The translations under genes were made by a program, and so were the position numbers. 64,000 nt of DNA from Tabrizicola piscis. Lineage in GTDB: Bacteria; Pseudomonadota; Alphaproteobacteria; Rhodobacterales; Rhodobacteraceae. The notes under the pieces were generated by a model. That model saw only the letters and a list, made by a program, of their open reading frames with translations. It ran no database searches and was not told where the DNA came from. The DNA lies in assembly GCF_003940805.1 (NCBI RefSeq), contig NZ_CP034328.1:1532001-1596000 (forward strand), written 5' to 3'. Of this stretch, positions 1 through 64,000 are shown piece after piece. How positions within the stretch are numbered: the stretch's first letter is position 1; each line of letters starts with the position of its first letter.

Positions 1-410
1 GCTATGAAGGCGACTGGCTGGATGGCCAGCGCGAAGGCGTGGGTGCTGCGGTCTACCCCGATGGCAGCCTGTACAAGGGCAGCTTCAAGGCCGGGCTCCG
101 CGATGGCGAGGGTGAGTTCACCACGACAGACGGTTTCCGCTACGTCGGCCAATGGGTCGCCGGCCAGATCGAGGGGGAGGGCATGGCCACCTATCCCGGC
201 GGAGACGTCTATGTCGGCACCTTCAAGGCCGGCCGCCGCGAAGGTCAGGGCACCCTGACCTACGCCAGCGGCGACGTGGCCGAAGGCATCTGGCAAAACG
301 GCATCCTGACGGCACCGCCGGCGGCGGCGGAGGGGGCTGAAGTTCCCGCCGTTGACGCCCCCGCCGAAGTTGGGGCGCCAGCGGAAGACAGCCCCGCGCC
401 CAACCCTTGA
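1..410 (+). CDS. MORN-repeat protein, 3' part (5' end outside the window)
   Basis: The reading frame is open from base 3, so the gene begins before the window. Successive repeats of about 23 residues read YEGDW...G, YKGSF...G, YVGQW...G and YVGTF...G with the spacing usual for MORN repeats, followed by an Ala/Pro/Glu-rich tail of about 35 residues. MORN repeats form elongated beta structures that in other proteins bind lipids or proteins. The bacterial function is mostly unknown, and no catalytic domain is visible in this part. The likely complete protein is secreted or membrane-linked, but its N-terminus cannot be seen here. Confidence 0.85.
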   Translation, partial: YEGDWLDGQREGVGAAVYPDGSLYKGSFKAGLRDGEGEFTTTDGFRYVGQWVAGQIEGEGMATYPGGDVYVGTFKAGRREGQGTLTYASGDVAEGIWQNGILTAPPAAAEGAEVPAVDAPAEVGAPAEDSPAPNP

Positions 411-778
411 CGGGCCAGGAGGTCACCCAGTGCTGTTCAGACCTGCAAAGGCGTGTTTGAGAAGCCCGTTGAAAGTTGGCGCGACAATAGTCGCCATCGG
501 TCTTCCGCTGGAACTCGCAAGATTTTTTTCTCGGTAATCCAATCTGTGTTTATTACGTTATTGCCCCGTTTTTGTACGTATCAATGTCTGCCTTCTTCTT
601 TTCACTCTGGCAGTCACAAAATGGAACGGGAAAGAACGGCAAATGATGAATAAACTAAATTGCCGGCCTGTGTAACTTGGCGCTGTGATGTACCGCATAT
701 GCTTACTCCCCGGTAGGGCTAGCGGCAGAACCAAATCGCAAGATATGTCGCCACATCGAAGACAAGGTTCTTTGGAAG
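411..778. other. Gene-free AT-richer interval
   Basis: About 370 bases without a convincing gene. Composition is clearly AT-richer than the rest of the window, with runs such as GATTTTTTTCTC near 521 and TGTGTTTATTACG near 545. The short frames here lack ribosome binding sites and protein-like composition. It probably holds the promoter of the downstream orphan gene. Together with that gene it looks like acquired or rapidly diverging DNA. Confidence 0.5.
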
Positions 779-1372
779 ATGGATCATAAGCACCTTCGCT
801 TCGTCGACAACGAACCATTCCAGTTTCAGACCTATCCAGACCGTGACACCTCACGGGTAAATCGCTACGTCTCTGAAACTGGCCTCACATTCTGGTTTGA
901 TGCGGTCACGGAATGTGTGGTGACATCTGACCCTGGCCTGTTTCTTCAGGTGATCTTCAGGGCTGACCTGGGAAACATTCAAAGACTGTTGATCCTTAAC
1001 ATCGCTGGCCGCAAAATTCAGATTTCAGCCGAGCAACTGACAGAGCATTCCGGCGTTCCAGGGATCCATTCAAAGTTTCACTGGATCATCGAAGATATTG
1101 GAAGGCCATTGGTCTACTACACCGGCTGGGACGATGCTCGCCAAGGCATCAAGCGACCGCACGATCAAAGACATCAGAGACTCACGAATTCTGATGGCTT
1201 TGAAACAGCGGCGCAGCAGGAAGTCGCTCTTGCATTCGTTCTGGCCGCGCTGGGGAGATATGGAAACGTGTTTTCCGGGTCGCCAGCATACGGCCTCGAC
1301 ATTCCCGCCAACGTTGATCTGTCAGACGAACTCAAAGAACGAATTTCTGCAGGAAAGCTCATTTCGGTTTGA
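779..1372 (+). CDS. Hypothetical protein of 197 residues, family not recognised
   Basis: I do not recognise this protein. The ATG is preceded closely by TTGGAAG, a weak ribosome binding site. There is no signal peptide or membrane segment. The protein is rich in aromatic, His and Asp residues (for example HFxW-type pattern FHWIIEDIG at about 100-110) and looks like a soluble alpha/beta fold. Base composition is AT-richer than neighbouring genes and codon use is less biased to third-position G/C, which suggests recent transfer. It stands alone between a MORN gene and a convergent photolyase, so context does not suggest a role. Confidence 0.6.
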   Translation: MDHKHLRFVDNEPFQFQTYPDRDTSRVNRYVSETGLTFWFDAVTECVVTSDPGLFLQVIFRADLGNIQRLLILNIAGRKIQISAEQLTEHSGVPGIHSKFHWIIEDIGRPLVYYTGWDDARQGIKRPHDQRHQRLTNSDGFETAAQQEVALAFVLAALGRYGNVFSGSPAYGLDIPANVDLSDELKERISAGKLISV

Positions 1373-1379
1373 GCAAAAC

Positions 1380-1401
1380 GTAGGGTGGGTGCCAACCCAC
1401 C
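1380..1401. repeat. REP-like palindrome, GTAGGGTGGGT type
   Basis: A 22-base element that begins GTAGG and continues as the inverted repeat GGTGGGT-gcc-AACCCACC. It has the same layout (GTAGG head plus GC-rich palindrome, 22 bases) as the GTAGGTCGGGCTTC elements at 18405-18460 and 55844-56160, so I treat it as a related REP family. It lies just past the stop codon of the orphan gene. Confidence 0.6.
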
Positions 1402-1774
1402 GCTTCGATATGCACAATACGCCACATATGTCCCAAAAGAGCCCGACCAGTCCAAAGCCCCTGACGAACACCAGCGTCCCCGTCAAGGACGCAGCGCGTT
1501 CCTAACACATCATCCCAAACAGCCTGCACTTCCCGCCCAAAAGGGCCGTCTGGATGGGCGCCAATCAATCGCTGTATCATCCCCGGCCATCACACCTGTT
1601 GTCCCAAGCCCTACAGCCCCGCGCACAGTCAAAGGCCCAACCTGCACCATATCGCAATCCGCCCCATCTCAGTCCCGACCACCGGCTCAGTCCGCAAAGT
1701 ACCAGCCGCCCCACAACTCCCTAACAGCTCGCTAACGCCCCTCTCAACCCCTTGAAAGATAACACCCTCTCTCC

Positions 1775-1793
1775 CTGTCCCTGCCCGGGACAG
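1775..1793. promoter_or_regulatory. 19-bp palindrome CTGTCCCTGCCCGGGACAG (copy 1 of 3)
   Basis: Perfect 7-bp arms CTGTCCC/GGGACAG around a 5-base centre. The 15-base core GTCCCTGCCCGGGAC recurs identically at 14889-14903 and 56888-56902. It abuts the stop codon of the photolyase gene, so it could be an RNA hairpin ending that transcript, although no T-run follows. It could equally be a binding site for a dimeric protein. Confidence 0.55.
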
Positions 1794-3317
1794 CTAAACG
1801 ACCTCCCCCCCATCCAGCCGTTCCAGCACCCTTGCGGCCCCCGCCAGAACCGCCTCCCGGTGCCCCGCCTCCATCCCGTCCCAGACCCGGTACATCTGCC
1901 CCATCCGCGGGTTCGACCGGAACCTTTCGCGGTGCCGGTCAAGGAAGTGCCAGTAAAGCAGATTGAACGGACAAGCCCCCTCACCCACTTTGACCTTCAC
2001 CTTGTAGGCACAGGCCCCGCAGTGGTCCGACATCCGGTCGATATAAGCGCCGGAGGAGACATAGGGTTTCGACCCCAGCACCCCCCCATCAGCAAACTGG
2101 CTCATCCCCAGAGTGTTCGGCGCCTCGACCCATTCGAAGGCATCGATGTAGACCGACAGATACCATTCATGCACCGCGCCCGGGTCCACCCCGGCCAGGA
2201 GGGCGAAATTCCCCGTCACCATCAGCCGCTGGATATGGTGAGCATAGGCCAGATCCCGCGTCTGCCCAACGGCGGCCTTCATGCAGGCCATCCGCGTCTC
2301 GCCCCCCCAGAAAACCGCAGGCAAGGCACGGGAGTGGCCCAGCGCGTTCCGCGTCAGATACCCCGGCCCCTCCAGCGCCCAGATGCCCCGCACGAATTCG
2401 CGCCAGCCGATGATCTGGCGGATGAACCCCTCCGCCGCCTGGATCGGCACCCTGCCCGCCTTCCACGCCGCCTCGACCGCCTCGCACACCTCCAGCGGCA
2501 GGAGGAGCCCAAGGTTCAGATAGGGCGAGATCAACGCATGGCTCAGGAACGCCTCGCCCTCCAGCATCGCGTCCTGCTCGTCACCGAACCGAGGCAGGCG
2601 GTCGGCCACGAACTCGGCCAAGGCGGCCAGCGCCCCGGCCCGGTCCGTCGCCCAGCGGAACGGGCGTAGCCGCCCGAAGTGGGGGAACCGCGCCTCGACC
2701 AGCGCCAGCACGTCCTCCACCACCGCATCCGGCGTTGCATCACGGGGACGGGGGCGCAGCAGGTCCGCCTTCGCCGGTTTGCGGTTGTCGTGGTCAAAGT
2801 TCCACTGGCCCCCGGCGGGCTTGTCCCCGTCCATCATCAGCCCGGTCTTGCGCCGCATGTCGCGGTAGAACCACTCCATCCGCAGCTGCTTCCGCCCCGC
2901 AGCCCATTCGGCGAACTCGGCGTCCGAGGCGATGAAGCGGTCATCCTCCAGCACCGTCACCGTCAGCGGCAGCTCCTCCAGATCGCGCAACAGCCGCCAT
3001 TCGCCGGGCTTTGTGGCCAGCACATCCCCCGCGCCGAACTCCGCCGCCCGGCGCAGCACTTCCCCGGTGATCGTCTGGCTGTTCTCCGGATCGTCAAGCC
3101 GCGAATAGGCCACACGCCAGCCCTCCGCCTCCAGCCCCAGCGCGAACTTCCGCATCGCGGCAAGGATCAGCGCAATCTTCTGCGGATGGTGGGGAACGCT
3201 CGTCCCCTCGCCCATCACCTCGGCCATCACCACCACGTCGCGGGCCTTGTCGGCAGCCTTCAAGGCCGCCACCCCCGGCGTCAGCTGGTCGCCCAGAACC
3301 AGAACCAGCCTCACCAC
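1794..3317 (-). CDS. FeS-type cryptochrome/photolyase (PhrB/CryB family)
   Basis: The 507-residue protein belongs to the prokaryotic FeS-BCP group, whose members repair (6-4) photoproducts (Agrobacterium PhrB) or act as light-signalling cryptochromes (Rhodobacter sphaeroides CryB). It starts VRLVLVLGDQLTPG, the typical N-terminal Rossmann-like domain, and has the FAD-binding helical domain in the C-terminal half. Cys345, Cys433, Cys436 and Cys449 have the 88-3-13 spacing known for the 4Fe-4S ligands of PhrB. The start is GTG and overlaps the end of the upstream SDR gene by 7 bases, so the two are probably co-transcribed. Repair and signalling cannot be told apart from sequence alone. Confidence 0.93.
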   Translation of the reverse strand: MVRLVLVLGDQLTPGVAALKAADKARDVVVMAEVMGEGTSVPHHPQKIALILAAMRKFALGLEAEGWRVAYSRLDDPENSQTITGEVLRRAAEFGAGDVLATKPGEWRLLRDLEELPLTVTVLEDDRFIASDAEFAEWAAGRKQLRMEWFYRDMRRKTGLMMDGDKPAGGQWNFDHDNRKPAKADLLRPRPRDATPDAVVEDVLALVEARFPHFGRLRPFRWATDRAGALAALAEFVADRLPRFGDEQDAMLEGEAFLSHALISPYLNLGLLLPLEVCEAVEAAWKAGRVPIQAAEGFIRQIIGWREFVRGIWALEGPGYLTRNALGHSRALPAVFWGGETRMACMKAAVGQTRDLAYAHHIQRLMVTGNFALLAGVDPGAVHEWYLSVYIDAFEWVEAPNTLGMSQFADGGVLGSKPYVSSGAYIDRMSDHCGACAYKVKVKVGEGACPFNLLYWHFLDRHRERFRSNPRMGQMYRVWDGMEAGHREAVLAGAARVLERLDGGEVV

Positions 3318-3970
3318 GGCACGACCTTCCCTTGCCAGTCGTAGAACCCGCCCGTGTCGGCTGGTCCCAAACCCTCCAGCACCCGCAGCAGATGCCCCGC
3401 CGCCTCCTCCGGCGGCATCGCCGGGTGCCCTGCGCGATGCGCCGGGGCGAGGTCGGTCGCCACCGTCCCCGGATGCAGACTGACCAGAACCGAGTGCGGA
3501 TGCGTCCGCGTCGCCTCGACACTCGCCGTTCGCACCAACTGGTTCAACGCCGCCTTCGCCGCACGGTAGCCGTACCAGCCGCCAAGCCCGTTGTCCCCGA
3601 TCGACCCCACCCGCGCCGACAACACCGCCAAGCGCGACACCCGGTCCCGCGGCATCAGGCGCAGCGCATGTTTCATCACCAGCGCCGGCCCGATCGCATT
3701 CAGCGCAAACTGCGCCGCAAGGCCATCCGCCGTCACCGCCTTCAATGACTTCTCCGGCCCCACGCCGCCCAGCACCAGCGCCCCGGTGGCCACCACCACC
3801 AGATCGAACAGCCCCTCCAACCGCCCCAAAGCCGCCGCGACCGACGCCTCATCCGTCACATCAAGCCCATCGCCCCGCCGCGACAGCCCCACAACCTCAC
3901 CCCGCGCGGCCAGCGCCGCCATCAGCGCCCCGCCAATCCCGCCTGACGCCCCGATCACCAAAGCCCGCAT
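3311..3970 (-). CDS. Short-chain dehydrogenase/reductase (SDR)
   Basis: About 219 residues. The nucleotide-binding motif GASGGIGG lies at residues 7-14 and the catalytic Tyr-x-x-x-Lys is YRAAK, with an upstream Ser in LSARVGS. I chose the ATG that gives MRALVIGASGG because it places the glycine-rich loop where the family has it; the frame stays open upstream without homology. It is the first gene of a two-gene unit with the photolyase. Similar SDR genes beside photolyase/cryptochrome genes occur in Rhodobacteraceae, but the substrate is unknown. Confidence 0.85.
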   Translation of the reverse strand: MRALVIGASGGIGGALMAALAARGEVVGLSRRGDGLDVTDEASVAAALGRLEGLFDLVVVATGALVLGGVGPEKSLKAVTADGLAAQFALNAIGPALVMKHALRLMPRDRVSRLAVLSARVGSIGDNGLGGWYGYRAAKAALNQLVRTASVEATRTHPHSVLVSLHPGTVATDLAPAHRAGHPAMPPEEAAGHLLRVLEGLGPADTGGFYDWQGKVVPW

Positions 3971-4198
3971 CACCACCTCCTGACCGCGAGGCCTCAGATA
4001 GCCCGCCCCCCGCGCGCGACCACAGGCTTGCTCTTTAGCCAAATACTCCCGCCGGAGGCTCCGCCCTTGCAGCCGACCCGCCGTGTCAGGCCCATTCCCC
4101 GGCAGCGCCGTCTGCGGGGTCTCGATGGCCCCGCAGACGGCCCCCCGTTTCAGGAAAATTCCCCTTCCCTTCGCCGGATTCCTTCGTATGATCCAGCC

Positions 4199-4288
4199 AT
4201 GACCAAGGCACACCACATTCCTGCCGCCGCCGGGGCCGCTTTGCGCCCTGCGATGACCCTTGGCCTCCTCCTTCTTAGCCGCCTCTGA
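4199..4288 (+). CDS. leuA leader peptide, 29 residues
   Basis: A short frame starting MTKAHHIPAAAG and ending LGLLLLSRL-stop, with six leucines in the last nine residues. It lies 75 bases upstream of leuA on the same strand, and its stop codon sits inside the left arm of a perfect 10-bp hairpin. This is the arrangement of a leucine attenuator: ribosomes that stall on the Leu run when charged tRNA-Leu is scarce change the fold of the RNA downstream. The frame stays open upstream to 4028, but only the ATG at 4199 gives a typical leader. No strong Shine-Dalgarno sequence is visible. Confidence 0.82.
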   Translation: MTKAHHIPAAAGAALRPAMTLGLLLLSRL

Positions 4289-4317
4289 GCGTGCCCCCGG
4301 GCGCGACCGCTCAGAGG
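4282..4317 (+). promoter_or_regulatory. Attenuator hairpin ahead of leuA
   Basis: CCTCTGAGCG (4282-4291) pairs perfectly with CGCTCAGAGG (4308-4317) across a 16-base loop. The left arm contains the leader stop codon TGA, so a ribosome finishing the leader would cover it and block pairing. No T-run follows, so the hairpin may work as an antiterminator or pause structure, or stop transcription by another route. Coupling to leucine is inferred from the leader. Confidence 0.6.
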
Positions 4318-4363
4318 TGAACAGCGCCCAAACGCACCAAGGCTAAGACAAAAGGACCACCCC

Positions 4364-5929
4364 ATGACCCAACAAGACAAGGTTGTCATCTTCGACACCA
4401 CCCTGCGTGACGGCGAACAATCCCCCGGCGCGACCATGACGCATGAGGAAAAGCTGGAAATCGCCAGCCTCCTTGACGAAATGGGCGTCGACATCATCGA
4501 GGCGGGCTTTCCCATCGCCTCGGAAGGCGATTTCGCCGCCGTGTCGGAAATCGCCAGACGGGCGAAAAACTCCACCATCTGCGGCCTCGCCCGGGCCAAC
4601 TTCAAGGACATCGACCGCTGCTGGGAGGCGGTGAAACACGCCAAGTCCCCGCGGATCCACACCTTCATCGGCACCTCGCCCCTGCACCGCGCGATCCCGA
4701 ACCTTGACATGGACCAGATGGCCGAGCGCATCCATGAGACGGTCACCCATGCGAGGAACCTGTGCGACAACGTCCAGTGGTCACCGATGGACGCGACGCG
4801 GACCGAACATGATTACCTCTGCCGCGTGGTGGAAATCGCGATCAAGGCCGGGGCCACGACGATCAACATCCCCGACACGGTCGGCTACACCTATCCGATG
4901 GAATCCGCCCGGATCATCCAGATGCTGCTGGAACGCGTCCCCGGTGCCGACAAGATCATCTTCGCCACCCATTGCCACAATGACCTTGGCATGGCGACCG
5001 CCAACGCCCTTGCGGCGGTGGAGGCAGGGGCGCGGCAGATCGAATGCACGATCAACGGGCTGGGCGAGCGTGCGGGGAATACCGCGCTGGAGGAAGTCGT
5101 GATGGCGATGCGGGTCAGGAATGACATCCTGCCGTTCCAGACCGGGATCGACACGACGAAGATCATGAACCTCTCGCGCCGCGTGAGCCAGGTGTCGGGC
5201 TTTCCGGTCCAGTTCAACAAGGCCATCGTCGGCAAGAACGCCTTTTTGCATGAATCCGGCATCCATCAGGATGGTGTGCTGAAGAACGTCCAGACGTTTG
5301 AAATCATGCGGCCCGAGGATATTGGCCTCAGCCAGGCCAATATCGCCATGGGCAAACACTCCGGCCGCGCCGCGCTCCGGGCAAAGCTGAAAGAGCTGGG
5401 CTTTGACCTCGCCGACAACCAGCTGAACGATGTCTTCGTGCGGTTCAAGTCGCTCGCCGACCGCAAGAAGGAAATCTACGACGACGACCTGATCGCGCTG
5501 GTTTCGGACGAGCAGACCAACGACGCCTATGAATTCCTGCAGCTGAAGAAGCTGCGGGTCGTTTGCGGCACCGAAGGCCCGCAGGAAGCCGAGATGGTGC
5601 TGACCATCGACGGGGTCGACCACCACATCGACGCCACCGGTGACGGGCCGGTGGATGCGGCCTTCATGTGCGTGAAGATGCTGTTCCCGCACAAGGCGCG
5701 GCTGCAGGTCTATCAGGTCCACGCCGTGACCGAGGGGACGGATGCGCAGGCGACGGTCTCTGTCCGGCTGGAGGAGGATGGGCGGATCGTCACCGGGTCA
5801 TCGGCCGATACCGATACGATCGTGGCCAGCACCAAGGCCTATATCAACGCGCTCAACCGCCTGATCATCCGGCGCCAGAAGACCGCCCCGGGTGAGGATG
5901 TGAAGACCGTCAGCTATCATGGCGAGTGA
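4364..5929 (+). CDS. leuA: 2-isopropylmalate synthase
   Basis: The first committed step of leucine synthesis: acetyl-CoA plus 2-oxoisovalerate gives 2-isopropylmalate. The 521 residues fit the family. FDTTLRDGEQSPGATM near the N-terminus holds the metal- and substrate-binding residues. HCHNDLGMATANALAAVEAG at about 205-224 contains the HxH metal ligands. The C-terminal 130 residues form the LeuA allosteric dimer domain where leucine inhibits. AAAGGA precedes the ATG. Transcription is probably controlled by the leader and hairpin at 4199-4317. The next gene overlaps its end by 11 bases. Confidence 0.97.
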   Translation: MTQQDKVVIFDTTLRDGEQSPGATMTHEEKLEIASLLDEMGVDIIEAGFPIASEGDFAAVSEIARRAKNSTICGLARANFKDIDRCWEAVKHAKSPRIHTFIGTSPLHRAIPNLDMDQMAERIHETVTHARNLCDNVQWSPMDATRTEHDYLCRVVEIAIKAGATTINIPDTVGYTYPMESARIIQMLLERVPGADKIIFATHCHNDLGMATANALAAVEAGARQIECTINGLGERAGNTALEEVVMAMRVRNDILPFQTGIDTTKIMNLSRRVSQVSGFPVQFNKAIVGKNAFLHESGIHQDGVLKNVQTFEIMRPEDIGLSQANIAMGKHSGRAALRAKLKELGFDLADNQLNDVFVRFKSLADRKKEIYDDDLIALVSDEQTNDAYEFLQLKKLRVVCGTEGPQEAEMVLTIDGVDHHIDATGDGPVDAAFMCVKMLFPHKARLQVYQVHAVTEGTDAQATVSVRLEEDGRIVTGSSADTDTIVASTKAYINALNRLIIRRQKTAPGEDVKTVSYHGE

Positions 5930-6635
5930 CCGGTCGCGGGCCTTGGGGCTCGCGATCTTCGGCCTGTTCGGCGTGACCGGACCCATAGCAGCAGACGCAT
6001 TGCCGGAGGGGCTGATTTTTCAGCCGCCGCTGGCCAGGGATGTGGCGGCCCTGCCGCGCCTTGCAGGCTCAGGCGGCGCGGCTGACAAGGTAAACGCACG
6101 ACTGGACGCGCTGGACCGCTCCACCTTGGCAGCGATGTCCGACTGCGAGGATGGGCCGTATCGGTTCTGGGAGCGTTGGGTTGACGTCACCCTTGCCACG
6201 TCCGGCTTTCTTGGCCTCGTGTCGCACAGCGCCTTCTACTGTAGCGGTGCCGCCCATCCGGAAAGCTTCATCAATGCGGTGACCTTCGATCTTGCCGTCG
6301 GCAGCGAAGTCGACTGGAGCGAGTTCTTTCCCTCGGACCTGCGAAATCCAAAGGACTTTTCGATTGCGTCCACGGTCCTGCGCGGATCGCTGCGGCTTAC
6401 CGATGCGTATGTCGAGCAGAACGCTGCCATCAATGCCGAATGCCGAGAGATCGTCGCGGGCCGACCGCACGACTTTGTGGTCTACCCCGACGGCCGGTCG
6501 GCCAGTCTCGTCCTGATCCCGGTCGACCTTGCCTACGCGGTGAAAGCCTGCGCCGATCCGGTCGCGATACCGGTTCCGATCCTCCGGACGCTTGGAGTGT
6601 CGCACCCGATCCTCGACGCCTTGTCTGTCGAGTGA
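5919..6635 (+). CDS. Secreted DUF3298-like protein
   Basis: 238 residues. A hydrophobic segment at about 9-25 ending near AADA suggests a signal peptide. The central FYCSGAAHPESF motif followed by a VDWSEFF-type segment resembles the DUF3298 (RsiV/PdaC C-terminal) domain, which carries a conserved Gly-x-x-His-Pro. In other bacteria that domain is found in cell-wall-associated or anti-sigma proteins. Three or four cysteines suggest disulfides after export. The start overlaps the end of leuA by 11 bases, so it is translated with leuA, but no link to leucine synthesis is evident. Confidence 0.65.
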   Translation: MASDRSRALGLAIFGLFGVTGPIAADALPEGLIFQPPLARDVAALPRLAGSGGAADKVNARLDALDRSTLAAMSDCEDGPYRFWERWVDVTLATSGFLGLVSHSAFYCSGAAHPESFINAVTFDLAVGSEVDWSEFFPSDLRNPKDFSIASTVLRGSLRLTDAYVEQNAAINAECREIVAGRPHDFVVYPDGRSASLVLIPVDLAYAVKACADPVAIPVPILRTLGVSHPILDALSVE

Positions 6636-6669
6636 GGCTCTCCGGAAAGGCTCGCTCGGCGGTCCCTTG

Positions 6670-6709
6670 CGGTCCCTTTTCGCTGGTCGGCGCCAGCGAA
6701 CAGGGACCG
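6670..6709. terminator. Long hairpin between convergent genes
   Basis: CGGTCCCT (6670-6677) pairs with AGGGACCG (6702-6709), and inside it TCGCTGG pairs with CCAGCGA around a 6-base loop; a small internal loop separates the two stems. It lies between the end of the DUF3298-like gene and the end of the convergent gene, as expected for a bidirectional terminator, but neither side has a T-run. Confidence 0.45.
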
Positions 6710-6732
6710 AAGAGCCGCCAGGCGGCAAGCCG

Positions 6733-7467
6733 TCACAGCCCCCCGAACCAGCCCCTGACCGCCGCCGTATGTGCGACAAGTGCGGGTGTCCTTGACCATT
6801 GCGTCAAAAGCTCGGCCCAGGTCAGCGCCACAAAGGTCACATCATCGCCCTTCACGGCGCGGGCAAAGCTGGTCACTTCGGTCCGGTGCCGCGCGATGGC
6901 CTTGGTGTCGACGGGCTTGCCGCTCGCCCAATTCTGCGGCTCGGCGTGAAGGTAAACCAGCACCGCCCCCCGCGCCCGCTTGACCGCTTGGGTGCGCAGG
7001 GCATGGGCCTGCTTGACCAGCGTCACCGCGTCAAGGTGCTGATAGCTCTGCCGCCCTTCCATCAAGCCTTTGCGCATCGCCGCAAAGCGCGCCATGCCCG
7101 GGCCCCAATCGCGGGCATCGAAGGGTTCGGTAAAGGCAACCGCCTTGGCCGGGCGGAACGGCTGGTAGCGCTTTGACACGATCCCGACCAACGTCGTCGG
7201 CGTGGTTACCAGCACGTCCACCCGTGGATGGCGAACCCCGCGCATCGGCAGTTGCAGTTCCACCCCCAGCTCCACCGTTTCAGGCAGGCCCATCGGCACG
7301 CCGGGAAAGGGCAGGAGGAGGCGCGGGCGGTCCAGAAACCAGCCGAAAGTATTGGCCAACAGCGCCGAGGAGGAGTCCGGACTGTCAAGGTCACTGCCGG
7401 GCAGGCGGCCGAGGGCGGCCAGCACGGCTTCGGCGGGGACGCCGGGAAGGAAGACGGGGTCGGTCAT
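6733..7467 (-). CDS. Hypothetical protein, possible PD-(D/E)XK-like fold
   Basis: 244 residues, start chosen at the ATG of MTDPVFLPG because it forms an ATGA overlap with the stop of the SDR gene; the frame runs on upstream only as an antisense shadow of that gene. There is no signal peptide or membrane segment. The central strand pattern RVDVLVTTPTTLVGIVSK (about residues 83-100) resembles the core of restriction-endonuclease-like folds, with Asp in place but no clear second acidic residue before the Lys. I would not assign nuclease activity. It is translationally coupled to the SDR. Confidence 0.6.
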   Translation of the reverse strand: MTDPVFLPGVPAEAVLAALGRLPGSDLDSPDSSSALLANTFGWFLDRPRLLLPFPGVPMGLPETVELGVELQLPMRGVRHPRVDVLVTTPTTLVGIVSKRYQPFRPAKAVAFTEPFDARDWGPGMARFAAMRKGLMEGRQSYQHLDAVTLVKQAHALRTQAVKRARGAVLVYLHAEPQNWASGKPVDTKAIARHRTEVTSFARAVKGDDVTFVALTWAELLTQWSRTPALVAHTAAVRGWFGGL

Positions 7468-8219
7468 CCTTTCATCTCTTGCAGGGTATTGCCGCCGTCC
7501 ACAACCAGCATCGCACCCGTGACGTAGGACGCTTCGGCTGAGGCGAGGAAAACGGCACAGGCGGCGACCTCCTCCGGCGTGCCGGGGCGGCCGGCGGGGG
7601 TGCGCGTCCCGGCACGGATTTCGGCTTTGGAGGAACTCTCGGTCGCAATCCAGCCGGGCAGGACGGCGTTGCAGGTGATGCCGTGGCGACCGTATTCCAG
7701 CGCGATGGAGCGGGTCATTCCGGTGATCCCGGCCTTCGCCGTGGCATAGGCGGAACTGCCGTCGATGGTCACCACCGGCCCGGTGACCGAACTGATATTG
7801 ACGATGCGCCCGTAGCCGCGCGAAGCCATCCCCGGCAAGGCGGCGCGGCAGCAGTGGAAGGTGGTGTTGATGTTCAGCGCCATGTGGTGCGCCCAGTCGG
7901 CGTCGGACCAGTCGGCAAGCTTGCCGCGCCCCACGCGCTTGCCCGTCTGAACCATGCCCGCGTTGTTGACGAGGGTGGTGACCGGGCCAAGCTTTTCCTC
8001 CACCGCGGCGAACAGGGCGGCGACCTGCGCGGGATCGGTCAGGTTGGCGATGTGGGACATGCAGCCAAGGGTGGCCGCGCGGTCGTGGATCCGGGCGGAG
8101 GTGGCGGTGATACAGACCCTTGCCCCCCCTGAAACCAGCGCCCGGGCAATGGCAAAGCCGATTCCCCCCGCCGATCCGGCCCCGGTAACCAGTGCAATCT
8201 GACCTGAAACACCTGTCAT
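7464..8219 (-). CDS. SDR family oxidoreductase (FabG-like)
   Basis: 251 residues with the classical SDR layout: GAGSAGGIGFA nucleotide loop near residue 13, NNAG at about 92, NISSVTG catalytic Ser, and YATAK giving the Tyr/Lys pair, then PGWIAT and a C-terminal VTGAMLVVDGG. This is the 3-oxoacyl-ACP-reductase-like branch; the substrate cannot be assigned. It is the first gene of a two-gene unit with the hypothetical protein at 6733-7467 and is divergent from mreB. Confidence 0.88.
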   Translation of the reverse strand: MTGVSGQIALVTGAGSAGGIGFAIARALVSGGARVCITATSARIHDRAATLGCMSHIANLTDPAQVAALFAAVEEKLGPVTTLVNNAGMVQTGKRVGRGKLADWSDADWAHHMALNINTTFHCCRAALPGMASRGYGRIVNISSVTGPVVTIDGSSAYATAKAGITGMTRSIALEYGRHGITCNAVLPGWIATESSSKAEIRAGTRTPAGRPGTPEEVAACAVFLASAEASYVTGAMLVVDGGNTLQEMKG

Positions 8220-8234
8220 TTCTTGCGCCCTTCA

Positions 8235-8250
8235 TCACCCCATCTGGTGA
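8235..8250. promoter_or_regulatory. Small inverted repeat TCACC-N6-GGTGA
   Basis: A perfect 5-bp inverted repeat 15 bases upstream of the SDR start codon, in the divergent SDR/mreB region. Its position suggests an operator for the SDR unit. The arms are short, so chance is not excluded. Confidence 0.3.
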
Positions 8251-8275
8251 CAGGATCGGCGGGAGGTTCGTATAG

Positions 8276-9508
<1,233 letters not shown>

Positions 9509-9545
9509 GGCGAGGCGCGCTTGCGCCTTCAGGAAAGGCTGACGT

Positions 9546-10547
9546 TTGGCGAAGACACGCATCGGACCGGAAGAATTCCAGCGCCCCCTGCGCCGCTTGC
9601 TTGTGGGGATTGCGGTCCTGCTTTTGCTGGGACTGTTCCTGCTGTGGCGGATCGACAGCCCCCGGGTCGAGCGTTTTCGCGCCGGGCTGATTGACGCCGT
9701 CGTGCCGAACCTCGACTGGGCGATGCGGCCCGTCACCATGGTGGCGGGGATGCTGGACGACTTTCAGTCCTACACCCGCATCTACGAACAGAACCAGGAG
9801 CTGAAGCGCGAGTTGCAGCAGATGAAAGCCTGGAAAGAGGCCGCCCTGCAGCTGGAGCAGAAGAATGCCCGCCTGCTGGACCTGAACAAGGTGCGGCTGG
9901 ACCCGAAGTTCACCCATGTCACCGGCGTGGTGATGGCCGACAGCGGCTCGCCCTTCCGGCAGTCCGTCCTTTTGAACGTGGGCGAACGCGACGGCATCCG
10001 CGACGGCTGGGCCACGATGGACGGGATCGGTCTGGTCGGGCGCATCTCGGGCGTGGGGCAACGCACCTCGCGGGTCATTCTGGTGACTGACAGCAACAGC
10101 CGGATTCCGGTGACGATCCAGCCCTCGGGCCAGAAGGCGCTGCTCAGCGGGGACAACAGCCCCCTGCCACCGCTGGAGTTCATCGAGGATACCGATGAGG
10201 TGCGCCCCGGTGACCGGGTGGTCACGTCGGGCGATGGGGGGGTGTTCCCGGCGGGTCTGCTGGTGGGACAGGTCGCCCTTGGCACCGACAAGCGCCTGCG
10301 CGTTGTGCTGGCGGCGGATTATCAGCGGCTGGAGTTCCTGCGCGTCCTGCGCAGCCACGAGCTTGAGCCGATCACCGATCCCGGCAATCTGGTGGCGCCT
10401 CCGGTGCTGCCGCCGTTGCCCGACACATCTGCCGCAGCACTGGAATCAGCGGCGGGGGCGCAGCCTGCGGAAACCGAAGGCGGCGATGTCGAGGCTGCCG
10501 GGTCCGGTCTGGCCGAAGGGGCCGACGCGGGGGCCGGCGATGGGTGA
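9546..10547 (+). CDS. mreC: Rod-shape-determining protein MreC
   Basis: 333 residues. A short cytoplasmic N-terminus is followed by one membrane helix (about residues 19-36), a coiled-coil region (about 80-115, EQNQELKRELQQM) and the periplasmic beta domains of MreC, then an acidic Ala/Glu/Gly-rich tail. MreC links MreB to PBP2 and RodA. The start is TTG, supported by the AGGAAAGG stretch a few bases upstream and by the family's N-terminal length. The 3' end overlaps mreD by 8 bases. Confidence 0.94.
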   Translation: MAKTRIGPEEFQRPLRRLLVGIAVLLLLGLFLLWRIDSPRVERFRAGLIDAVVPNLDWAMRPVTMVAGMLDDFQSYTRIYEQNQELKRELQQMKAWKEAALQLEQKNARLLDLNKVRLDPKFTHVTGVVMADSGSPFRQSVLLNVGERDGIRDGWATMDGIGLVGRISGVGQRTSRVILVTDSNSRIPVTIQPSGQKALLSGDNSPLPPLEFIEDTDEVRPGDRVVTSGDGGVFPAGLLVGQVALGTDKRLRVVLAADYQRLEFLRVLRSHELEPITDPGNLVAPPVLPPLPDTSAAALESAAGAQPAETEGGDVEAAGSGLAEGADAGAGDG

Positions 10548-11079
10548 TTTCTGGCGTCAGGCCCATTGGGTGTTTCGCGCGCTGTTCGTGGCGCTCGCAC
10601 TTGGCCTGCTGTTCATGCGGCTCTTGCCGCTTGGCCACGCGCCCGGAACGCTGCCCGGCCCTGACGTGCTGCTGTGCCTGATCCTGGCCTGGGTGGTGCG
10701 GCGGCCCGAATTCCTGCCGATGCCGATGATCCTGATCGTCATGCTGGCGGAGGACCTTATCCTGATGCGGCCACCCGGCCTGTGGACCGCGATCGTCGTG
10801 CTGGCGACCGAATTCCTGCGCAACCGCGTGGCTTTGACGCGCGAGTTGAACTTTGTCGTGGAATGGATGCTGGTTGCCGGCGTGATGCTGGGCATGATGC
10901 TGGCCTACCGGCTGGCGCTGGCGGTGGCCTTTGTGCCGCAGCCCGCATTCGGCTTTGCCATCGTACAATACCTGTGGTCGATTGCGCTTTATCCGCTGGT
11001 GGTGGTCCTGTCGCGGTTCGTCCTTGACCTGCGCAAGCCCGCCATGGGCGAAGTCGATGATTTCGGGAGGCGGCTATGA
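10540..11079 (+). CDS. mreD: Rod-shape-determining membrane protein MreD
   Basis: 179 residues, about five to six hydrophobic helices, typical of MreD, the integral membrane partner of MreC. Start ATG at 10540 lies inside the end of mreC, and the stop overlaps the mrdA start as ATGA. These overlaps indicate tight translational coupling through the operon. Confidence 0.9.
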   Translation: MGDFWRQAHWVFRALFVALALGLLFMRLLPLGHAPGTLPGPDVLLCLILAWVVRRPEFLPMPMILIVMLAEDLILMRPPGLWTAIVVLATEFLRNRVALTRELNFVVEWMLVAGVMLGMMLAYRLALAVAFVPQPAFGFAIVQYLWSIALYPLVVVLSRFVLDLRKPAMGEVDDFGRRL

Positions 11080-13022
11080 GACGGACCGCACGCGACAGCG
11101 AAGAGGTCGCACGCACCCTGAACCGCCGCACGCTGCTGCTGGGCGGCGCGATGAGCGCGATGGTCGCGGTGCTGGGCGTCAGGATGCGCTATCTGCAGGT
11201 CGATCAGGCAGACGAATTCAGGCTGCTGGCGGAAGAGAACCGGATCAACATCCGCCTGATCCCGCCGGAACGCGGGCTGATCCAGGACCGCAACGGCAAG
11301 CTGATCGCGGCGAACGAACAGAACTACCGCGTCGTCATCACGCGTGAGGCGGCGGGGGACGTGGACCTTGTGCTGCGGCGGTTGGCCGGGATCATCCCGA
11401 TGACCCCGGAAGAGCTTGAACGCACCATCGAAGAGGTCAAGGCGCTGCGGGCCTTCGTGCCGGTGACGGTGGCCGAACGCCTAAGCTGGGAAGATTTCTC
11501 GAAAGTCGCGCTGAACGCCCCGGCCCTGCCCGGCGTCGTGCCCGAGGTCGGCCTGTCGCGGCTTTATCCGCTGGACCAGGATTTCGCGCATGTGGTCGGC
11601 TATGTCGGCCCGGTCAGCGAAAAGGACCTTGAGGCGCTGGAGACGCCGGACCCGCTTCTGAAGATCCCCAAGTTCCAGATCGGCAAGATCGGCGTGGAAA
11701 AGTGGATGGAGGACACCCTGCGCGGCCGCGCGGGCACCAAGCGGATCGAAGTGAACTCGGCCGGACGGGTCATGCGTGAGCTGGAGCGGCAAGAAGGCGA
11801 TCCGGGCACTGACATTCGCCTGACCATCGACGCCGGGGTGCAGAACTTCGCCCAAGCCCGTCTGGGCGAGGAAAGTGCTGCCGCCGTCGTGATGGATGTC
11901 CGCAACGGCGACATTCTCTGCGCCGCCTCGTCGCCATCCTTCGACCCGAACCTGTTCGTGCGCGGGATCAGCCACACCGACTACAACCTGCTGATGGAGG
12001 ATGACCACCGCCCGCTGGCCAACAAGACCGTGTCGGGGGCCTATCCGCCGGGATCGACGTTCAAGATGGTCACGGCCCTGGCCGCGCTGGAAGCCGGGGT
12101 GATCACGGCGGACACCCGGGTCAGCTGCCCGGGCTATATCGAGTTTGGCGGGCGGCGGTTCCACTGCTGGAAGCGCGCGGGCCATGGGACGGTCAGCCTT
12201 GAACGGTCGCTCAGCGAAAGCTGTGACGTCTATTACTACGACATCGCGCAGCGGGTGGGCATCGACAAGATCGCCGAGATGGGCCGCAAGCTGGGCCTTG
12301 GTCAGCGCTTTGACATCCCGATGAGCGCCGTCACCGAAGGGATCATGCCGGACAAGCAGTGGAAGATGGAACGCCACAAGCAGGACTGGCGGATTGGCGA
12401 CACGATCAACGCCTCGATCGGGCAGGGCTATGTGCTGACCTCTCCCATCCAGCTCGCGGTCATGACAGCGCGGATCGCCAGTGGCCGGGCCGTGGTGCCG
12501 CGTCTGGTGCGGATGGTGAACGATCAGGCACTGCCCGAACCCGAGGCCGCGCCGCTTGGCCTGACGCCGGAACATCTGGCCGCTGTACAGCGCGGGATGA
12601 ATGAGGTGGTGAACGGCGAACGCGGCACGGCCAAATCCAGCCGGGTCGTGGACCCGACGCTCGTGATGGCCGGCAAGACCGGCACCAGTCAGGTGCGCAA
12701 CATCAGCGCCGCCGAACGCGAGGCGGGGGTGATTTCCAACGACGATCTGCCCTGGAACCGGCGCGACCATGCGCTGTTCGTGGGCTATGCGCCCTATGAT
12801 GCGCCGCGCTATGCCATCTCGGTCGTGGTGGAACATGGCGGGGGCGGGTCGACCGCTGCCGCCCCGATTGCCCGTGACATCCTGCTTCGGGCGCTGTCGG
12901 ACGGGTTGCCATCGCTGGACGCCTACCCTTCCAGCCAGCGCGGCCGGATCGAGACGATGCTGAACGAGTTGCCGCTGCGCGACCCGATCACCGGGGAAAC
13001 CCCGGTTCGGACAAGGGCGTGA
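11076..13022 (+). CDS. mrdA: Penicillin-binding protein 2 (peptidoglycan transpeptidase)
   Basis: 648 residues: one N-terminal membrane helix (about 22-40), the PBP dimerization domain, and a class B transpeptidase domain. The active-site SxxK is in PPGSTFK (about residues 324-330), the SxN-type motif in the SESCD region, and KTG in AGKTGTSQ. It crosslinks side-wall peptidoglycan with RodA as its glycosyltransferase partner. GGGAGG lies 5 bases before the ATG. rodA follows after 4 bases. Confidence 0.96.
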   Translation: MRRTARDSEEVARTLNRRTLLLGGAMSAMVAVLGVRMRYLQVDQADEFRLLAEENRINIRLIPPERGLIQDRNGKLIAANEQNYRVVITREAAGDVDLVLRRLAGIIPMTPEELERTIEEVKALRAFVPVTVAERLSWEDFSKVALNAPALPGVVPEVGLSRLYPLDQDFAHVVGYVGPVSEKDLEALETPDPLLKIPKFQIGKIGVEKWMEDTLRGRAGTKRIEVNSAGRVMRELERQEGDPGTDIRLTIDAGVQNFAQARLGEESAAAVVMDVRNGDILCAASSPSFDPNLFVRGISHTDYNLLMEDDHRPLANKTVSGAYPPGSTFKMVTALAALEAGVITADTRVSCPGYIEFGGRRFHCWKRAGHGTVSLERSLSESCDVYYYDIAQRVGIDKIAEMGRKLGLGQRFDIPMSAVTEGIMPDKQWKMERHKQDWRIGDTINASIGQGYVLTSPIQLAVMTARIASGRAVVPRLVRMVNDQALPEPEAAPLGLTPEHLAAVQRGMNEVVNGERGTAKSSRVVDPTLVMAGKTGTSQVRNISAAEREAGVISNDDLPWNRRDHALFVGYAPYDAPRYAISVVVEHGGGGSTAAAPIARDILLRALSDGLPSLDAYPSSQRGRIETMLNELPLRDPITGETPVRTRA

Positions 13023-13026
13023 CGCG

Positions 13027-14166
13027 ATGAGCTTTCTTGAATACCGCGTCAAGCAGGCCCCCACGGGGTTCCGCAAGGTCCTGTTCCTGAACTGGCCGCT
13101 GGTCGTGCTGGTCACCGCGGTCGCGTCCGTCGGGTTCCTGATGCTGTATTCGATTGCCGGGGGAAACCTTGACACCTGGGCGCGACCGCAGATGGAGCGG
13201 TTTGTGGCGGGCATGGTGTTGATGTTCATCGTCGCCATGGTGCCGATCTGGTTCTGGCGCAACATGGCGGGGCTGGCCTATCTGGTGTCCTTCATCCTGC
13301 TGCTGTTCGTTGAATTTTTCGGCGATGTCGGCATGGGTGCGCAGCGCTGGATCGACCTTGGGTTCATTCGCCTGCAGCCGTCCGAGATGATGAAATTCAC
13401 CCTCGTGATGATGCTGGCGGCCTATTACGACTGGCTGGACAGCAAGAAGACCTCGCGCCCGCTTTATGTGCTGATCCCGGTCCTGTTGACTGTGGCGCCG
13501 ACGGTTCTGGTGCTGATGCAGCCGAACCTTGGCACGTCGATCCTGCTTCTGCTGGCCGGAGCGGCGGTGATGTTCGCGGCCGGGGTCAGCCTTTGGTACT
13601 TTGGCGCCGTGCTGGCCTTGGGGGTCGGGGCGGTGGTCAGCGTCTTTACCCTGCGCGGCACGGAATGGCAGTTCCTGCATGACTATCAGTACCGGCGGAT
13701 CGACACGTTTCTTGACCCGACAGCCGACCCTTTGGGTGCGGGCTACAACATCATTCAGGCCAAGATCGCGCTTGGGTCGGGTGGGTGGTCCGGCAAAGGG
13801 TTCATGCAGGGCACACAGTCCCGGCTGAACTTCCTGCCGGAAAAGCACACCGACTTCATCTTCACCACTCTGGCCGAGGAGTTCGGGTTCATCGGCGCGT
13901 TTTCCCTGCTGGGGCTTTATGCGCTGATCATCGGGTTCTGCCTTGTGGCGGCATTCCAGAACCGCGACCGGTTCTCGGCGCTGCTTATCGTCGGGATTGC
14001 GGCGAACTTCTTCTTCTACATCGCGGTGAACCTGTCGATGGTGATGGGCATGGCACCGGTCGTAGGCGTGCCCTTGCCGCTGCTCAGCTACGGGGGGTCG
14101 GCGATGCTGGTTCTGCTGGTGGGCTTCGGGCTGGTACAAAGCGCGCATGTCCACAGGCCGCGCTAG
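13027..14166 (+). CDS. rodA: Rod-shape SEDS glycosyltransferase RodA
   Basis: 379 residues with about ten membrane helices of the SEDS family, which polymerizes lipid II into glycan strands. The family signature near the C-terminus is visible as VVGVPLPLLSYGGS, and the extracellular loop has FLPEKHTDFIF, which contains the conserved residues for catalysis. It pairs with PBP2 encoded immediately upstream. Confidence 0.96.
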   Translation: MSFLEYRVKQAPTGFRKVLFLNWPLVVLVTAVASVGFLMLYSIAGGNLDTWARPQMERFVAGMVLMFIVAMVPIWFWRNMAGLAYLVSFILLLFVEFFGDVGMGAQRWIDLGFIRLQPSEMMKFTLVMMLAAYYDWLDSKKTSRPLYVLIPVLLTVAPTVLVLMQPNLGTSILLLLAGAAVMFAAGVSLWYFGAVLALGVGAVVSVFTLRGTEWQFLHDYQYRRIDTFLDPTADPLGAGYNIIQAKIALGSGGWSGKGFMQGTQSRLNFLPEKHTDFIFTTLAEEFGFIGAFSLLGLYALIIGFCLVAAFQNRDRFSALLIVGIAANFFFYIAVNLSMVMGMAPVVGVPLPLLSYGGSAMLVLLVGFGLVQSAHVHRPR

Positions 14167-14790
14167 ATGATCCACCTCGCCCCCCGGCACGGCCGGTTTC
14201 TGGCGGCCTTCGGGGTTGGCGTGCTCGTGGCGCTGGCCGCGCTGTTGCAAGGGCAGTCGGCGGTCTATGTCGTCCTCTTGGGCGGCAATGCGTTTTTCAT
14301 CCTTTATCTGGCGCTGATGGCCCGGCTGATCCGCGCCTCTGGCCCGGCAGAGCTGCGCGCCCATGCCGAACAGGATGATGAAGGCGTGGCCCTGATCCTG
14401 CTTCTGGCGCTTTTGGCAATCATCGTCAGTCTGGCCGCGATCTTTCTGGTCCTCAGCGCCGATGAAAGCATGCTTTCGGCGCGGCTCTTTGCCTTGGTCA
14501 GCATACCTTTGGGCTGGACCACTGTGCATGTGCTGGTGGCGATGCACTATGCCCACCTCTACTATCACGGCGCGCATGGCGGGATGACCTTTCCGGGCAA
14601 GGGTGAACCGGATGCGATGGATTTTGTGTATGCCAGTTTCGTCATCGGCATGACGGCGCAAGTGTCGGATGTGACGGTGGAGTCGCGTCAGGTGCGCAAG
14701 GCGGTGCTGGTGCATTCGGTGGTCTCGTTCTTCTACAACACCTGCATCCTGGCGCTGGCGATCAATGCCGCAATCACGGCTGGGCAATAG
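14167..14790 (+). CDS. DUF1345 integral membrane protein
   Basis: 207 residues with about five or six membrane helices; the motif AMHYAHLYY followed by DAMDFVYASFVIGMTAQVSD is characteristic of DUF1345. The function of the family is unknown. The ATG comes directly after the rodA stop codon with no spacer, so the gene is expressed as the last member of the shape operon here. Whether it contributes to shape or simply uses the operon's transcription is open. Confidence 0.85.
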   Translation: MIHLAPRHGRFLAAFGVGVLVALAALLQGQSAVYVVLLGGNAFFILYLALMARLIRASGPAELRAHAEQDDEGVALILLLALLAIIVSLAAIFLVLSADESMLSARLFALVSIPLGWTTVHVLVAMHYAHLYYHGAHGGMTFPGKGEPDAMDFVYASFVIGMTAQVSDVTVESRQVRKAVLVHSVVSFFYNTCILALAINAAITAGQ

Positions 14791-14888
14791 GCTGTGGCCT
14801 TTTGGGCGGCGGATGGGCAAGATGCCCAGACGTTAACAAATCCTGAAGTCGCGCCTGCAAGCCCTTGATTTTGCCTGCGCCGCACAAA

Positions 14889-14903
14889 GTCCCTGCCCGG
14901 GAC
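14889..14903. promoter_or_regulatory. Palindrome GTCCCTGCCCGGGAC (copy 2 of 3)
   Basis: Identical 15-base core to the elements at 1777-1791 and 56888-56902, here with A on both flanks. It is 21 bases before the GhrA-like start codon and just after a GTTAACAAA motif (14832-14840). At this place it could act on translation or transcription of the downstream gene, unlike the other two copies, which follow stop codons. Confidence 0.55.
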
Positions 14904-14924
14904 ACCTGCCAAAGGCCCTGCCCC

Positions 14925-15839
14925 ATGCCCACGATCCTCTTCGCCGCCCCCTCCCTCTGGCCCGAGTATCAGACGGCCCTCCCCCAGGCTTTGGCCGAGG
15001 TCGGGGTAACCGGCCCCGTCGTGACCGAGGCCCGCCCCGAGGATGTCGACTACATCGTCTACGCCCCCTCCTCGCCCCTGCAGGATTTCACCGCCTATAC
15101 CCGCACCAAGGCCGTCCTCAGCCTTTGGGCGGGGGTAGAGCGGATTGTGGGCAACACGACCCTGACCCAACCCCTGTGCCGGATGGTCGACCCCGGCCTG
15201 ACCGAGGGGATGGTCGAATGGGTGGTGGGCCATACGCTGCGGCACCATCTGGGGATGGACCGGCATATCGTGAATCCCGGCCATGTGTGGGACCCGACCT
15301 GCCCACCCCTTGCCCGGGAACGGCCGGTGGCGGTGCTGGGCATGGGGGCGCTTGGCGCGGCTTGTGCTGCCGCCCTGCAGGCGCTGAACTTTCCGGTCAC
15401 GGGGTGGAGCCGGACGGAAAGGCCCGGCTGCCTGCATGGCGAGGACGGGTTGCGCCAAGCCCTGGCCACGGCGCAGATCGTGGTCCTGCTGCTGCCGAAA
15501 ACGCCCGAGACCGAAAACCTTCTGAACGCCGCCCAGCTTGCCCTGCTGCCCCAGGGGGCCGTGATCCTGAACCCCGGGCGCGGGCCACTGATCGACGATG
15601 CAGCCCTGCTGGCGGCGCTGGATGCGGGGCAGATCGGCCATGCCACGCTGGATGTGTTCCGGGTGGAACCCCTGCCCACGGACCATCCGTTCTGGGCCCA
15701 CGCGCGCGTGACCGTAACCCCCCACATCGCTGCCGATACCCGCACTTCGTCCGCCGCCCGGGTGATTGCGGAAAACATCCGCCGGGGCGAAGCCGGAGAG
15801 CCCTTCCTCCACCTTGTCGACCGGGCGCGCGGCTACTGA
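14925..15839 (+). CDS. Glyoxylate/hydroxypyruvate reductase A-like 2-hydroxyacid dehydrogenase
   Basis: 304 residues starting MPTILFAAPSLWPEYQ. The NAD(P)-binding glycine motif is VLGMGALGAAC, the catalytic Arg sits in NPGRGPLIDD, the Glu in FRVEPLP and the His in TPHIAADT. Overall pattern fits GhrA, which reduces glyoxylate and hydroxypyruvate, including the LWAGVERI substrate-loop region near residue 70. The frame is open 20 codons upstream, but the homology begins at the chosen ATG. Monocistronic by context. Confidence 0.88.
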   Translation: MPTILFAAPSLWPEYQTALPQALAEVGVTGPVVTEARPEDVDYIVYAPSSPLQDFTAYTRTKAVLSLWAGVERIVGNTTLTQPLCRMVDPGLTEGMVEWVVGHTLRHHLGMDRHIVNPGHVWDPTCPPLARERPVAVLGMGALGAACAAALQALNFPVTGWSRTERPGCLHGEDGLRQALATAQIVVLLLPKTPETENLLNAAQLALLPQGAVILNPGRGPLIDDAALLAALDAGQIGHATLDVFRVEPLPTDHPFWAHARVTVTPHIAADTRTSSAARVIAENIRRGEAGEPFLHLVDRARGY

Positions 15840-15909
15840 CCTTCAAAGGTCGGGAACGGAACAGCCGGATGCCATCGCCCATGGCAGCACTGTCGCAGCG
15901 AGGTGCGGA

Positions 15910-16830
15910 ATGCGATACGGGCAAGGCGTGGCTTTGGTACTGGCGGCGGGAAGCCTGTGGTCGCTGATGGGCCTTGGCCTGCGCCAGATCGAGGCGGCAA
16001 GCGTGTGGCAGATCCTGTTCTGGCGGTCGGTCGGGATGGTGCCGGTTCTGTTCGCCTTCATCTGGTGGCGGTCGGGCGGCAGGCCCTTTGCCGCGATCCG
16101 CAAGGTTGGCCTTGCCGGGGTGATCGGTGGCTGCGGCCTGGTCTTTGCCTTTGCCGGGGCGATCTATGCGATCCAGACCACCACGATCGCCAATGCGGTG
16201 TTCCTGTTCACCGCCTCGCCCTTCGTCGCGGCGATCCTTGGCTGGATCATCCTTGGCGAACGGGTGGGCCGCTGGACCTGGGTGGCCATCGGGCTGGCGG
16301 TCATCGGGATGTACCTTATGGTGCGCGAGGGGCTGGCCATGGGAGAATTGGCTGGCAACATCGCAGCCCTTTTGTCAGCCGTCGGGTTCGGCGCCTTTTC
16401 GGTGGCGCTGCGCTGGGGAAAGGTGGGACAGATGCTGCCGGTGTCGATGCTGGGGGGCGTCTTCTCCGTGCTGGTGGCCGGCCTTGTGCTGACCGCGTCG
16501 GGTGAACCGATTGTCGTGTCGGGCTGGGACATCGGCGTCTCACTGGGAATCGGGGCGGTGATCCTGGCTTTGGGGATGGTGATGTACACGCTGGGCAGCA
16601 AGGTCATCCCGGCGGCGGAACTGACGCTTCTGTCGCTGATCGAGGTGCTGCTGGCACCGATGTGGGTGTTCGCCTTCCTTGGCGAGACGGCGAGTGCGGC
16701 CACCTTCGTCGGCGGCGGGGTCCTTCTGGCTGCCGTGGTGCTGAACGCGGTGATGGGAGCACGGGCGCAGATGGCGCAGACTCTTCCTGATGGGGGGCTT
16801 GCGAACCGGGCCCGACCTGTGAATGAATGA
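15910..16830 (+). CDS. EamA/DMT-family transporter
   Basis: 306 residues with about ten membrane helices in two EamA repeats. ASPFVAAILGWIILGERV closes the first repeat and LLSLIEVLLAPMWVFAFLGE the second, both typical. Such proteins export or import metabolites such as amino acids or nucleosides; the substrate is not predictable. The ATG at 15910 opens directly into the first helix. It ends 190 bases before the glutamine-synthetase-like gene and may serve that cluster. Confidence 0.9.
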   Translation: MRYGQGVALVLAAGSLWSLMGLGLRQIEAASVWQILFWRSVGMVPVLFAFIWWRSGGRPFAAIRKVGLAGVIGGCGLVFAFAGAIYAIQTTTIANAVFLFTASPFVAAILGWIILGERVGRWTWVAIGLAVIGMYLMVREGLAMGELAGNIAALLSAVGFGAFSVALRWGKVGQMLPVSMLGGVFSVLVAGLVLTASGEPIVVSGWDIGVSLGIGAVILALGMVMYTLGSKVIPAAELTLLSLIEVLLAPMWVFAFLGETASAATFVGGGVLLAAVVLNAVMGARAQMAQTLPDGGLANRARPVNE

Positions 16831-16849
16831 TCAAATTCACGGATCATTC
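16825..16849. promoter_or_regulatory. Perfect inverted repeat GAATGATC-N9-GATCATTC
   Basis: 8-bp perfect arms with 17-bp centre spacing, across the stop codon of the transporter gene and about 170 bases upstream of the glutamine-synthetase-like gene. Arm length and spacing fit an operator for a dimeric regulator (GntR, LacI or TetR style). An RNA hairpin is also possible. No regulator gene is adjacent. Confidence 0.5.
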
Positions 16850-17020
16850 GCCGTGAGTTGGGGAGAACGTCAGAATGCGGTCTGATCCGCAAGACACCAG
16901 CCGCGGCCCCTGCTGGCCGCGCAAGCCCGAGTTTGGCGGCGGACGGGGCATTTTCGCCCGACTGCTGAACCCGGGGCCGGCGTGTCCCGCATTGCATTCC
17001 GACATCTGAAAGAGGCACCC

Positions 17021-18385
17021 ATGCCCGGAAATCTGACGCTTGAAGACCTGAAGGCCGCCGTAAAGCGCGGCGACATCGACACTGTTCTGGTGGCCGGCAT
17101 CGACATGCAAGGCCGCCTGATGGGCAAGCGCTTTCACGCGCAGTTCTTTGTCGATGGCGGCTGGGAGGAAACCCATTGCTGCAACTACCTGCTGACCGTG
17201 GACATGGAGATGAACACGGTGCAGGGCTACAAATCCTCATCCTGGCAGACGGGATATGGCGATTACATCCTGAAGCCCGACATGGGCACCCTGCGGCTGA
17301 TCCCCTGGCTGCCGGGGACGGCGCTGGTCCTTGGTGACACGCTGGACCATCACGGGCATGAAGTTCCCCATTCCCCCCGCGCGATCCTGAAGCGTCAGGT
17401 GGCACGGGCCCGGGCGCTGGGGTTTGAACCCATGATGGCGACCGAGCTTGAATTCTACCTGTTCGAGAATTCCTACGAAAACCTGCGCGATGGCGGGCTT
17501 TCGGCGCTGAAACCCGTATCGGGGTACAACGAGGATTACCACATCTTCCAGACCACCAAGGAAGAAGACGTGATGCGCGCCATCCGCAACGGGCTTTATG
17601 GCGCGGGCATCCCGATCGAGAATTCCAAGGGTGAGGCGGATGCAGGCCAGGAAGAGGTGAACTACCGCTACTCTGACGCGCTGGACACCGCCGACAACCA
17701 TGTGATCGTGAAGAACGGCGTGAAGGAAATTGCCTGGACCAAGGGCAAGTCGGTGACCTTCATGGCCAAGTATGACCATAGGAAGGCCGGGTCCTCCAGC
17801 CACATCCACCAAAGCCTGTGGACCAAGGACGGCAAGCCCTGCTTTGCCGACAAGGATGACAAGCACGGCATGTCGGCCACGATGAAGCACTACATGGCGG
17901 GTCAACTGGCCCATGCGGGGGAGCTGACGGCGTTTCTGGCGCCTTACGTCAACAGCTACAAACGCTTCACCGTGGGCATGTTCGCCCCCACCAAGGCGGT
18001 GTGGAGTGCCGACAACCGCACGGCGGGCTTCCGGGTCTGCGGCGTCCACTCCAAGGCCGTACGGGTCGAATGCCGCATTCCGGGGTCGGACGTGAACCCC
18101 TACCTCGCCTGCGCTGCGCTGCTGGCGGCGGGCCTTGCAGGGATCGAAGGCAAGATGGAGCTGGAACCCGAAATGTCCGGCGACATGTACAACACCGCCG
18201 GCATCCGCGAGATCCCGCATAACCTGCGTGAAGCGGCTGCGCTCCTGAACGGGTCAAAAATGCTGCGCGAGGCCTTTGGCGATGACGTGATCGACCACTA
18301 CCACCACGCCGCCCAATGGGAGATTTCCGAGACCGACCGCGTTGTCACCGACTTTGAACGCGAACGGCTTTTGGAGCGGGCGTGA
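17021..18385 (+). CDS. Glutamine-synthetase-like gamma-glutamyl-amine ligase
   Basis: 454 residues from the ATG of MPGNLTLEDL; the earlier in-frame ATG (16982) adds only unmatched residues. ATELEFYLFE holds metal ligands, SSHIHQSLW is the nucleotide/metal His motif, and VECRIPGSDVNPYLACAALL is the family C-terminal signature. It belongs to the GlnA-III/PuuA/IpuC side of the family, which joins glutamate to amines rather than ammonia, not to the housekeeping GlnA. Aldehyde and alcohol dehydrogenase genes follow, as in pathways for ethanolamine or alaninol. A transcript leader of up to 190 bases contains two short hairpins (TGCGG/CCGCA and CGCGGCC/GGCCGCG). Confidence 0.88.
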   Translation: MPGNLTLEDLKAAVKRGDIDTVLVAGIDMQGRLMGKRFHAQFFVDGGWEETHCCNYLLTVDMEMNTVQGYKSSSWQTGYGDYILKPDMGTLRLIPWLPGTALVLGDTLDHHGHEVPHSPRAILKRQVARARALGFEPMMATELEFYLFENSYENLRDGGLSALKPVSGYNEDYHIFQTTKEEDVMRAIRNGLYGAGIPIENSKGEADAGQEEVNYRYSDALDTADNHVIVKNGVKEIAWTKGKSVTFMAKYDHRKAGSSSHIHQSLWTKDGKPCFADKDDKHGMSATMKHYMAGQLAHAGELTAFLAPYVNSYKRFTVGMFAPTKAVWSADNRTAGFRVCGVHSKAVRVECRIPGSDVNPYLACAALLAAGLAGIEGKMELEPEMSGDMYNTAGIREIPHNLREAAALLNGSKMLREAFGDDVIDHYHHAAQWEISETDRVVTDFERERLLERA

Positions 18386-18404
18386 CTGGACGCTTGGAAC
18401 ACCT

Positions 18405-18460
18405 GTAGGTCGGGCTTCAGCCCGACTGACTGCACACCGTCGGGCTGAAGCCCGACCTAC
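18405..18460. repeat. Paired REP elements in inverted orientation
   Basis: Two 22-base elements, GTAGGTCGGGCTTCAGCC... at 18405-18426 and its exact reverse complement at 18439-18460, separated by 12 bases. Each arm is itself a palindrome, so the RNA can form either two small hairpins or one long 22-bp stem. It sits inside the cluster between the ligase stop and the aldehyde dehydrogenase start, where it may set the relative mRNA levels of the two. The same element occurs at 55844-55865 and 55989-56010. Confidence 0.85.
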
Positions 18461-18469
18461 GAGGACGAT

Positions 18470-19849
18470 ATGAAACCTATCCAACTGATTTCCCCCGTTG
18501 ACGGCCAGGTCTACGCCGAACGGATGCCCCTGACGCATGAGGCCGCGAAGGCCGCCGTTGCCGCCGCCAAGGCCGCGCAAAAGGGCTGGGCTGCCCGCCC
18601 GCTGGCCGAGCGGATTGCGCTGGTCAAGGCCGGTGTCGCAAAGCTGAACGAGATGAAGGATGTGGTGGTTGAAGAAATCGCCTGGCAGATGGGCCGCCCC
18701 ACCCGCTTTGGCGGCGAATTCGGCGGGGTGAATGCCCGGACCGAGTATATGTCCGAGATCGCCGCCGCGACCCTTGCGCCGCAGATGGTGGAAGACAGCG
18801 ACAAGTTCCGCCGCTACATCGCCCGCGACCCGGTTGGCGTGGTCTTCATCGTGGCGCCGTGGAATTACCCGTACCTCACCACGATCAACACGCTGGTCCC
18901 CGCCCTGATCGCCGGGAATACGGTGATCCTGAAGCACGCGAGCCAGACCATGCTTGTCGGCGAGCGTCTGGCCGAGGCGTTCCATGCCGCCGGTGTCCCC
19001 GCCGATGTGTTCCAGAACGTCGTCCTTGACCACGCCACGACCGAGGCGCTGATCGCGGCGCGGTCCTTCGGGTTCGTGAACTTCACCGGGTCCGTCGCGG
19101 GCGGGCAGGCGATGGAACGCGCGGCGGCGGGCACGTTCACTCCGCTTGGGCTGGAGCTTGGCGGCAAGGACCCGGGCTATGTCCGCGCCGATGCGAACCT
19201 TGACGCGGCGGTGGATACGCTGATGGACGGGGCGATGTACAACGCCGGCCAGTGCTGCTGCGGGATCGAGCGGATCTATGTCCATGAATCGCTTTACGAT
19301 GCCTTCGTCGAAAAGGCGGTGGCTTGGGTCAAGGCGTTGAAGCTGGGCAACCCGTTTGACGCGGACAGCACCCTTGGCCCGATGGCCAACAAGCGGTTTG
19401 CCAAGGTGGTGCGCGACCAGATTGCCGAGGCTGTGGCGAAGGGTGCCAAGGCGCTGATCGACCCGGCCCTGTTCCCCGCCGATGACGGGGGCGCCTACCT
19501 TGCGCCGCAAGTGCTTGTGAACGTTGACCATTCCATGCGGGTGATGATGGAGGAGAGCTTCGGCCCCGTCGTCGGCATCATGAAGGTCAAGGACGATGCC
19601 GAGGCGCTGCGACTGATGAACGATTCGCCCTATGGCCTGACCGCCAGCATCTGGACGCAGGACTATGACACGGCGGCAAAACTGGGCGAGCAGGTGGAAA
19701 CCGGAACGGTGTTCATGAACCGGGCCGATTACCTTGACCCGGCCTTGTGCTGGACCGGTTGCAAGGATACCGGGCGGGGCGGATCGCTGTCCTATCTTGG
19801 GTTCCATTCGGTGACCCGTCCGAAATCCTATCACCTGAAGAAGGTCTGA
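18470..19849 (+). CDS. Aldehyde dehydrogenase
   Basis: 459 residues of the NAD(P)-dependent ALDH superfamily. Catalytic Cys is Cys263 in AGQCCCGIERIYV, the general base Glu229 in LGLELGGKD, and Asn132 in APWNYP. GAGGACGAT precedes the ATG, right after the paired REP. In this cluster it would oxidise the aldehyde made by the iron alcohol dehydrogenase encoded next, probably a gamma-glutamylated amino aldehyde. That substrate is inferred from gene order. Confidence 0.93.
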   Translation: MKPIQLISPVDGQVYAERMPLTHEAAKAAVAAAKAAQKGWAARPLAERIALVKAGVAKLNEMKDVVVEEIAWQMGRPTRFGGEFGGVNARTEYMSEIAAATLAPQMVEDSDKFRRYIARDPVGVVFIVAPWNYPYLTTINTLVPALIAGNTVILKHASQTMLVGERLAEAFHAAGVPADVFQNVVLDHATTEALIAARSFGFVNFTGSVAGGQAMERAAAGTFTPLGLELGGKDPGYVRADANLDAAVDTLMDGAMYNAGQCCCGIERIYVHESLYDAFVEKAVAWVKALKLGNPFDADSTLGPMANKRFAKVVRDQIAEAVAKGAKALIDPALFPADDGGAYLAPQVLVNVDHSMRVMMEESFGPVVGIMKVKDDAEALRLMNDSPYGLTASIWTQDYDTAAKLGEQVETGTVFMNRADYLDPALCWTGCKDTGRGGSLSYLGFHSVTRPKSYHLKKV

Positions 19850-19854
19850 CCCCG

Positions 19855-21024
19855 ATGACTGTTGCAAATCACTCCGTTCCCAATCGCAACTGGTCCTACC
19901 CGACCGCCATCAAGTTCGGCGTCGGCCGGATTGCCGAACTGGCCGAACATGCCGCCGGGGCGGGCCTCAAGAAGCCGCTTCTGGTGACTGACAAGGCCCT
20001 TGCCAGCCTGCCGATCACCGCCAATGCTTTGGACGTGCTGGAAAAGGCGGGGATGGGCCGGGCGGTGTTTTCCGACGTGGACCCGAACCCGAATGAAGCG
20101 AACATGACCGCCGGGATCGCGGTTTATCTGGCCGGGGGCCATGACGGCGTGATCTGCTTTGGCGGGGGGTCCGCGCTTGACCTTGGCAAGATGATCGCCC
20201 TGATGGCGCATCAGCGGAAAGACCTGAGCGTCTGGGACCTTGAGGATATCGACGACTGGTACACCCGCGCTGACGCCTCCAAGATCGCGCCGATCATCGC
20301 AGTGCCGACGACCGCGGGGACCGGCAGCGAAGTGGGCCGGGCGGGGGTGCTGACCAACAGCACAACCCACAAGAAGAAGATCATCTTTCACCCCAAGCTG
20401 ATGCCCGTCGTCACGATCTGTGACCCGGCCCTGACCGTGGGGATGCCGAAGTTCATCACCGCTGGCACCGGCATGGACGCGCTGGCCCATTGTCTTGAGG
20501 CCTATAGCTCGCCCTTCTACCATCCGATGTCGCAGGGCATTGCGCTGGAAGGCATGCGGCTGGTGTTTGAAAACCTGCCCCGCGTCTATGGCACGCCCGA
20601 TGATCTGGACGCCCGCGCGCATATGATGTCGGCTGCCGCGATGGGTGCGGTCGCGTTCCAGAAAGGGCTGGGGGCAATTCATTCGCTGTCCCACCCGGTC
20701 GGCGCGGTTTACGGCACGCATCACGGTACGACGAATGCCGTCGTCATGCCCATGGTGCTGGACTTCAACCGCCCGGCGATCGAGACGCGGATTGAGGCGG
20801 CGGCGGCCTATCTTGGCATCAAGGGCGGGTTTGACGGCTTCAAGGCGCGGATCATGGACCTGCGCGCCATGCTGGCCATTCCGGCGAACCTGACGGCGAT
20901 GGGCGTGAAAGCCAGCGATCTGGACATGCTGACCGAAATGGCACTGGAAGACCCGTCCTGCGGCGGAAACCCGATTGCGATGACGGCCCAGAATACGCGG
21001 GCGCTGTATGAGGCTTGCCTCTGA
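19855..21024 (+). CDS. Iron-containing alcohol dehydrogenase
   Basis: 389 residues, group III metal-dependent alcohol dehydrogenase. FGGGSALDLGK binds the dinucleotide, and Asp208, His212, His276 and His290 (in MDALAHC, GLGAIHS and YGTHHG) match the usual metal ligand spacing. The start is 5 bases past the aldehyde dehydrogenase stop, so the genes are co-translated. With the glutamylating ligase upstream, oxidation of a glutamylated amino alcohol is the most economical reading. Confidence 0.92.
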   Translation: MTVANHSVPNRNWSYPTAIKFGVGRIAELAEHAAGAGLKKPLLVTDKALASLPITANALDVLEKAGMGRAVFSDVDPNPNEANMTAGIAVYLAGGHDGVICFGGGSALDLGKMIALMAHQRKDLSVWDLEDIDDWYTRADASKIAPIIAVPTTAGTGSEVGRAGVLTNSTTHKKKIIFHPKLMPVVTICDPALTVGMPKFITAGTGMDALAHCLEAYSSPFYHPMSQGIALEGMRLVFENLPRVYGTPDDLDARAHMMSAAAMGAVAFQKGLGAIHSLSHPVGAVYGTHHGTTNAVVMPMVLDFNRPAIETRIEAAAAYLGIKGGFDGFKARIMDLRAMLAIPANLTAMGVKASDLDMLTEMALEDPSCGGNPIAMTAQNTRALYEACL

Positions 21025-21072
21025 CAGCCCAGCCCGCCGGTCAATCTGGCTGGCGGGCCAACAGGTGACACG

Positions 21073-22314
21073 ATGACACTCCGTGAAAGAACCGAAATCG
21101 CCGTGATCGGCGCAGGCGTGGTGGGGCTGACCATTGCGCTGGAGCTGGCCGATGCCGGGCGCGACGTCGTGCTGGTTGATCCCGGTCAGCCCGGAATGGG
21201 CGCAAGCTACGGCAATGCGGGCACCATCGCGGGCTATGCGGTCAACCCGGTCGGGACGCCTGCCGTCTTGCGGTCGCTGCCGTCGCTCATGTTCAGCCGG
21301 ACCTCGCCACTGGCCATCCGCCATACGGCCTTGCCCAGCCTGATGCCATGGTTGCTGCGCTTTCTGTGGCAGTCACTGCCGGCGCAGGCGGAGCGGAACG
21401 CGCGGGCGATTGCGGCGCTGGTGTCCGGCGCGGGCGAGCGTTGGGATGACCTGGCCCTGCGGGTGGCGGGGGCAGGCATCCTGCAACGCCGGGGCTGCCT
21501 TTATCTTTACGAAACGCCCCAAGCCTTTGCCGCCGCCGAGGCCGAGATGGCCCCGCGCCGCGCGCTTGGGGTGCCGGTCGAGCTGATCGGTCCGGACAAG
21601 CTGGCGGAGATGGAGCCTGGGCTGCCAAAGGGCATGGGCGGGGCGGCCCATTTCACGGGCGCGACCTTTCTGGACGATCCGGGCCGGATGATGGGGCTGA
21701 TCGCAGCGGCAGCCTTGACCAAGGCGCGGCATCTGCAGGCACGGGCCGACACCATCACCCGCGGGCTGGATGGCGTGGTGGTTGAAGGGCCGGGGCTGCA
21801 CCTGCATGCGCGCAAGGTCATCATCGCGGCTGGCGCACAGTCCCGCGCGCTTGCAGCACAGGTCGGTGATCGGATCCCGCTGGATACCGAACGTGGCTAC
21901 CATGTCGAATGGGACATGGCTGAACCCCTGCTCAGCCGTCCCACCTGCCCCACCGCGCGCGGGTTCTACTTTTGCCCGATGGCGGGCCGCTTGCGGGTGG
22001 CAGGCACGGTCGAACTGGGCGGGTTGCGCCTGCCGCCGTCACCCCATCGGGTGCGCAAACTGGTTGAAGGGGCGCGGGCGTTCTTTCCGGAACTCGGCAC
22101 GCCTGACCGCGACTGGATGGGATTTCGGCCAAGCCTGCCCGACAGCCTGCCTGTGATCGGGCCATCGTCGGCTGGGCCCGAGGTGATTCACGCCTTTGGC
22201 CACGGGCATCTGGGGGTGACTCTGGCTCCGATCACCGCGCGAATCGTCGCGGACCTTCTGGCCGGTCGCCAGCCACCCATCAACCTTGCGCCCTATCTGC
22301 CAGGACGGTTCTGA
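21073..22314 (+). CDS. FAD-dependent oxidoreductase (DadA/glycine-oxidase-like)
   Basis: 413 residues of the DAO superfamily. The N-terminal IAVIGAGVVGLTIALELA is the FAD-binding Rossmann motif; GASYGNAG follows at about 40-47 as in DadA-type D-amino-acid dehydrogenases, and the C-terminal FGHGHLGVTLAP closes the FAD site. It is 48 bases downstream of the alcohol dehydrogenase and the last gene of the cluster. It might oxidise an amine or amino acid released at the end of the pathway. A terminator-like hairpin follows. Confidence 0.88.
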   Translation: MTLRERTEIAVIGAGVVGLTIALELADAGRDVVLVDPGQPGMGASYGNAGTIAGYAVNPVGTPAVLRSLPSLMFSRTSPLAIRHTALPSLMPWLLRFLWQSLPAQAERNARAIAALVSGAGERWDDLALRVAGAGILQRRGCLYLYETPQAFAAAEAEMAPRRALGVPVELIGPDKLAEMEPGLPKGMGGAAHFTGATFLDDPGRMMGLIAAAALTKARHLQARADTITRGLDGVVVEGPGLHLHARKVIIAAGAQSRALAAQVGDRIPLDTERGYHVEWDMAEPLLSRPTCPTARGFYFCPMAGRLRVAGTVELGGLRLPPSPHRVRKLVEGARAFFPELGTPDRDWMGFRPSLPDSLPVIGPSSAGPEVIHAFGHGHLGVTLAPITARIVADLLAGRQPPINLAPYLPGRF

Positions 22315-22320
22315 AACCAG

Positions 22321-22355
22321 ACGGCCCGAACATGCGTCATGCACGTTCGGGCCGT
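22321..22355. terminator. Bidirectional terminator hairpin
   Basis: ACGGCCCGAAC (22321-22331) pairs perfectly with GTTCGGGCCGT (22345-22355), with an inner TGC/GCA pair. It lies between the FAD oxidoreductase end and the end of the convergent small-protein gene, so it can end both transcripts. T-runs are weak on both sides. Confidence 0.65.
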
Positions 22356-22382
22356 TGGCCGGATTATTGCGGTGGTCTGGTG

Positions 22383-22619
22383 TCAGGATTCGGCTTCGAT
22401 GATGATGACGTCGCGACGCTCATCATCGCTGCCGCCGCACAGCGCGACGCAGAGAATGACCGGGATCAGCAGCAGCGGCAGGATGCCGATCGACGACGCG
22501 GGCTTTTCTGCCACGACTTCCATCTCTTCTTCGACAATCACCGGGCCGCCAGCAAAGGCAGTCGATGCGGACACGGTCAGCAGCGCAGCGACAACAACCG
22601 GAACGAGGAGTTTGTTCAT
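22383..22619 (-). CDS. Small signal-peptide/one-helix protein, paralogue 1 of 4
   Basis: 78 residues. Signal peptide of about 23 residues ends STAFA, then GGPVIVEEEMEVVAEKPASS, a short hydrophobic segment GILPLLLIPVILCVALC, and a charged tail GGSDDERRDVIIIEAES. The mature part is nearly the same in three more genes up to 23882. I do not recognise a function. The predicted form is an acidic periplasmic strand of about 20 residues anchored by one helix that ends in two cysteines (LCVALC). Start: ATG of MNKLL, with GGACC upstream. Confidence 0.82.
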   Translation of the reverse strand: MNKLLVPVVVAALLTVSASTAFAGGPVIVEEEMEVVAEKPASSIGILPLLLIPVILCVALCGGSDDERRDVIIIEAES

Positions 22620-22707
22620 TTCTTGGGTCCTTCCATTCAAATGCAACAGGGTAAGCCGACATCCCGGCCTTGCAGGTGGGCCGGATCGGCCGTGACGGCC
22701 TTGGGGA

Positions 22708-22926
22708 TTATGTGATGATCCGTGGCCGGTCGTCGTCATCGCCACCGCAGAGCGCGACGCACAGGATGATCGGGATCAGCAGAAGCGGCAGGATTCCGAC
22801 CGATGACGCAGGCTTTTCAACCACAACCTCAACGTCCTCCTCGATCACGACAGGGCCACCAGCATGGGCGGTGGTCGCCGAAATCAGGACGGCCGAGGCG
22901 AGGGCACTTGCAATGATCGCTTTCAT
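22708..22926 (-). CDS. Small signal-peptide/one-helix protein, paralogue 2 of 4
   Basis: 72 residues. Signal peptide MKAIIASALASAVLISA...AHA, then GGPVVIEEDVEVVVEKPASS, helix GILPLLLIPIILCVALC and tail GGDDDDRPRIIT. TTTTGGAG is 6 bases before the chosen ATG; the ATG two codons earlier would have no spacer, so it is not the start. This copy is the most diverged (Val for Met/Ala in the acidic strand), yet keeps the EKPASS and LCVALCGG blocks. It lies 88 bases upstream of paralogue 1 on the same strand. Confidence 0.82.
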   Translation of the reverse strand: MKAIIASALASAVLISATTAHAGGPVVIEEDVEVVVEKPASSVGILPLLLIPIILCVALCGGDDDDRPRIIT

Positions 22927-23226
22927 GCGCATCTCCAAAAGGCAGTGTTGGCGGGACCGTAGTCCCATGATCTACAAGGGAAAGCTAGACGCATTGCCCG
23001 CGCGGCTCAAAGCATTTCGGGCCGCGCGGCGCTGGCAACCGAAAACTGTGGCATATTCACATAGGACAGAATGAACGACCTCCGGTGCCGACCGCGACCA
23101 CCGGCGTATCGCAATTGTTCTGCGCCGATCGCACGAAACGACCGCGCGCGCAGGTGGGGTGGAGCAAGACTGGACCCTGACCGAGGCAAGCACTGCCCCG
23201 GCCAGAATCAGCCAGAGGTCAGAGCG

Positions 23227-23463
23227 TTATTGGTCTTTCGGCGGGGGCTCGGGGATGCGCCGTTCCTCGTCATCGTCACCACCGCACAGCACGACGCACA
23301 GAACAACGGGAATCAGCAGAAGCGGCAGGACGCCGATGGACGAGGCAGGCTTTTCAGCCACGACTTCCATTTCGTCTTCGACAATCACAGGACCACCGGC
23401 GTAGGCGGTACTGGCAACCAGAACAAGTGCGCTGGCAGTGGCAGATGCAAGCAGGTTTTTCAT
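23227..23463 (-). CDS. Small signal-peptide/one-helix protein, paralogue 3 of 4
   Basis: 78 residues. Signal peptide MKNLLASATASALVLVASTAYA, then GGPVIVEDEMEVVAEKPASS, helix GVLPLLLIPVVLCVVLC and tail GGDDDEERRIPEPPPKDQ, which is more acidic and Pro-rich than in the others. GGAG stands 7 bases before the ATG used; the ATG four codons upstream contains that GGAG and is not chosen. Intergenic space to paralogue 2 is 300 bases and includes a CCGCGCGGC/GCCGCGCGG hairpin at 22998-23029. Confidence 0.82.
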   Translation of the reverse strand: MKNLLASATASALVLVASTAYAGGPVIVEDEMEVVAEKPASSIGVLPLLLIPVVLCVVLCGGDDDEERRIPEPPPKDQ

Positions 23464-23599
23464 TTTTTTCTCCATTCAGGGCCGGAGTGATGGCATCGAC
23501 CATCCGCTCCGTCCGAACAGGTCTATTCAAATTATTCCAGTCTCGCAATCAATGCTGTGCCCTATTTGAAGGGCCATTTCGCGCGGCTGCCGGACCGGC

Positions 23600-23637
23600 C
23601 AAAAATGAAAAACGGACCGGTCTTTCGACCGGTCCGT
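23600..23637 (-). terminator. Rho-independent terminator after paralogue 4
   Basis: ACGGACCGGTC (23612-23622) pairs with GACCGGTCCGT (23627-23637) around TTTC. On the minus strand the 11-bp stem is followed by TTTTCATTTTT, a good T-run. It ends the transcript of the gene at 23670-23882, so that gene is separated from paralogue 3. Confidence 0.85.
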
Positions 23638-23669
23638 CTTCTAACCAAGGCAGATAAGTCTGTGACTTA

Positions 23670-23882
23670 TTAGCCAGCGGTCGAGCGACGCTCGTCGTCG
23701 CTGCCGCCGCAGAGCGCGACGCACAGGATGACCGGGATCAGCAGGAGCGGCAGGATGCCGACGGACGAAGCGGGCTTCTCAGCCACAACTTCCATTTCTT
23801 CTTCGACGACAACGGGGCCACCGGCCGTTGCAGCCTGGGCACCGAGGGTCAGGGCCATGACCGAGACAATGAGTTTTTTCAT
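23670..23882 (-). CDS. Small signal-peptide/one-helix protein, paralogue 4 of 4
   Basis: 70 residues. Signal peptide MKKLIVSVMALTLGAQAATA, then GGPVVVEEEMEVVAEKPASS, helix GILPLLLIPVILCVALC and tail GGSDDERRSTAG. It is closest to paralogue 1 in the mature part (both have GGSDDERR). CGGAGCTTAAC before the ATG supplies the ribosome binding site. It has its own terminator, so it is a separate transcription unit, and its promoter should lie in 23883-24037. Confidence 0.82.
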   Translation of the reverse strand: MKKLIVSVMALTLGAQAATAGGPVVVEEEMEVVAEKPASSVGILPLLLIPVILCVALCGGSDDERRSTAG

Positions 23883-24037
23883 GTTAAGCTCCGAGTGTTT
23901 TGAGGTTCCCGCCATCAGGACAGGCCGAGTATGGTGTTATCCTGCAGACCGCACGTCGACAATCCGCTTAGTGCTGCGCCGCGTCGTTGCGAATAAACCG
24001 TTGCCCGAATGGCACAGAATTCGCCCCAGAGGCCCGA

Positions 24038-25024
24038 TCAGAACTGTCCGGGCACCACTTGATCCGGCGGACGGTGACCATCTGCGAAGGTCTTGATGTT
24101 GATAATCACCTTTTCACCCATCTCGATTCGCCCTTCGATTGTGGCGGATCCCATGTGCGGCAGGCAGACAACATTCGGCAGTTCGCGCAATCTGGGGTTG
24201 AGGTCGGTGCCCCGCTCATAGACATCAAGACCTGCGCCCGCGAGTTCGCCTGCCCGCAGGGCGCGAGTCAGGGCGTTTTCGTCCACCACCTCGCCCCGGC
24301 TGGTATTGACCACGACAGCGCTGGGTTTCATCAGCCGCAACCGCCGCGCGTTGAGCAGGTGGAACGTGGCAGGGGTGTGCGGGCAGTTGATCGAAAGGAT
24401 GTCCATCCGGGCGATCATCTGGTCCAGGCTTTCCCAATAGGTCGCCTCGTGCTCTGCCTCGATCTCGGGGCGCAGGCGCTTGCGGTTGTGATAATGGACC
24501 TGAAGGCCAAAGGCGCGGGCGCGGCGGGCCACGGCCTGACCAATCCGCCCCATGCCAAGGATGCCCAGACGCCGCCCCCCCAACCGCCCGCCCAAAAGCG
24601 CCATCGGCGACCAACCCGCCCATGTGCCGGACTGCATCACCTGCAGGCCTTCGGGAATGCGGCGGGTGACGGCAAGGATCAGCGCCAGCACCATGTCGGC
24701 GGTGTCTTCGGTAACCACGCCGGGTGTGTTGGACACGATCACTCCGCGCTGGCGGGCGGTGGCCACGTCGATATGGTCAACCCCGGCGCCGTAGTTGGCG
24801 ATCAGCTTCAGCTTGTCCCCGGCCTGTGCCAACAGGGCCGCGTCGATGGTATCGGTGATCGTCGGCACCAGAACATCGGCGCGGCGCATCGCTGAAGCCA
24901 GATCATCGCGCGACATCGGGGTGTCCGGGTCGCGCAGTTCGACGTCGAACAGTTCTTTCATCCGCGTCTCAACCGCTTCGGGCAGGCGTCGCGTCACGAC
25001 CACAGTCAGGCGGGGGGCAGGCAT
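24038..25024 (-). CDS. D-2-hydroxyacid dehydrogenase (glyoxylate-reductase-like)
   Basis: 328 residues. NAD(P)-binding motif GILGMGRIGQAVA, catalytic Arg in NTSRGEVVDE, Glu in YERGTDLNP and His in LPHMGSAT. The LIANYGAGVDHIDV segment before the Rossmann domain is typical of glyoxylate/hydroxypyruvate and related reductases. It is a second, distinct 2-hydroxyacid dehydrogenase in this window, of the GyaR type rather than the GhrA type at 14925-15839. The start ATG (MPAPRLTVV) gives the family's N-terminus; it is divergent from the SH3-domain gene. Confidence 0.9.
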   Translation of the reverse strand: MPAPRLTVVVTRRLPEAVETRMKELFDVELRDPDTPMSRDDLASAMRRADVLVPTITDTIDAALLAQAGDKLKLIANYGAGVDHIDVATARQRGVIVSNTPGVVTEDTADMVLALILAVTRRIPEGLQVMQSGTWAGWSPMALLGGRLGGRRLGILGMGRIGQAVARRARAFGLQVHYHNRKRLRPEIEAEHEATYWESLDQMIARMDILSINCPHTPATFHLLNARRLRLMKPSAVVVNTSRGEVVDENALTRALRAGELAGAGLDVYERGTDLNPRLRELPNVVCLPHMGSATIEGRIEMGEKVIINIKTFADGHRPPDQVVPGQF

Positions 25025-25196
25025 GTTGATCTCTCCGACAGGGCCAGATCGGGGACTCTTCCCGATCGGGCACTTCCAAATCCGGCGTCCTTGGGGCAAG
25101 GTGGAGCCAAGCGGGGCGATGTACAAGCCCCGGATGCGACAGAAGCAGGACCGGGCGTGGCAAAGGCCCCGGATCGGACAGACAAGGCAAGGGCAG

Positions 25197-25778
25197 ATGC
25201 GGCGGTTCAACAGGATTCTGGCAATAATGCTGGCGCTTGGCGCTACGGTTTCCGGTGCCGTGCTTATGGCGCAAGAGACCGAGACTGAGACCGCAGCCGA
25301 GGCGCCTAAGAGCCAACCCGAAAAGCCCCCGGAAAAGCAGTGCCAGCCCGATGTGGGCTGTGTGACGAACCTGCCGTTGCCGCGCTACGTCTCGTTGAAG
25401 GGCAGCGAGGGGAATGCCCGGCGCGGGCCCGGGCTTACCCACCGGATCGACTGGGTCTTTACCCGTGCGGGAATGCCCCTGAAGATTACTGCCGAGTTCG
25501 AAAACTGGCGCCGGGTCGAAGATAACGAAGGCGCGGGCGGCTGGGTGCATTATTCGCTGCTGTCGGGCGTGCGGACCGTGCTGGTCACCTTGGACATGGC
25601 CGAATTCCGCGATGCCCCTTCTGAAACCGCAACCGTCGTGGCCCAGGCCGAGATGGGCGTGATCGGCAGGGTCCAAGCCTGCACCCTGGACTGGTGTCGC
25701 GTCGCCTTGGACGGGCAGCGCGGCTGGGTGCAGAAGTCCGCGGTCTGGGGGGTGAAATCCGATGAGCAAATCGACTGA
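25197..25778 (+). CDS. Secreted SH3-like domain protein
   Basis: 193 residues. After a signal peptide (MRRFNRILAIMLALGATVSG) and an acidic/Pro-rich spacer comes a bacterial SH3-like repeat with ARRGPGLTHRIDWVF and WRRVEDNEGAGGWVH, then a second one with EFRDAP...DWCRVALDGQRGWVQ. This matches the DUF1058/SH3_4 family in alphaproteobacteria, thought to bind cell-wall or protein ligands. I chose the ATG that places the signal peptide at the N-terminus. Its end overlaps the CDF transporter start by 17 bases. Confidence 0.85.
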   Translation: MRRFNRILAIMLALGATVSGAVLMAQETETETAAEAPKSQPEKPPEKQCQPDVGCVTNLPLPRYVSLKGSEGNARRGPGLTHRIDWVFTRAGMPLKITAEFENWRRVEDNEGAGGWVHYSLLSGVRTVLVTLDMAEFRDAPSETATVVAQAEMGVIGRVQACTLDWCRVALDGQRGWVQKSAVWGVKSDEQID

Positions 25779-26658
25779 CACAATGCGCAACCGGCTGCGG
25801 CTGGCAATCTCGGCCGGGCTTGCGTCGGTGCTGGTTGCGGCGGTGCTGGTGGCGCTGAAGCTTTGGGCGCTGGCGGAAACCGGGGCTTTGTCGATTGCCG
25901 CGTCGCTGGCCGACAGTGCGATGGACCTGATGATGTCGCTGGGCGCGGCGGTGGCCATCGTCTACGCCGCCCTTCCCGCGGATGAGGATCACGCCTTTGG
26001 CCATACCTCGGCCGAAGATCTGGCCGCACTGGCGCAGTCGGCCTTCATTCTGGTGTCGGCCGGGGTGATCGGCTGGGCGGCTGTCGCAAGGCTGATTGCT
26101 CCGGCCCCGCCGGTTCTGGCGTCGGAAGGGCGGGGGATGCTGGTGATGGCAGTGTCAGTCGTGCTGACGCTGGCGCTGGTCTGGTGGCAGGGCCGCGTCG
26201 CAAAGGCCACTGGCAGCAAGGTGGTTGCGGCGGACCGGCTGCACTATCTGGGGGACCTTTTGCCCAGCCTTGGTGCGATTGGCGCGCTGTGGGTTTCGGG
26301 GACGCATGGCATCGGGTCGGTCGACGCGGTGGTGGCGCTGGCGGCATCGGTCGTGATGGTGCTGGGGGCCGCCCGGATCGGCAAGGGCGCATGGGACGCG
26401 CTGATGGACCGGGCGGCGGATCAGGCGATTGTAGACGGCATTGCCGCCATCACCCGCGACTGGCCCGGCGTGCGCGGGTTTCACGACCTCAAGACCCGGA
26501 CGGCGGGCAGCCGGGTTTTCGTCAACCTGCATATCGAACTTGACGGCCACCAGACCCTGCGCGAGGCGCATGACATCGGCGCTGGCCTGCGCCGGGCCAT
26601 CCTTGAGGCCTATCCAGAGACCGACGTGATCATTCACAAGGACGTGCATCACGGTTGA
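25762..26658 (+). CDS. Cation diffusion facilitator (FieF-like metal exporter)
   Basis: 298 residues: six membrane helices followed by a cytoplasmic ferredoxin-like domain. Metal-site motifs are SLADSAMDL in helix 2 and DRLHYLGDL in helix 5, matching the D/D and H/D sets of FieF (YiiP), with HAFGHTSAEDL between. The C-terminal half has VRGFHDLKTRTAG and HIELDGHQTLREAH, the metal-binding domain signature. It exports Zn, Fe or similar divalent ions by proton exchange. Translationally coupled to the SH3 gene. Confidence 0.92.
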   Translation: MSKSTDTMRNRLRLAISAGLASVLVAAVLVALKLWALAETGALSIAASLADSAMDLMMSLGAAVAIVYAALPADEDHAFGHTSAEDLAALAQSAFILVSAGVIGWAAVARLIAPAPPVLASEGRGMLVMAVSVVLTLALVWWQGRVAKATGSKVVAADRLHYLGDLLPSLGAIGALWVSGTHGIGSVDAVVALAASVVMVLGAARIGKGAWDALMDRAADQAIVDGIAAITRDWPGVRGFHDLKTRTAGSRVFVNLHIELDGHQTLREAHDIGAGLRRAILEAYPETDVIIHKDVHHG

Positions 26659-26695
26659 TGCGGGATCCAGGCGGGCTTCGCAAGCGTATGCAGTC

Positions 26696-26748
26696 TTGAC
26701 TTCAAAGCCGAAACCACCGATTACTCAAATGTATAACAACAAGGTTAT
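26696..26748 (+). promoter_or_regulatory. Promoter and inverted repeat before the TetR-aruHI unit
   Basis: TTGACT at 26696-26701 is a good -35 box with GATTAC 17 bases later as a weak -10. The inverted repeat ATAAC-AACAAG-GTTAT (26733-26748) sits 9 bases before the TetR start codon. It is AT-rich against a GC-rich background and suits an operator for autoregulation. The arms are only 5 bp. Confidence 0.45.
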
Positions 26749-26757
26749 CACCTCAGT

Positions 26758-27420
26758 ATGGAACCCGCCCTCCGCCGCGCCTATCGCCGTGAAAGCGAAG
26801 AGACCCGCCGCGCCGACCTGATCGCCGCCACGCAAGAGCTGGTAGCCGAAGGCGGGCCGGAGGCTGCGACCGTGCGCGCCATTGCCGCGCGGGCCGGGGT
26901 GACAGCGGGCCTGATCCGCCACTACTTCCATACCAAGGACGAACTGACCCGGGCCGCCTACCTGTCCTTGATGGACGGGATGACGGCCAAAGGATCGGAT
27001 GCGCTTGAAGGCGTCGGCGCCGCGCCAGAGGAACGTCTGGCCGCCTTCGTGTCGGCCTCGCTGCGGCCCCCTGTGCTGGACGTGGGGGCTGTGGTTCTTT
27101 GGGCAGGCTACATGCACAAGGTCCGCACCGACCCGGAACTCAAGACCGTTCACGAAGCCGCCTACCTCGCCTATCGCGACATGCTGCAATCGTTGATCGC
27201 CGCCCTGCCCCGCAGTGCTTCAGACGCCCAGTTGCGCGCCGAGGCGATTGCCTGCAACGGGCTGATCGACGGGCTGTGGGTGGAAGGCTCCATCCTGTCG
27301 CACGCCTTTGCCCCGGGTGAGATCGTGACCATCGGCCTGCGGTCGGTGGGCGCGATCCTTGGGGTCGACCTTATCGCCCACTCCGCCATGCTGCCCGATC
27401 CCGGAAAGATACTGCCATGA
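26758..27420 (+). CDS. TetR/BetI-like transcriptional regulator
   Basis: 220 residues. The helix-turn-helix lies in TVRAIAARAGVTAGLIRHYF (about 40-59) and the C-terminal ligand domain resembles BetI (ACNGLIDGLWVEGSIL). No choline genes are nearby; instead its stop overlaps the aminotransferase start as ATGA, so the likely job is control of the aruH/aruI-like operon and itself. The ligand is unknown; arginine or 2-ketoarginine would fit the context. Confidence 0.85.
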   Translation: MEPALRRAYRRESEETRRADLIAATQELVAEGGPEAATVRAIAARAGVTAGLIRHYFHTKDELTRAAYLSLMDGMTAKGSDALEGVGAAPEERLAAFVSASLRPPVLDVGAVVLWAGYMHKVRTDPELKTVHEAAYLAYRDMLQSLIAALPRSASDAQLRAEAIACNGLIDGLWVEGSILSHAFAPGEIVTIGLRSVGAILGVDLIAHSAMLPDPGKILP

Positions 27421-28604
27421 GATACGCATCCGTCACCGACCGTCTGGCAGGCCTTGGCGGCGCCAAATGGGAAATCCACGCCCGCGCCCGGGCGATGAAG
27501 GCCGCCGGGGCCGAGATCATCGAACTGACCATTGGTGAACCTGACGTGCCGACGCCGGCACAGCTTTTGTCGGCGGCGGCGGGGGCCATGACATCCGGGC
27601 GCACTGGGTATTCCAACGGGCGGGGCGAACAGGCCGTGGTTGCGGCGCTGGCCGCACGTTACAGCGCCCGACGCGGGCGGCAGATCGGCACCGATCAGGT
27701 CATGTGCCTGCCCGGCACCCAGACCACGCTTTATGCCGTTCTGCGCACGCTGGTCGAAGCCGGTGACGAAGTCCTGCTGGGCGATCCGATGTATGCCACC
27801 TACGAAGGGCTGATTTCCCAGACCGGCGCGAAAATGGTGCCGGTTCCGCTGCGCCCGGAACTCGGCTTCCGGATGCAGGCAGCCGATGTGGCGGCCCGGA
27901 TCACGCCGCGCACGCGGGTCTTGTTCCTGAACTCGCCCCACAACCCCACAGGTGCCGTCCTGCGGGCCGACGATCTGCGCGCCCTGTGCGACGTCGCCCG
28001 CGCGCATGACCTGTGGATCCTGTCGGACGAGGTGTATGAAGATCTGGTCTTTCCGGGGGTCAGTTTCACCTCGCCCCTCGACCTTCCCGATATGGCGGAC
28101 CGGGTGGTTGTCGCCTCATCCATCTCCAAGTCGCACGCGGCGCCCGGCTTCCGCTCTGGCTGGTGCATTGGCCCGGCCGAGTTCTGCCAGCGGCTGCTGC
28201 CACTTTCAGAAACCATGCTATTCGGGTCGCAACCCTTTATCGCTGACATGACTGCCCTTGCAGTTTCCGAACATTCGCCCGTCGCGGATGGCATGGCGGA
28301 ACGCTTTTCGCGCCGGGCCGGGCTGATCGCGCAGACGCTGGACGGGGTGGCCGGCCTGCGGGTGCACCGGCCAGAGGCAGGGATGTTCGCGCTGGTCGAT
28401 GTGCGGGCCACCGGGCTTTCGGGCGCGGCCTTTGCGACCAGCCTGCTGGAGCGTACGCATGTGGCCGTGATGCCGGGGGAAAGCTTTGGTGCCGGGTTGC
28501 AAGGCTGGCTACGCCTGTCGCTGACGCAATCGGATGACCGCACGGTCGAGGCAGCGGGTCGCATTGCCGCCCATGCCGCCACGCTTTTGGGGAACGCAGC
28601 ATGA
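27417..28604 (+). CDS. aruH: Class I aminotransferase, arginine:pyruvate transaminase-like
   Basis: 395 residues, fold type I PLP enzyme. LNSPHNPTGA has Asn176, SDEVYEDL has Asp204 and Tyr207, and SISKSHAAPGFRSGW has the Schiff-base Lys238. From memory the whole sequence follows Pseudomonas aeruginosa AruH (start MRYs..., NSPHNPsGA, DLWxxSDEVY). AruH moves the amino group of arginine to pyruvate, giving 2-ketoarginine and alanine. The directly following gene matches the next enzyme, which strengthens the call. Other aromatic or branched substrates are not excluded. Confidence 0.78.
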   Translation: MRYASVTDRLAGLGGAKWEIHARARAMKAAGAEIIELTIGEPDVPTPAQLLSAAAGAMTSGRTGYSNGRGEQAVVAALAARYSARRGRQIGTDQVMCLPGTQTTLYAVLRTLVEAGDEVLLGDPMYATYEGLISQTGAKMVPVPLRPELGFRMQAADVAARITPRTRVLFLNSPHNPTGAVLRADDLRALCDVARAHDLWILSDEVYEDLVFPGVSFTSPLDLPDMADRVVVASSISKSHAAPGFRSGWCIGPAEFCQRLLPLSETMLFGSQPFIADMTALAVSEHSPVADGMAERFSRRAGLIAQTLDGVAGLRVHRPEAGMFALVDVRATGLSGAAFATSLLERTHVAVMPGESFGAGLQGWLRLSLTQSDDRTVEAAGRIAAHAATLLGNAA

Positions 28605-30181
28605 CCACCGTTGGCATCCGTCTGGTCGAAGGCCTTGCTGCGCGCGGCGTTGATGTTGTCTTCGGCATCCCCGGGGTTCACACGCTCGAGCTTTACCGGG
28701 GCCTTGCTGCCGCGAAGGACCGGATCCGCCATGTCACCCCGCGCCACGAACAGGGCGCGGGCTTCATGGCCGACGGCTATGCCCGCGTCACCGGCAAGCC
28801 CGGCGTGGCCTTTGTCATCACCGGACCGGGGCTGACCAACGTCCTGACCGCGATGGCGCAAGCCAAGGCGGATTCGGTGCCGATGCTGGTCGTGTCTGGC
28901 CTTGGGCGCAGCGATACGCTGGGCAAGGGGCTGGGCCGGTTGCATGAACTGCCGGATCAGGGCGCGATGGTCAGCACCCTGTGCCATTCCGAAACCGTGA
29001 CCGACCCCAAGAAACTGGGTGAGGTGCTGGACCGTGCCTTTGCCGCCATGACCGGCAGCCGCCCCGGCCCGGCGCATATCCAGATTTCGACCAACATGAT
29101 GGGCCAGCCCTGCCCCGCCTTGCCGCCCCCGGTCGAAGGTGTGTCGGCAGTCCCGTTGCCGCTGGGCCGGATGCGCAGCGTGGCGAACGCGCTGAACAAT
29201 GCCGAACGGGTCGTCATCCTTGCCGGTGGCGGGGTGCGCCGCGCCGAAGGTGCCCTGCAAAAACTGGCCGAGGCGCTGGATGCCCCGGTGATCCTGACCG
29301 CCAACGCCCGCGGCGCGATGCACGGGCATCGGCTGGTCGTCCCCGCCTCGCCCAGCCTGACCGCAGTGCGCGCGCTGATTGCGGGGGCTGATCTGGTGCT
29401 TGCCGTGGGAACCGAAATCGGGCCGACCGACTATGACGTCTATGCCAAGGGCGGCGTGCCTGACCTGTCCGGCATGATCCGCATCGACATCTGTGCCGAA
29501 CAACTGGCCCGCCACCCGGCGCGCGTTGCCCTCCGCGGGGATGCAGGGGCCGTGCTGACCGCGTTGCAGCCAATGGTCATGCGGTCAAACCGCGAAGGCG
29601 CCAGCCGGGCCGAGGCGACGCGCACCGCCGCGCGCGCCGAACTCGCCGGTCTTTATGAACCCATGCCCGGCCAGCTTGAGATGGTGGAGGCGATCCGCAC
29701 CGCCACCCCCGGCGCGATCATCGTGGGCGACAGCACCCAGCCGGTCTATGCCGGGAACCTGTACTACGACCACGACCGCCCCGGCGGCTGGTTCAACGCC
29801 GCCACCGGCTATGGCGCGCTTGGCTATGCGCCTGGCGCTGCGGTGGGGGCGGCCATCGCAGCACCCGGGGTGCCGGTGGTCTGCCTGATTGGCGACGGGG
29901 GCTTGCAGTTCAGCCCCGGCGAACTTCGCACCGCGCTGGATGAAAAGCTGCCCATCACCTTTGTCGTCTGGAACAACTCCGGCTTCCGCGAGATTGCCGA
30001 GGCGATGCGGCAGGCCAAGATCGAGGTTTTGGGCTGCGACCCCTCACCGCTGGAGATGGAGAGCTTCGCCTTCGCCTGCGGCCTGCCCTTCGCCAGCATC
30101 CCGCAAGACCCCGAGGCGGTGATCGACGCGCTGTCCCAGCCACAAGACGGGCCAAGGCTGATCGAAATTCAGGTCCGCTGA
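28601..30181 (+). CDS. aruI: TPP-dependent 2-ketoarginine decarboxylase-like enzyme
   Basis: 526 residues with the three-domain layout of acetolactate-synthase-like TPP enzymes. The catalytic Glu is in PRHEQGAGFMADGYAR (about 48), and the TPP/Mg motif is GDGGLQFSPGEL...WNNSGF (about 432-462). It lacks features needed to call it acetolactate synthase, and there is no small subunit gene. Overlap by 4 bases with the AruH-like gene and similarity to AruI suggest decarboxylation of 5-guanidino-2-oxopentanoate to guanidinobutanal. Without a search, a different 2-oxo acid remains possible. It ends inside the convergent MFS gene by 13 bases. Confidence 0.72.
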   Translation: MTTVGIRLVEGLAARGVDVVFGIPGVHTLELYRGLAAAKDRIRHVTPRHEQGAGFMADGYARVTGKPGVAFVITGPGLTNVLTAMAQAKADSVPMLVVSGLGRSDTLGKGLGRLHELPDQGAMVSTLCHSETVTDPKKLGEVLDRAFAAMTGSRPGPAHIQISTNMMGQPCPALPPPVEGVSAVPLPLGRMRSVANALNNAERVVILAGGGVRRAEGALQKLAEALDAPVILTANARGAMHGHRLVVPASPSLTAVRALIAGADLVLAVGTEIGPTDYDVYAKGGVPDLSGMIRIDICAEQLARHPARVALRGDAGAVLTALQPMVMRSNREGASRAEATRTAARAELAGLYEPMPGQLEMVEAIRTATPGAIIVGDSTQPVYAGNLYYDHDRPGGWFNAATGYGALGYAPGAAVGAAIAAPGVPVVCLIGDGGLQFSPGELRTALDEKLPITFVVWNNSGFREIAEAMRQAKIEVLGCDPSPLEMESFAFACGLPFASIPQDPEAVIDALSQPQDGPRLIEIQVR

Positions 30182-31314
30182 CGCGCCATCAGCGGGGCCA
30201 GAAGGAAGATCGCCCCGACAAGGCAGGCGGCAAAGACAAAGGCCATGCGAAGGCCAAAGGCCCCGGCGATCACGCCCAGAAGCGGCGGGCCGAAGAAATA
30301 GCCGAAGTAGCCCAGAAGCGTGGCCCGGGCGACAGCCCGCGCCCGTGCGCCCGGCGCGCTCATCTGCCCCACCAGCGAAAACGCCGTGGGCGCAAGGACA
30401 GATGCGCCGATCCCCATGACGATAAAGCCAAGGTAGGCCATCCCCGGCCCCCCGGCCTGCGCCGCGACAAAGGCCCCGATGGCCGCGATCACCGCGCCCA
30501 GCCGCATCAGCGTGAACGGGTTCACCCTCCCCGCAAGCCACTGCCCGCCCAAGCGCGAAAAGCCCATCGTCAAGGCAAGGGCCGCAGGCCCCAGCGCCCC
30601 CTGCTCCGGGCTGCCGCCCAGCGTCTGCTCGATATGCAGGGCCGACCAGTTTTCCGCCGCGTTCTCGGTCATGAAGGCGATCAGCACGATCCCCCCGCCA
30701 ATCACGGGCACAAGGCCCAGCGGCACCGCCGTTCCGTCCTTTGGCTTGCGCAACCCGTCGATCCGGCCGTCGCGTTCCAGCGTGGCCAGCGCGCAGATCA
30801 GGCCGACGGCGGCCATCGTGCCCATCACCCAGGCCGGGGACCATCCCGCCCCACGCAGAACGCCGGTCAGGATCGCCCCGCCCGCGTAGCCAAAGGAATA
30901 GGCGGCATGGGCGAGGTTCATCAGATGCAGCCCGCGCTGCGTTTCCATCGCCGCCACCCGGGCGTTCATCAAGACATCGGTCAATCCCGTTGCCGCGCCC
31001 GCGCAAGCCATCGCCAGCGGGAACACCCAAAGCAAGGTCGTCTGCCCCGGCAGCGCGAAAGCCCCCGCCATCAACGCCACCGACAGCGGCAAGGCGGCCC
31101 GCCCCAAGGCCGCGCCAAAGGCCGGGGCCACCAGCATGGCGCTGATCGCCGCGATGGGCGTGAAAAAGATCAAAAGGCCCAGCTGCGCCTCATCCACCCC
31201 CAGCATCGCCTTCAGGTCCGGCAGAGCGGCGGCAAAGGTGCCCCACAAGACGCCCATCGCTGCAAAGGCGGCCATGGCGGGCCGCGCATAGGCAAGGGTG
31301 GCAAGGGGGGACAT
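30169..31314 (-). CDS. MFS transporter
   Basis: 381 residues with about twelve membrane helices in two halves. The first half begins FAAMGVLWGTFAAALPDLKA and the second is near LTMGFSRLGGQWLAGRVNPF. GAAGGAG stands 8 bases before the ATG. The substrate is not predictable; this group is close to sugar/aromatic efflux types (YbjJ-like). It converges on and overlaps the aruI-like gene by 13 bases. Confidence 0.87.
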   Translation of the reverse strand: MSPLATLAYARPAMAAFAAMGVLWGTFAAALPDLKAMLGVDEAQLGLLIFFTPIAAISAMLVAPAFGAALGRAALPLSVALMAGAFALPGQTTLLWVFPLAMACAGAATGLTDVLMNARVAAMETQRGLHLMNLAHAAYSFGYAGGAILTGVLRGAGWSPAWVMGTMAAVGLICALATLERDGRIDGLRKPKDGTAVPLGLVPVIGGGIVLIAFMTENAAENWSALHIEQTLGGSPEQGALGPAALALTMGFSRLGGQWLAGRVNPFTLMRLGAVIAAIGAFVAAQAGGPGMAYLGFIVMGIGASVLAPTAFSLVGQMSAPGARARAVARATLLGYFGYFFGPPLLGVIAGAFGLRMAFVFAACLVGAIFLLAPLMARQRT

Positions 31315-31435
31315 CGGACAGGCTCCTTCGACGGAAAGGCACAGCTATCCCGGCGGCGGCGTCTCCGCCAGCCCAGCCACGACGCAACGCCCTGCTGAAA
31401 GCGACACCCGCGCAACTGGTGCAGGCGACGCGGTC

Positions 31436-31464
31436 CCCTCCCCCCTCGTGGGGGAGGGAGAGGG
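31436..31464. repeat. 29-base palindromic repeat, copy 1
   Basis: CCCTCCCCCCTCGTGGGGGA followed by GGGAGAGGG, identical to bases 53122-53150. The core forms a hairpin (CCCTCCCCC / GGGGGAGGG). It lies in the 290-base space between the MFS gene and rplY, in non-coding DNA like the other copy, and looks like a dispersed REP-type element. It could also end transcripts as a stem without a T-run. Confidence 0.75.
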
Positions 31465-31606
31465 AGGGGGCTGGTGCGGAAGCACACCAGCCCGATCCCT
31501 TCGCACCCGGCCACTTCCCGCTTTCCTTCGCCGCGATTCCCCGCTATAGGCCCCCGGTCGCGCCATGCACCCTTGGAGGATGGCGGATTTATATGGAGAA
31601 GAACCT

Positions 31607-32215
31607 ATGGCACGCGAGATCACCGATCTTCTGGCCGAGGTACGGACGGGGACAGGCAAGGGGGCCGCTCGTCAAGCTCGTCGTGAGGGCTACGTACCCG
31701 GTATCGTATACGGCGACGGTCAGGAACCGACGCCGGTCAAGCTGAAATACAACTACCTTCTGACCAAGCTGCGTCAGGGCCGGTTCCTGCAGTCGCTGTT
31801 CAACCTCAAGGTTGAAGGTCAGCCGGACGTCCACGTCATCTGCCGCGGCGTCCAGCGCGATGTGGTCAAGGACCTGCCGACCCACGTCGACCTGATGCGC
31901 GTCCACGACGAAAGCCGGATCGAGCTTTTCGTCCACGTGGACTTCATCAACCAGGAGGCCAGCCCGGGCCTCAAGCGTGGCGGTGTCCTGACTGTCGTCC
32001 GTTCGGAAGTCGAACTGGAAGTGACCGCGGGTGACATCCCCGATCACATCACGGTCGATCTGACCGGCAAGGTCATCGGCGACGTGATCCACATCGAAGA
32101 CGTGGTTCTGCCGGCCGGTGCAAAGCCGACGATCAACCGGAACTTCGTGATCGCGAACATCGCGGCCCCGTCGGGTCTGGTCAGCGCCGACAACGAGGAA
32201 GCCGGCGCCACCTGA
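31607..32215 (+). CDS. rplY: 50S ribosomal protein L25/general stress protein Ctc
   Basis: 202 residues, the long form with the 5S rRNA-binding L25 domain ([20 protein letters not shown]) followed by the TL5/Ctc C-terminal beta domain. The ATG at 31607 has GGAG eight bases upstream; the earlier in-frame ATG (31565) has no support. A GC-rich hairpin follows the stop. Confidence 0.95.
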
Positions 32216-32241
32216 GGCGTCTGAACCTTTTCGGATCGCGC

Positions 32242-32261
32242 GGGGGGCCTTTGGGCCCCCC
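32242..32261 (+). terminator. Terminator after rplY
   Basis: GGGGGGCC pairs with GGCCCCCC around TTTG, 27 bases after the rplY stop, followed by GTTGCATT. The stem is very strong; the T-run is poor. Confidence 0.7.
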
Positions 32262-32297
32262 GTTGCATTAAGACGGCTTGGACGACCGCAAAGTCCC

Positions 32298-32963
32298 TCA
32301 GCGCCGGTAGACCACAGTTGCACCCTTCGTCCCCAGCGGTTCGGGCTGGAAACCCTGGGCCACAAGGCTTTCGCGCACGCGGGCTTCGCCTTCGGGGCCA
32401 TAAAGCCCGGGGTGCAGTTCCACCACGACCAGCCGGATTCCGGTCAAGGGGGTTGCCAACACCTCAAGCTCGGCACCTTCGATGTCGCAGCACAGCACGG
32501 TCGGGCGGTGTTCTTCCAATAGGGCGGCCAGCGGCAAGGCAGGCACGCGGATCACCCTTGCGTTCGGCGGCCACCCCTCGGGCCCCTGCAACGCGCTGGC
32601 CCAGAAGGCCGGACGCTGGCCGAACTCCACGTCTTTCGTGGCACCGCCGGTCACTGCCCCGTGCATCAGGCGGACGCCGTCAAACCCGTTGGCGGCAAGT
32701 GTCCCCCGCGCCAAGGCCAGCGTATCGGGGACCGCCTCAACCCCCGTCACCGCATGCGCGCCCAGCACCCGGGCGGCCAGCGCACACAGAAACCCGATCC
32801 CCGCGCCAAGGTCCATGAACCGGTCACCCGGGCGCAGATGGGCAAGGATCGCATCAGCCTCCTGATGCTCGTAGCGCCCGGTGGTGAAAGCCCGCTCCAA
32901 CCCGCCGCGGATCGCCGTTTCGGGCAGGGTCAGGGTCAACCCGCGCAAGGTGAAACTGGGCAT
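32298..32963 (-). CDS. FkbM-family SAM-dependent methyltransferase
   Basis: 221 residues. SAM motif FMDLGAGIGFLCALAARVLG (about 50-69), acidic residue in VTGVEAVPDTL, and the FkbM feature CCDIEGAELEVL in the middle. FkbM proteins methylate hydroxyl groups on sugars or other small molecules. The neighbours (rplY, pth) give no substrate clue. It is divergent from pth with 116 bases between starts. Confidence 0.82.
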   Translation of the reverse strand: MPSFTLRGLTLTLPETAIRGGLERAFTTGRYEHQEADAILAHLRPGDRFMDLGAGIGFLCALAARVLGAHAVTGVEAVPDTLALARGTLAANGFDGVRLMHGAVTGGATKDVEFGQRPAFWASALQGPEGWPPNARVIRVPALPLAALLEEHRPTVLCCDIEGAELEVLATPLTGIRLVVVELHPGLYGPEGEARVRESLVAQGFQPEPLGTKGATVVYRR

Positions 32964-33079
32964 CTGGCGCAGGCCTCGGTGCGGATTGGTGGCGGGTTGG
33001 TTGCGGTGTCAGCCCTTCCGCCGCTATACCGCCACTCTAATGACGGCACGACAACCCGTCCAGCGGCAGGAGGCGAGTG

Positions 33080-33778
33080 GTGAAACTCTGGGTTGGCCTT
33101 GGCAATCCCGGGCCGAAATACGCGGGCAACCGCCACAACATCGGCTTTATGGCGCTGGACCGGATCGCCGCCGACCATGGCTTTGCGCCATGGCGCAAGG
33201 CGCATCACGGGCTGGTCACCGAAGGTCGGCTGGGGGCTGAAAAGGTTGTGCTGCTCAAGCCCGATACCTTCATGAACCTGTCCGGTCAGGCAGTGCAATC
33301 GGCCGTGACCTTCTGGAAACTGCCGCTGGCCGATGTCACGGTGTTTCATGACGAACTGGATCTGGCCCCGGGCAAGCTGCGCCTGAAACTGGGCGGTGGC
33401 CATGCCGGTCACAACGGCCTGCGGTCGATCCACGGGCATCTGGGTGACACCTATGCCCGGGTCCGCCTTGGCATCGGCCACCCCGGCCAAAAGGATGCCG
33501 TCGCGGCCTACGTCCTGCACGACTTCGCCAAGGCTGATGCCGACTGGCTGGAGGACTTGCTGCGCGGAATATCCGAAGGTGCCCCGGCCCTTGCCGAGGG
33601 CAATGAGCAAAAATTCATGAACGCCGTCGCCTTGCGCACCGCCCCGCCCCGATCCTCGACCGGGCAGGAAAAGTCCAGCCAGGACAAGGCCGGGATGCCC
33701 GCGCCGCCCGCAGCACCGACCGTGGAGGAGGAGGACAAGCGCAGCCCGGTGCAAAAGCTTTTGGACAAGTTCCGATGA
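33080..33778 (+). CDS. pth: Peptidyl-tRNA hydrolase
   Basis: Releases tRNA from dropped-off peptidyl-tRNA. 232 residues; MKLWVGLGNPGPKYAGNRHN has the conserved Asn and catalytic His, DELDL the Asp, and GGGHAGHNGLRSI the second signature. AGGAGG at 33068-33073 is 6 bases from the GTG at 33080 and 3 from an in-frame GTG at 33077, so 33080 is the better start. The tail of about 45 residues, rich in Pro and Glu, is longer than in E. coli. Its end overlaps the DUF2332 gene by 4 bases. Confidence 0.95.
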   Translation: MKLWVGLGNPGPKYAGNRHNIGFMALDRIAADHGFAPWRKAHHGLVTEGRLGAEKVVLLKPDTFMNLSGQAVQSAVTFWKLPLADVTVFHDELDLAPGKLRLKLGGGHAGHNGLRSIHGHLGDTYARVRLGIGHPGQKDAVAAYVLHDFAKADADWLEDLLRGISEGAPALAEGNEQKFMNAVALRTAPPRSSTGQEKSSQDKAGMPAPPAAPTVEEEDKRSPVQKLLDKFR

Positions 33779-34796
33779 CCGTCCGCCAAGCCTTCCGCGA
33801 TCAGGCAAGGTCCTGCGCAGCGCTGGGTTCGCCCCTGATGGCGCGGCTGATGGCCGGTCTGGCCGAAGGGCTGCAACCCGGCACCCCGGTTGCGGATCAG
33901 GTGCTTGGCTGGCAGGGCGATCCCTCGTCTCGGGCCGATTCCGTTCCGCTCCGGCTGGCGGGCGGGTTGCATGCCCTGATCCTGACCGGGCAAGACCCCG
34001 ATCTGGCCGCCGCCTATGCCCTACCTGACTCTGACCCGACCGGGGCCGCCCTTGCCGCCCTTGCCCGGCATCCGGATTTCCTGCTCGACTGGCTGAAATC
34101 CCCGCCTCAGACCAACGAAGTGCGCCGCTCGGCCGTCTTGATCGCCGCCGCGCATTGGCTGACCGCGCGGTTCGGCAAGCCCCTCGTCTTGTCCGAGCTT
34201 GGGGCCAGTGCCGGGCTGAACCTGCTGTGGGACCATTACGCGCTTGACCTTGCCGGCCAGCGCCACGGCCTCGCCGACGCGGTGCTGACGCTGGCGCCCG
34301 ACTGGACCGGCCCTTTGCCACCCTTGGCGACGCCGACCGTCATCAACCGCGCGGGCGTGGACCTCAACCCGCTTGACCCCGTGGCTGACCGGCTGCGGCT
34401 TCTGGCCTATCTCTGGGCCGACCAGCCCGAGCGTCTGACCCGCACCCGCGCAGCGCTGGACCTTGCCGCAAATGTCCGCCCGAAGGTGGAGCAGGGCGAC
34501 GCGGCAGACTGGCTGGAGGCGCGGCTGCAGACCCGGCATGAAGGGGCGGTCCATCTTGTCTGTCATACCATCGCCTGGCAGTACTTCCCCCCGACACCGA
34601 CGCCCGCGCGCGTGCGGCGCTGGCCCGGGCCGGAGCAGCGGCAACCGACTGCGCGCCGATTGCCCATCTGGGGTTGGAGGCTGACAGTGAATCGCCGGGC
34701 GCCGGCCTGACCCTGACGCTTTGGCCCGGGGGCGAAACCCTCCGCCTTGGCCGCGCCGATTTTCATGGCCGCTGGGTGGACTGGCAGGCAGTCTGA
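33775..34796 (+). pseudogene. DUF2332 protein with a single-base frameshift
   Basis: The first 270 residues match DUF2332 (SELGASAGLNLLWD and HLVCHTIAWQYFPP). After QYFPP the frame turns into an Arg/Pro-rich run that stops at 34710. Reading on in the next frame from 34593 restores family-like sequence for 67 residues (ending LTLTLWPGGETLRLG and FHGRWVDWQAV) to a stop at 34794-34796. The switch lies at a run of six C (34587-34592); seven would give one frame. Either a consensus error or a true mutation. The frame overlaps pth by 4 bases. Function of the family is not known. Confidence 0.8.
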
Positions 34797-34875
34797 CCCG
34801 CCCCTCTTTGTTCGACTTCGTCTCCTCATCGGCCCCCCGCGCGAGGAGTGACGAAGTCATCGACGAGCAGCCCCC

Positions 34876-35856
34876 TCAGCGCGGCACCAGCCCCGCCAAG
34901 GCCCGTGACACCAGCGAAGATACCGCCGGACGCTCCAGCGCGACGAAAGGCATCGGGCGGCACAGCTCCATCGCGGCAACCCCGACGCGGGCGGTCAGGG
35001 CGCCATTGACCACCCCCTCGCCGAAGCGGCGCGACAGTTTGGACAGGACACCGCCCCCCGCCACGGACCCGATCATGTCATCGGTCAACGCCAGCGCGCC
35101 GGCGGCAAGCAGCGATGCGAAGACCCGCCGCAACAGGCGCAGGCTGCCGAAACTGCCGGACCGCCCGCCGTAGATTTCGGCAATCCGCCGGATCATCCGC
35201 AGGTTGGCAAAGCCCGCCACCGCCACATCGGCCAAGGCCAGCGGCACCAGAGCCGTGACCGTAGCCACCTGCCGCGCCGCCGCCTCGACCACCAGCCGCG
35301 CCTCGGCGTCCAGCGTGGCCAGCACCTCGCGCTCCGCCAGCGCAAGCAGCGCATCGGCATCCATCACCTCCGCCTCACGCTCGGCCAGTCGCGCCCGGCC
35401 CCAGGCGGTGTCGCCCCGGGCCGCGTAAAGCCGGGTCAGCGCCAGCACCATGCGGCGGGCTGCGGGAAGGTCTGCAGACTGCCGGGCCGAGACGGCGGAC
35501 AGACGCAGATCGTCCAGCCGTTTCAACCGGATGAAAGCCGCCCATTCGCGCAGCGACAGGACCAGCGCCGACAGAACCGCCACTGTGACAAGGGCAAAGG
35601 CAATCCAGCCCAGCACCTGATTTCGCGCCAGAAGGTTGGTCACGAAATCCCATGCCGCGACGCCAAGGACAAAGGTGAACAGCGCGCCAAAGGCCCAAAG
35701 GGCAAAGCGGCGCAAACCCCCGCCCTTGCGTTGCGACAGGGCAGCCACGGCCTGCATCGCCTGCCCTTCGGCCATCATCTCCGGAACCGGCGGGGCCGAG
35801 GACGGGTCGGCCGCATCCGCGATCTCTTGCAGGAAGGGTTTGGGCGGGCGGGTCAC
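34876..35856 (-). CDS. TIGR01620/YcjF-like membrane protein (DUF697)
   Basis: 326 residues. Two membrane helices (about 54-75 and 80-100) precede a soluble region and a C-terminal DUF697-like hydrophobic part. It corresponds to E. coli YcjF, which is encoded next to ycjX. The start overlaps the ycjX stop as ATGA, so the pair is co-translated. The YcjX/YcjF pair is heat- and envelope-stress-induced in enterics; its biochemical job is unclear. Confidence 0.82.
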   Translation of the reverse strand: MTRPPKPFLQEIADAADPSSAPPVPEMMAEGQAMQAVAALSQRKGGGLRRFALWAFGALFTFVLGVAAWDFVTNLLARNQVLGWIAFALVTVAVLSALVLSLREWAAFIRLKRLDDLRLSAVSARQSADLPAARRMVLALTRLYAARGDTAWGRARLAEREAEVMDADALLALAEREVLATLDAEARLVVEAAARQVATVTALVPLALADVAVAGFANLRMIRRIAEIYGGRSGSFGSLRLLRRVFASLLAAGALALTDDMIGSVAGGGVLSKLSRRFGEGVVNGALTARVGVAAMELCRPMPFVALERPAVSSLVSRALAGLVPR

Positions 35857-37268
35857 AGCCGGTCTCCGATCAGGAACTCGATCGCCCGGTCAAGGCGGAT
35901 ATGCGGCGGGCCTTCCCCCGGCTTCAGGGTCAGCCGGGCCGGGGCAAAGGTCATCAGGTTGTAATCGGCATCCAGCCAGCCTTCCGCCCCCTCACGCGCG
36001 GGCGACAGCAGCCGCGCGGGGTCGGTGGGCAACAGGCCGGGGTACATCACCGCAGGCTTTCCGGTGGACAAAAGCGTGCCCCGCACCGCAGGCAGGGTTT
36101 CGCCGTCACGGGTCACCATCTCTTCCACCGTGGCGCGCAAGCTGGCCAGCGACAGCGCCTCGGTCCGCGCGCCGGAAAAATCGGCGCGGGACTTCGCCTC
36201 AGCCAAGAGCGCCGTGGTGATCGCTGTCAGTGCGGGGTGTTGTTCGTGGTGCAGATGGTCGGCCTTGGTGGCGGCAAACAGGATCCGCTCCACCCGCTTG
36301 CCCCCGAAGAGCGAGGTCAGCCAGCCGTTGCGGCCCGGGCGAAAGCTGCCCAGAACCTCGGCCATGGTGCGGCGCAGGTCTTCCACCGCGCGGGGGCCCT
36401 GATGGATGGCACCAAGCACATCCATCAGCACGATCTGCCGGTCGATCCGGGCGAAATGGTCGCGGAAGAAGGGGCGCACGACGCGGGATTTATAGGCCTC
36501 GAACCGCCGCTCCATCTCACGCCAGAGGCTGGCACGGGGCGTGTGGGCGGGCTTTGGCAAGGGCGCGAAGGTCAGGACGGGCGATCCGGCAAGGTCGCCC
36601 GGCAGCAGGAACCGGCCGGGGGTCACATCCACCCGGCCAAGGTCACGCGCGGCGGTCAGATAGGCGGTAAAGCTGTCCGACAGGGCGCGCAGCTTGTCCT
36701 CCTCCAGCCGCAGCGCGCCATCTTCGGCCCGGGCGAAGGCGATGAAATCGGCCGCCTCGGCGCGTTTGGCAAGGCGGGCAAGGGTGGCTTCCGACCATTG
36801 GTCATAGGTTTGGTCCAAAAGGCCAAGGTCCAAAAGCCATTCGCCGGGATAGTCGACGATATCCAGATGCAGCACGCGTGGCGATTTCCAGCTGGCGAAC
36901 AGACCCGAAGGCCGCACCCGGAACGACAGCCGAAGTTCCGAGATCGCCCGGGTTGACGCAGGCCAGCGCGGCGTATCCCCGGTCAGCGCGGCAAGGTGGC
37001 CTTCATAGTCGAAGCGCGGCAGGGTCACGTCAGGTTGCGGCTGCAGATAGACAGCGTCGATCCGACCCTCGGCCTGCGCCTTCAACTGCGGCATCCGCCC
37101 GCGCTGCAACAGGTTCGCGACCAGCGCCGTGATGAAGACGGTCTTGCCCGCGCGGGACAGACCGGTAACGCCAAGGCGAAGCGTGTCTTCAAGAAAGGTC
37201 TCCGAGAGCGTGGCCCCGGCCCCTTCGATGGTGCGGGATATCCCGTCCGTAAGCCCGAAAAGCGCCAC
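35853..37268 (-). CDS. ycjX: YcjX-like P-loop NTPase
   Basis: 471 residues from a GTG. The P-loop is LGVTGLSRAGKTVFITAL (about 31-48), Walker B-like DIVDYPGEW follows near 145, and KADHLHHEQHP near 375 acts as the base-specificity region. AAGAGG stands 7 bases before the GTG, and no ATG gives a sensible start; the frame runs open far upstream. YcjX is a stress-linked GTPase/ATPase of unknown role. It pairs with the YcjF-like gene just downstream and is divergent from truA. Confidence 0.85.
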   Translation of the reverse strand: MALFGLTDGISRTIEGAGATLSETFLEDTLRLGVTGLSRAGKTVFITALVANLLQRGRMPQLKAQAEGRIDAVYLQPQPDVTLPRFDYEGHLAALTGDTPRWPASTRAISELRLSFRVRPSGLFASWKSPRVLHLDIVDYPGEWLLDLGLLDQTYDQWSEATLARLAKRAEAADFIAFARAEDGALRLEEDKLRALSDSFTAYLTAARDLGRVDVTPGRFLLPGDLAGSPVLTFAPLPKPAHTPRASLWREMERRFEAYKSRVVRPFFRDHFARIDRQIVLMDVLGAIHQGPRAVEDLRRTMAEVLGSFRPGRNGWLTSLFGGKRVERILFAATKADHLHHEQHPALTAITTALLAEAKSRADFSGARTEALSLASLRATVEEMVTRDGETLPAVRGTLLSTGKPAVMYPGLLPTDPARLLSPAREGAEGWLDADYNLMTFAPARLTLKPGEGPPHIRLDRAIEFLIGDRL

Positions 37269-37429
37269 TGCGGAACCTCTTGCTGTCGGGGCCAAGATAG
37301 GCGGAGGGCGCGGGGAATGGTAGGGGGGTGCTCGGTCGGGGTGATATTGCCGCCCAGCCCGGCGCAGGGTCAGGTCCGACCGGCAGCGCCTGCATTCACA
37401 AGGCGCAGAAACCACGCTAGGGAAGGCGC

Positions 37430-38203
37430 ATGCCACGCTATGCGCTTCAGATCGAATATCACGGCGGCCCGTTCGCGGGCTGGCAACGTCAGGCCGGGGG
37501 TCTGGTGTCCGTGCAAGGTGCGGTCGAGGCCGCGCTGGCCAAGCTGGAACCCGGGCCGCATACCATCGCCGCCGCCGGGCGCACGGATGCAGGCGTGCAT
37601 GCCACCGCCCAGGTCGCGCATGTCGACCTGACCCGCGACTGGGACCCGTTCCGTCTGGCCGCAGCCCTGAACGCGCATCTGCGACCAGCGCCAGTGGCGG
37701 TGCTGGCTTGCGTGCAAGTGCCTGACACCTTTCACGCCCGGTTTTCGGCCACCGCGCGGCAGTATCTGTTCCGCCTTGTCGCCCGCCGGGCACCGGTGAC
37801 GCATGACAAGGGGTTGGTCTGGCAAATAGCCGCCCCCCCGGACCTGACCGCAATGCGAGAGGCGGCGGCCCATCTGATCGGCAACCATGACTTTACCACC
37901 TTCCGGTCGACCTTCTGTCAGGCGAACAGCCCGGTAAAGACGCTGGACCGGATCGACATCACCGACCGTCCCTACCCCGGCGGTCGCGAGGTTCGCTTCG
38001 ACCTCGCCGCCCGCAGTTTCCTGCACAATCAGGTCCGGTCCATCGTCGGCACGCTGGAACGCGTCGGCGCGGGCGCATGGTCGCCGGACGATGTGCGAGC
38101 GGCGCTTGCGGCGCGGAACCGGGCGGCCTGCGGCCCGGTCGCCCCACCGCAGGGGCTGTATCTGGTGGGCGTAAGCTATCCGACCAATCCCTTTGCGGTT
38201 TAG
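37430..38203 (+). CDS. truA: tRNA pseudouridine(38-40) synthase
   Basis: 257 residues. Catalytic Asp is in [18 protein letters not shown] (Asp52), and the Arg/Tyr and C-terminal [14 protein letters not shown] motifs are present. It modifies uridines in the anticodon arm of several tRNAs. Its end is 5 bases from the end of the convergent exonuclease gene. Confidence 0.96.
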
Positions 38204-38208
38204 GGCAA

Positions 38209-40281
38209 TCAGTTCAGGTCCTTCAACAACCGCCCGTGTTTCCTGACCTCGGCCAGCACGGCGCCGAAGGTGGCGTAGCCCCGTCCGGCCAGCATGGGGA
38301 TCAGCTTGAGGAAGGCATCCGCCGTGGCCACCGTGTCGCCGATGGCGGTGTGGCGGGCCTCCTCCGGGATGGTGATGCCCAGACGGTGGGTCAGGGCGTC
38401 AAGGCTGTGCACGTCATGCTGGCCATAGACGACCGCCGACAACAGGACCGTATCCAGCACCGGCATGTCGAACCGCAGGTCGATCTGCCCCTCGACCCGG
38501 CGCAGGAATTCCATGTCGAAGGGCGCATTATGGGCGATCAGCACGGCGCCCTCGGCGAACTTGTGAAAACGGCGGGCGACCTCGGCCACCGTCGGGGCAT
38601 TGGCGACCATGCCGTCGGTGATGCCGTGAACGTCGGTCGACACCGCCGGGATCGGGCGGCCGGGGTTCACCAGAGTGTCAAACACCTCCCCCTCCACCCG
38701 GCGGCCATTGACGATGCGGACGGCGGCAAGCTGCACAATCTCATCCCCCTGCCGCGGGTTGAGGCCGGTGGTTTCCGTGTCGAAGACCACATAGGTCAGC
38801 CGGTCCAACCGCGCTTCGGCCAGCTTGTCGGTCCGGGCGGGGGACAGCAGTTCGAAGTCATAGACCACCTTGCGCGCCACCGGCTTTGGCCGCGCCACCG
38901 CACGGCGGGCCTGGCGGATCGGCAGGCACAGGGCAGCGCGGTCGCCTGCCGTTTCGGGCCAGAGTTCGGTGGCATGGGCGGCAAGAACATTGCGGGCCAG
39001 CCGTTCGGGCGTGTCGGCGGACAGGGGCGCAAGCAGCCAGCGATCCAGCTCACCCACCCCGACGCGCGGCCCATCCCAGGACAGCCGGATCGCGGCACCG
39101 CTGGCCTCTTCATCAATCGTCAGGCCAAGATTGGCCGCGCCGCCCTTTGCCACGACCTGCCGCGCAAGGTCCGCCAGCAGGGTGATCACCTCAAACCCGT
39201 TGCAGCGCAACAGAAGGTCCGCCGCCTGAACGTCAATCGCGATGCCAAGGCTGTCCAGACGCGCCTTCAACCCTTCCGCCAGGTCCGACGCACGGGTCTG
39301 CGGCAGGGCGGCAGCTTCGACCTGGCCTTCCTCGCGCGCTGTGCCAAAGCGGGTGACAGCCTGCGACAGGCGCGCGACCTCTTCCTTCAGTGCGGTCTGC
39401 AGGGCGCCGGGCATCGCATCGTCCAGCAGCACGCCGACCAGCGTGGACAGCGCGGCCGAGGGGCGGCGCAGACTGTCCAGCGCGGCTTCCAGCATCGCCT
39501 CGCGCCGGGCCTCGGTTGCCATGTCGCCGGTCACATCGCGCAAGGTAAGCACATAGCCCGAGGAGCCGCCCTCAGCCAAAAGCCGCATCCGTGCCGCCAG
39601 AACCCGGGCACCAGACACGGTCGTGCACAACAGATCGGATGCGGCGTCCGGGTCGCCGGTGGCGAGCAGCCGGTCATAGGCATGGCGCAGGGGGGCGGCA
39701 TGCAGATAGTCGAAAAGGCTGCGATCCAGGCCAGCCTCCAACCCTTCCCCCCGTCCCGCGCCAATCACATCGGCGGCAGGAGAGTTGTAGAACACCAGCG
39801 CATGATCCGCCGAACACAGGATGACACCAGCGGGCACATCGGACAAAAGCGCCTCAAGCCGCGCCTTCTCGGACCCAAGGCGCAGGGTTTCGCGGGCGAC
39901 AGCTTCGGCCAGCGCGGACCGGGTTTCCGTCAGGCTTTGCGCGGCGGCCACGGCAGCCGGGGCCAAGTCGCCAAGGTAATGGGCGATGGCGGTGTCCATC
40001 TCGGCGGTGACGTCGGCATGGGCACGGGCGCGCAACGACCCCGCCAGCTTCTCGATCGGCTTGGCGACATTGAGGTCGAACAGATACCAGACCCCCGCCA
40101 CCAGCCCCAGCGTGGCAAAGCCCGCAAGGACACCTGCCTGCACAAAGCCCTGCAACGCGTCGGGGTTTCCCAGCCGGCCGAACCCCAGCCAAAGGCCAAA
40201 GCCGATTGCCGCGATGATTGCAGCCGCAAGCCCGGCGAAGATCAGCAGAACCCGCAGCCGCAGGGACAAGCGGGCCAGCAT
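38209..40281 (-). CDS. Membrane PAS/kinase-like protein fused to a DnaQ-type exonuclease
   Basis: 690 residues. Two membrane helices (about 10-33 and 45-65), a HAMP-like stretch, a PAS domain (about 140-250), then a histidine-kinase-like region whose phosphoacceptor box reads AALDSLRRPSAALSTL, without the His. The last 200 residues are a DEDDh 3'-5' exonuclease with Asp501 and Glu503 (FDTETTGL), Asp589 (HNAPFDMEF), His644 and Asp649 (EARHTAIGDT). All five catalytic residues are present. The polymerase III epsilon tail is absent, so it is not DnaQ itself. Last gene of the acetate-linked operon, 4 bases after a receiver gene. How a membrane sensor would use an exonuclease is unknown. Confidence 0.88.
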   Translation of the reverse strand: MLARLSLRLRVLLIFAGLAAAIIAAIGFGLWLGFGRLGNPDALQGFVQAGVLAGFATLGLVAGVWYLFDLNVAKPIEKLAGSLRARAHADVTAEMDTAIAHYLGDLAPAAVAAAQSLTETRSALAEAVARETLRLGSEKARLEALLSDVPAGVILCSADHALVFYNSPAADVIGAGRGEGLEAGLDRSLFDYLHAAPLRHAYDRLLATGDPDAASDLLCTTVSGARVLAARMRLLAEGGSSGYVLTLRDVTGDMATEARREAMLEAALDSLRRPSAALSTLVGVLLDDAMPGALQTALKEEVARLSQAVTRFGTAREEGQVEAAALPQTRASDLAEGLKARLDSLGIAIDVQAADLLLRCNGFEVITLLADLARQVVAKGGAANLGLTIDEEASGAAIRLSWDGPRVGVGELDRWLLAPLSADTPERLARNVLAAHATELWPETAGDRAALCLPIRQARRAVARPKPVARKVVYDFELLSPARTDKLAEARLDRLTYVVFDTETTGLNPRQGDEIVQLAAVRIVNGRRVEGEVFDTLVNPGRPIPAVSTDVHGITDGMVANAPTVAEVARRFHKFAEGAVLIAHNAPFDMEFLRRVEGQIDLRFDMPVLDTVLLSAVVYGQHDVHSLDALTHRLGITIPEEARHTAIGDTVATADAFLKLIPMLAGRGYATFGAVLAEVRKHGRLLKDLN

Positions 40282-40285
40282 GACG

Positions 40286-40666
40286 CTAGACCCCCGCGCC
40301 CAGCAGACGGCGCACTTCCTCGCGCAGGTCCTTCAATTCGAACGGCTTCGAGATGAACCCGTCCGCCCCCAGAGCAAGCCCCTTGCGGCGTTCGATGGCT
40401 GACCCGCGCGCGGTCATCATCAGCACCTTCACATCGGCAAGGTCGGGGTCCATGCGGATGCCTTCGCAGATCTCATAGCCCGACACCTCGGGCAGCATCA
40501 CGTCCAGCAGGACAAGGTCAGGATGCGTGGCGCGGATGCGCGACAGCGCGTCAGCACCGTTGGCGACACGGTCATGGTCATAGCCCTCGCGGGTCATCAG
40601 ATAGTCCAGCGCGACGGCGATGTTGTCTTCATCCTCAACCACCAGAATACGCGGCTTACGGTCCAT
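40286..40666 (-). CDS. Single-domain response regulator (receiver only)
   Basis: 126 residues. Acidic pair Glu11/Asp12, phosphoacceptor Asp55 in LLDVMLPE, Thr85 and Lys107 (SKPF) are all in place. There is no output domain. It lies between a small membrane protein and the PAS/exonuclease fusion. Since the fusion lacks the phospho-His, its kinase is probably encoded elsewhere. Acetate-linked CrbS/CrbR-type signalling in other bacteria is a precedent for control of acs/actP, but that regulator has a DNA-binding domain. Confidence 0.9.
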   Translation of the reverse strand: MDRKPRILVVEDEDNIAVALDYLMTREGYDHDRVANGADALSRIRATHPDLVLLDVMLPEVSGYEICEGIRMDPDLADVKVLMMTARGSAIERRKGLALGADGFISKPFELKDLREEVRRLLGAGV

Positions 40667-41185
40667 TCAGCCCTCCTTGCAGGCAGCCGCCTGCACCTGG
40701 TCTTCGGCAGCGGCGGGAAGCCAGTCACCCCCGACCAGTTCCCCCTCTGCCGTGATCTCGACGCCTTCGACGATCAGCGCCTGTCGCTGCCCGGCGCAGT
40801 CCACCGCCATCAAACCCTCGGCCACCGACTTCCAGCGCGCAAAGCTGTAAAGCGTCACCATCCGCAAGCCCGCCTTCTGCGGATGCACCAGCGTCTTGCG
40901 GTGATCCAGCGCGACAAAGCGCATCTTGATCGGTGCCAGATAGGTCCACGGCCGCAGCGGCATCGCTTCGTTCTGTACGGCGACAACCTCAAGTTCGGGC
41001 GGCAGTTCCGCCGTCACGCGGGAAAACCAGTTGTACTCGCTCCAGATCGTGAAGGTGATCAGGCCCATGGCCGCGGCAAACGGCACGGTCCAGCTTGGCA
41101 GGCCTGGACGCCAGCGGCGCAAGGCCCAGGCGAGCAAGCCCACGGTCGCAGCGGCAATCAAGGCGGCGATCAATTCGAAGGCCAT
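40667..41185 (-). CDS. Hypothetical membrane-anchored protein of the acetate operon
   Basis: 172 residues with two N-terminal hydrophobic segments (about 4-22 and 32-50), followed by a soluble part with WTYLAPIKMRFVALD and MVTLYSFARWKSV. I do not recognise a named family. No gap separates it from the receiver gene, and the DUF294 gene ends 11 bases upstream. Its conserved position suggests a partner of the sensory branch. Confidence 0.7.
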   Translation of the reverse strand: MAFELIAALIAAATVGLLAWALRRWRPGLPSWTVPFAAAMGLITFTIWSEYNWFSRVTAELPPELEVVAVQNEAMPLRPWTYLAPIKMRFVALDHRKTLVHPQKAGLRMVTLYSFARWKSVAEGLMAVDCAGQRQALIVEGVEITAEGELVGGDWLPAAAEDQVQAAACKEG

Positions 41186-41196
41186 ATGGGCGGGTC

Positions 41197-43035
41197 CTAA
41201 CTTCTGGCACCGCGGGACGATCCCACGGCGGATTGCATGGTGCGCACGACGACAAAGGCATCGCGCAGGTGGCTGCGTTCGAAATCCGACAGTTCCGACG
41301 GCGCGATGAAGTTGTCGGGCTTCTCACCCGCCTTCACACGGCGGGCCTGATGTTCAAGGCGGGTGGTGGCGATCAGGTCATAGGCCTCGATCAGGTCGCG
41401 CGCGCCCGACGCCGAAATGACCCCCGCCGCCGCCGCCGCCTCCAGCCGCGCGCGGGTGTTGACCGCCCCGAACGCGCCGATCAGCGTATAGATGCGGCCA
41501 AGGTCGACGACTGGCACGACGCCGTTCATCTTCAGGTCGATGTGGTTCTTGTATTCACCCGAGCGGATGGTGGCAAAGCCGCGCAACAGGCCAAGCGGCG
41601 GCGTGTGCTTCAGGCTGTTGGAAACCATATGCGCCACAAAGATCGAATTCTTCGCAGCCATTTCCAGCACGTCGTCCTGCAGATTGGCATATAGACTGGC
41701 CGCCCCGCCGATGGGCCGCAGGTCAAACATGACCGATGCCAGCATCTGCGCCATCGGGTCGGGCACAGCCACCCATTTGCGGAAATACTCACGCCAGACG
41801 CGCATCGGCTGGCACCATTGCGGATTGGTCGCCATCATGTCGCCGGGGCAATAGACATAGCCGCAGGCGTTCAGGCCGTCGCTGACGATCTTCGCGAGGT
41901 TCGCGAAATACGCCATGTCAGCCTCGGTCGCGGCATCGTCGATCATCAGGCAATTGTCCTGATCGCTGACGCCGGTCTGTTCCTGCCTGCCTTGCGACCC
42001 GCAGGCCAGCCACAGATAGGGCACCGGCGCCGGGCCAAGCTCGGCCTCGGCCATCGCCAGCAGGCGGCGGGTCACGGTATCAGCGATGTCGGTGACCAGC
42101 CGCGTCACCACCTCATGCGCTGTCCCGCCACCGACAAGCTGCACCAGCAGATGCGGGATGCGGGCGGTGTTTTCCGCCAGTTCCGCCACGGTCTGCGCTG
42201 TCGCCGCATCGCGCACCAGCAGCGCCGATGACACCGCCTGAAACCGAACCAGATCGGTCTGGGTGATCATGCCGACCAGCTTGCCATCATCCACCACCGG
42301 CAAATGGCCGATCCGGTGTTCCAGCATGCGGTTCAGCACGTCCGACCCCAGCGACTCGGGTGACAGGACCATCGGATCCTTTGCCATCACGGCGCTGACC
42401 GGGGTGGCGGCGTCCAGCCCCATGGCCAGCACCTTGTTGGTGAAATCGCGCGCCGTGACGATGCCGATCAGACGGCCATCCGCAACGACGGCAAGGCAAG
42501 AGATATGCGCATCGCGCATCTGTTCCGCCGCAGCCCGGATCGTGGTTTCCGGCGACACGGCAATGGGGGCGCGGGCGATCAGGTCCCCGACTTTCCGGGT
42601 GGAGATGTCGGCCTCCCGCACATCGCGCTGACGACCCCGGTTGAAAAAGCGTTCAAACGCCGGATAGCTGGCGATCAGGCGCCGGAACTCGGCCTGCGGC
42701 AGCATCAGGATCTCGGCCCCTTCGGCGGCGCGTGCTGTGGTCACCGCCACGCCGTCACGCATCAGGCCGCGTTCGCCAAAGCTGTTCCTTGGACCCAGAA
42801 GCGACACAAGCCCGCCCGAAGGTTCCAACACCTCCACCGATCCTTCAAGGATCAGAAAGATGCCGTCCAGCGGGTCGCCGGCGGAATAGATGACGCTCGC
42901 GTCATCATGATGCCTGCGGCTGAAAGAGGCGGCGACACGCGCCATCTCGTCCCGCGGCAGGCTGTCGTAGGGGTGGACCGTCTCCAGGAAGGCCACGAGG
43001 CTGGAAGTCGTCAGGCCGCTGTTGTCCTGTTCCAT
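41197..43035 (-). CDS. cNMP-binding/CBS/DUF294 nucleotidyltransferase-like protein
   Basis: 612 residues in four parts: cyclic-nucleotide-binding domain (about 15-130), two CBS domains (about 150-280), a DUF294 nucleotidyltransferase-like domain with GSQGRQEQTGVSDQDN (about 345-360) and a DUF294 C-terminal domain. The Gly-Ser motif and following Asp-x-Asp resemble GlnD-type nucleotidyltransferases. Such proteins are commonly encoded next to VC_2705-type sodium:solute symporters and DnaQ-like exonucleases. Sensing of adenosine nucleotides by the CBS pair would suit acetate activation, which turns ATP into AMP; that is an inference. Confidence 0.9.
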   Translation of the reverse strand: MEQDNSGLTTSSLVAFLETVHPYDSLPRDEMARVAASFSRRHHDDASVIYSAGDPLDGIFLILEGSVEVLEPSGGLVSLLGPRNSFGERGLMRDGVAVTTARAAEGAEILMLPQAEFRRLIASYPAFERFFNRGRQRDVREADISTRKVGDLIARAPIAVSPETTIRAAAEQMRDAHISCLAVVADGRLIGIVTARDFTNKVLAMGLDAATPVSAVMAKDPMVLSPESLGSDVLNRMLEHRIGHLPVVDDGKLVGMITQTDLVRFQAVSSALLVRDAATAQTVAELAENTARIPHLLVQLVGGGTAHEVVTRLVTDIADTVTRRLLAMAEAELGPAPVPYLWLACGSQGRQEQTGVSDQDNCLMIDDAATEADMAYFANLAKIVSDGLNACGYVYCPGDMMATNPQWCQPMRVWREYFRKWVAVPDPMAQMLASVMFDLRPIGGAASLYANLQDDVLEMAAKNSIFVAHMVSNSLKHTPPLGLLRGFATIRSGEYKNHIDLKMNGVVPVVDLGRIYTLIGAFGAVNTRARLEAAAAAGVISASGARDLIEAYDLIATTRLEHQARRVKAGEKPDNFIAPSELSDFERSHLRDAFVVVRTMQSAVGSSRGARS

Positions 43036-43091
43036 GTCCTGCGCTTTCCGGGAACGGTGCGCCCCCGGGTTTCCCCGGAGGCGCGGGTTGC

Positions 43092-45053
43092 TTAGTGAGC
43101 GGTCGCTTTACCGGCACCTTTCGGCACGCGGATCGACTCGATCAGATCGACGACATGGGCCGGCGGAGCCTTGGTTACCATCGACACGCCATAGGCGACA
43201 CCGAAGTTGACCAGCGCACCGATGGTGCCGATCGACAGCGGCGAGATGCCGAAGACGTAGTTCGCAGCCGTGTCAGGCAGCCAGTTGGTCCCCGGGAAGA
43301 AGAACCAGCCCTTGTAGATGAAGATGTAGACCGAGGTGAAGATCAGCCCGGCAAGCATCCCCGCGATTGCCCCTTCCTTGTTGATGCGCTTCGAGAAGAT
43401 GCCCATCATCAGCGTCGGGAAGATCGTCGCAGCAGCCAGACCGAAGGCCAGGGCCACCACCTGCGCGGCAAAGCCGGGCGGGTTGAGACCAAGGTAGGTC
43501 GCCACGATGATCGCCACAGTCATGGCAATACGCGCCCACAGCAGTTCGGCCTTTTCCGACAGGTTCGGGTTGATCGAACCCTTGATCAGGTCGTGGCTGA
43601 TGGCGGAAGAAATCGCCAGCAGCAGGCCCGCAGCGGTCGAGAGTGCGGCAGCCAGAGCACCGGCAGCCACCAAAGCCACGACCCAACCGGGCAGAGCAGC
43701 GATTTCAGGGTTCGCGAGAACCATGATGTCGTTGTCGACCTTGGTCAGTTCGTTGCCTGCAAAGCCCAGTTCAGCCAGAGATTGGCCACCCAGACCGTTG
43801 GCCGGATCGGCCAGCGCCGCGTCAACTGCGGCTTGCGCTTCGACGATCGCTGCTTCCAGCGGTGCCTTGTCGGCATCGGCGGCAGCATCGGCCAGTGCCT
43901 TCTGCGCAGCGGCAAGGGCCGTGTTTGCATCCGCCACCGGCTTCTTCTCGGCGAAGTACTGGATCAGGCCGTCGCCGTTCTTGTCAGAGAACGTCAGAAG
44001 CCCGGTCTTTTCCCAGGTCCGGATCCAGCTCAGATCCGGGTTGCTGTCGATCTCGGCCACCGAAAGCGCCGGGGCCGACAGGGCCGTCCCGGTTTCCGCA
44101 CCGGGCCAGAACGTCGTGCTAAGGTTCAGACGCGCCATCGAGCCAACGGCCGGAGCGACCGTGTAAAGCAGCGCGATGAACACCAGAGCCCAGCCTGCCG
44201 ACGAACGCGCGTCCGCAACCTTGGGCACCGTGAAGAAGCGGATGATGACGTGCGGCAGACCCGCGGTACCGATCATCAGCGACATGGTGAAGAGGAACAT
44301 GTTGAACATGTTCGGGCTGTCCGAGGTGTAGGCGTTGAAGCCCAGCTCGGTCACAACGCTGTCCAGCTTGGCCAGCATCGACACTTCGCCACCCCCCGGC
44401 GCATAGCCACCGATCAGGCCCAGCTGCGGCAGGAAGCTTCCTGTCAGCTGCAGCGAGATGAAGATCGCCGGAACCGTGTAGGCGATGATCAGCACGACAT
44501 ACTGCGCCACCTGCGTGTAGGTGATGCCTTTCATCCCGCCAAGCACGGCGTAGATGAACACCAGCGCGCCACCGATATAAAGGCCGGTGTCGGTCGAGAC
44601 TTCCAGAAAGCGCGAGAAGGTCACGCCCACGCCCCGCATCTGGCCGATAACGTAGGTGACCGAGATGATGATAAGGCAGATGACCGCCACCAGACGTGCA
44701 CCGCCGGAATAGAAACGGTCGCCGATGAACTCGGGCACGGTGAACTTGCCGAACTTGCGCAGGTAAGGGGCAAGAAGAAGCGCCAGCAGCACATAGCCGC
44801 CGGTCCAGCCCATCAGGAAGGCCGACTGCTCATACCCGCCAGCCGGAGCCAGCGCGATGATGCCTGCCATCGAAATGAACGAGGCCGCCGACATCCAGTC
44901 TGCGCCCGTCGCCATGCCGTTCATCACCGGGGGAACACCCTGGCCGGCTGCGTAGAATTCCGCGGTGGTACCCGCACGGGCCCAGATCGCGATCCCGATG
45001 TAGAGGGCAAAGGTGATGCCAACCACAATCAGGTTGAGGGTAAACTGATCCAT
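43092..45053 (-). CDS. Sodium:solute symporter, VC_2705/ActP-like (acetate uptake)
   Basis: 653 residues with about 13 membrane helices of the SSS family. A large Ala-rich extramembrane insertion (about residues 360-450, repeated A/D/K coiled-coil-like sequence) marks the long VC_2705 subfamily that is always paired with DUF4212. Start MDQFTLN is chosen because the DUF4212 gene ends 13 bases upstream; the in-frame upstream ATG lies within that gene. Linked acs and adk genes make acetate or a related short-chain acid the likely substrate. Confidence 0.9.
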   Translation of the reverse strand: MDQFTLNLIVVGITFALYIGIAIWARAGTTAEFYAAGQGVPPVMNGMATGADWMSAASFISMAGIIALAPAGGYEQSAFLMGWTGGYVLLALLLAPYLRKFGKFTVPEFIGDRFYSGGARLVAVICLIIISVTYVIGQMRGVGVTFSRFLEVSTDTGLYIGGALVFIYAVLGGMKGITYTQVAQYVVLIIAYTVPAIFISLQLTGSFLPQLGLIGGYAPGGGEVSMLAKLDSVVTELGFNAYTSDSPNMFNMFLFTMSLMIGTAGLPHVIIRFFTVPKVADARSSAGWALVFIALLYTVAPAVGSMARLNLSTTFWPGAETGTALSAPALSVAEIDSNPDLSWIRTWEKTGLLTFSDKNGDGLIQYFAEKKPVADANTALAAAQKALADAAADADKAPLEAAIVEAQAAVDAALADPANGLGGQSLAELGFAGNELTKVDNDIMVLANPEIAALPGWVVALVAAGALAAALSTAAGLLLAISSAISHDLIKGSINPNLSEKAELLWARIAMTVAIIVATYLGLNPPGFAAQVVALAFGLAAATIFPTLMMGIFSKRINKEGAIAGMLAGLIFTSVYIFIYKGWFFFPGTNWLPDTAANYVFGISPLSIGTIGALVNFGVAYGVSMVTKAPPAHVVDLIESIRVPKGAGKATAH

Positions 45054-45066
45054 CTGTTTCTGCCCC

Positions 45067-45324
45067 CTACTCTTCCACGCCGTGTTCTTTGTCGATCTTC
45101 CCCATCCTGTTTGCGTAGACAAAAATCAGGACGATGAAGACGTAGATCGACCCGTTCTGCGCCATCCAGAACCCAAAGTCGGCACCGCCGACCATGATCC
45201 CCGAAAGCGCAGGACGAAGCAGAATGCCAAGCCCGAATGAGCATGCGAACCAGATCACCAAAGAAATCAGGATGATCCGGACGTTAGCTGCCCAATAGGC
45301 GTTGGCAGAGGATTTGTCCGCCAT
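45067..45324 (-). CDS. DUF4212 small subunit of the sodium:solute symporter
   Basis: 85 residues with two membrane helices and the signature AYWAANVRIILISLVIWF near the N-terminus. It belongs to the small-subunit family (TIGR03647 type) encoded just ahead of VC_2705-type symporters, analogous to YjcH before ActP. It probably stabilises the transporter. Confidence 0.92.
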   Translation of the reverse strand: MADKSSANAYWAANVRIILISLVIWFACSFGLGILLRPALSGIMVGGADFGFWMAQNGSIYVFIVLIFVYANRMGKIDKEHGVEE

Positions 45325-45389
45325 GAGTGCTACTCCCTTGTTGTCGCTTTTCCGCCCCCGGGGGTGATCCCCGGAAGCAGCCCCTCCCG

Positions 45390-46060
45390 TCAGGCCGAGA
45401 CGCGCCCCACGATGTCAGCCAGCATGGCGCGGATACCGGCGATGGACCCCATCGCCGGCACCCGCTCCAGAACGGACTGGCTGTCGTAATGCGCAATCAG
45501 CGGTGCCGTCTGTGCGTGATAGGCGGTCAGCCTTTCGCGCACCGTTTCGGCGTTGTCGTCGGCCCGGCGCTTGAACGCCGTACCGCCGCATTTGTCGCAA
45601 ACCCCCGCACGGGCGGGCTGCTTGAACTCGTCATGGTAACCTTCGCCGCAGGCGGCGCAGGTGTAGCGGCCCGACACACGGGCCACCATTGCATCATCGT
45701 CAACCTCAAGGCTGACGGCGGCAGTTACCTTTTGTCCGGCCTCCGCCAGAAGCGCGTCCAGCGCCGCTGCCTGGGCAGCAGTGCGCGGAAATCCGTCAAG
45801 GATGATGCCGCGGGCCACGTCTGGCTGTGCCATGCGGTCCTTCAGGATGGCCAGCACGATGTCATCCGACACCAGTTGCCCCGCCTCCATCACCGCCTTG
45901 GCCTTGCGGCCTGCGTCAGTCCCCGCAGCAACCGCCGCGCGCAGCAGGTCGCCGGTGGACAGCTGGACCAGACCGAAATCCTCTTCCAGCATCCGGGCTT
46001 GCGTGCCCTTGCCGGCCCCGGGCGGGCCAAGCAGGATCAGGACGGGGGCGCTGAAGCCAC
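45390..46060 (-). CDS. adk: Adenylate kinase, zinc-type lid, start disturbed by one missing base
   Basis: Converts AMP plus ATP to two ADP. The P-loop LILLGPPGAGKGTQARM is encoded just after the acs stop, but no ATG, GTG or TTG lies in its frame between that stop and residue 24. A GTG at 46060-46058 would fit as MASAPPVLILL if the run of five G on the plus strand (46044-46048) were six. The lid has CAACGEGYHDEF...CDKCGG, four Cys for zinc. The frame stays open from 45992 to the stop. Its position 4 bases after acs makes sense: Acs produces AMP, which this enzyme recycles. Alternatively it starts at a rare CTG. Confidence 0.85.
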
Positions 46061-46064
46061 GCCC

Positions 46065-48026
46065 TCAGACCTTGTTCATCCGGTTGGCGATCAGATCGTC
46101 AACCACGGAAGGATCGGCCAAAGTGCTGGTATCGCCCAGCGCGCCAAAGTCGTTTTCAGCGATCTTGCGCAGGATCCGCCGCATGATCTTGCCCGAGCGT
46201 GTCTTCGGCAGACCGGGAGCCCACTGGATCAGGTCAGGCTTTGCAATCGGCCCGATCTCGGTCCGCACCCAGGCTTCCAGCTTCTTGCGCAACTCCTCGG
46301 TCGGCTCCACACCCTTCATCAGCGTGACATAGGCGTAGATGCCCTGCCCCTTGATGTCATGCGGGTAGCCCACGACTGCCGCCTCGGCCACCGCCTCATG
46401 CGCGACAAGGGCCGACTCCACCTCAGCGGTACCCATCCGGTGACCGCTGACGTTGATCACGTCATCCACCCGGCCAGTAATCCAGTAATAGCCATCCGCA
46501 TCGCGGCGGCAGCCGTCACCGGTGAAGTAGTACCCCTTGTACTGGCTGAAATAGGCCTCTTCGAACCGCTGATGGTCACCCCACAGCGTCCGCATCTGCC
46601 CCGGCCAGCTGTCGGTGATGCACAGCACACCATCCGTCTCGGTCTCGGTCTGCACCTTGGCGGTTGCGGGGTCCAGCACCTCCAGCTTCACGCCGAAGAA
46701 CGGCTTTGTCGCCGACCCCGGCTTCTGCGGGATCGCCCCGGGAAGCGGAGTAACGATGTGCCCGCCGGTTTCGGTCTGCCAGAACGTGTCGACGATCGGG
46801 CATTTCCCCTTGCCGACATGGGTGTTGTACCAGCTCCACGCCTCGGGGTTGATCGGCTCACCCACCGACCCCAGCAGCTTCAGGCTGGACACGTCGTGCT
46901 TTTCCACCCACTCCGGCCCAAGGCCCATCAGGCTGCGGATCGCAGTCGGCGCGGTGTAGAACTGGTTGACCTTGTGCTTGGCGCAAACCTCCCAGAACCG
47001 CCCGGCGTCGGGGTAGGTCGGCACGCCTTCGAACATCAGCGTCGTGGCACCGTTGGCCAGCGGGCCATAGACGATGTAGCTGTGCCCCGTCACCCAGCCC
47101 ACATCCGCCGTGCACCAGAAGACATCGCCGTCATGGTAGTCGAAGGTCAGCTGATGCGTCATCGCGGCATAGACAAGGTAGCCGCCGGTGGTATGCACCA
47201 CCCCCTTCGGCTTGCCGGTAGAACCCGAGGTGTAAAGGATGAACATCGGGTCTTCCGCACCGACCTCGACATAGGGGCAATAGGGCTTGGCCGCCGCCAT
47301 CTCCGCCGTCAGGTCGAAATCCCGGCCCTCGGTCCAGCTGGTCTGGTCGCCAGTGCGCTTGACGACCAGCACGCGAACGCGGTCATCGACATGCAGCATC
47401 GCCTTGTCGGTGTTGTCCTTCAGCCCGGTCTTCTTGCCGCCACGCGGCGCCCAGTCGGCCGTGATGACGATCTTGGCCTCCGAGTCATTGACCCGGTTGG
47501 CCAGCGCGTCGGGCGAGAAGCCCCCGAACACGATGGAATGGATCGCCCCGATCCGCGTGCAGGCCAGCATCGCATAGGCCGCCTCGGGGATCATCGGCAT
47601 GTACAGGACCACGCGGTCGCCCTTGGTCACACCATGCGCTTTCAGCACGTTGGCCAGACGGCAGGTCTGCTCCAAGAGCTGCGCATAGGTGATGTGCTGC
47701 GCCGGCTCCTTCGGATCATCGGGCTCCCAGATGATCGCAGTCTGGTTGGCGCGGGTCAGCATGTGGCGGTCGATGCAGTTGGCCGACACGTTCAGATGCC
47801 CGTCCTCAAACCACTTGATGCTGATGTTGCCCGGCGCGAATGACGTGTTCTTGACCCGCGTATAGGGCTTGATCCAGTCCACCCGCAGGCCTTCTGCGCC
47901 CCAGAACGCCTCGGGGTCGGCGATGGACGCGGCATAGCGCGCCTCATATCCGGCCGCATCGATATGCGCCTTTGCAACAAACTCGGCCGATGCCGGGTAT
48001 ACGGATTTCAGGGCCTGATCGGTCAT
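46065..48026 (-). CDS. acs: Acetate-CoA ligase (acetyl-CoA synthetase)
   Basis: 653 residues. Activates acetate with ATP to acetyl-AMP and then acetyl-CoA, releasing [22 protein letters not shown] is the nucleotide-binding P-loop, [20 protein letters not shown] the core motif, and [14 protein letters not shown] contains the C-terminal Lys that is acetylated in the family to switch it off. GGAGGAGAA precedes the ATG; the longer frame upstream is not needed. First gene of the acetate operon. Confidence 0.97.
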
Positions 48027-48141
48027 CGCGGTTCTCCTCCCCGACGGGGCCCGGCCAAGGACCCCGCGGCACCCCATTCCAACAGCGGAACGGCTCTCTC
48101 CCGCGCTGACAGTAGCACTTCGTAAAGAAAAACGTAACCCC

Positions 48142-48200
48142 CTAATTTACATGCATAATTCTGTAAATTAATTGACTTGCGAAAGGTCAATTCTGCAAAT
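48142..48200 (-). promoter_or_regulatory. Candidate acs promoter with direct and inverted repeats
   Basis: An AT-rich island 120-170 bases upstream of acs. On the minus strand TTGACC (48190-48185) and TTTACA (48167-48162) have 17-base spacing. Two near-identical 12-mers, AATTCTGTAAAT (48157-48168) and AATTCTGCAAAT (48189-48200), start 32 bases apart, three helical turns. TTTACA-N10-TGTAAA also forms an inverted repeat. The TTTGCA part resembles motifs read by short-chain fatty acyl-CoA regulators (ScfR/RamB/PccR group) that act on acetate and propionate genes. No such regulator gene is adjacent. Confidence 0.55.
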
Positions 48201-48322
48201 CCCGGAAAACTGGCCAGGGGATTGCGTTGCAAATCAACCCACTGGCCTTCACGCTGGCGTGATTGCGCGACCGGTTTTTCGTGATGCCAAAGGCCTGATG
48301 ACCCAGTCCCCGCGCGCGGGCC

Positions 48323-49996
48323 CTACCGCGATTCGTCCGGCGATTGTGTCGCATCCAGCAACTGGTCCACCGCAGCGACATCGGGCAGATAGCGGACCTC
48401 GGGGTCGCGGACGCCTTGCGCTTCCAGTTGCCGCCGCAACGCTGGGCTTAGTCCCACAAGGTAAAGCTGCCCCCCCCGCCGATGCGCCCGGGCCGCAAGC
48501 TGGTGAAAACTGCGCGCGCCGGAACTGTCGATCAACGGCACCTCCGTCATATCCAGCACAAAGGCGCGCGGCGCTTCGGCGATCCGCTCCAGCACACCGC
48601 CGATCTGGGCCGCCGCGCCAAAGAAATAAGGGCCGCGCAAATGGTAAACCACGCGGTCAGCCCGCCTTTCATCCTCACCGGGGGCCGGATCAGGCCGCGG
48701 GCTTTGCCGCATCTCGACCGATTCCGACATGCGCCGGATAAACACCAGCCCAGCCAGCGCAAAGCCGACGATGATCCCCTCGGTCAGGTCACGGAACACG
48801 ACGAGGAGGAAAGTGACCGAAACCACCATCGCATCCCCCCATGACGACCGCAGAAGCGAGGCGAACTCATGCCGCTCTGCCATCCCCCAGGCCACCACGC
48901 CCAGCACCCCGGCAAGGGCCGCCAGCGGGATATAGGCCGCCAGCGGTGCCGCAACCATCATGAAGGCCAGCAGGAACAGCGCATGCAGCATCCCCGACAC
49001 CGGCCCCCGGCTGCCCGCCCGGACGTTCGTGGCGGTCCGGGCAATGGTGCCGGTGACGCAGAACCCGCCAAAGATGGCCGACCCCATGTTGGCAAACCCC
49101 TGCGCCACCAGTTCCGCGTTGGACCGGTGCCGCGCGCCGCTCATCCCGTCAGCGACCACGGCTGACAGCAGTGATTCAATCGCCCCCAGCAGCGCGAAAC
49201 TGGCCGCCCAGGGCAGCGCCGCCTGCACCTCGGCCCAGCCAAGGCCGGGCAGCGCGGGCGTGGGCAGCATGTTGGGCAAGGCACCAAACCGTGTGCCGAT
49301 GGTCCCCACCTCCAGCCCCAGCACCGCCACAACGACCGAGGCGACCGTCACCGCAATCAGCATCCCCGGCCAATGCGGCCTCACCTTGCGGAACCCCAGG
49401 ATCAGCCCCGCCGTCAGCGCCGCCACCGCCACGGCGGCGGGCGTCACCGTTTCCCGCGCCTCCCACAAGGCGTGCAGCTTTTCGAACACCTCGCCCGGCT
49501 CGGCCCCGGGCAGGGTCAGCCCGAACATCTCGCGCAGCTGGCTGGCGAAGATGATGACCGCGATCCCGGCGGTGAAGCCCACGGTCACCGGATAGGGGAT
49601 ATAGCGGATGTAAGTCCCGAACCGCAGCGCCCCCGCCGCGATCAGGAACAGGCCCGACAGGAAGGTCGCAAGGATCAACCCCTCCAGCCCCACGGCCATC
49701 ACGCAGGCCGCGACCAGCACGATGAACGCCCCCGCAGGCCCCCCCACCTGATACCGCGACCCGCCGAGGGCACTGACAAGAAAGCCCCCCACAATCGCCG
49801 TGTATAGCCCACGCTCGGGTCCGACGCCGCTGGCAATGGCAATCGCCATCGACAAGGGCAGCGCCACGATGGCCACCGTCAGCCCGGCCAGCGCATCGGC
49901 CTTCAGATCGCCAAGGCCATAGCCTTCACGCCAGACAGTCAGGATCTTCGGCAGAAAGTCGGTCAGGCCATTGTGACGCTGCGGCGTGTCGGTCAT
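48323..49996 (-). CDS. SulP-family anion transporter with STAS domain
   Basis: 557 residues: an SLC26/SulP membrane domain of about 12-14 helices (ADALAGLTVAIVALPLSMAIA near the start, GARHRSNAELVAQGFANMGS in the middle) and a cytoplasmic STAS domain (about 440-550) with FVLDMTEVPLIDSSGARSF. SulP proteins carry sulfate, bicarbonate or other anions with Na or H. The start is ATG of MTDTPQRHN; a longer open frame upstream is not supported. The acs gene is on the same strand but 296 bases away with its own promoter. Confidence 0.92.
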   Translation of the reverse strand: MTDTPQRHNGLTDFLPKILTVWREGYGLGDLKADALAGLTVAIVALPLSMAIAIASGVGPERGLYTAIVGGFLVSALGGSRYQVGGPAGAFIVLVAACVMAVGLEGLILATFLSGLFLIAAGALRFGTYIRYIPYPVTVGFTAGIAVIIFASQLREMFGLTLPGAEPGEVFEKLHALWEARETVTPAAVAVAALTAGLILGFRKVRPHWPGMLIAVTVASVVVAVLGLEVGTIGTRFGALPNMLPTPALPGLGWAEVQAALPWAASFALLGAIESLLSAVVADGMSGARHRSNAELVAQGFANMGSAIFGGFCVTGTIARTATNVRAGSRGPVSGMLHALFLLAFMMVAAPLAAYIPLAALAGVLGVVAWGMAERHEFASLLRSSWGDAMVVSVTFLLVVFRDLTEGIIVGFALAGLVFIRRMSESVEMRQSPRPDPAPGEDERRADRVVYHLRGPYFFGAAAQIGGVLERIAEAPRAFVLDMTEVPLIDSSGARSFHQLAARAHRRGGQLYLVGLSPALRRQLEAQGVRDPEVRYLPDVAAVDQLLDATQSPDESR

Positions 49997-50098
49997 GATG
50001 CGATCCAGCAAGGGATTTCCGGCCAGTAATCGCTGGCATGTCAGTCTGAATGGCGTCAGATGACGCCCCCAAACCCCCACTGTCAATCGCGATGACCC

Positions 50099-50581
50099 AT
50101 GAGCACCAGACCAGACCCCGTCCAGCCCGCCGATGCCGCTGCCCTTGCCCTGACGCGCGACCTTCTGGCCCTTTGCCATGCCGCCTTGGCCTGGACCGAC
50201 CCGGACAGTGGCACCCCCGGCATCAGCCGCATCAGCTTTGCCCGTGACGCCGACGCCGGGCTGCTGACCCTGATCTCGGGCCTTGCCCCGCATTTCCGCG
50301 CGCTGCGGACCCATCCCGCTTGCGCGCTGATGCTGGGTGAGGTGGGGGAAAAGGGCGACCCCCTGACTCACCCGCGCCTGATGATCCAGGCCCGCGCCGC
50401 CTTTGTCGCCCCGGATGATCCCGCCCGGCCGGGAATGCGGGACCGCTGGCTGCAGCGAAACCCCAAGGCCACGGTCTACATCGACCTGCCGGATTTTGCC
50501 TTTGTCCGGCTCACTCCCGTGGCCGCCCTGCTGAACGGCGGCTTTGGCCGCGCGCACCGGATTGATCCGGCCGACCTTTGA
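50099..50581 (+). CDS. HugZ-like/pyridoxamine 5'-phosphate oxidase-fold protein
   Basis: 160 residues with a split-barrel flavin-binding fold: SRISFARDADAGLLTLISGL and LAPHFRALRTHPACALMLGE are typical of the HugZ-like branch, followed by a second strand block with PRLMIQARAAF. Members bind FMN or haem; a heme-degradation role is known for some HugZ proteins, but this protein lacks the C-terminal DUF2470 domain. Function is thus uncertain. A strong hairpin follows. Confidence 0.8.
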   Translation: MSTRPDPVQPADAAALALTRDLLALCHAALAWTDPDSGTPGISRISFARDADAGLLTLISGLAPHFRALRTHPACALMLGEVGEKGDPLTHPRLMIQARAAFVAPDDPARPGMRDRWLQRNPKATVYIDLPDFAFVRLTPVAALLNGGFGRAHRIDPADL

Positions 50582-50585
50582 CGCA

Positions 50586-50613
50586 AAAGGGCGGACCCAC
50601 GGGACCGCCCTTT
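50586..50613. terminator. Bidirectional terminator hairpin
   Basis: AAAGGGCGG (50586-50594) pairs with CCGCCCTTT (50605-50613), with an A/A mismatch and an inner CCC/GGG. It separates the HugZ-like gene from the convergent beta-helix gene, with T on one side and A on the other, as expected for a two-way terminator. Confidence 0.75.
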
Positions 50614-50642
50614 CCACCTGCGTCCACCCTGATCGCTGCGGC

Positions 50643-52928
50643 CTAGGGCTGATCCATCCGCATCCGCACCGTGACCTTGCCGCGCACCGCCTCGCCCCAG
50701 CGCAATTGCGCCTCGTTGCCCTGGCCCCCCGTGCCCGGCTGCGCATTCGGGAACGGATAGCGCGCCGTGCCCCCCGCCGTGGTGATCGGGCCCTCGGGCA
50801 CCACCGATTCCACCATGCGCACCCGCCCGCCAAACGGGATCAGCGTGGTCGCGCTCACGTTCCAGGTATCCGCCGCCGTGTTCTGGGTATGCGCCACGAT
50901 GACCGGGTTCATGATCGTCTGGGACACCTGATTGTAGCTGTTGCCCTCAACCTGCACGTTCCGGGTCCGCGTGAAATCCAGCGTCGCAATCGATGTATCC
51001 AGCAGCTCCACCCGGTCGACCACGGCGTTGAACACCCGGAAACTGTTGCCCGTCATGGAAAACCCGTTCAGGAAATGCCCCGGCCCATAGGGCTTGACCA
51101 CAATCCAGCGAAACGCCGATGACGTGTTCGACGCGATGAACACGTTGCCCACGATGTTCAGACCCCCGAACGAAAACTCGTTGTTGAACTCCGGCGTCGG
51201 GTCATGCTCGTTGCCCCATTCGATAAAGCAATTGTCGATGTAGTTGCCGGTGACCACGGTCGACACGTTGGTCTGCGTCAGGATCAGCCCGGCGCGGCGC
51301 ACCCCCGCCACCTCGCTGTCGCCCTGAAAGAAGTGGTTGGCGTGGATCAGGTGCCCGGTGCCGTTCACCACCGCGAAATGCGCAAACCGCACGATGCGGT
51401 TGTTGCGCAGCTTCACGTCATTGGCCTGTACGTTCATCGCAATCGTCGTGCGGTCGGCGGCCGGGATCGACTGTTCATTCGACAGGAACTGGCACATGTC
51501 GACGAACATCCCCTGACACCCCGACCCGGTCGAGGTGATCGCCCGGTCGACTGGCCGGTTGAACGTGCAGGACATGAACCGCTGGGTCGACCCCGACAGG
51601 GGCAGCAGCACCCCCGAACAATTGCCGACACAGTTGAATTCCATGTCCTCGAATTCGAACCGCGACAGCTGGTCGAAACCGCCGAAATCCAGCAAGTATT
51701 TGAACCGCCGGAACGTATAGGGCCGCGTGCCCACCGCCCCCCACAACGGCTGGCTCAGCTCGACCGTGCCCGCTGCGATGTTCTTGGACCGGACATAAAC
51801 CTCACGCCCGACCCCGGTGCCAATGACCAGCGCACCGACCGGCACATTGGCCACGTTCGCCACGCCCGTCAGCGTGGTTGGCGCCGCGATGGAATAGGTC
51901 GCGACCGACGTCACCTCCTCCGTCGCCCAGGCCGGCCCCCCTACCGCGTTCAGCTGCCCGTTGCGGATCACCCGGCGGGTGGAGAAGTTGGTCAACCCGC
52001 TCAGCGCGGCCACGTCGATCGGCTCGCTCAGGTCCACCCGGCGGCCTGACAGGTCCAGCGTCACATGGTCGGTGAAATAGAACAGCGCCTGCAAGGCGCG
52101 GCGAAAGCCTTCGATCTCGGTCCCAAAGGCCTGACCGTAGCTGTCCAGATCAAAGTTGCGCGTCAGGGTCAGCTTGCGGTTCGCGGGCATCGACAGCGTG
52201 CCTTCAAACCGGATGCGGTTGTTGATCGTGACATCGCTGTTCAGCCGGAACACCCCCGACGGCACCAGAACCTCACGCCCCTGCGCATCAGCGTCCGCCG
52301 CCAGAAACGACACCGTGTCATCCGTTGTGCCATTGCCCAGCGCGCCATAGTCGCGCACATCGACCCAGTCCATCAGCTTGCGGATGAAGATGTTGGTCAC
52401 ATCCTCGACCACGATATCGTCGATCCGCACGATGCCGCCATTCGCTCCGGTCAGATCAAGACCGACATGGGCATAGACAGGCACAGTCCCCCAGGGCAGA
52501 TCGACGCCCTGCCGCGACCCGCGCGCGATGATGGCGCTGACCGTCACCACCTCGCCATAGGTCGTCAGCGCCACGGCAGGCCCCGCCTGCACCACCGCCG
52601 CGACATTCGCGCCGCCAATGTCCCCCGCCCATGCCGCAATGCGGACCGAGGGCAAGTTGCCCGCCACCGCCTTCACCCGCACTGTCACCCGCAGATAAAG
52701 CCCCGCCTGAATCGGCGTCTGAGCAAAGGACCGCAGCTTTTGCGCGGCCTCGGTCTTCTGCAGCTCCAGACAGCCTGCGAAATCCTGATCGTTGGACACC
52801 AGCGCCGCATTCGCCTGCCCCTGATACGACCCCGACCCCGGCGTCCCATCCCCGCGCGACCACAGGTTCAAGCCGGCCGAGAACGGCGGCGGCATCAGGA
52901 CCAGCCCGTCGGTGATTGCCTTGTTCAT
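50643..52928 (-). CDS. Large right-handed beta-helix protein (pectate-lyase-3/GH28-related)
   Basis: 761 residues. Residues 1-180 form a carbohydrate-binding-like jelly roll (FSAGLNLWSRGDG...), then DVRDYGALGNGTTDDT (about 190-205) marks the start of a pectate-lyase-3 type beta-helix with many NNRI/GNxF/NVQVEGN turns. The C-terminal 80 residues are a separate beta domain. There is no signal peptide, so export would need another route such as type I secretion. The fold is used by polysaccharide lyases, phage tail spikes and capsule depolymerases. No catalytic triad can be named. The gene stands alone, with no phage genes nearby. Confidence 0.75.
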   Translation of the reverse strand: MNKAITDGLVLMPPPFSAGLNLWSRGDGTPGSGSYQGQANAALVSNDQDFAGCLELQKTEAAQKLRSFAQTPIQAGLYLRVTVRVKAVAGNLPSVRIAAWAGDIGGANVAAVVQAGPAVALTTYGEVVTVSAIIARGSRQGVDLPWGTVPVYAHVGLDLTGANGGIVRIDDIVVEDVTNIFIRKLMDWVDVRDYGALGNGTTDDTVSFLAADADAQGREVLVPSGVFRLNSDVTINNRIRFEGTLSMPANRKLTLTRNFDLDSYGQAFGTEIEGFRRALQALFYFTDHVTLDLSGRRVDLSEPIDVAALSGLTNFSTRRVIRNGQLNAVGGPAWATEEVTSVATYSIAAPTTLTGVANVANVPVGALVIGTGVGREVYVRSKNIAAGTVELSQPLWGAVGTRPYTFRRFKYLLDFGGFDQLSRFEFEDMEFNCVGNCSGVLLPLSGSTQRFMSCTFNRPVDRAITSTGSGCQGMFVDMCQFLSNEQSIPAADRTTIAMNVQANDVKLRNNRIVRFAHFAVVNGTGHLIHANHFFQGDSEVAGVRRAGLILTQTNVSTVVTGNYIDNCFIEWGNEHDPTPEFNNEFSFGGLNIVGNVFIASNTSSAFRWIVVKPYGPGHFLNGFSMTGNSFRVFNAVVDRVELLDTSIATLDFTRTRNVQVEGNSYNQVSQTIMNPVIVAHTQNTAADTWNVSATTLIPFGGRVRMVESVVPEGPITTAGGTARYPFPNAQPGTGGQGNEAQLRWGEAVRGKVTVRMRMDQP

Positions 52929-53121
52929 GTGAAAGTACCCTCGCTTCGCGCCATTGCCAGCGGCGGCGCGGAGGGGATCAGATCCCGGAACCGTGCCGCC
53001 AAGGCCAAGACGGGTAGCAAGGAAGGGTTAACCCGATCTCAGACTGCCGCACGCCCTGCCCACAGGTCGCGCAACAGTCTCAAACCATGCCGACAGACAC
53101 GCCATGAACGAAAGGGCACTT

Positions 53122-53150
53122 CCCTCCCCCCTCGTGGGGGAGGGAGAGGG
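53122..53150. repeat. 29-base palindromic repeat, copy 2
   Basis: Identical over 29 bases to 31436-31464; the similarity extends a few bases (GGAGGGGG versus GTGGGGG after the repeat). It lies in the non-coding space upstream of the beta-helix gene and 44 bases from the DUF4864 stop. Confidence 0.75.
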
Positions 53151-53193
53151 TGGGGGGGCGGCCAAGCAAACGAAAGGCCGTCAGGCCAAAGGC

Positions 53194-53595
53194 TCAGACA
53201 CCCACATCCGGCGCCGGCAGCAGCTGAACCGCGTTGATCTGCCAGCCCTCCGGCGTCTCGATCATCATGTAGTCCAGAAACCAGGCGGCACCGGCCTGAT
53301 CGACCACCCGCACCCGCTGCCAGAGGTTGCCCGCCACTTCGCGCAGCTCCCCCATCTCGACCGTGGCCGGTCGGTAGACCATAGGATAGCCATTCTTGAC
53401 CATCGCGCCGAAATTCTCGGCCGTGCCGAAAATGCCCTTGATGTTGGGGCTGGCGAAACTGAAGGCAGTGGCGAAATCATCGACCAAAAAGGCGTTGATC
53501 TGGCTTTGGATCGTGTTCTGGATCGGCGTTTCCTGTGCGGCGACAGGCAAGGCCAGAAAAGCGGCGGTCAGCAGTCCATATAGGCCATTGCGCAT
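53194..53595 (-). CDS. Secreted DUF4864 protein
   Basis: 133 residues. A signal peptide (MRNGLYGLLTAAFLALPVAA-Q) is followed by IQNTIQSQINAFLVDDFATAF, a hallmark of DUF4864, and a C-terminal domain with WFLDYMMIETPEGWQI. The fold is NTF2-like by pattern. Function of the family is unknown; it is common in Rhodobacteraceae as a periplasmic protein. Confidence 0.85.
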   Translation of the reverse strand: MRNGLYGLLTAAFLALPVAAQETPIQNTIQSQINAFLVDDFATAFSFASPNIKGIFGTAENFGAMVKNGYPMVYRPATVEMGELREVAGNLWQRVRVVDQAGAAWFLDYMMIETPEGWQINAVQLLPAPDVGV

Positions 53596-53661
53596 GGGCG
53601 TGGCTCCCGGTCATGACGTCCCCGAAAGGATGGTAGACCGGGGCCGCCCTGCGTCAATCTT

Positions 53662-55242
53662 TCACGCCACAAACGCGCCCTGCAGCGCCCGCTCCATCAG
53701 CGCCACGGTTTCGTCCACCCCGTAAAGCGCGATGAACCCGCCAAACCGCGGCCCGTCCGATGCGCCCAGCAGCACCTCATAAAGCGCCTTGAACCAGTCG
53801 CGCAGCGGCTCGAACCCGTGCTCCTTGCCCACGGCAAAGACCATGGACTGCAACGCCTCGTCATCGGTCGGCCCGTCCCAGACCCGCAGCCGCGCCACCA
53901 GATCCTCCATCGCCGCCCGCTCCTTCGCGTCCGGCAGCCGGAAGACCCGCGTCGGCGCGATCTTGTCGGCAAAGTAGCGCACCGCATATCCCGCCGCCGC
54001 GTCCAGATCAGGATGCGTCTCCGGGCTCGCGTCTGGAGCATAGCGCTTCAGGAACTTCCACAGCGCCCCCGCATCCTTGGCCCCCGACACGCTGGCAAGG
54101 TTCAGAAGCATCCCGAAGCTGACCACCATCTTCGAAACCGGCGGCTGGCCGTTGTGAATATGCCAGACCGGGTTGTTCACCTGCAGGTCCAACGGCTGAT
54201 CGACAAACGCCCGCAGCTGCTGGTGATATTCATCCACCGCCCGCGGGATCACATCGAAATGCATCCGCTTGGCCGTCTTGGGCTTTTGGTACATGAAATA
54301 CGACAGGCTTTCCGTGGCCGCATAGGTCAGCCATTCGTCAATCGTCAGCCCATTGCCCTTCGACTTCGAAATCTTCTGCCCCTGATCGTCCAAAAACAGC
54401 TCATAGGTCATATGGTTCGGCTTGCGCCCGCCCAGCACCTCACAGATCCCGTCATAGATCGGCGTGTTCGTGCTGTGGTCCTTCCCATACATCTCGAAGT
54501 CCACATCCAGCGCCGCCCAGCGCGCGCCGAAATCCGGCTTCCACTGCAGCTTCACATGCCCGCCGGTGACCGGCAGCGTCCACTCGCGGCCCGCCTCATC
54601 GTCAAAGGTGATCGTGCCATCCTTGGCGTTCACCTCCTTCATCGGCACATAAAGCACCCGCCCGGTTTCCGGATGGATCGGCAGGAAGCAGGAGTAGGTC
54701 TGCTGGCGCTCCTCGCGCAAGGACGCCAGCATGATCCCCATGATCGCATCATAGCGCTCCGCACAGCGGCGCAGCGTGTCATCAAACCGGCCGCTCTTGT
54801 AGAACTCGGTCGCGCTGATGAACTCATACTCGAACCCGAACGTATCCAGAAACCGCCGCAGCATCGCGTTGTTATGATGCCCGAAACTCTCGAACTCGCC
54901 ATAGGGGTCCGGCACGCTCGTCAACGGCATCTGCATGTACTGCCGCAACATCTCTTGCTGCGGCACGTTCTCAGGCACCTTCCGCATCCCGTCCACGTCA
55001 TCCGAGAAACAGATCAGCCGGGTCGGGATGTCGCTGATGATCTCGAACGCCCGCCGGATCATCGTCGTCCGCGCCACCTCGCCGAACGTGCCAATGTGGG
55101 GCAAACCCGACGGCCCATACCCCGTCTCGAACAGCACATACCCCTTGGCCGGGTCCTTCCCGCCATAGCGTTTCAACACCGCGCGTGCCTCTTCGAACGG
55201 CCAGGCCTTCGAATTCATCGCCGCATCGCGCAGGGACACCAT
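53662..55242 (-). CDS. lysK: Lysyl-tRNA synthetase, class I
   Basis: 526 residues. The class I type of LysRS, found in many alphaproteobacteria, archaea and spirochaetes. The HIGH motif appears as [13 protein letters not shown] (about 50-62) and KMSKS as ISKSKGNG (about 290). GGAGA lies 7 bases before the ATG used; the frame remains open upstream without homology. No class II LysRS is visible in this window. Confidence 0.95.
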
Positions 55243-55352
55243 AGTAAACTCTCCTGAAACGCCCGTGACACTGTGCCCCGGGGCCTGCCGTCCTCTATTG
55301 CCCCCCGCCCCCCCCGTCAATAATCTGCCGCCAACGCCGATAGGAGCCCCCG

Positions 55353-55772
55353 ATGTCCGACACCTCCCCCATGTCCCCGCAAGACGCCCTTGTCGCGGTG
55401 ATGATCGCCTCCTCCGCCTCTGACCAGGACGTGCGCACGGCCGAGCTTGTGGCCATCACCCGCATGGTCAACCACATGCCGATCTTCGCCACCTACGACC
55501 CCGACCGCATCCGCCGCGTCAGCCGCACCGTGTTTGACCTGTTCGAAGAGGAAGACGGCCTCGACGCCCTCTTCGGCCTGATCCGCGAGGCCCTGCCCGA
55601 GCGTCTGTTCGAGACCGCCTACGCGCTGGCCTGCGACGTCGTCACCGCCGACGGCCGCCACTCACAGGTGGAACTTCGCATGCTGGAAGAGGTCCGGGAG
55701 GAGCTGAAGATCGACCGCCTGCACGCCGCCGCCATCGAATGGGGCGCGCGGGTGCGGCATATGGGGGTGTAA
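55353..55772 (+). CDS. TerB-like (tellurite resistance type) protein
   Basis: 139 residues, all-alpha, with the TerB pattern of paired acidic segments: [25 protein letters not shown] and [22 protein letters not shown], each resembling a metal-binding helix pair. Members sit in tellurite and stress gene sets and at membranes; here there are no other ter genes. It is divergent from lysK. Confidence 0.85.
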
Positions 55773-55784
55773 CCCGCCCCCAGA

Positions 55785-56165
55785 AACCCCGCCCCGGACT
55801 TGATCCGGGGCCTCTCCAACCCCGAAGAATACCGCATCCCCCCGTAGGTCGGGCTTCAGCCCGACTCCCCCGCCCCAACGTCGGTCCATGCCCCGACACC
55901 CCGGGGCATACGTTCCTACGCCCCCAAACCCCGCCCCGGACGTGATCCGGGGCCTCCCACAACCCCGAACAATGCCGCATCCCGCCCCGTAGGTCGGGCT
56001 TCAGCCCGACTCCCTCGCCCCGAGGTCGGTCCATGCCCCAACACCCCAGGGGCATACGTTCCTGCGCTCCCAAACCCCGCCCCGGACTTGATCCGGGGCC
56101 TCGCTCCACCCGAACCGTCGCCCCAAAACTGAAATCCCGTAGGTCGGGGCCTGCCCCGACTCTCC
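55785..56165. repeat. Tandem block of composite REP units
   Basis: About two and a half copies of a unit of 142-146 bases. Each unit has: a CCCCGGACTTGATCCGGGG palindrome (starting near 55792, 55934 and 56080; CGTGAT in the second), a 22-base GTAGGTCGGGCTTC palindrome (55844-55865, 55989-56010, and a GGGGCC variant at 56139-56160), and a CATGCCCC...GGGGCATACG palindrome. The unit copies differ at scattered bases, so this is not a fresh duplication. There are no constant-length unique spacers as in CRISPR. It fills the region between a TerB-like gene and the toxin-antitoxin pair. Confidence 0.85.
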
Positions 56166-56198
56166 GCTCAAACCCGCACCCACAGCCCGATCAGTCCC

Positions 56199-56453
56199 TC
56201 ACCCCTTCACCTCCCGCTCCAACACTTCCCGGATCAACCGTTGGTACGGAATCCCCTGTTGGGCGGCGCGGGTCTTCAGGGCTTTCATCAGCGCCTCGGG
56301 CAGGCGCATGTTGATGCGGGCGGACTTGGGGGCGGACTCCCATGTCAGGGGTTTGAACTGCGACACATCAAGGTCGGAAAGATCCCGCTCAAGGAAGGTC
56401 TCAGCCTCCTCGTCAGTGCTCATCACCGGGACGGTCTTGGGTCTGGATGCCAT
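56199..56453 (-). CDS. BrnA-type antitoxin
   Basis: 84 residues. N-terminal TDEEAETFLE...DLSDLDVSQFKPLTWE segment contacts the toxin in BrnA; the C-terminal ARINMRLPEALMKALKTRAA is a ribbon-helix-helix of the CopG kind with GIPYQRLIREVLE. I chose the longer start (MASRPKTVP), which gives the usual BrnA N-terminus and overlaps the toxin gene by 41 bases; a shorter start at 56423 is possible. It probably represses the shared promoter upstream of the toxin gene. Confidence 0.82.
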   Translation of the reverse strand: MASRPKTVPVMSTDEEAETFLERDLSDLDVSQFKPLTWESAPKSARINMRLPEALMKALKTRAAQQGIPYQRLIREVLEREVKG

Positions 56454-56718
56454 GGCGTCGGGCCTCTTGTCGGTGCATGTAGCGGGCGCTGATGGGGCGA
56501 AGGCGACCGTCCCGCCAGCAAAAGGCTATGAAGACCGGGCGGCCCACCGCTGTTCTGGATAGCGCGATAAAGCGCTGTTCGGTCAGCGAATGGGATGGAT
56601 CGGCTGCGTAGCGCGCCCCGTTCGACAGGGCATATTCTATCTCGGCTTGCGTCAGGCCATGTTTGGCGCATTTGGCAGTGTTGCCGGTATCCCAGTCAAA
56701 CTCAAACTCAGCTTTCAT
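56413..56718 (-). CDS. BrnT-type RNase toxin
   Basis: 101 residues. FEFDWDTGNTAKCAKHGLT is the BrnT start (DxxKxxxNxxKHGxx pattern), and RDGRLRPISARYMHRQE holds the catalytic Arg/His-type C-terminal residues (family: ISARxA/M...E). BrnT is a ribonuclease that halts translation and is neutralised by BrnA. The tail beyond Glu (about 20 residues) is longer than usual. The toxin gene is first, as is normal for this family. Confidence 0.82.
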   Translation of the reverse strand: MKAEFEFDWDTGNTAKCAKHGLTQAEIEYALSNGARYAADPSHSLTEQRFIALSRTAVGRPVFIAFCWRDGRLRPISARYMHRQEARRHGIQTQDRPGDEH

Positions 56719-56886
56719 TCAACGTATGTACGTTTGTATGTACGGTCAAGGGTAAGGTTACGCGTCCCCCTCCTTTATGGGCAAGCTTGGCTAACGATAG
56801 GTTAACTTGGGAAACCTTTGGGTATACACCTTAACAAACCCTTACCTCCCACACCCCACCCCAACAAAATCAACCCCTTACCCAAC

Positions 56887-56903
56887 TGTCCCTGCCCGGG
56901 ACA
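56887..56903. promoter_or_regulatory. Palindrome TGTCCCTGCCCGGGACA (copy 3 of 3)
   Basis: Contains the same 15-base core as 1777-1791 and 14889-14903. It lies 25 bases past the dacB stop codon, and 40-90 bases after GTTAAC (56801) and CTTAACAAACC (56830). The copy at 14889 also has GTTAACAAA nearby. Terminator-like or protein-binding role unresolved. Confidence 0.55.
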
Positions 56904-56927
56904 CTGGGGCGGAGTTCCTTGCGGCCC

Positions 56928-58409
56928 TCACCCAAAGGCCCCCGCCCAGCGGTTCACCAACTGCCCCTGCAGCCGCCGCGCCCGTTTTGTCCAGGCCCGC
57001 GCGCCCTCTGGCTCCTCCCGGAGCGCGACCGGCACCGCGTCCCGCCGCTCCGGGTCGCCGGTGAAGATCGCGAAGACAAGGTCTCGTCCCGAAGGCGGCG
57101 CCACATACCCCGCCAGCCCGGACACGAAGTTCAGCGTCCCGGACTTGGCCAGCACCTTGACCGGATGCCCCTCGATCACCGCGCCCGCGTCGTCCTTCAT
57201 CCCGACGCTGCGCAGGATCGGTTTCAGCCCGCGCTTGCCGGCTTCGGCCGCCAGCAGGATCTTCACCATCCCGGCCGCCGTGATCCGCGACGCCCCGCCC
57301 AGCCCCGAATGATCCCGCAGATCGGCCGCTACGCCAAAGGCATTGCGCACCCAGTCCGACATCCCCCGGGCCGAGGCTTCCAGCTCCGTCGCACCCGAAG
57401 CCGTCAGCCCCACACATTCCGCCGTCAGGTTCGTTGAAAACCGCAGCATGTCGCGCAGGACGTCCGGCAGCGGCTCGCTCTCCACGCGGCCAAGTTCGGA
57501 GGCCGCGGGCAAGGCGCCGGTCCGGGTCGGCGGGTCAAGCCGGATGCCTTGCGCCCGCGCCAGCGTGCGGAACACCTCGGCCACATAGGCCCCGGGGTCG
57601 CGCACCGGCAACCAGCGGCTACCGCCCTTGCCCAAGGCGCCCGAGGCGACCGTCCACTCCTCCACCTCGCCCGCGTCATAGGTGAACAGCGGCGCCTCCC
57701 GCGATGCGATGGCCACGCGGACCATGCCCACCTCAGGCACGAAGCGTTCGCCCCGGGCATCGACGGCCACCTGCCAGTCGCCGCCCGAACGCTTCCATTC
57801 GAAATGCACCCGGTTGAAGTTGAGGTTCAGCCCAGAGATCGCGGCATTGTAGCCGACGTGATCGGGCTGATCGGCCGATATCCCGCGCAGTCTGGGCAAG
57901 GCCCCGTCCCAATAGAGGAAACGCCCCGTGGCCCCCCTGACGCCAGACTTGGCCAGCCGCGCGACAAGGTCACCCAGCTGATCGGTCTGCAAGGTCGGGT
58001 CGCCGCCACCAGCAAGGATCAGGTCGCCCTGCACCATCCCCGCCTCAACCGGCCCGGTTGCCAGAACCCGCGTTGTGAAGCGGTATGCGGGGCCCAATCT
58101 GTCCAGCGCGTAAAGCGCCGTGACGGCCTTTGCCACGCTGGCGGGAGGGAGGGCAAGGTCAGGGTCCCGTGACGCCAGAACTTCGCCGGTCTTGGCATCC
58201 GCCACCACAAAGCTGACCTCACCGCCCAGCTTCGCCGCCGCGATGAGGGCCGCGTATTCTCCAGCCGAGGCCCCTGCAGCGGCGGCAGGTTTGGCGGCAC
58301 CGGAAGCCGGGCGTGGTACCGGGCGGGGGGAGCTGTCCATCACCTCGGCCAGCGCCGGGTATGCCGCCCCTGCCAGCAAACCGCCCAGAACCATCCGCCG
58401 TGTGATCAA
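56928..58409 (-). CDS. dacB: D-alanyl-D-alanine carboxypeptidase/endopeptidase (PBP4 type)
   Basis: 493 residues of peptidase family S13. The N-terminus MITRRMVLGGLLAGAAYPALA has the twin-Arg and short hydrophobic core of a Tat signal, unusual since most PBP4 proteins use Sec. Active-site SxxK is PPASVAKAVTALYAL, SxN is FSTNLTAECVG, and KSG is LAKSGTLNFVSG. It trims peptide stems and cuts cross-links in the periplasm. The neighbour nadD is on the same strand 109 bases upstream. Confidence 0.93.
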   Translation of the reverse strand: MITRRMVLGGLLAGAAYPALAEVMDSSPRPVPRPASGAAKPAAAAGASAGEYAALIAAAKLGGEVSFVVADAKTGEVLASRDPDLALPPASVAKAVTALYALDRLGPAYRFTTRVLATGPVEAGMVQGDLILAGGGDPTLQTDQLGDLVARLAKSGVRGATGRFLYWDGALPRLRGISADQPDHVGYNAAISGLNLNFNRVHFEWKRSGGDWQVAVDARGERFVPEVGMVRVAIASREAPLFTYDAGEVEEWTVASGALGKGGSRWLPVRDPGAYVAEVFRTLARAQGIRLDPPTRTGALPAASELGRVESEPLPDVLRDMLRFSTNLTAECVGLTASGATELEASARGMSDWVRNAFGVAADLRDHSGLGGASRITAAGMVKILLAAEAGKRGLKPILRSVGMKDDAGAVIEGHPVKVLAKSGTLNFVSGLAGYVAPPSGRDLVFAIFTGDPERRDAVPVALREEPEGARAWTKRARRLQGQLVNRWAGAFG

Positions 58410-58518
58410 GCCCGCAACTCCCCCGTTTGCCTGTTGATAGCTGATCGTTGCGGTTCCGTCAGCCGCGCTTTCCGGCCCGCCCGATCACAAATCGCTGTCG
58501 CAGAGGACCAAGAGTGGA

Positions 58519-59124
58519 TCACCCCTGCCCCGAGCGCCAGCCCCCCCTGGCCCGGATCGCAGTGGAGGAGGCATCGTTCATCGGCAGGTTCACAAAGGCC
58601 CAGACCGGCGGCTTGTGGCCGCGCAATGTCTCGCCCCGCGCCACCTGATGCACGCGGAACGCCCGCGCCGCGACGGACATCCGCGCGGCCACGCCTGATC
58701 CTGGACGGGCCAGCACCCCCACCGCGACCGACCGCAGAATATCGCGCCAGCGGTCCCAGCGGTGGAACTGCACGAGATTGTCGGCCCCCATCAGCCAGAC
58801 GAAGGTGACCCCCGGATAAAGCCTGCGCAGCCGGTCAACCGTATCCGCCGTGGCGCGAGTGCCAAGGACCGCCTCAAGTGCCGTGACCTTCACCCGCGGA
58901 TGCCGCATCACAGACCGCGCCCGCGCCATCCGGTCCGCCATGGGGGCAGGCTGCCGCGCCTTCAGCGGATTTCCGGGCGACACCAGCCACCAGACCTGAT
59001 CCAGCCCCATCCGCTTCATCGCCTCACGCGTGATATGGGCATGCCCCTCATGCGCCGGATCGAACGACCCGCCGAGAAGACCGATGACCATGCCCCTGGC
59101 CGCGATGGGAAAACCGCATTTCAT
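58519..59124 (-). CDS. nadD: Nicotinate-nucleotide adenylyltransferase
   Basis: 201 residues. [17 protein letters not shown] is the nucleotidyltransferase HxGH motif and the C-terminal SSTAIR the ISSTxIR motif; together they define NadD, which makes deamido-NAD. I kept the longer start ([11 protein letters not shown]) because this N-terminal extension occurs in Rhodobacteraceae orthologues; the shorter MVIGLLGG is an alternative. Confidence 0.94.
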
Positions 59125-59256
59125 TCCGCTTGGTTACGCCATAGCTGCCGGCCAGCGAAAGGAAAAATATGTGCACAGCAAGGGCACATGGTCCTTAGCT
59201 GAGGGCCATTCGGGGCCCTAATCCTTAAATTCGACCTTTGGCAGCTTGCGGTGAAA

Positions 59257-59820
59257 TCAAGCACATTTCAAATCATCGCGCAGCAACGCGGACCACGCCT
59301 GCTGCGGATCAAAGCCCTCGATCAGGCCGTCGCCCGCTGGCTTCAGAAACGCGCCCATGCCGTGCTGGACCATCCATGAGGGGTCATGCTGCGGTACAGC
59401 CGAGGTCATCGCCGACTGACAAAAGACCGCACGTTGCGCCGCAGCCGGATCGACAAACCGGTCAAGCGCCGCGCCAAGGCTGGTCCGGTCAGCCTCGGTC
59501 AGGCTGTCGGCCAGTTGCATCGACAGGACATCACCGGCCTGATGCGCGCTGGCGTCGGCCACGCGCTTGGTGTCGAAGGCCGCGCGCAAGAGCATCAGGG
59601 TGTAAAGTTCTGCCGCCGCATCCCAGTTGGCCGCGCGGCCACAGGCCAGTACGCCCAGCGCCAGATCGGGCGGCGACAGGCGCGCGTCGGCCCCGGACAT
59701 CGTCACGCAGCCCGGGTCAACCGACGGTGCAAGGTTCCCCGGCGTCTCAAGGTTCGTTACTTGGGCGGCGGCGGCGCCTGCTGCCATCACCGTCAAGGCC
59801 AAAGCCAATTCCAACCGCAT
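59257..59820 (-). CDS. Secreted hypothetical protein of 187 residues
   Basis: Signal peptide MRLELALALTVMAAGAAAAQ ends at AAA-Q, followed by an alpha-helical mature part with four Cys (GCVTMSG, LACGRAAN, VFCQS, LKCA) that can form disulfides. AGGAG lies 7 bases before the ATG. The frame continues upstream as an antisense shadow of ettA, so this ATG is the real start. No family recognised. It is divergent from ettA. Confidence 0.7.
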   Translation of the reverse strand: MRLELALALTVMAAGAAAAQVTNLETPGNLAPSVDPGCVTMSGADARLSPPDLALGVLACGRAANWDAAAELYTLMLLRAAFDTKRVADASAHQAGDVLSMQLADSLTEADRTSLGAALDRFVDPAAAQRAVFCQSAMTSAVPQHDPSWMVQHGMGAFLKPAGDGLIEGFDPQQAWSALLRDDLKCA

Positions 59821-59955
59821 CCTGCATCTCCTGTTCAGGTTCTGCAAAGGCGGCCTTTTGACGATGCGTGCCAAGTCAGGAACACCCAACCCTGCCCGTT
59901 GCAGCCAAGGCCCATCGCCGCTACATACGCGCCAACCCTTCGATGGAGCACTCAC

Positions 59956-61611
59956 ATGGCCAGCTATCAATACGTCTACCACATGGAAGGCGTCTCCAAG
60001 ACCTATCCCGGCGGCAAGAAGTGCTTTGAGAACATCCACCTCAACTTCCTGCCCGGCGTGAAGATCGGGGTTGTCGGCGTGAACGGTGCGGGGAAATCGA
60101 CCCTGCTGAAGATCATGGCCGGCATGGACACCGATTTCAAAGGTGAGGCCTGGGCCGCCAAGGGCGCCAAGGTTGGCTATCTTGCGCAGGAGCCGCACCT
60201 TGACCCGACACTGACCGCCAAGGAAAACGTCATGCTGGGCGTGGCCGAGCAGACGAAGATCCTGGAACGCTACAACGAACTCGCCATGAACTATTCGGAC
60301 GAGACGGCGGACGAGATGGCTGCCCTGCAGGACCAGATCGATGCCCAGAACCTGTGGGAGCTTGAGGCCAGCGTCGGCGTGGCGATGGACGCGCTGCGCT
60401 GCCCGCCCGACGATGCCGACGTGACCACGCTTTCGGGCGGGGAGCGCCGCCGTGTGGCGCTGTGCCGGTTGCTCTTGGAAAAGCCGGACATGCTGCTTCT
60501 GGACGAACCGACCAACCACCTTGACGCCGAATCCATCGCTTGGCTGCAAAAGCACCTGATCGCCTACAAGGGCACGATCCTGATCGTCACCCACGACCGC
60601 TATTTCCTGGATGACATCACCAGCTGGATCCTTGAACTCGACCGTGGCCGCGGCATCCCCTATGAGGGCAACTATTCGGCCTGGCTGGACCAAAAGGCCA
60701 AGCGGATGGCGCAGGAATCGCGCGAAGACAAATCCAAGCAGAAGGCGCTGGAAAAGGAACTGGAGTGGATCCGCTCGGGGGCCAAGGCCCGGCAGTCCAA
60801 GGGCAAGGCGCGTCTGTCGCGCTACAACGAGATGGCCAGCCAGACCGTCACCGAACGCGCCACGCAGGCGCAGATCATCATCCCGAACGGCGAACGCCTT
60901 GGCAACAAGGTGATCGAGGTCGAGGGTCTGAAGAAGCACATGGGCGACAAGCTTCTGATCGAGGATCTGTCCTTCACCGTCCCGCCCGGCGCCATCGTCG
61001 GTGTCATCGGGCCGAACGGGGCCGGCAAGTCCACCCTGTTCCGCATGATCATTGGCGACGAGAAGCCGGACGAGGGCACGATCAAGCTTGGCGACACCGT
61101 GAAGCTGGCCTTCGTCGACCAGTCGCGTGACGCTTTGGACCCCAACAAGAACGTGTGGGAGGAAATCTCGGGCGGGGCCGAGGTCATCCATCTGGGCGAC
61201 ATGCAGATGAACAGCCGCGTCTATACGGGCGCGTTCAACTTCAAGGGCACCGACCAGCAGAAGAAGGTCGGGCTTCTGTCGGGCGGGGAGCGGAACCGCG
61301 TCCACATGGCCAAGCTTCTGAAGTCAGGCGGAAACGTGTTGCTGCTGGACGAGCCGACCAACGATCTGGACGTGGAAACGCTGCAGGCGCTGGAGGCGGC
61401 CATCGAAGACTTCGCCGGCTGCGCGATCATCATCAGCCACGACCGCTTCTTCCTTGACCGGCTTTGCACCCACATCCTCGCCTTCGAGGGCGACGCGCAT
61501 GTGGAATGGTTTGAAGGCAACTTCCATGCCTATGAGGAAGACAAGGTCCGCCGTCTGGGCCCCGATGCGCTGGAGCCGAAGCGGGTGAAGTACAAACGCT
61601 TCGCGCGGTAA
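59956..61611 (+). CDS. ettA: ABC-F ATPase, energy-dependent translational throttle EttA
   Basis: 551 residues, two ATP-binding cassettes without membrane domains. Walker A motifs GVNGAGKSTLLK and GPNGAGKSTLFR, signature LSGGERRRVALCR and LSGGERNRVHMAK, and Walker B LLLDEPTNHLD and LLLDEPTNDLD. The EttA type is supported by length (E. coli EttA is about 555) and by the arm insert in the first cassette. It binds the ribosomal E site and gates the first elongation steps according to ADP/ATP. Start ATG of MASYQYVY. Confidence 0.94.
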   Translation: MASYQYVYHMEGVSKTYPGGKKCFENIHLNFLPGVKIGVVGVNGAGKSTLLKIMAGMDTDFKGEAWAAKGAKVGYLAQEPHLDPTLTAKENVMLGVAEQTKILERYNELAMNYSDETADEMAALQDQIDAQNLWELEASVGVAMDALRCPPDDADVTTLSGGERRRVALCRLLLEKPDMLLLDEPTNHLDAESIAWLQKHLIAYKGTILIVTHDRYFLDDITSWILELDRGRGIPYEGNYSAWLDQKAKRMAQESREDKSKQKALEKELEWIRSGAKARQSKGKARLSRYNEMASQTVTERATQAQIIIPNGERLGNKVIEVEGLKKHMGDKLLIEDLSFTVPPGAIVGVIGPNGAGKSTLFRMIIGDEKPDEGTIKLGDTVKLAFVDQSRDALDPNKNVWEEISGGAEVIHLGDMQMNSRVYTGAFNFKGTDQQKKVGLLSGGERNRVHMAKLLKSGGNVLLLDEPTNDLDVETLQALEAAIEDFAGCAIIISHDRFFLDRLCTHILAFEGDAHVEWFEGNFHAYEEDKVRRLGPDALEPKRVKYKRFAR

Positions 61612-61689
61612 GGGCGGGGATGCACCGGCCTGTCGGCGGACCTGACGGCCCGCCGATGGGTGAGGGGAGCAAACGCTCGTCTTGTCTTG

Positions 61690-61720
61690 ACGCTGCGGCA
61701 GGGTCGAAAAGCCGCAGCGT
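61690..61720. terminator. Hairpin after ettA
   Basis: ACGCTGCGGC (61690-61699) pairs perfectly with GCCGCAGCGT (61711-61720) around an 11-base loop, 78 bases after the ettA stop and before the convergent glycosyltransferase gene end. It lacks a T-run. Confidence 0.5.
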
Positions 61721-61739
61721 GGATCAAGAGGTATTGCGA

Positions 61740-62651
61740 TCAAAGCAGTCTTCTAAGTCGGGTTTCGGCCAAGAACGGGCCATAGCTTTCCAGGAATTGC
61801 ACAAGCTGATCATCCCCTAGCGTTGTCCCCAGATCTGCCAGGGCCAAGCGACCGAACTCGGGATGAGACCAAAGCACGCCGAACCTGTGATAATGTATCA
61901 AGGCTTTCGGCGCAGCAGGTGGATTGCCATATGCTGGGAGATTGAAATTGAATTCATTCGGCAGCATCTTTATTTTCTGACCAAGCCGCGTCGTCGTAAT
62001 TGACAGGGTCAACTGGTCAATATTCTCACGCTTGAACGGGTGTGTGACTTCATGATCAAAACGAATTGAATCCGCAAGCCATTCGGTCCCGAATGACCGC
62101 TTTTCTGGGCCAAAGCTTTCCCGAAAGACGATCATGCCAGCGTTGAAATAGGGTGGGCACCTTACACGCTTGCCGCGCGGCAGCCTGATCCTTTCTGGCG
62201 GCAGCTCAAGGCCGAAATGGGCATAAAATGCTTTCCATCCCGCCTCATCGTTCGAGAGTGTGGAATAGTCTGAAATGACAGCGGCAATTTCCGCATCGCC
62301 CAGAAGATTGACAAAATCAATGGGCTTGATGAAGACAGTATCCGTGTCAATGAAGACCGATATATCGCAATCCCGCGGGTCGCTGGCTGCCATGATCTTG
62401 TTGCCGATCGGATATGGTTCTTTCCACGGGCTAACGTCGCCCGGCGCAGTCCCCGGAATTGCGCGCATCTCGACGTTGCAGCTGTCCAATACCTGCCTTG
62501 TGGGTGCCATTATTTCTGCACGGGCATCCTGACGATAATAGGCGATCACAGAGACCCTTTCACCCAGCATCCGACGAATGCTTGGCAAAAGAATACAGGC
62601 CTGGGCTTCAATTTTGGGTCCGTCGATAATGAAAAACACGCAAACACGCAT
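61740..62651 (-). CDS. Glycosyltransferase-like protein (GT-A fold)
   Basis: 303 residues. The DxD motif is in VFIDTDTVFIKPID (about 95-108), and PYFNAGMIVF (about 165-175) is the acceptor/metal-loop pattern of GT-A enzymes. There is a hydrophobic first strand but no membrane helix. Base composition is AT-richer than its neighbours, like many surface-polysaccharide genes that move between strains. No other polysaccharide genes are adjacent, so donor and acceptor are unknown. Confidence 0.72.
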   Translation of the reverse strand: MRVCVFFIIDGPKIEAQACILLPSIRRMLGERVSVIAYYRQDARAEIMAPTRQVLDSCNVEMRAIPGTAPGDVSPWKEPYPIGNKIMAASDPRDCDISVFIDTDTVFIKPIDFVNLLGDAEIAAVISDYSTLSNDEAGWKAFYAHFGLELPPERIRLPRGKRVRCPPYFNAGMIVFRESFGPEKRSFGTEWLADSIRFDHEVTHPFKRENIDQLTLSITTTRLGQKIKMLPNEFNFNLPAYGNPPAAPKALIHYHRFGVLWSHPEFGRLALADLGTTLGDDQLVQFLESYGPFLAETRLRRLL

Positions 62652-63117
62652 TCAAACCCTCGGAATCGATCCAGGCGCAACGGCCAAGGGGACGATAGCC
62701 GGGTCAGGCGAGGTGTTCAACCAAACGGACGGCTGCGGTGCCCCCAACCCGGCTTTCGCATGATCCCTTGTGAAAGCGTTGGATTGTCGACGGTCTTGGC
62801 GGCAGGAACGCCTCCAGCAAGGTCGCCGCGCCGGCCTCTTTCGGCTGGCGCAGCGGTCAAGGCGGCATGCGCCAGTCGGCCGATGGAATGGCCTTCCACC
62901 CAAGCACCCCTGACCCTGCCCGGAAAATAGGCAGCAACCGATCTGCCCCTGCCATAATGGCATGAAAGAGCTTGACCGCCGCGCCGCAGCGCCTAGGCTT
63001 AAGCGTACCAAATCGACAAAATCGTCTTATGGCATTCGGGCCTTGCACGCGGACCTTCTCAAGTGGTCCGCTGCAAGGCTTTTGCGTTTTGGGGACGTTT
63101 TTCGCAGGGGGCAAGGC
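62652..63117. other. Divergent intergenic region
   Basis: About 470 bases between the glycosyltransferase start and the AmiC-like gene start. The minus-strand open frame here (119 codons, Arg/Cys-rich) does not look like a protein. It should hold promoters for both flanking genes; near 63000-63040 it becomes AT-richer (CCAAATCGACAAAATCGTC), but I cannot fix promoter boxes. Confidence 0.45.
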
Positions 63118-64000
63118 GTGAAGCGACGGATCGAACTGGGGATGCTGTATTCACGTTCCGGCAGCTATTCGCTGATTTCCGAGGCGTGTCGGACGGGCGC
63201 GCTGGCCGCGATTGCCATGGTCAACGCGGACCCTGATCTGGACGTTGCTTTCCTGCCCGTGGAACGTGACCCGGGCGGGAACATCGATGCCTATGGCCCC
63301 CTGTGTGAAGAAATCATCCGCAACACCGGGGCGCGTCATGTGGTGGGCTGCGTGACATCGTGGAGCCGGAAAGAGGTGATCCCGACGGTGGAAAAGTACG
63401 GTGGCACGCTTTGGTACGCGGTTCCCTACGAGGGTTTTGAGGCGTCGGATCATGTCGTCTACACCCATGCCTGTCCGAACCAGCACCTGTTGCCCCTGCT
63501 TGATTGGGTGATGCCCGCGCATGGGCGGCGGGCCTATCTGACCGGATCGAACTACATCTGGGGCTGGGAGATGAACCGCCTTGCGCGTGAGCGGATCACG
63601 GCAGCGGGCGGAGAGGTCACCGGCGAACGCTATCTGCCCATCGGCTCACGCGAGGTTGGGCGGATGATCGAAGAGCTGCGCTTTGCCCGGCCCGATTTCA
63701 TCCTCAATTCGCTGATCGGGCCGTCGTCCTACGAATTTCTGGCGGCCTACCGGGCGCTTGGGGCCGAGGACGCACATTTCCGGCCGGAAACTTGCCCGGT
63801 CCTGTCCTGCAATCTGACCGAATGCGAACTGCCGGCGCTGGGTCAATCGGCCGAGGGGCTGGTATCGGCGGGGCCGTATTTCCGGGGCGTGCCGGGCTGG
63901 CCAGAGGCGGGCAACTTCGGATCGTCGCATGAGGCGGCGGCCTTTTCGGCGGTGCGCGAACTTGCGCGGCTTCTGTCGCACCGCGCGGGGGCCGAGGCGC
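63118..64000 (+). CDS. AmiC/urea-type ABC substrate-binding protein (3' end outside the window)
   Basis: No stop codon before the window end. Translation from GTG begins MKRRIELGMLYSRSGSYSLI and continues RDPGGNIDAYGPLCEE, HVVGCVTSWSRKEVIP, LTGSNYIWGWEMNR and NSLIGPSSYEFLAAYRALG. This is the periplasmic-binding-protein type I fold (Peripla_BP_5/6) of AmiC, the amide sensor of Pseudomonas, and of short-chain amide/urea ABC binding proteins. There is no signal peptide from the GTG, so a cytoplasmic AmiC-like sensor that controls an ANTAR regulator (AmiR) is favoured. The frame stays open to an ATG at 62962, but those 52 residues do not resemble the family. Confidence 0.8.
   Translation, partial: MKRRIELGMLYSRSGSYSLISEACRTGALAAIAMVNADPDLDVAFLPVERDPGGNIDAYGPLCEEIIRNTGARHVVGCVTSWSRKEVIPTVEKYGGTLWYAVPYEGFEASDHVVYTHACPNQHLLPLLDWVMPAHGRRAYLTGSNYIWGWEMNRLARERITAAGGEVTGERYLPIGSREVGRMIEELRFARPDFILNSLIGPSSYEFLAAYRALGAEDAHFRPETCPVLSCNLTECELPALGQSAEGLVSAGPYFRGVPGWPEAGNFGSSHEAAAFSAVRELARLLSHRAGAEA

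Follow-up and report, generated by a model that had tools for sequence, protein, structure and literature searches.

Four tandem genes in Tabrizicola piscis encode tiny exported one-helix proteins of a family that may tether membrane to cell wall

The window, a stretch of 64,000 nucleotides from the 4.39 Mb genome of Tabrizicola piscis, contains an array of four tandem genes on the minus strand, all of them open frames (22383-23882). The array and its immediate surroundings comprise the following features:

21073..22314, plus strand: gene of an FAD-dependent oxidoreductase (DAO; PF01266, E 1.9e-63), convergent with the array.
22383..22619, minus strand: copy 1, open frame and family member; precursor 78 aa long, predicted mature form (55 aa) starting GGPVIV (coding positions 22386-22550; cleavage site read by eye at the AFA/GG junction).
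22708..22926, minus strand: copy 2, open frame and family member; precursor 72 aa long, predicted mature form (50 aa) starting GGPVVI (coding positions 22711-22860).
23227..23463, minus strand: copy 3, open frame and family member; precursor 78 aa long, predicted mature form (56 aa) starting GGPVIV (coding positions 23230-23397).
23608..23641, minus strand: terminator-like hairpin 3' of copy 4, with a 15-pair stem, a 4-base loop and a T-rich tail.
23670..23882, minus strand: copy 4, open frame; precursor 70 aa long, predicted mature form (50 aa) starting GGPVVV (coding positions 23673-23822).
24038..25030, minus strand: 2-hydroxyacid dehydrogenase gene (PF02826, E 2.9e-57; PF00389), the constant upstream neighbour of the arrays of relatives.

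The array is thus flanked by the 2-hydroxyacid dehydrogenase gene on one side and by a cluster of DAO, Fe-alcohol dehydrogenase and aldehyde dehydrogenase genes on the other. The terminator predicted earlier behind copy 4 is present, its stem running from 23641 to 23608 on the minus strand before the T-rich tail. A scan returned two overlapping terminator-like sites, against 1.4 expected in shuffled sequences, and no sigma-70-like promoters, against 0.5 expected. An inverted repeat with 15-nt arms at 22321-22355, between the convergent DAO gene and copy 1, is possibly a shared terminator lacking a T run.

All four products have the same architecture. A signal peptide ending in AxA is followed by GGPV, the predicted mature start, then by an acidic stretch and EKPASS; next come the hydrophobic segment (I/V)G(I/V)LPLLLIP..LCV.LC, a GG pair and a variable charged tail. 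The mature proteins measure 50-56 aa and possess one hydrophobic segment each. At the DNA level, a 168-nt direct repeat is common to all copies, with 71-81% identity to the first one. The original prediction of exported one-helix proteins with an invariant core, encoded by four tandem genes for 70-78 residues, is hereby borne out, as is its statement that they have no assigned function: Pfam gave only matches under the cut-off, and NCBIfam, including its C-terminal sorting models (PEP-CTERM and similar), returned no family for the four array proteins at E ≤ 1. Two such Pfam matches, PhaC_N in copy 4 (E 0.11) and Phage_OMP in a fifth copy described below (E 0.0089), are taken as chance resemblances of signal peptides.

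For the 40-residue core (AGGPV...LCG), the six pairs of array copies gave pS of 0.44-0.50, pN of 0.023-0.140 and dN/dS of 0.04-0.21. With 44-50% of synonymous sites differing, such low ratios, far from the Ka/Ks near 1 expected of unmaintained frames, mean that the frames are maintained and that the core in T. piscis is held by purifying selection on old copies. Of the two causes proposed earlier for its invariance, selection or gene conversion, the first one stands, and the synonymous divergence speaks against recent conversion in T. piscis. The paralogues of two relatives (L045, L056) are closer to each other (pS 0.09-0.29), which is compatible with recent duplication or conversion there. 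Copy 4, the first copy after the 2-hydroxyacid dehydrogenase gene, is the counterpart of the first copies of other arrays: these are its nearest neighbours in the tree, and it differs from the first copies in five other genomes by pS of 0.22-0.37, compared with 0.44-0.45 from its own array neighbours. The first-copy slot, at least, therefore predates these genera. Divergence is greater for copies 2 and 3 (pS 0.38-0.69 versus other arrays).

Homologues exist well outside T. piscis: 420 proteins at E ≤ 0.01 among 420 candidates, and a narrow profile matching, at the same threshold, in 164 of 295 genomes of the same family. The relatives occupy three recurring slots, namely (a) the array, (b) a position adjoining yjbF/yjbH and (c) a position downstream of a YkuD L,D-transpeptidase gene. 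Among 54 named loci, 10 have both array flanks and contain three (four loci), four (five loci) or six copies (one locus); 18 lie in yjbF context, with one copy in fifteen, two in one and three in two; the remaining 26 are other or incomplete. A larger tally of 102 loci is redundant, some places being counted twice (for example L061/L091 and L055/L093). The slots are reflected in the tree, where the nearest neighbour from another locus belongs to the same slot for 99 of 103 array copies, 42 of 44 yjb-linked copies and all 16 transpeptidase-linked ones, the alignment being short and single branches weak. The tree was built from a set of 181 sequences, from which identical sequences and loci L001-L004 and L006 had been left out and which contains a few doubtful rows (one L060 domain with E 7e+02, one L059 domain with E 4e-4); after restriction to lengths of 55-100 aa, 178 remained.

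Several loci depart from the common pattern. In L109 (G121:C58, 9002-10586), five near-identical tandem copies are of the transpeptidase-linked type, so that array formation is not limited to the type in the window. A low-coverage MAG carries an array copy with a frameshift-like loss of the LCVALCGG end (L044:3833-4129, plus strand), which looks like sequencing error or decay. In two further loci, L028:1276-1827 (minus strand) and L075:10797-11543 (plus strand), the small exported module is fused to Peptidase_S74, the chaperone of endosialidase (E 1.3e-7 and 2.5e-5, both over the Pfam cut-off).

The most widely kept feature, common to the three slots, is Gly-Gly directly after the signal peptide. 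With cleavage predicted by a home-made rule and by eye, AGG at the signal-peptide end was found in 102 of 103 array copies (and also in the remaining one, which has a shortened start), 42 of 44 yjb-linked copies, 16 of 16 transpeptidase-linked copies and 9 of 15 others, counts that are favoured by collection of the family with AGG-containing profiles; AGGP occurs in 101 array copies and 27 yjb-linked ones. Of 88 other secreted ORFs, recognized by the home-made rule, a single one has AGG, although this background set had a score threshold and the family set none.

The array is not the sole family locus in T. piscis. A dispersed copy lies elsewhere:

C1:2174130-2174336: fifth copy, convergent with tamB, after yjbH-yjbF (PF06082, E 3.9e-175, for yjbH; PF11102, E 3.4e-25, for yjbF).

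The yjbF and yjbH genes belong to polysaccharide export of GfcB/GfcD type, and the association recurs. In the 51 genomes present in both the narrow-family and the PF11102 match lists (150 matches listed each), a small gene lies less than 1 kb from yjbF in 14 (chance about 0.03) and at 1-20 kb in 5 more, among the matches listed. Fuscovulum blasticum (L064) and Rhodobacter sp. Har01 (L041) even contain three tandem copies at yjbHF. A further 40 yjbF loci were taken from the matches listed, mostly without a near narrow-family match; a small exported one-helix ORF lies within 700 bp downstream in 24 of them, against a background of 32 among 436 other gene ends (for L128, which is one of the 24, an antisense ORF overlying the evident one was selected by the rule). 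These adjoining genes outside the narrow family have AGG in 4 of 24 cases, and in a profile-profile comparison hhalign matched the narrow family with 21 yjbF-adjacent ORFs (probability 93%, E 2.8e-7). In L105, yjbHF and the small gene adjoin the DAO/Fe-alcohol dehydrogenase/aldehyde dehydrogenase cluster, and in L104 and L108 they adjoin its last two genes, which suggests how the array could have reached its present place.

These observations bring to mind YjbE/GfcA of E. coli (yjbEFGH, gfcABCD), likewise tiny and exported, with one hydrophobic segment and a gene beside yjbF/gfcB; a passage of PMC3853201 reports that an EPEC gfcA deletion is without capsule and that plasmid-borne gfcA restores it. 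The small proteins could then be the Rhodobacterales counterpart of YjbE/GfcA, accessory to YjbF/YjbH export, and the array an expanded and relocated set. We regard this, the main rival reading, as rather unlikely, for several reasons. Firstly, outright identity had to be rejected, since the YjbE model (PF11106) passes its cut-off in none of the 295 family genomes but does so in the E. coli control. Secondly, profile comparisons beyond the signal peptide give a mixed picture. The yjbF-adjacent profile at E ≤ 0.0012 finds 128 of 154 narrow-family ORFs, 30 adjacent ORFs and E. coli YjbE, and of 6164 ORFs no further one, but this apparent specificity is weakened by two controls: the mature part alone finds 18 family, 27 adjacent and 1 other ORF at E ≤ 0.01, and in the whole T. 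piscis genome a window copy (E 0.109) scores no better than other matches (0.041, 0.043). Upon removal of signal peptides, E for YjbE itself goes from 0.0012 to 5.2, and hhalign aligned only the signal peptide of YjbE and of GfcA. Thirdly, the fifth copy and the yjb-linked relatives share the neighbourhood of yjbF/gfcB, whereas the four window genes and other arrays lie away from it; PF11102 has no match in 128 of 295 family genomes, some of which (e.g. G010, G021) carry members of the small family. The window proteins also differ from YjbE/GfcA in gene order, in the lack of a Ser/Thr-rich tail and in their Gly-Gly start, the E. coli proteins being without AGG. Unlike in E. coli gfcABCD, the C-terminal domain of GfcC/YjbG (PF06251) has no match in T. 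piscis despite the presence of yjbF and yjbH.

The third slot leads towards the cell wall. Profile A3, made for the subfamily with a shorter tail from nine rows that all come from the transpeptidase slot, matches in 126 of 149 genomes at E ≤ 0.001 and also detects other types, the window array included. At the best 30 A3 loci, a YkuD gene is present in 28, on the same strand in 28 of 28, with 94-154 bp between enzyme stop and small-gene start in 25 and about 270 bp in 3; hemH lies on the opposite strand, convergent, in 25 of the best 30. Because the A3 rows all derive from one slot, 28 of 30 represents one gene order conserved across genera and not 30 independent links. A gene with CAP domain occurs at 31 of 35 loci (the best 30, four named genomes and T. 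piscis).

We compared array-bearing genomes with others for the small gene of this slot. In the four other genomes searched (L041 not among them), namely Luteovulum azotoformans, Fuscovulum blasticum and two Pseudogemmobacter, it is present with YkuD and hemH in 4 of 4 (E 1e-27 to 1e-30). No strong match was obtained in 9 of 9 array-bearing relatives (best E 1.6e-9), four of the nine or their relatives being drafts or MAGs. In T. piscis the CAP gene and its L,D-transpeptidase neighbour are retained near hemH, and another L,D-transpeptidase gene lies past CAP; the slot's small gene is missing, there being no family match, and its place is occupied by another frame:

C1:2181733-2183385 (L090:17734-19386), plus strand: 551-aa ORF between hemH and the L,D-transpeptidase gene, where relatives have the small gene; no Pfam match at E ≤ 0.001.

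The T. piscis genome has 12 YkuD (PF03734) matches in total, and no L,D-transpeptidase gene was seen adjoining the array itself. The hemH gene presumably corresponds to RSP_1197 of Rhodobacter sphaeroides. The order of CAP and L,D-transpeptidase genes resembles RSP_1199, RSP_1200 (DalA) and RSP_1201 of that species, so by gene order the slot enzyme is probably RSP_1199, and we infer a small gene between hemH and RSP_1199 in R. sphaeroides too. A search of open PMC literature found no paper on RSP_1198.

According to parts of two papers, the division lipoprotein DalA co-precipitates with RSP_1199 (PMC10470522), and both RSP_1199 and RSP_1200 appear among the CenR targets (PMC9275681). Together with the adjoining transpeptidase and CAP genes, this would fit membrane-bound regulators or scaffolds of peptidoglycan enzymes, acting in the DalA/RSP_1199 division complex and not attached to the wall themselves. 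Such a role leaves the strict Gly-Gly unexplained and the arrays are located elsewhere, and we consider it improbable.

The original prediction held two cysteines at the helix end to be conserved in all copies. This is true of the array, where 100 of 103 copies have at least two cysteines after residue 35, and does not extend to the other slots (24 of 44 yjb-linked and 0 of 16 transpeptidase-linked copies). That disulphides, metal or haem binding by this pair would be the main function is very hard to believe, as the pair is absent from all 16 copies that stand beside hemH and from 20 of 44 yjb-linked ones, and the adjoining hemH is on the opposite strand. Of the roles formerly proposed, haem has no support beyond a convergent hemH at one of three slots, and the envelope role gains from neighbours in other genomes, which point to peptidoglycan L,D-transpeptidation and YjbF/YjbH polysaccharide export.

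As the best explanation we propose, tentatively and with somewhat less than even confidence, that these proteins are wall mini-tethers, joined to peptidoglycan at their N-terminus by L,D-transpeptidases and with the helix in a membrane. The Gly-Gly start, the enzyme neighbour of the related subfamily and a precedent in Coxiella lead us to prefer a wall tether to a purely polysaccharide-export role, a preference that we hold with the same reserve. In detail, the model is as follows. Signal peptidase cleavage at the predicted site would release exported membrane proteins some 50 residues long and beginning with Gly-Gly-Pro, whose N-terminal glycine a YkuD L,D-transpeptidase would then join to meso-diaminopimelate of peptidoglycan. 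The acidic, probably flexible stretch of about 20 residues would span part of the periplasm, and the hydrophobic segment of about 16 residues would hold a membrane; the simplest case is the inner membrane, the tail then lying in the cytoplasm. Wall and membrane would thereby be linked covalently, a role like that of Braun's lipoprotein but with the opposite end of the protein attached. In T. piscis, the versions found are the array and the yjb-linked copy, and an L,D-transpeptidase encoded elsewhere would act on the array products.

There are precedents for such chemistry. In Coxiella, a part of PMC11841132 describes BbpA as peptidoglycan-bound through a muropeptide-GGPDYVPAPS linkage made by LDT2, and a passage of PMC12729407 has Gly-Gly N-termini attached by Ldt2. 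BbpA and BbpB begin with Gly-Gly, as the window proteins are predicted to do (BbpA even with Gly-Gly-Pro), and L,D-transpeptidases are present in both systems; however, the Coxiella proteins are outer-membrane beta-barrels compared with about 50 aa and one hydrophobic helix here, and attachment, published for BbpA, is putative here. The Gly-Gly tethers known to the same part of PMC12729407 are outer-membrane barrels of gammaproteobacteria, and Hyphomicrobiales use Ala-Asp. Braun's lipoprotein (Lpp) and OutB of Dickeya, as presented in portions of PMC12729407 and PMC12274547, likewise link wall and membrane covalently by means of L,D-transpeptidases, the role proposed here. Unlike Lpp, the window proteins have no lipobox and no C-terminal Lys motif, and their linkage would be N-terminal. 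A table in PMC10470522 counts a Tri-Lys-Arg product of R. sphaeroides as an outer-membrane-wall link; this may represent another, C-terminal tether. Against the tether speak the scarcity of AGG in the small yjbF neighbours outside the narrow family, the lack of an L,D-transpeptidase gene seen beside the array, and the convergent hemH, which is equally conserved in slot c without obvious functional meaning.

The tether and polysaccharide roles can be combined, since a helix bound to the wall could keep YjbF/YjbH in position as well. Taken to its full extent, our proposal becomes a speculation that we think doubtful in its entirety: a Rhodobacterales-wide family of about 40-60 residues would provide minimal covalent tethers between peptidoglycan and the (inner) membrane, their N-terminal Gly-Gly joined by the L,D-transpeptidase of the DalA/RSP_1199 locus and each having one short helix. 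Tandem duplication would tune the number and tails of the tethers, one branch would fix the YjbF/YjbH exporter to the wall, and GfcA/YjbE would be a distant relative without Gly-Gly.

By title or abstract, no paper on this family in Rhodobacterales was found in the open PMC literature (subscription papers lie outside this search). Two questions meet here: a section of PMC10470522 leaves open whether R. sphaeroides possesses covalent links between outer membrane and wall of the Brucella kind, and a passage of PMC11494523 describes GfcA as 'entirely uncharacterized'. With branches at the DalA-associated L,D-transpeptidase and at YjbF/YjbH, the family of tiny proteins is a concrete candidate for both.
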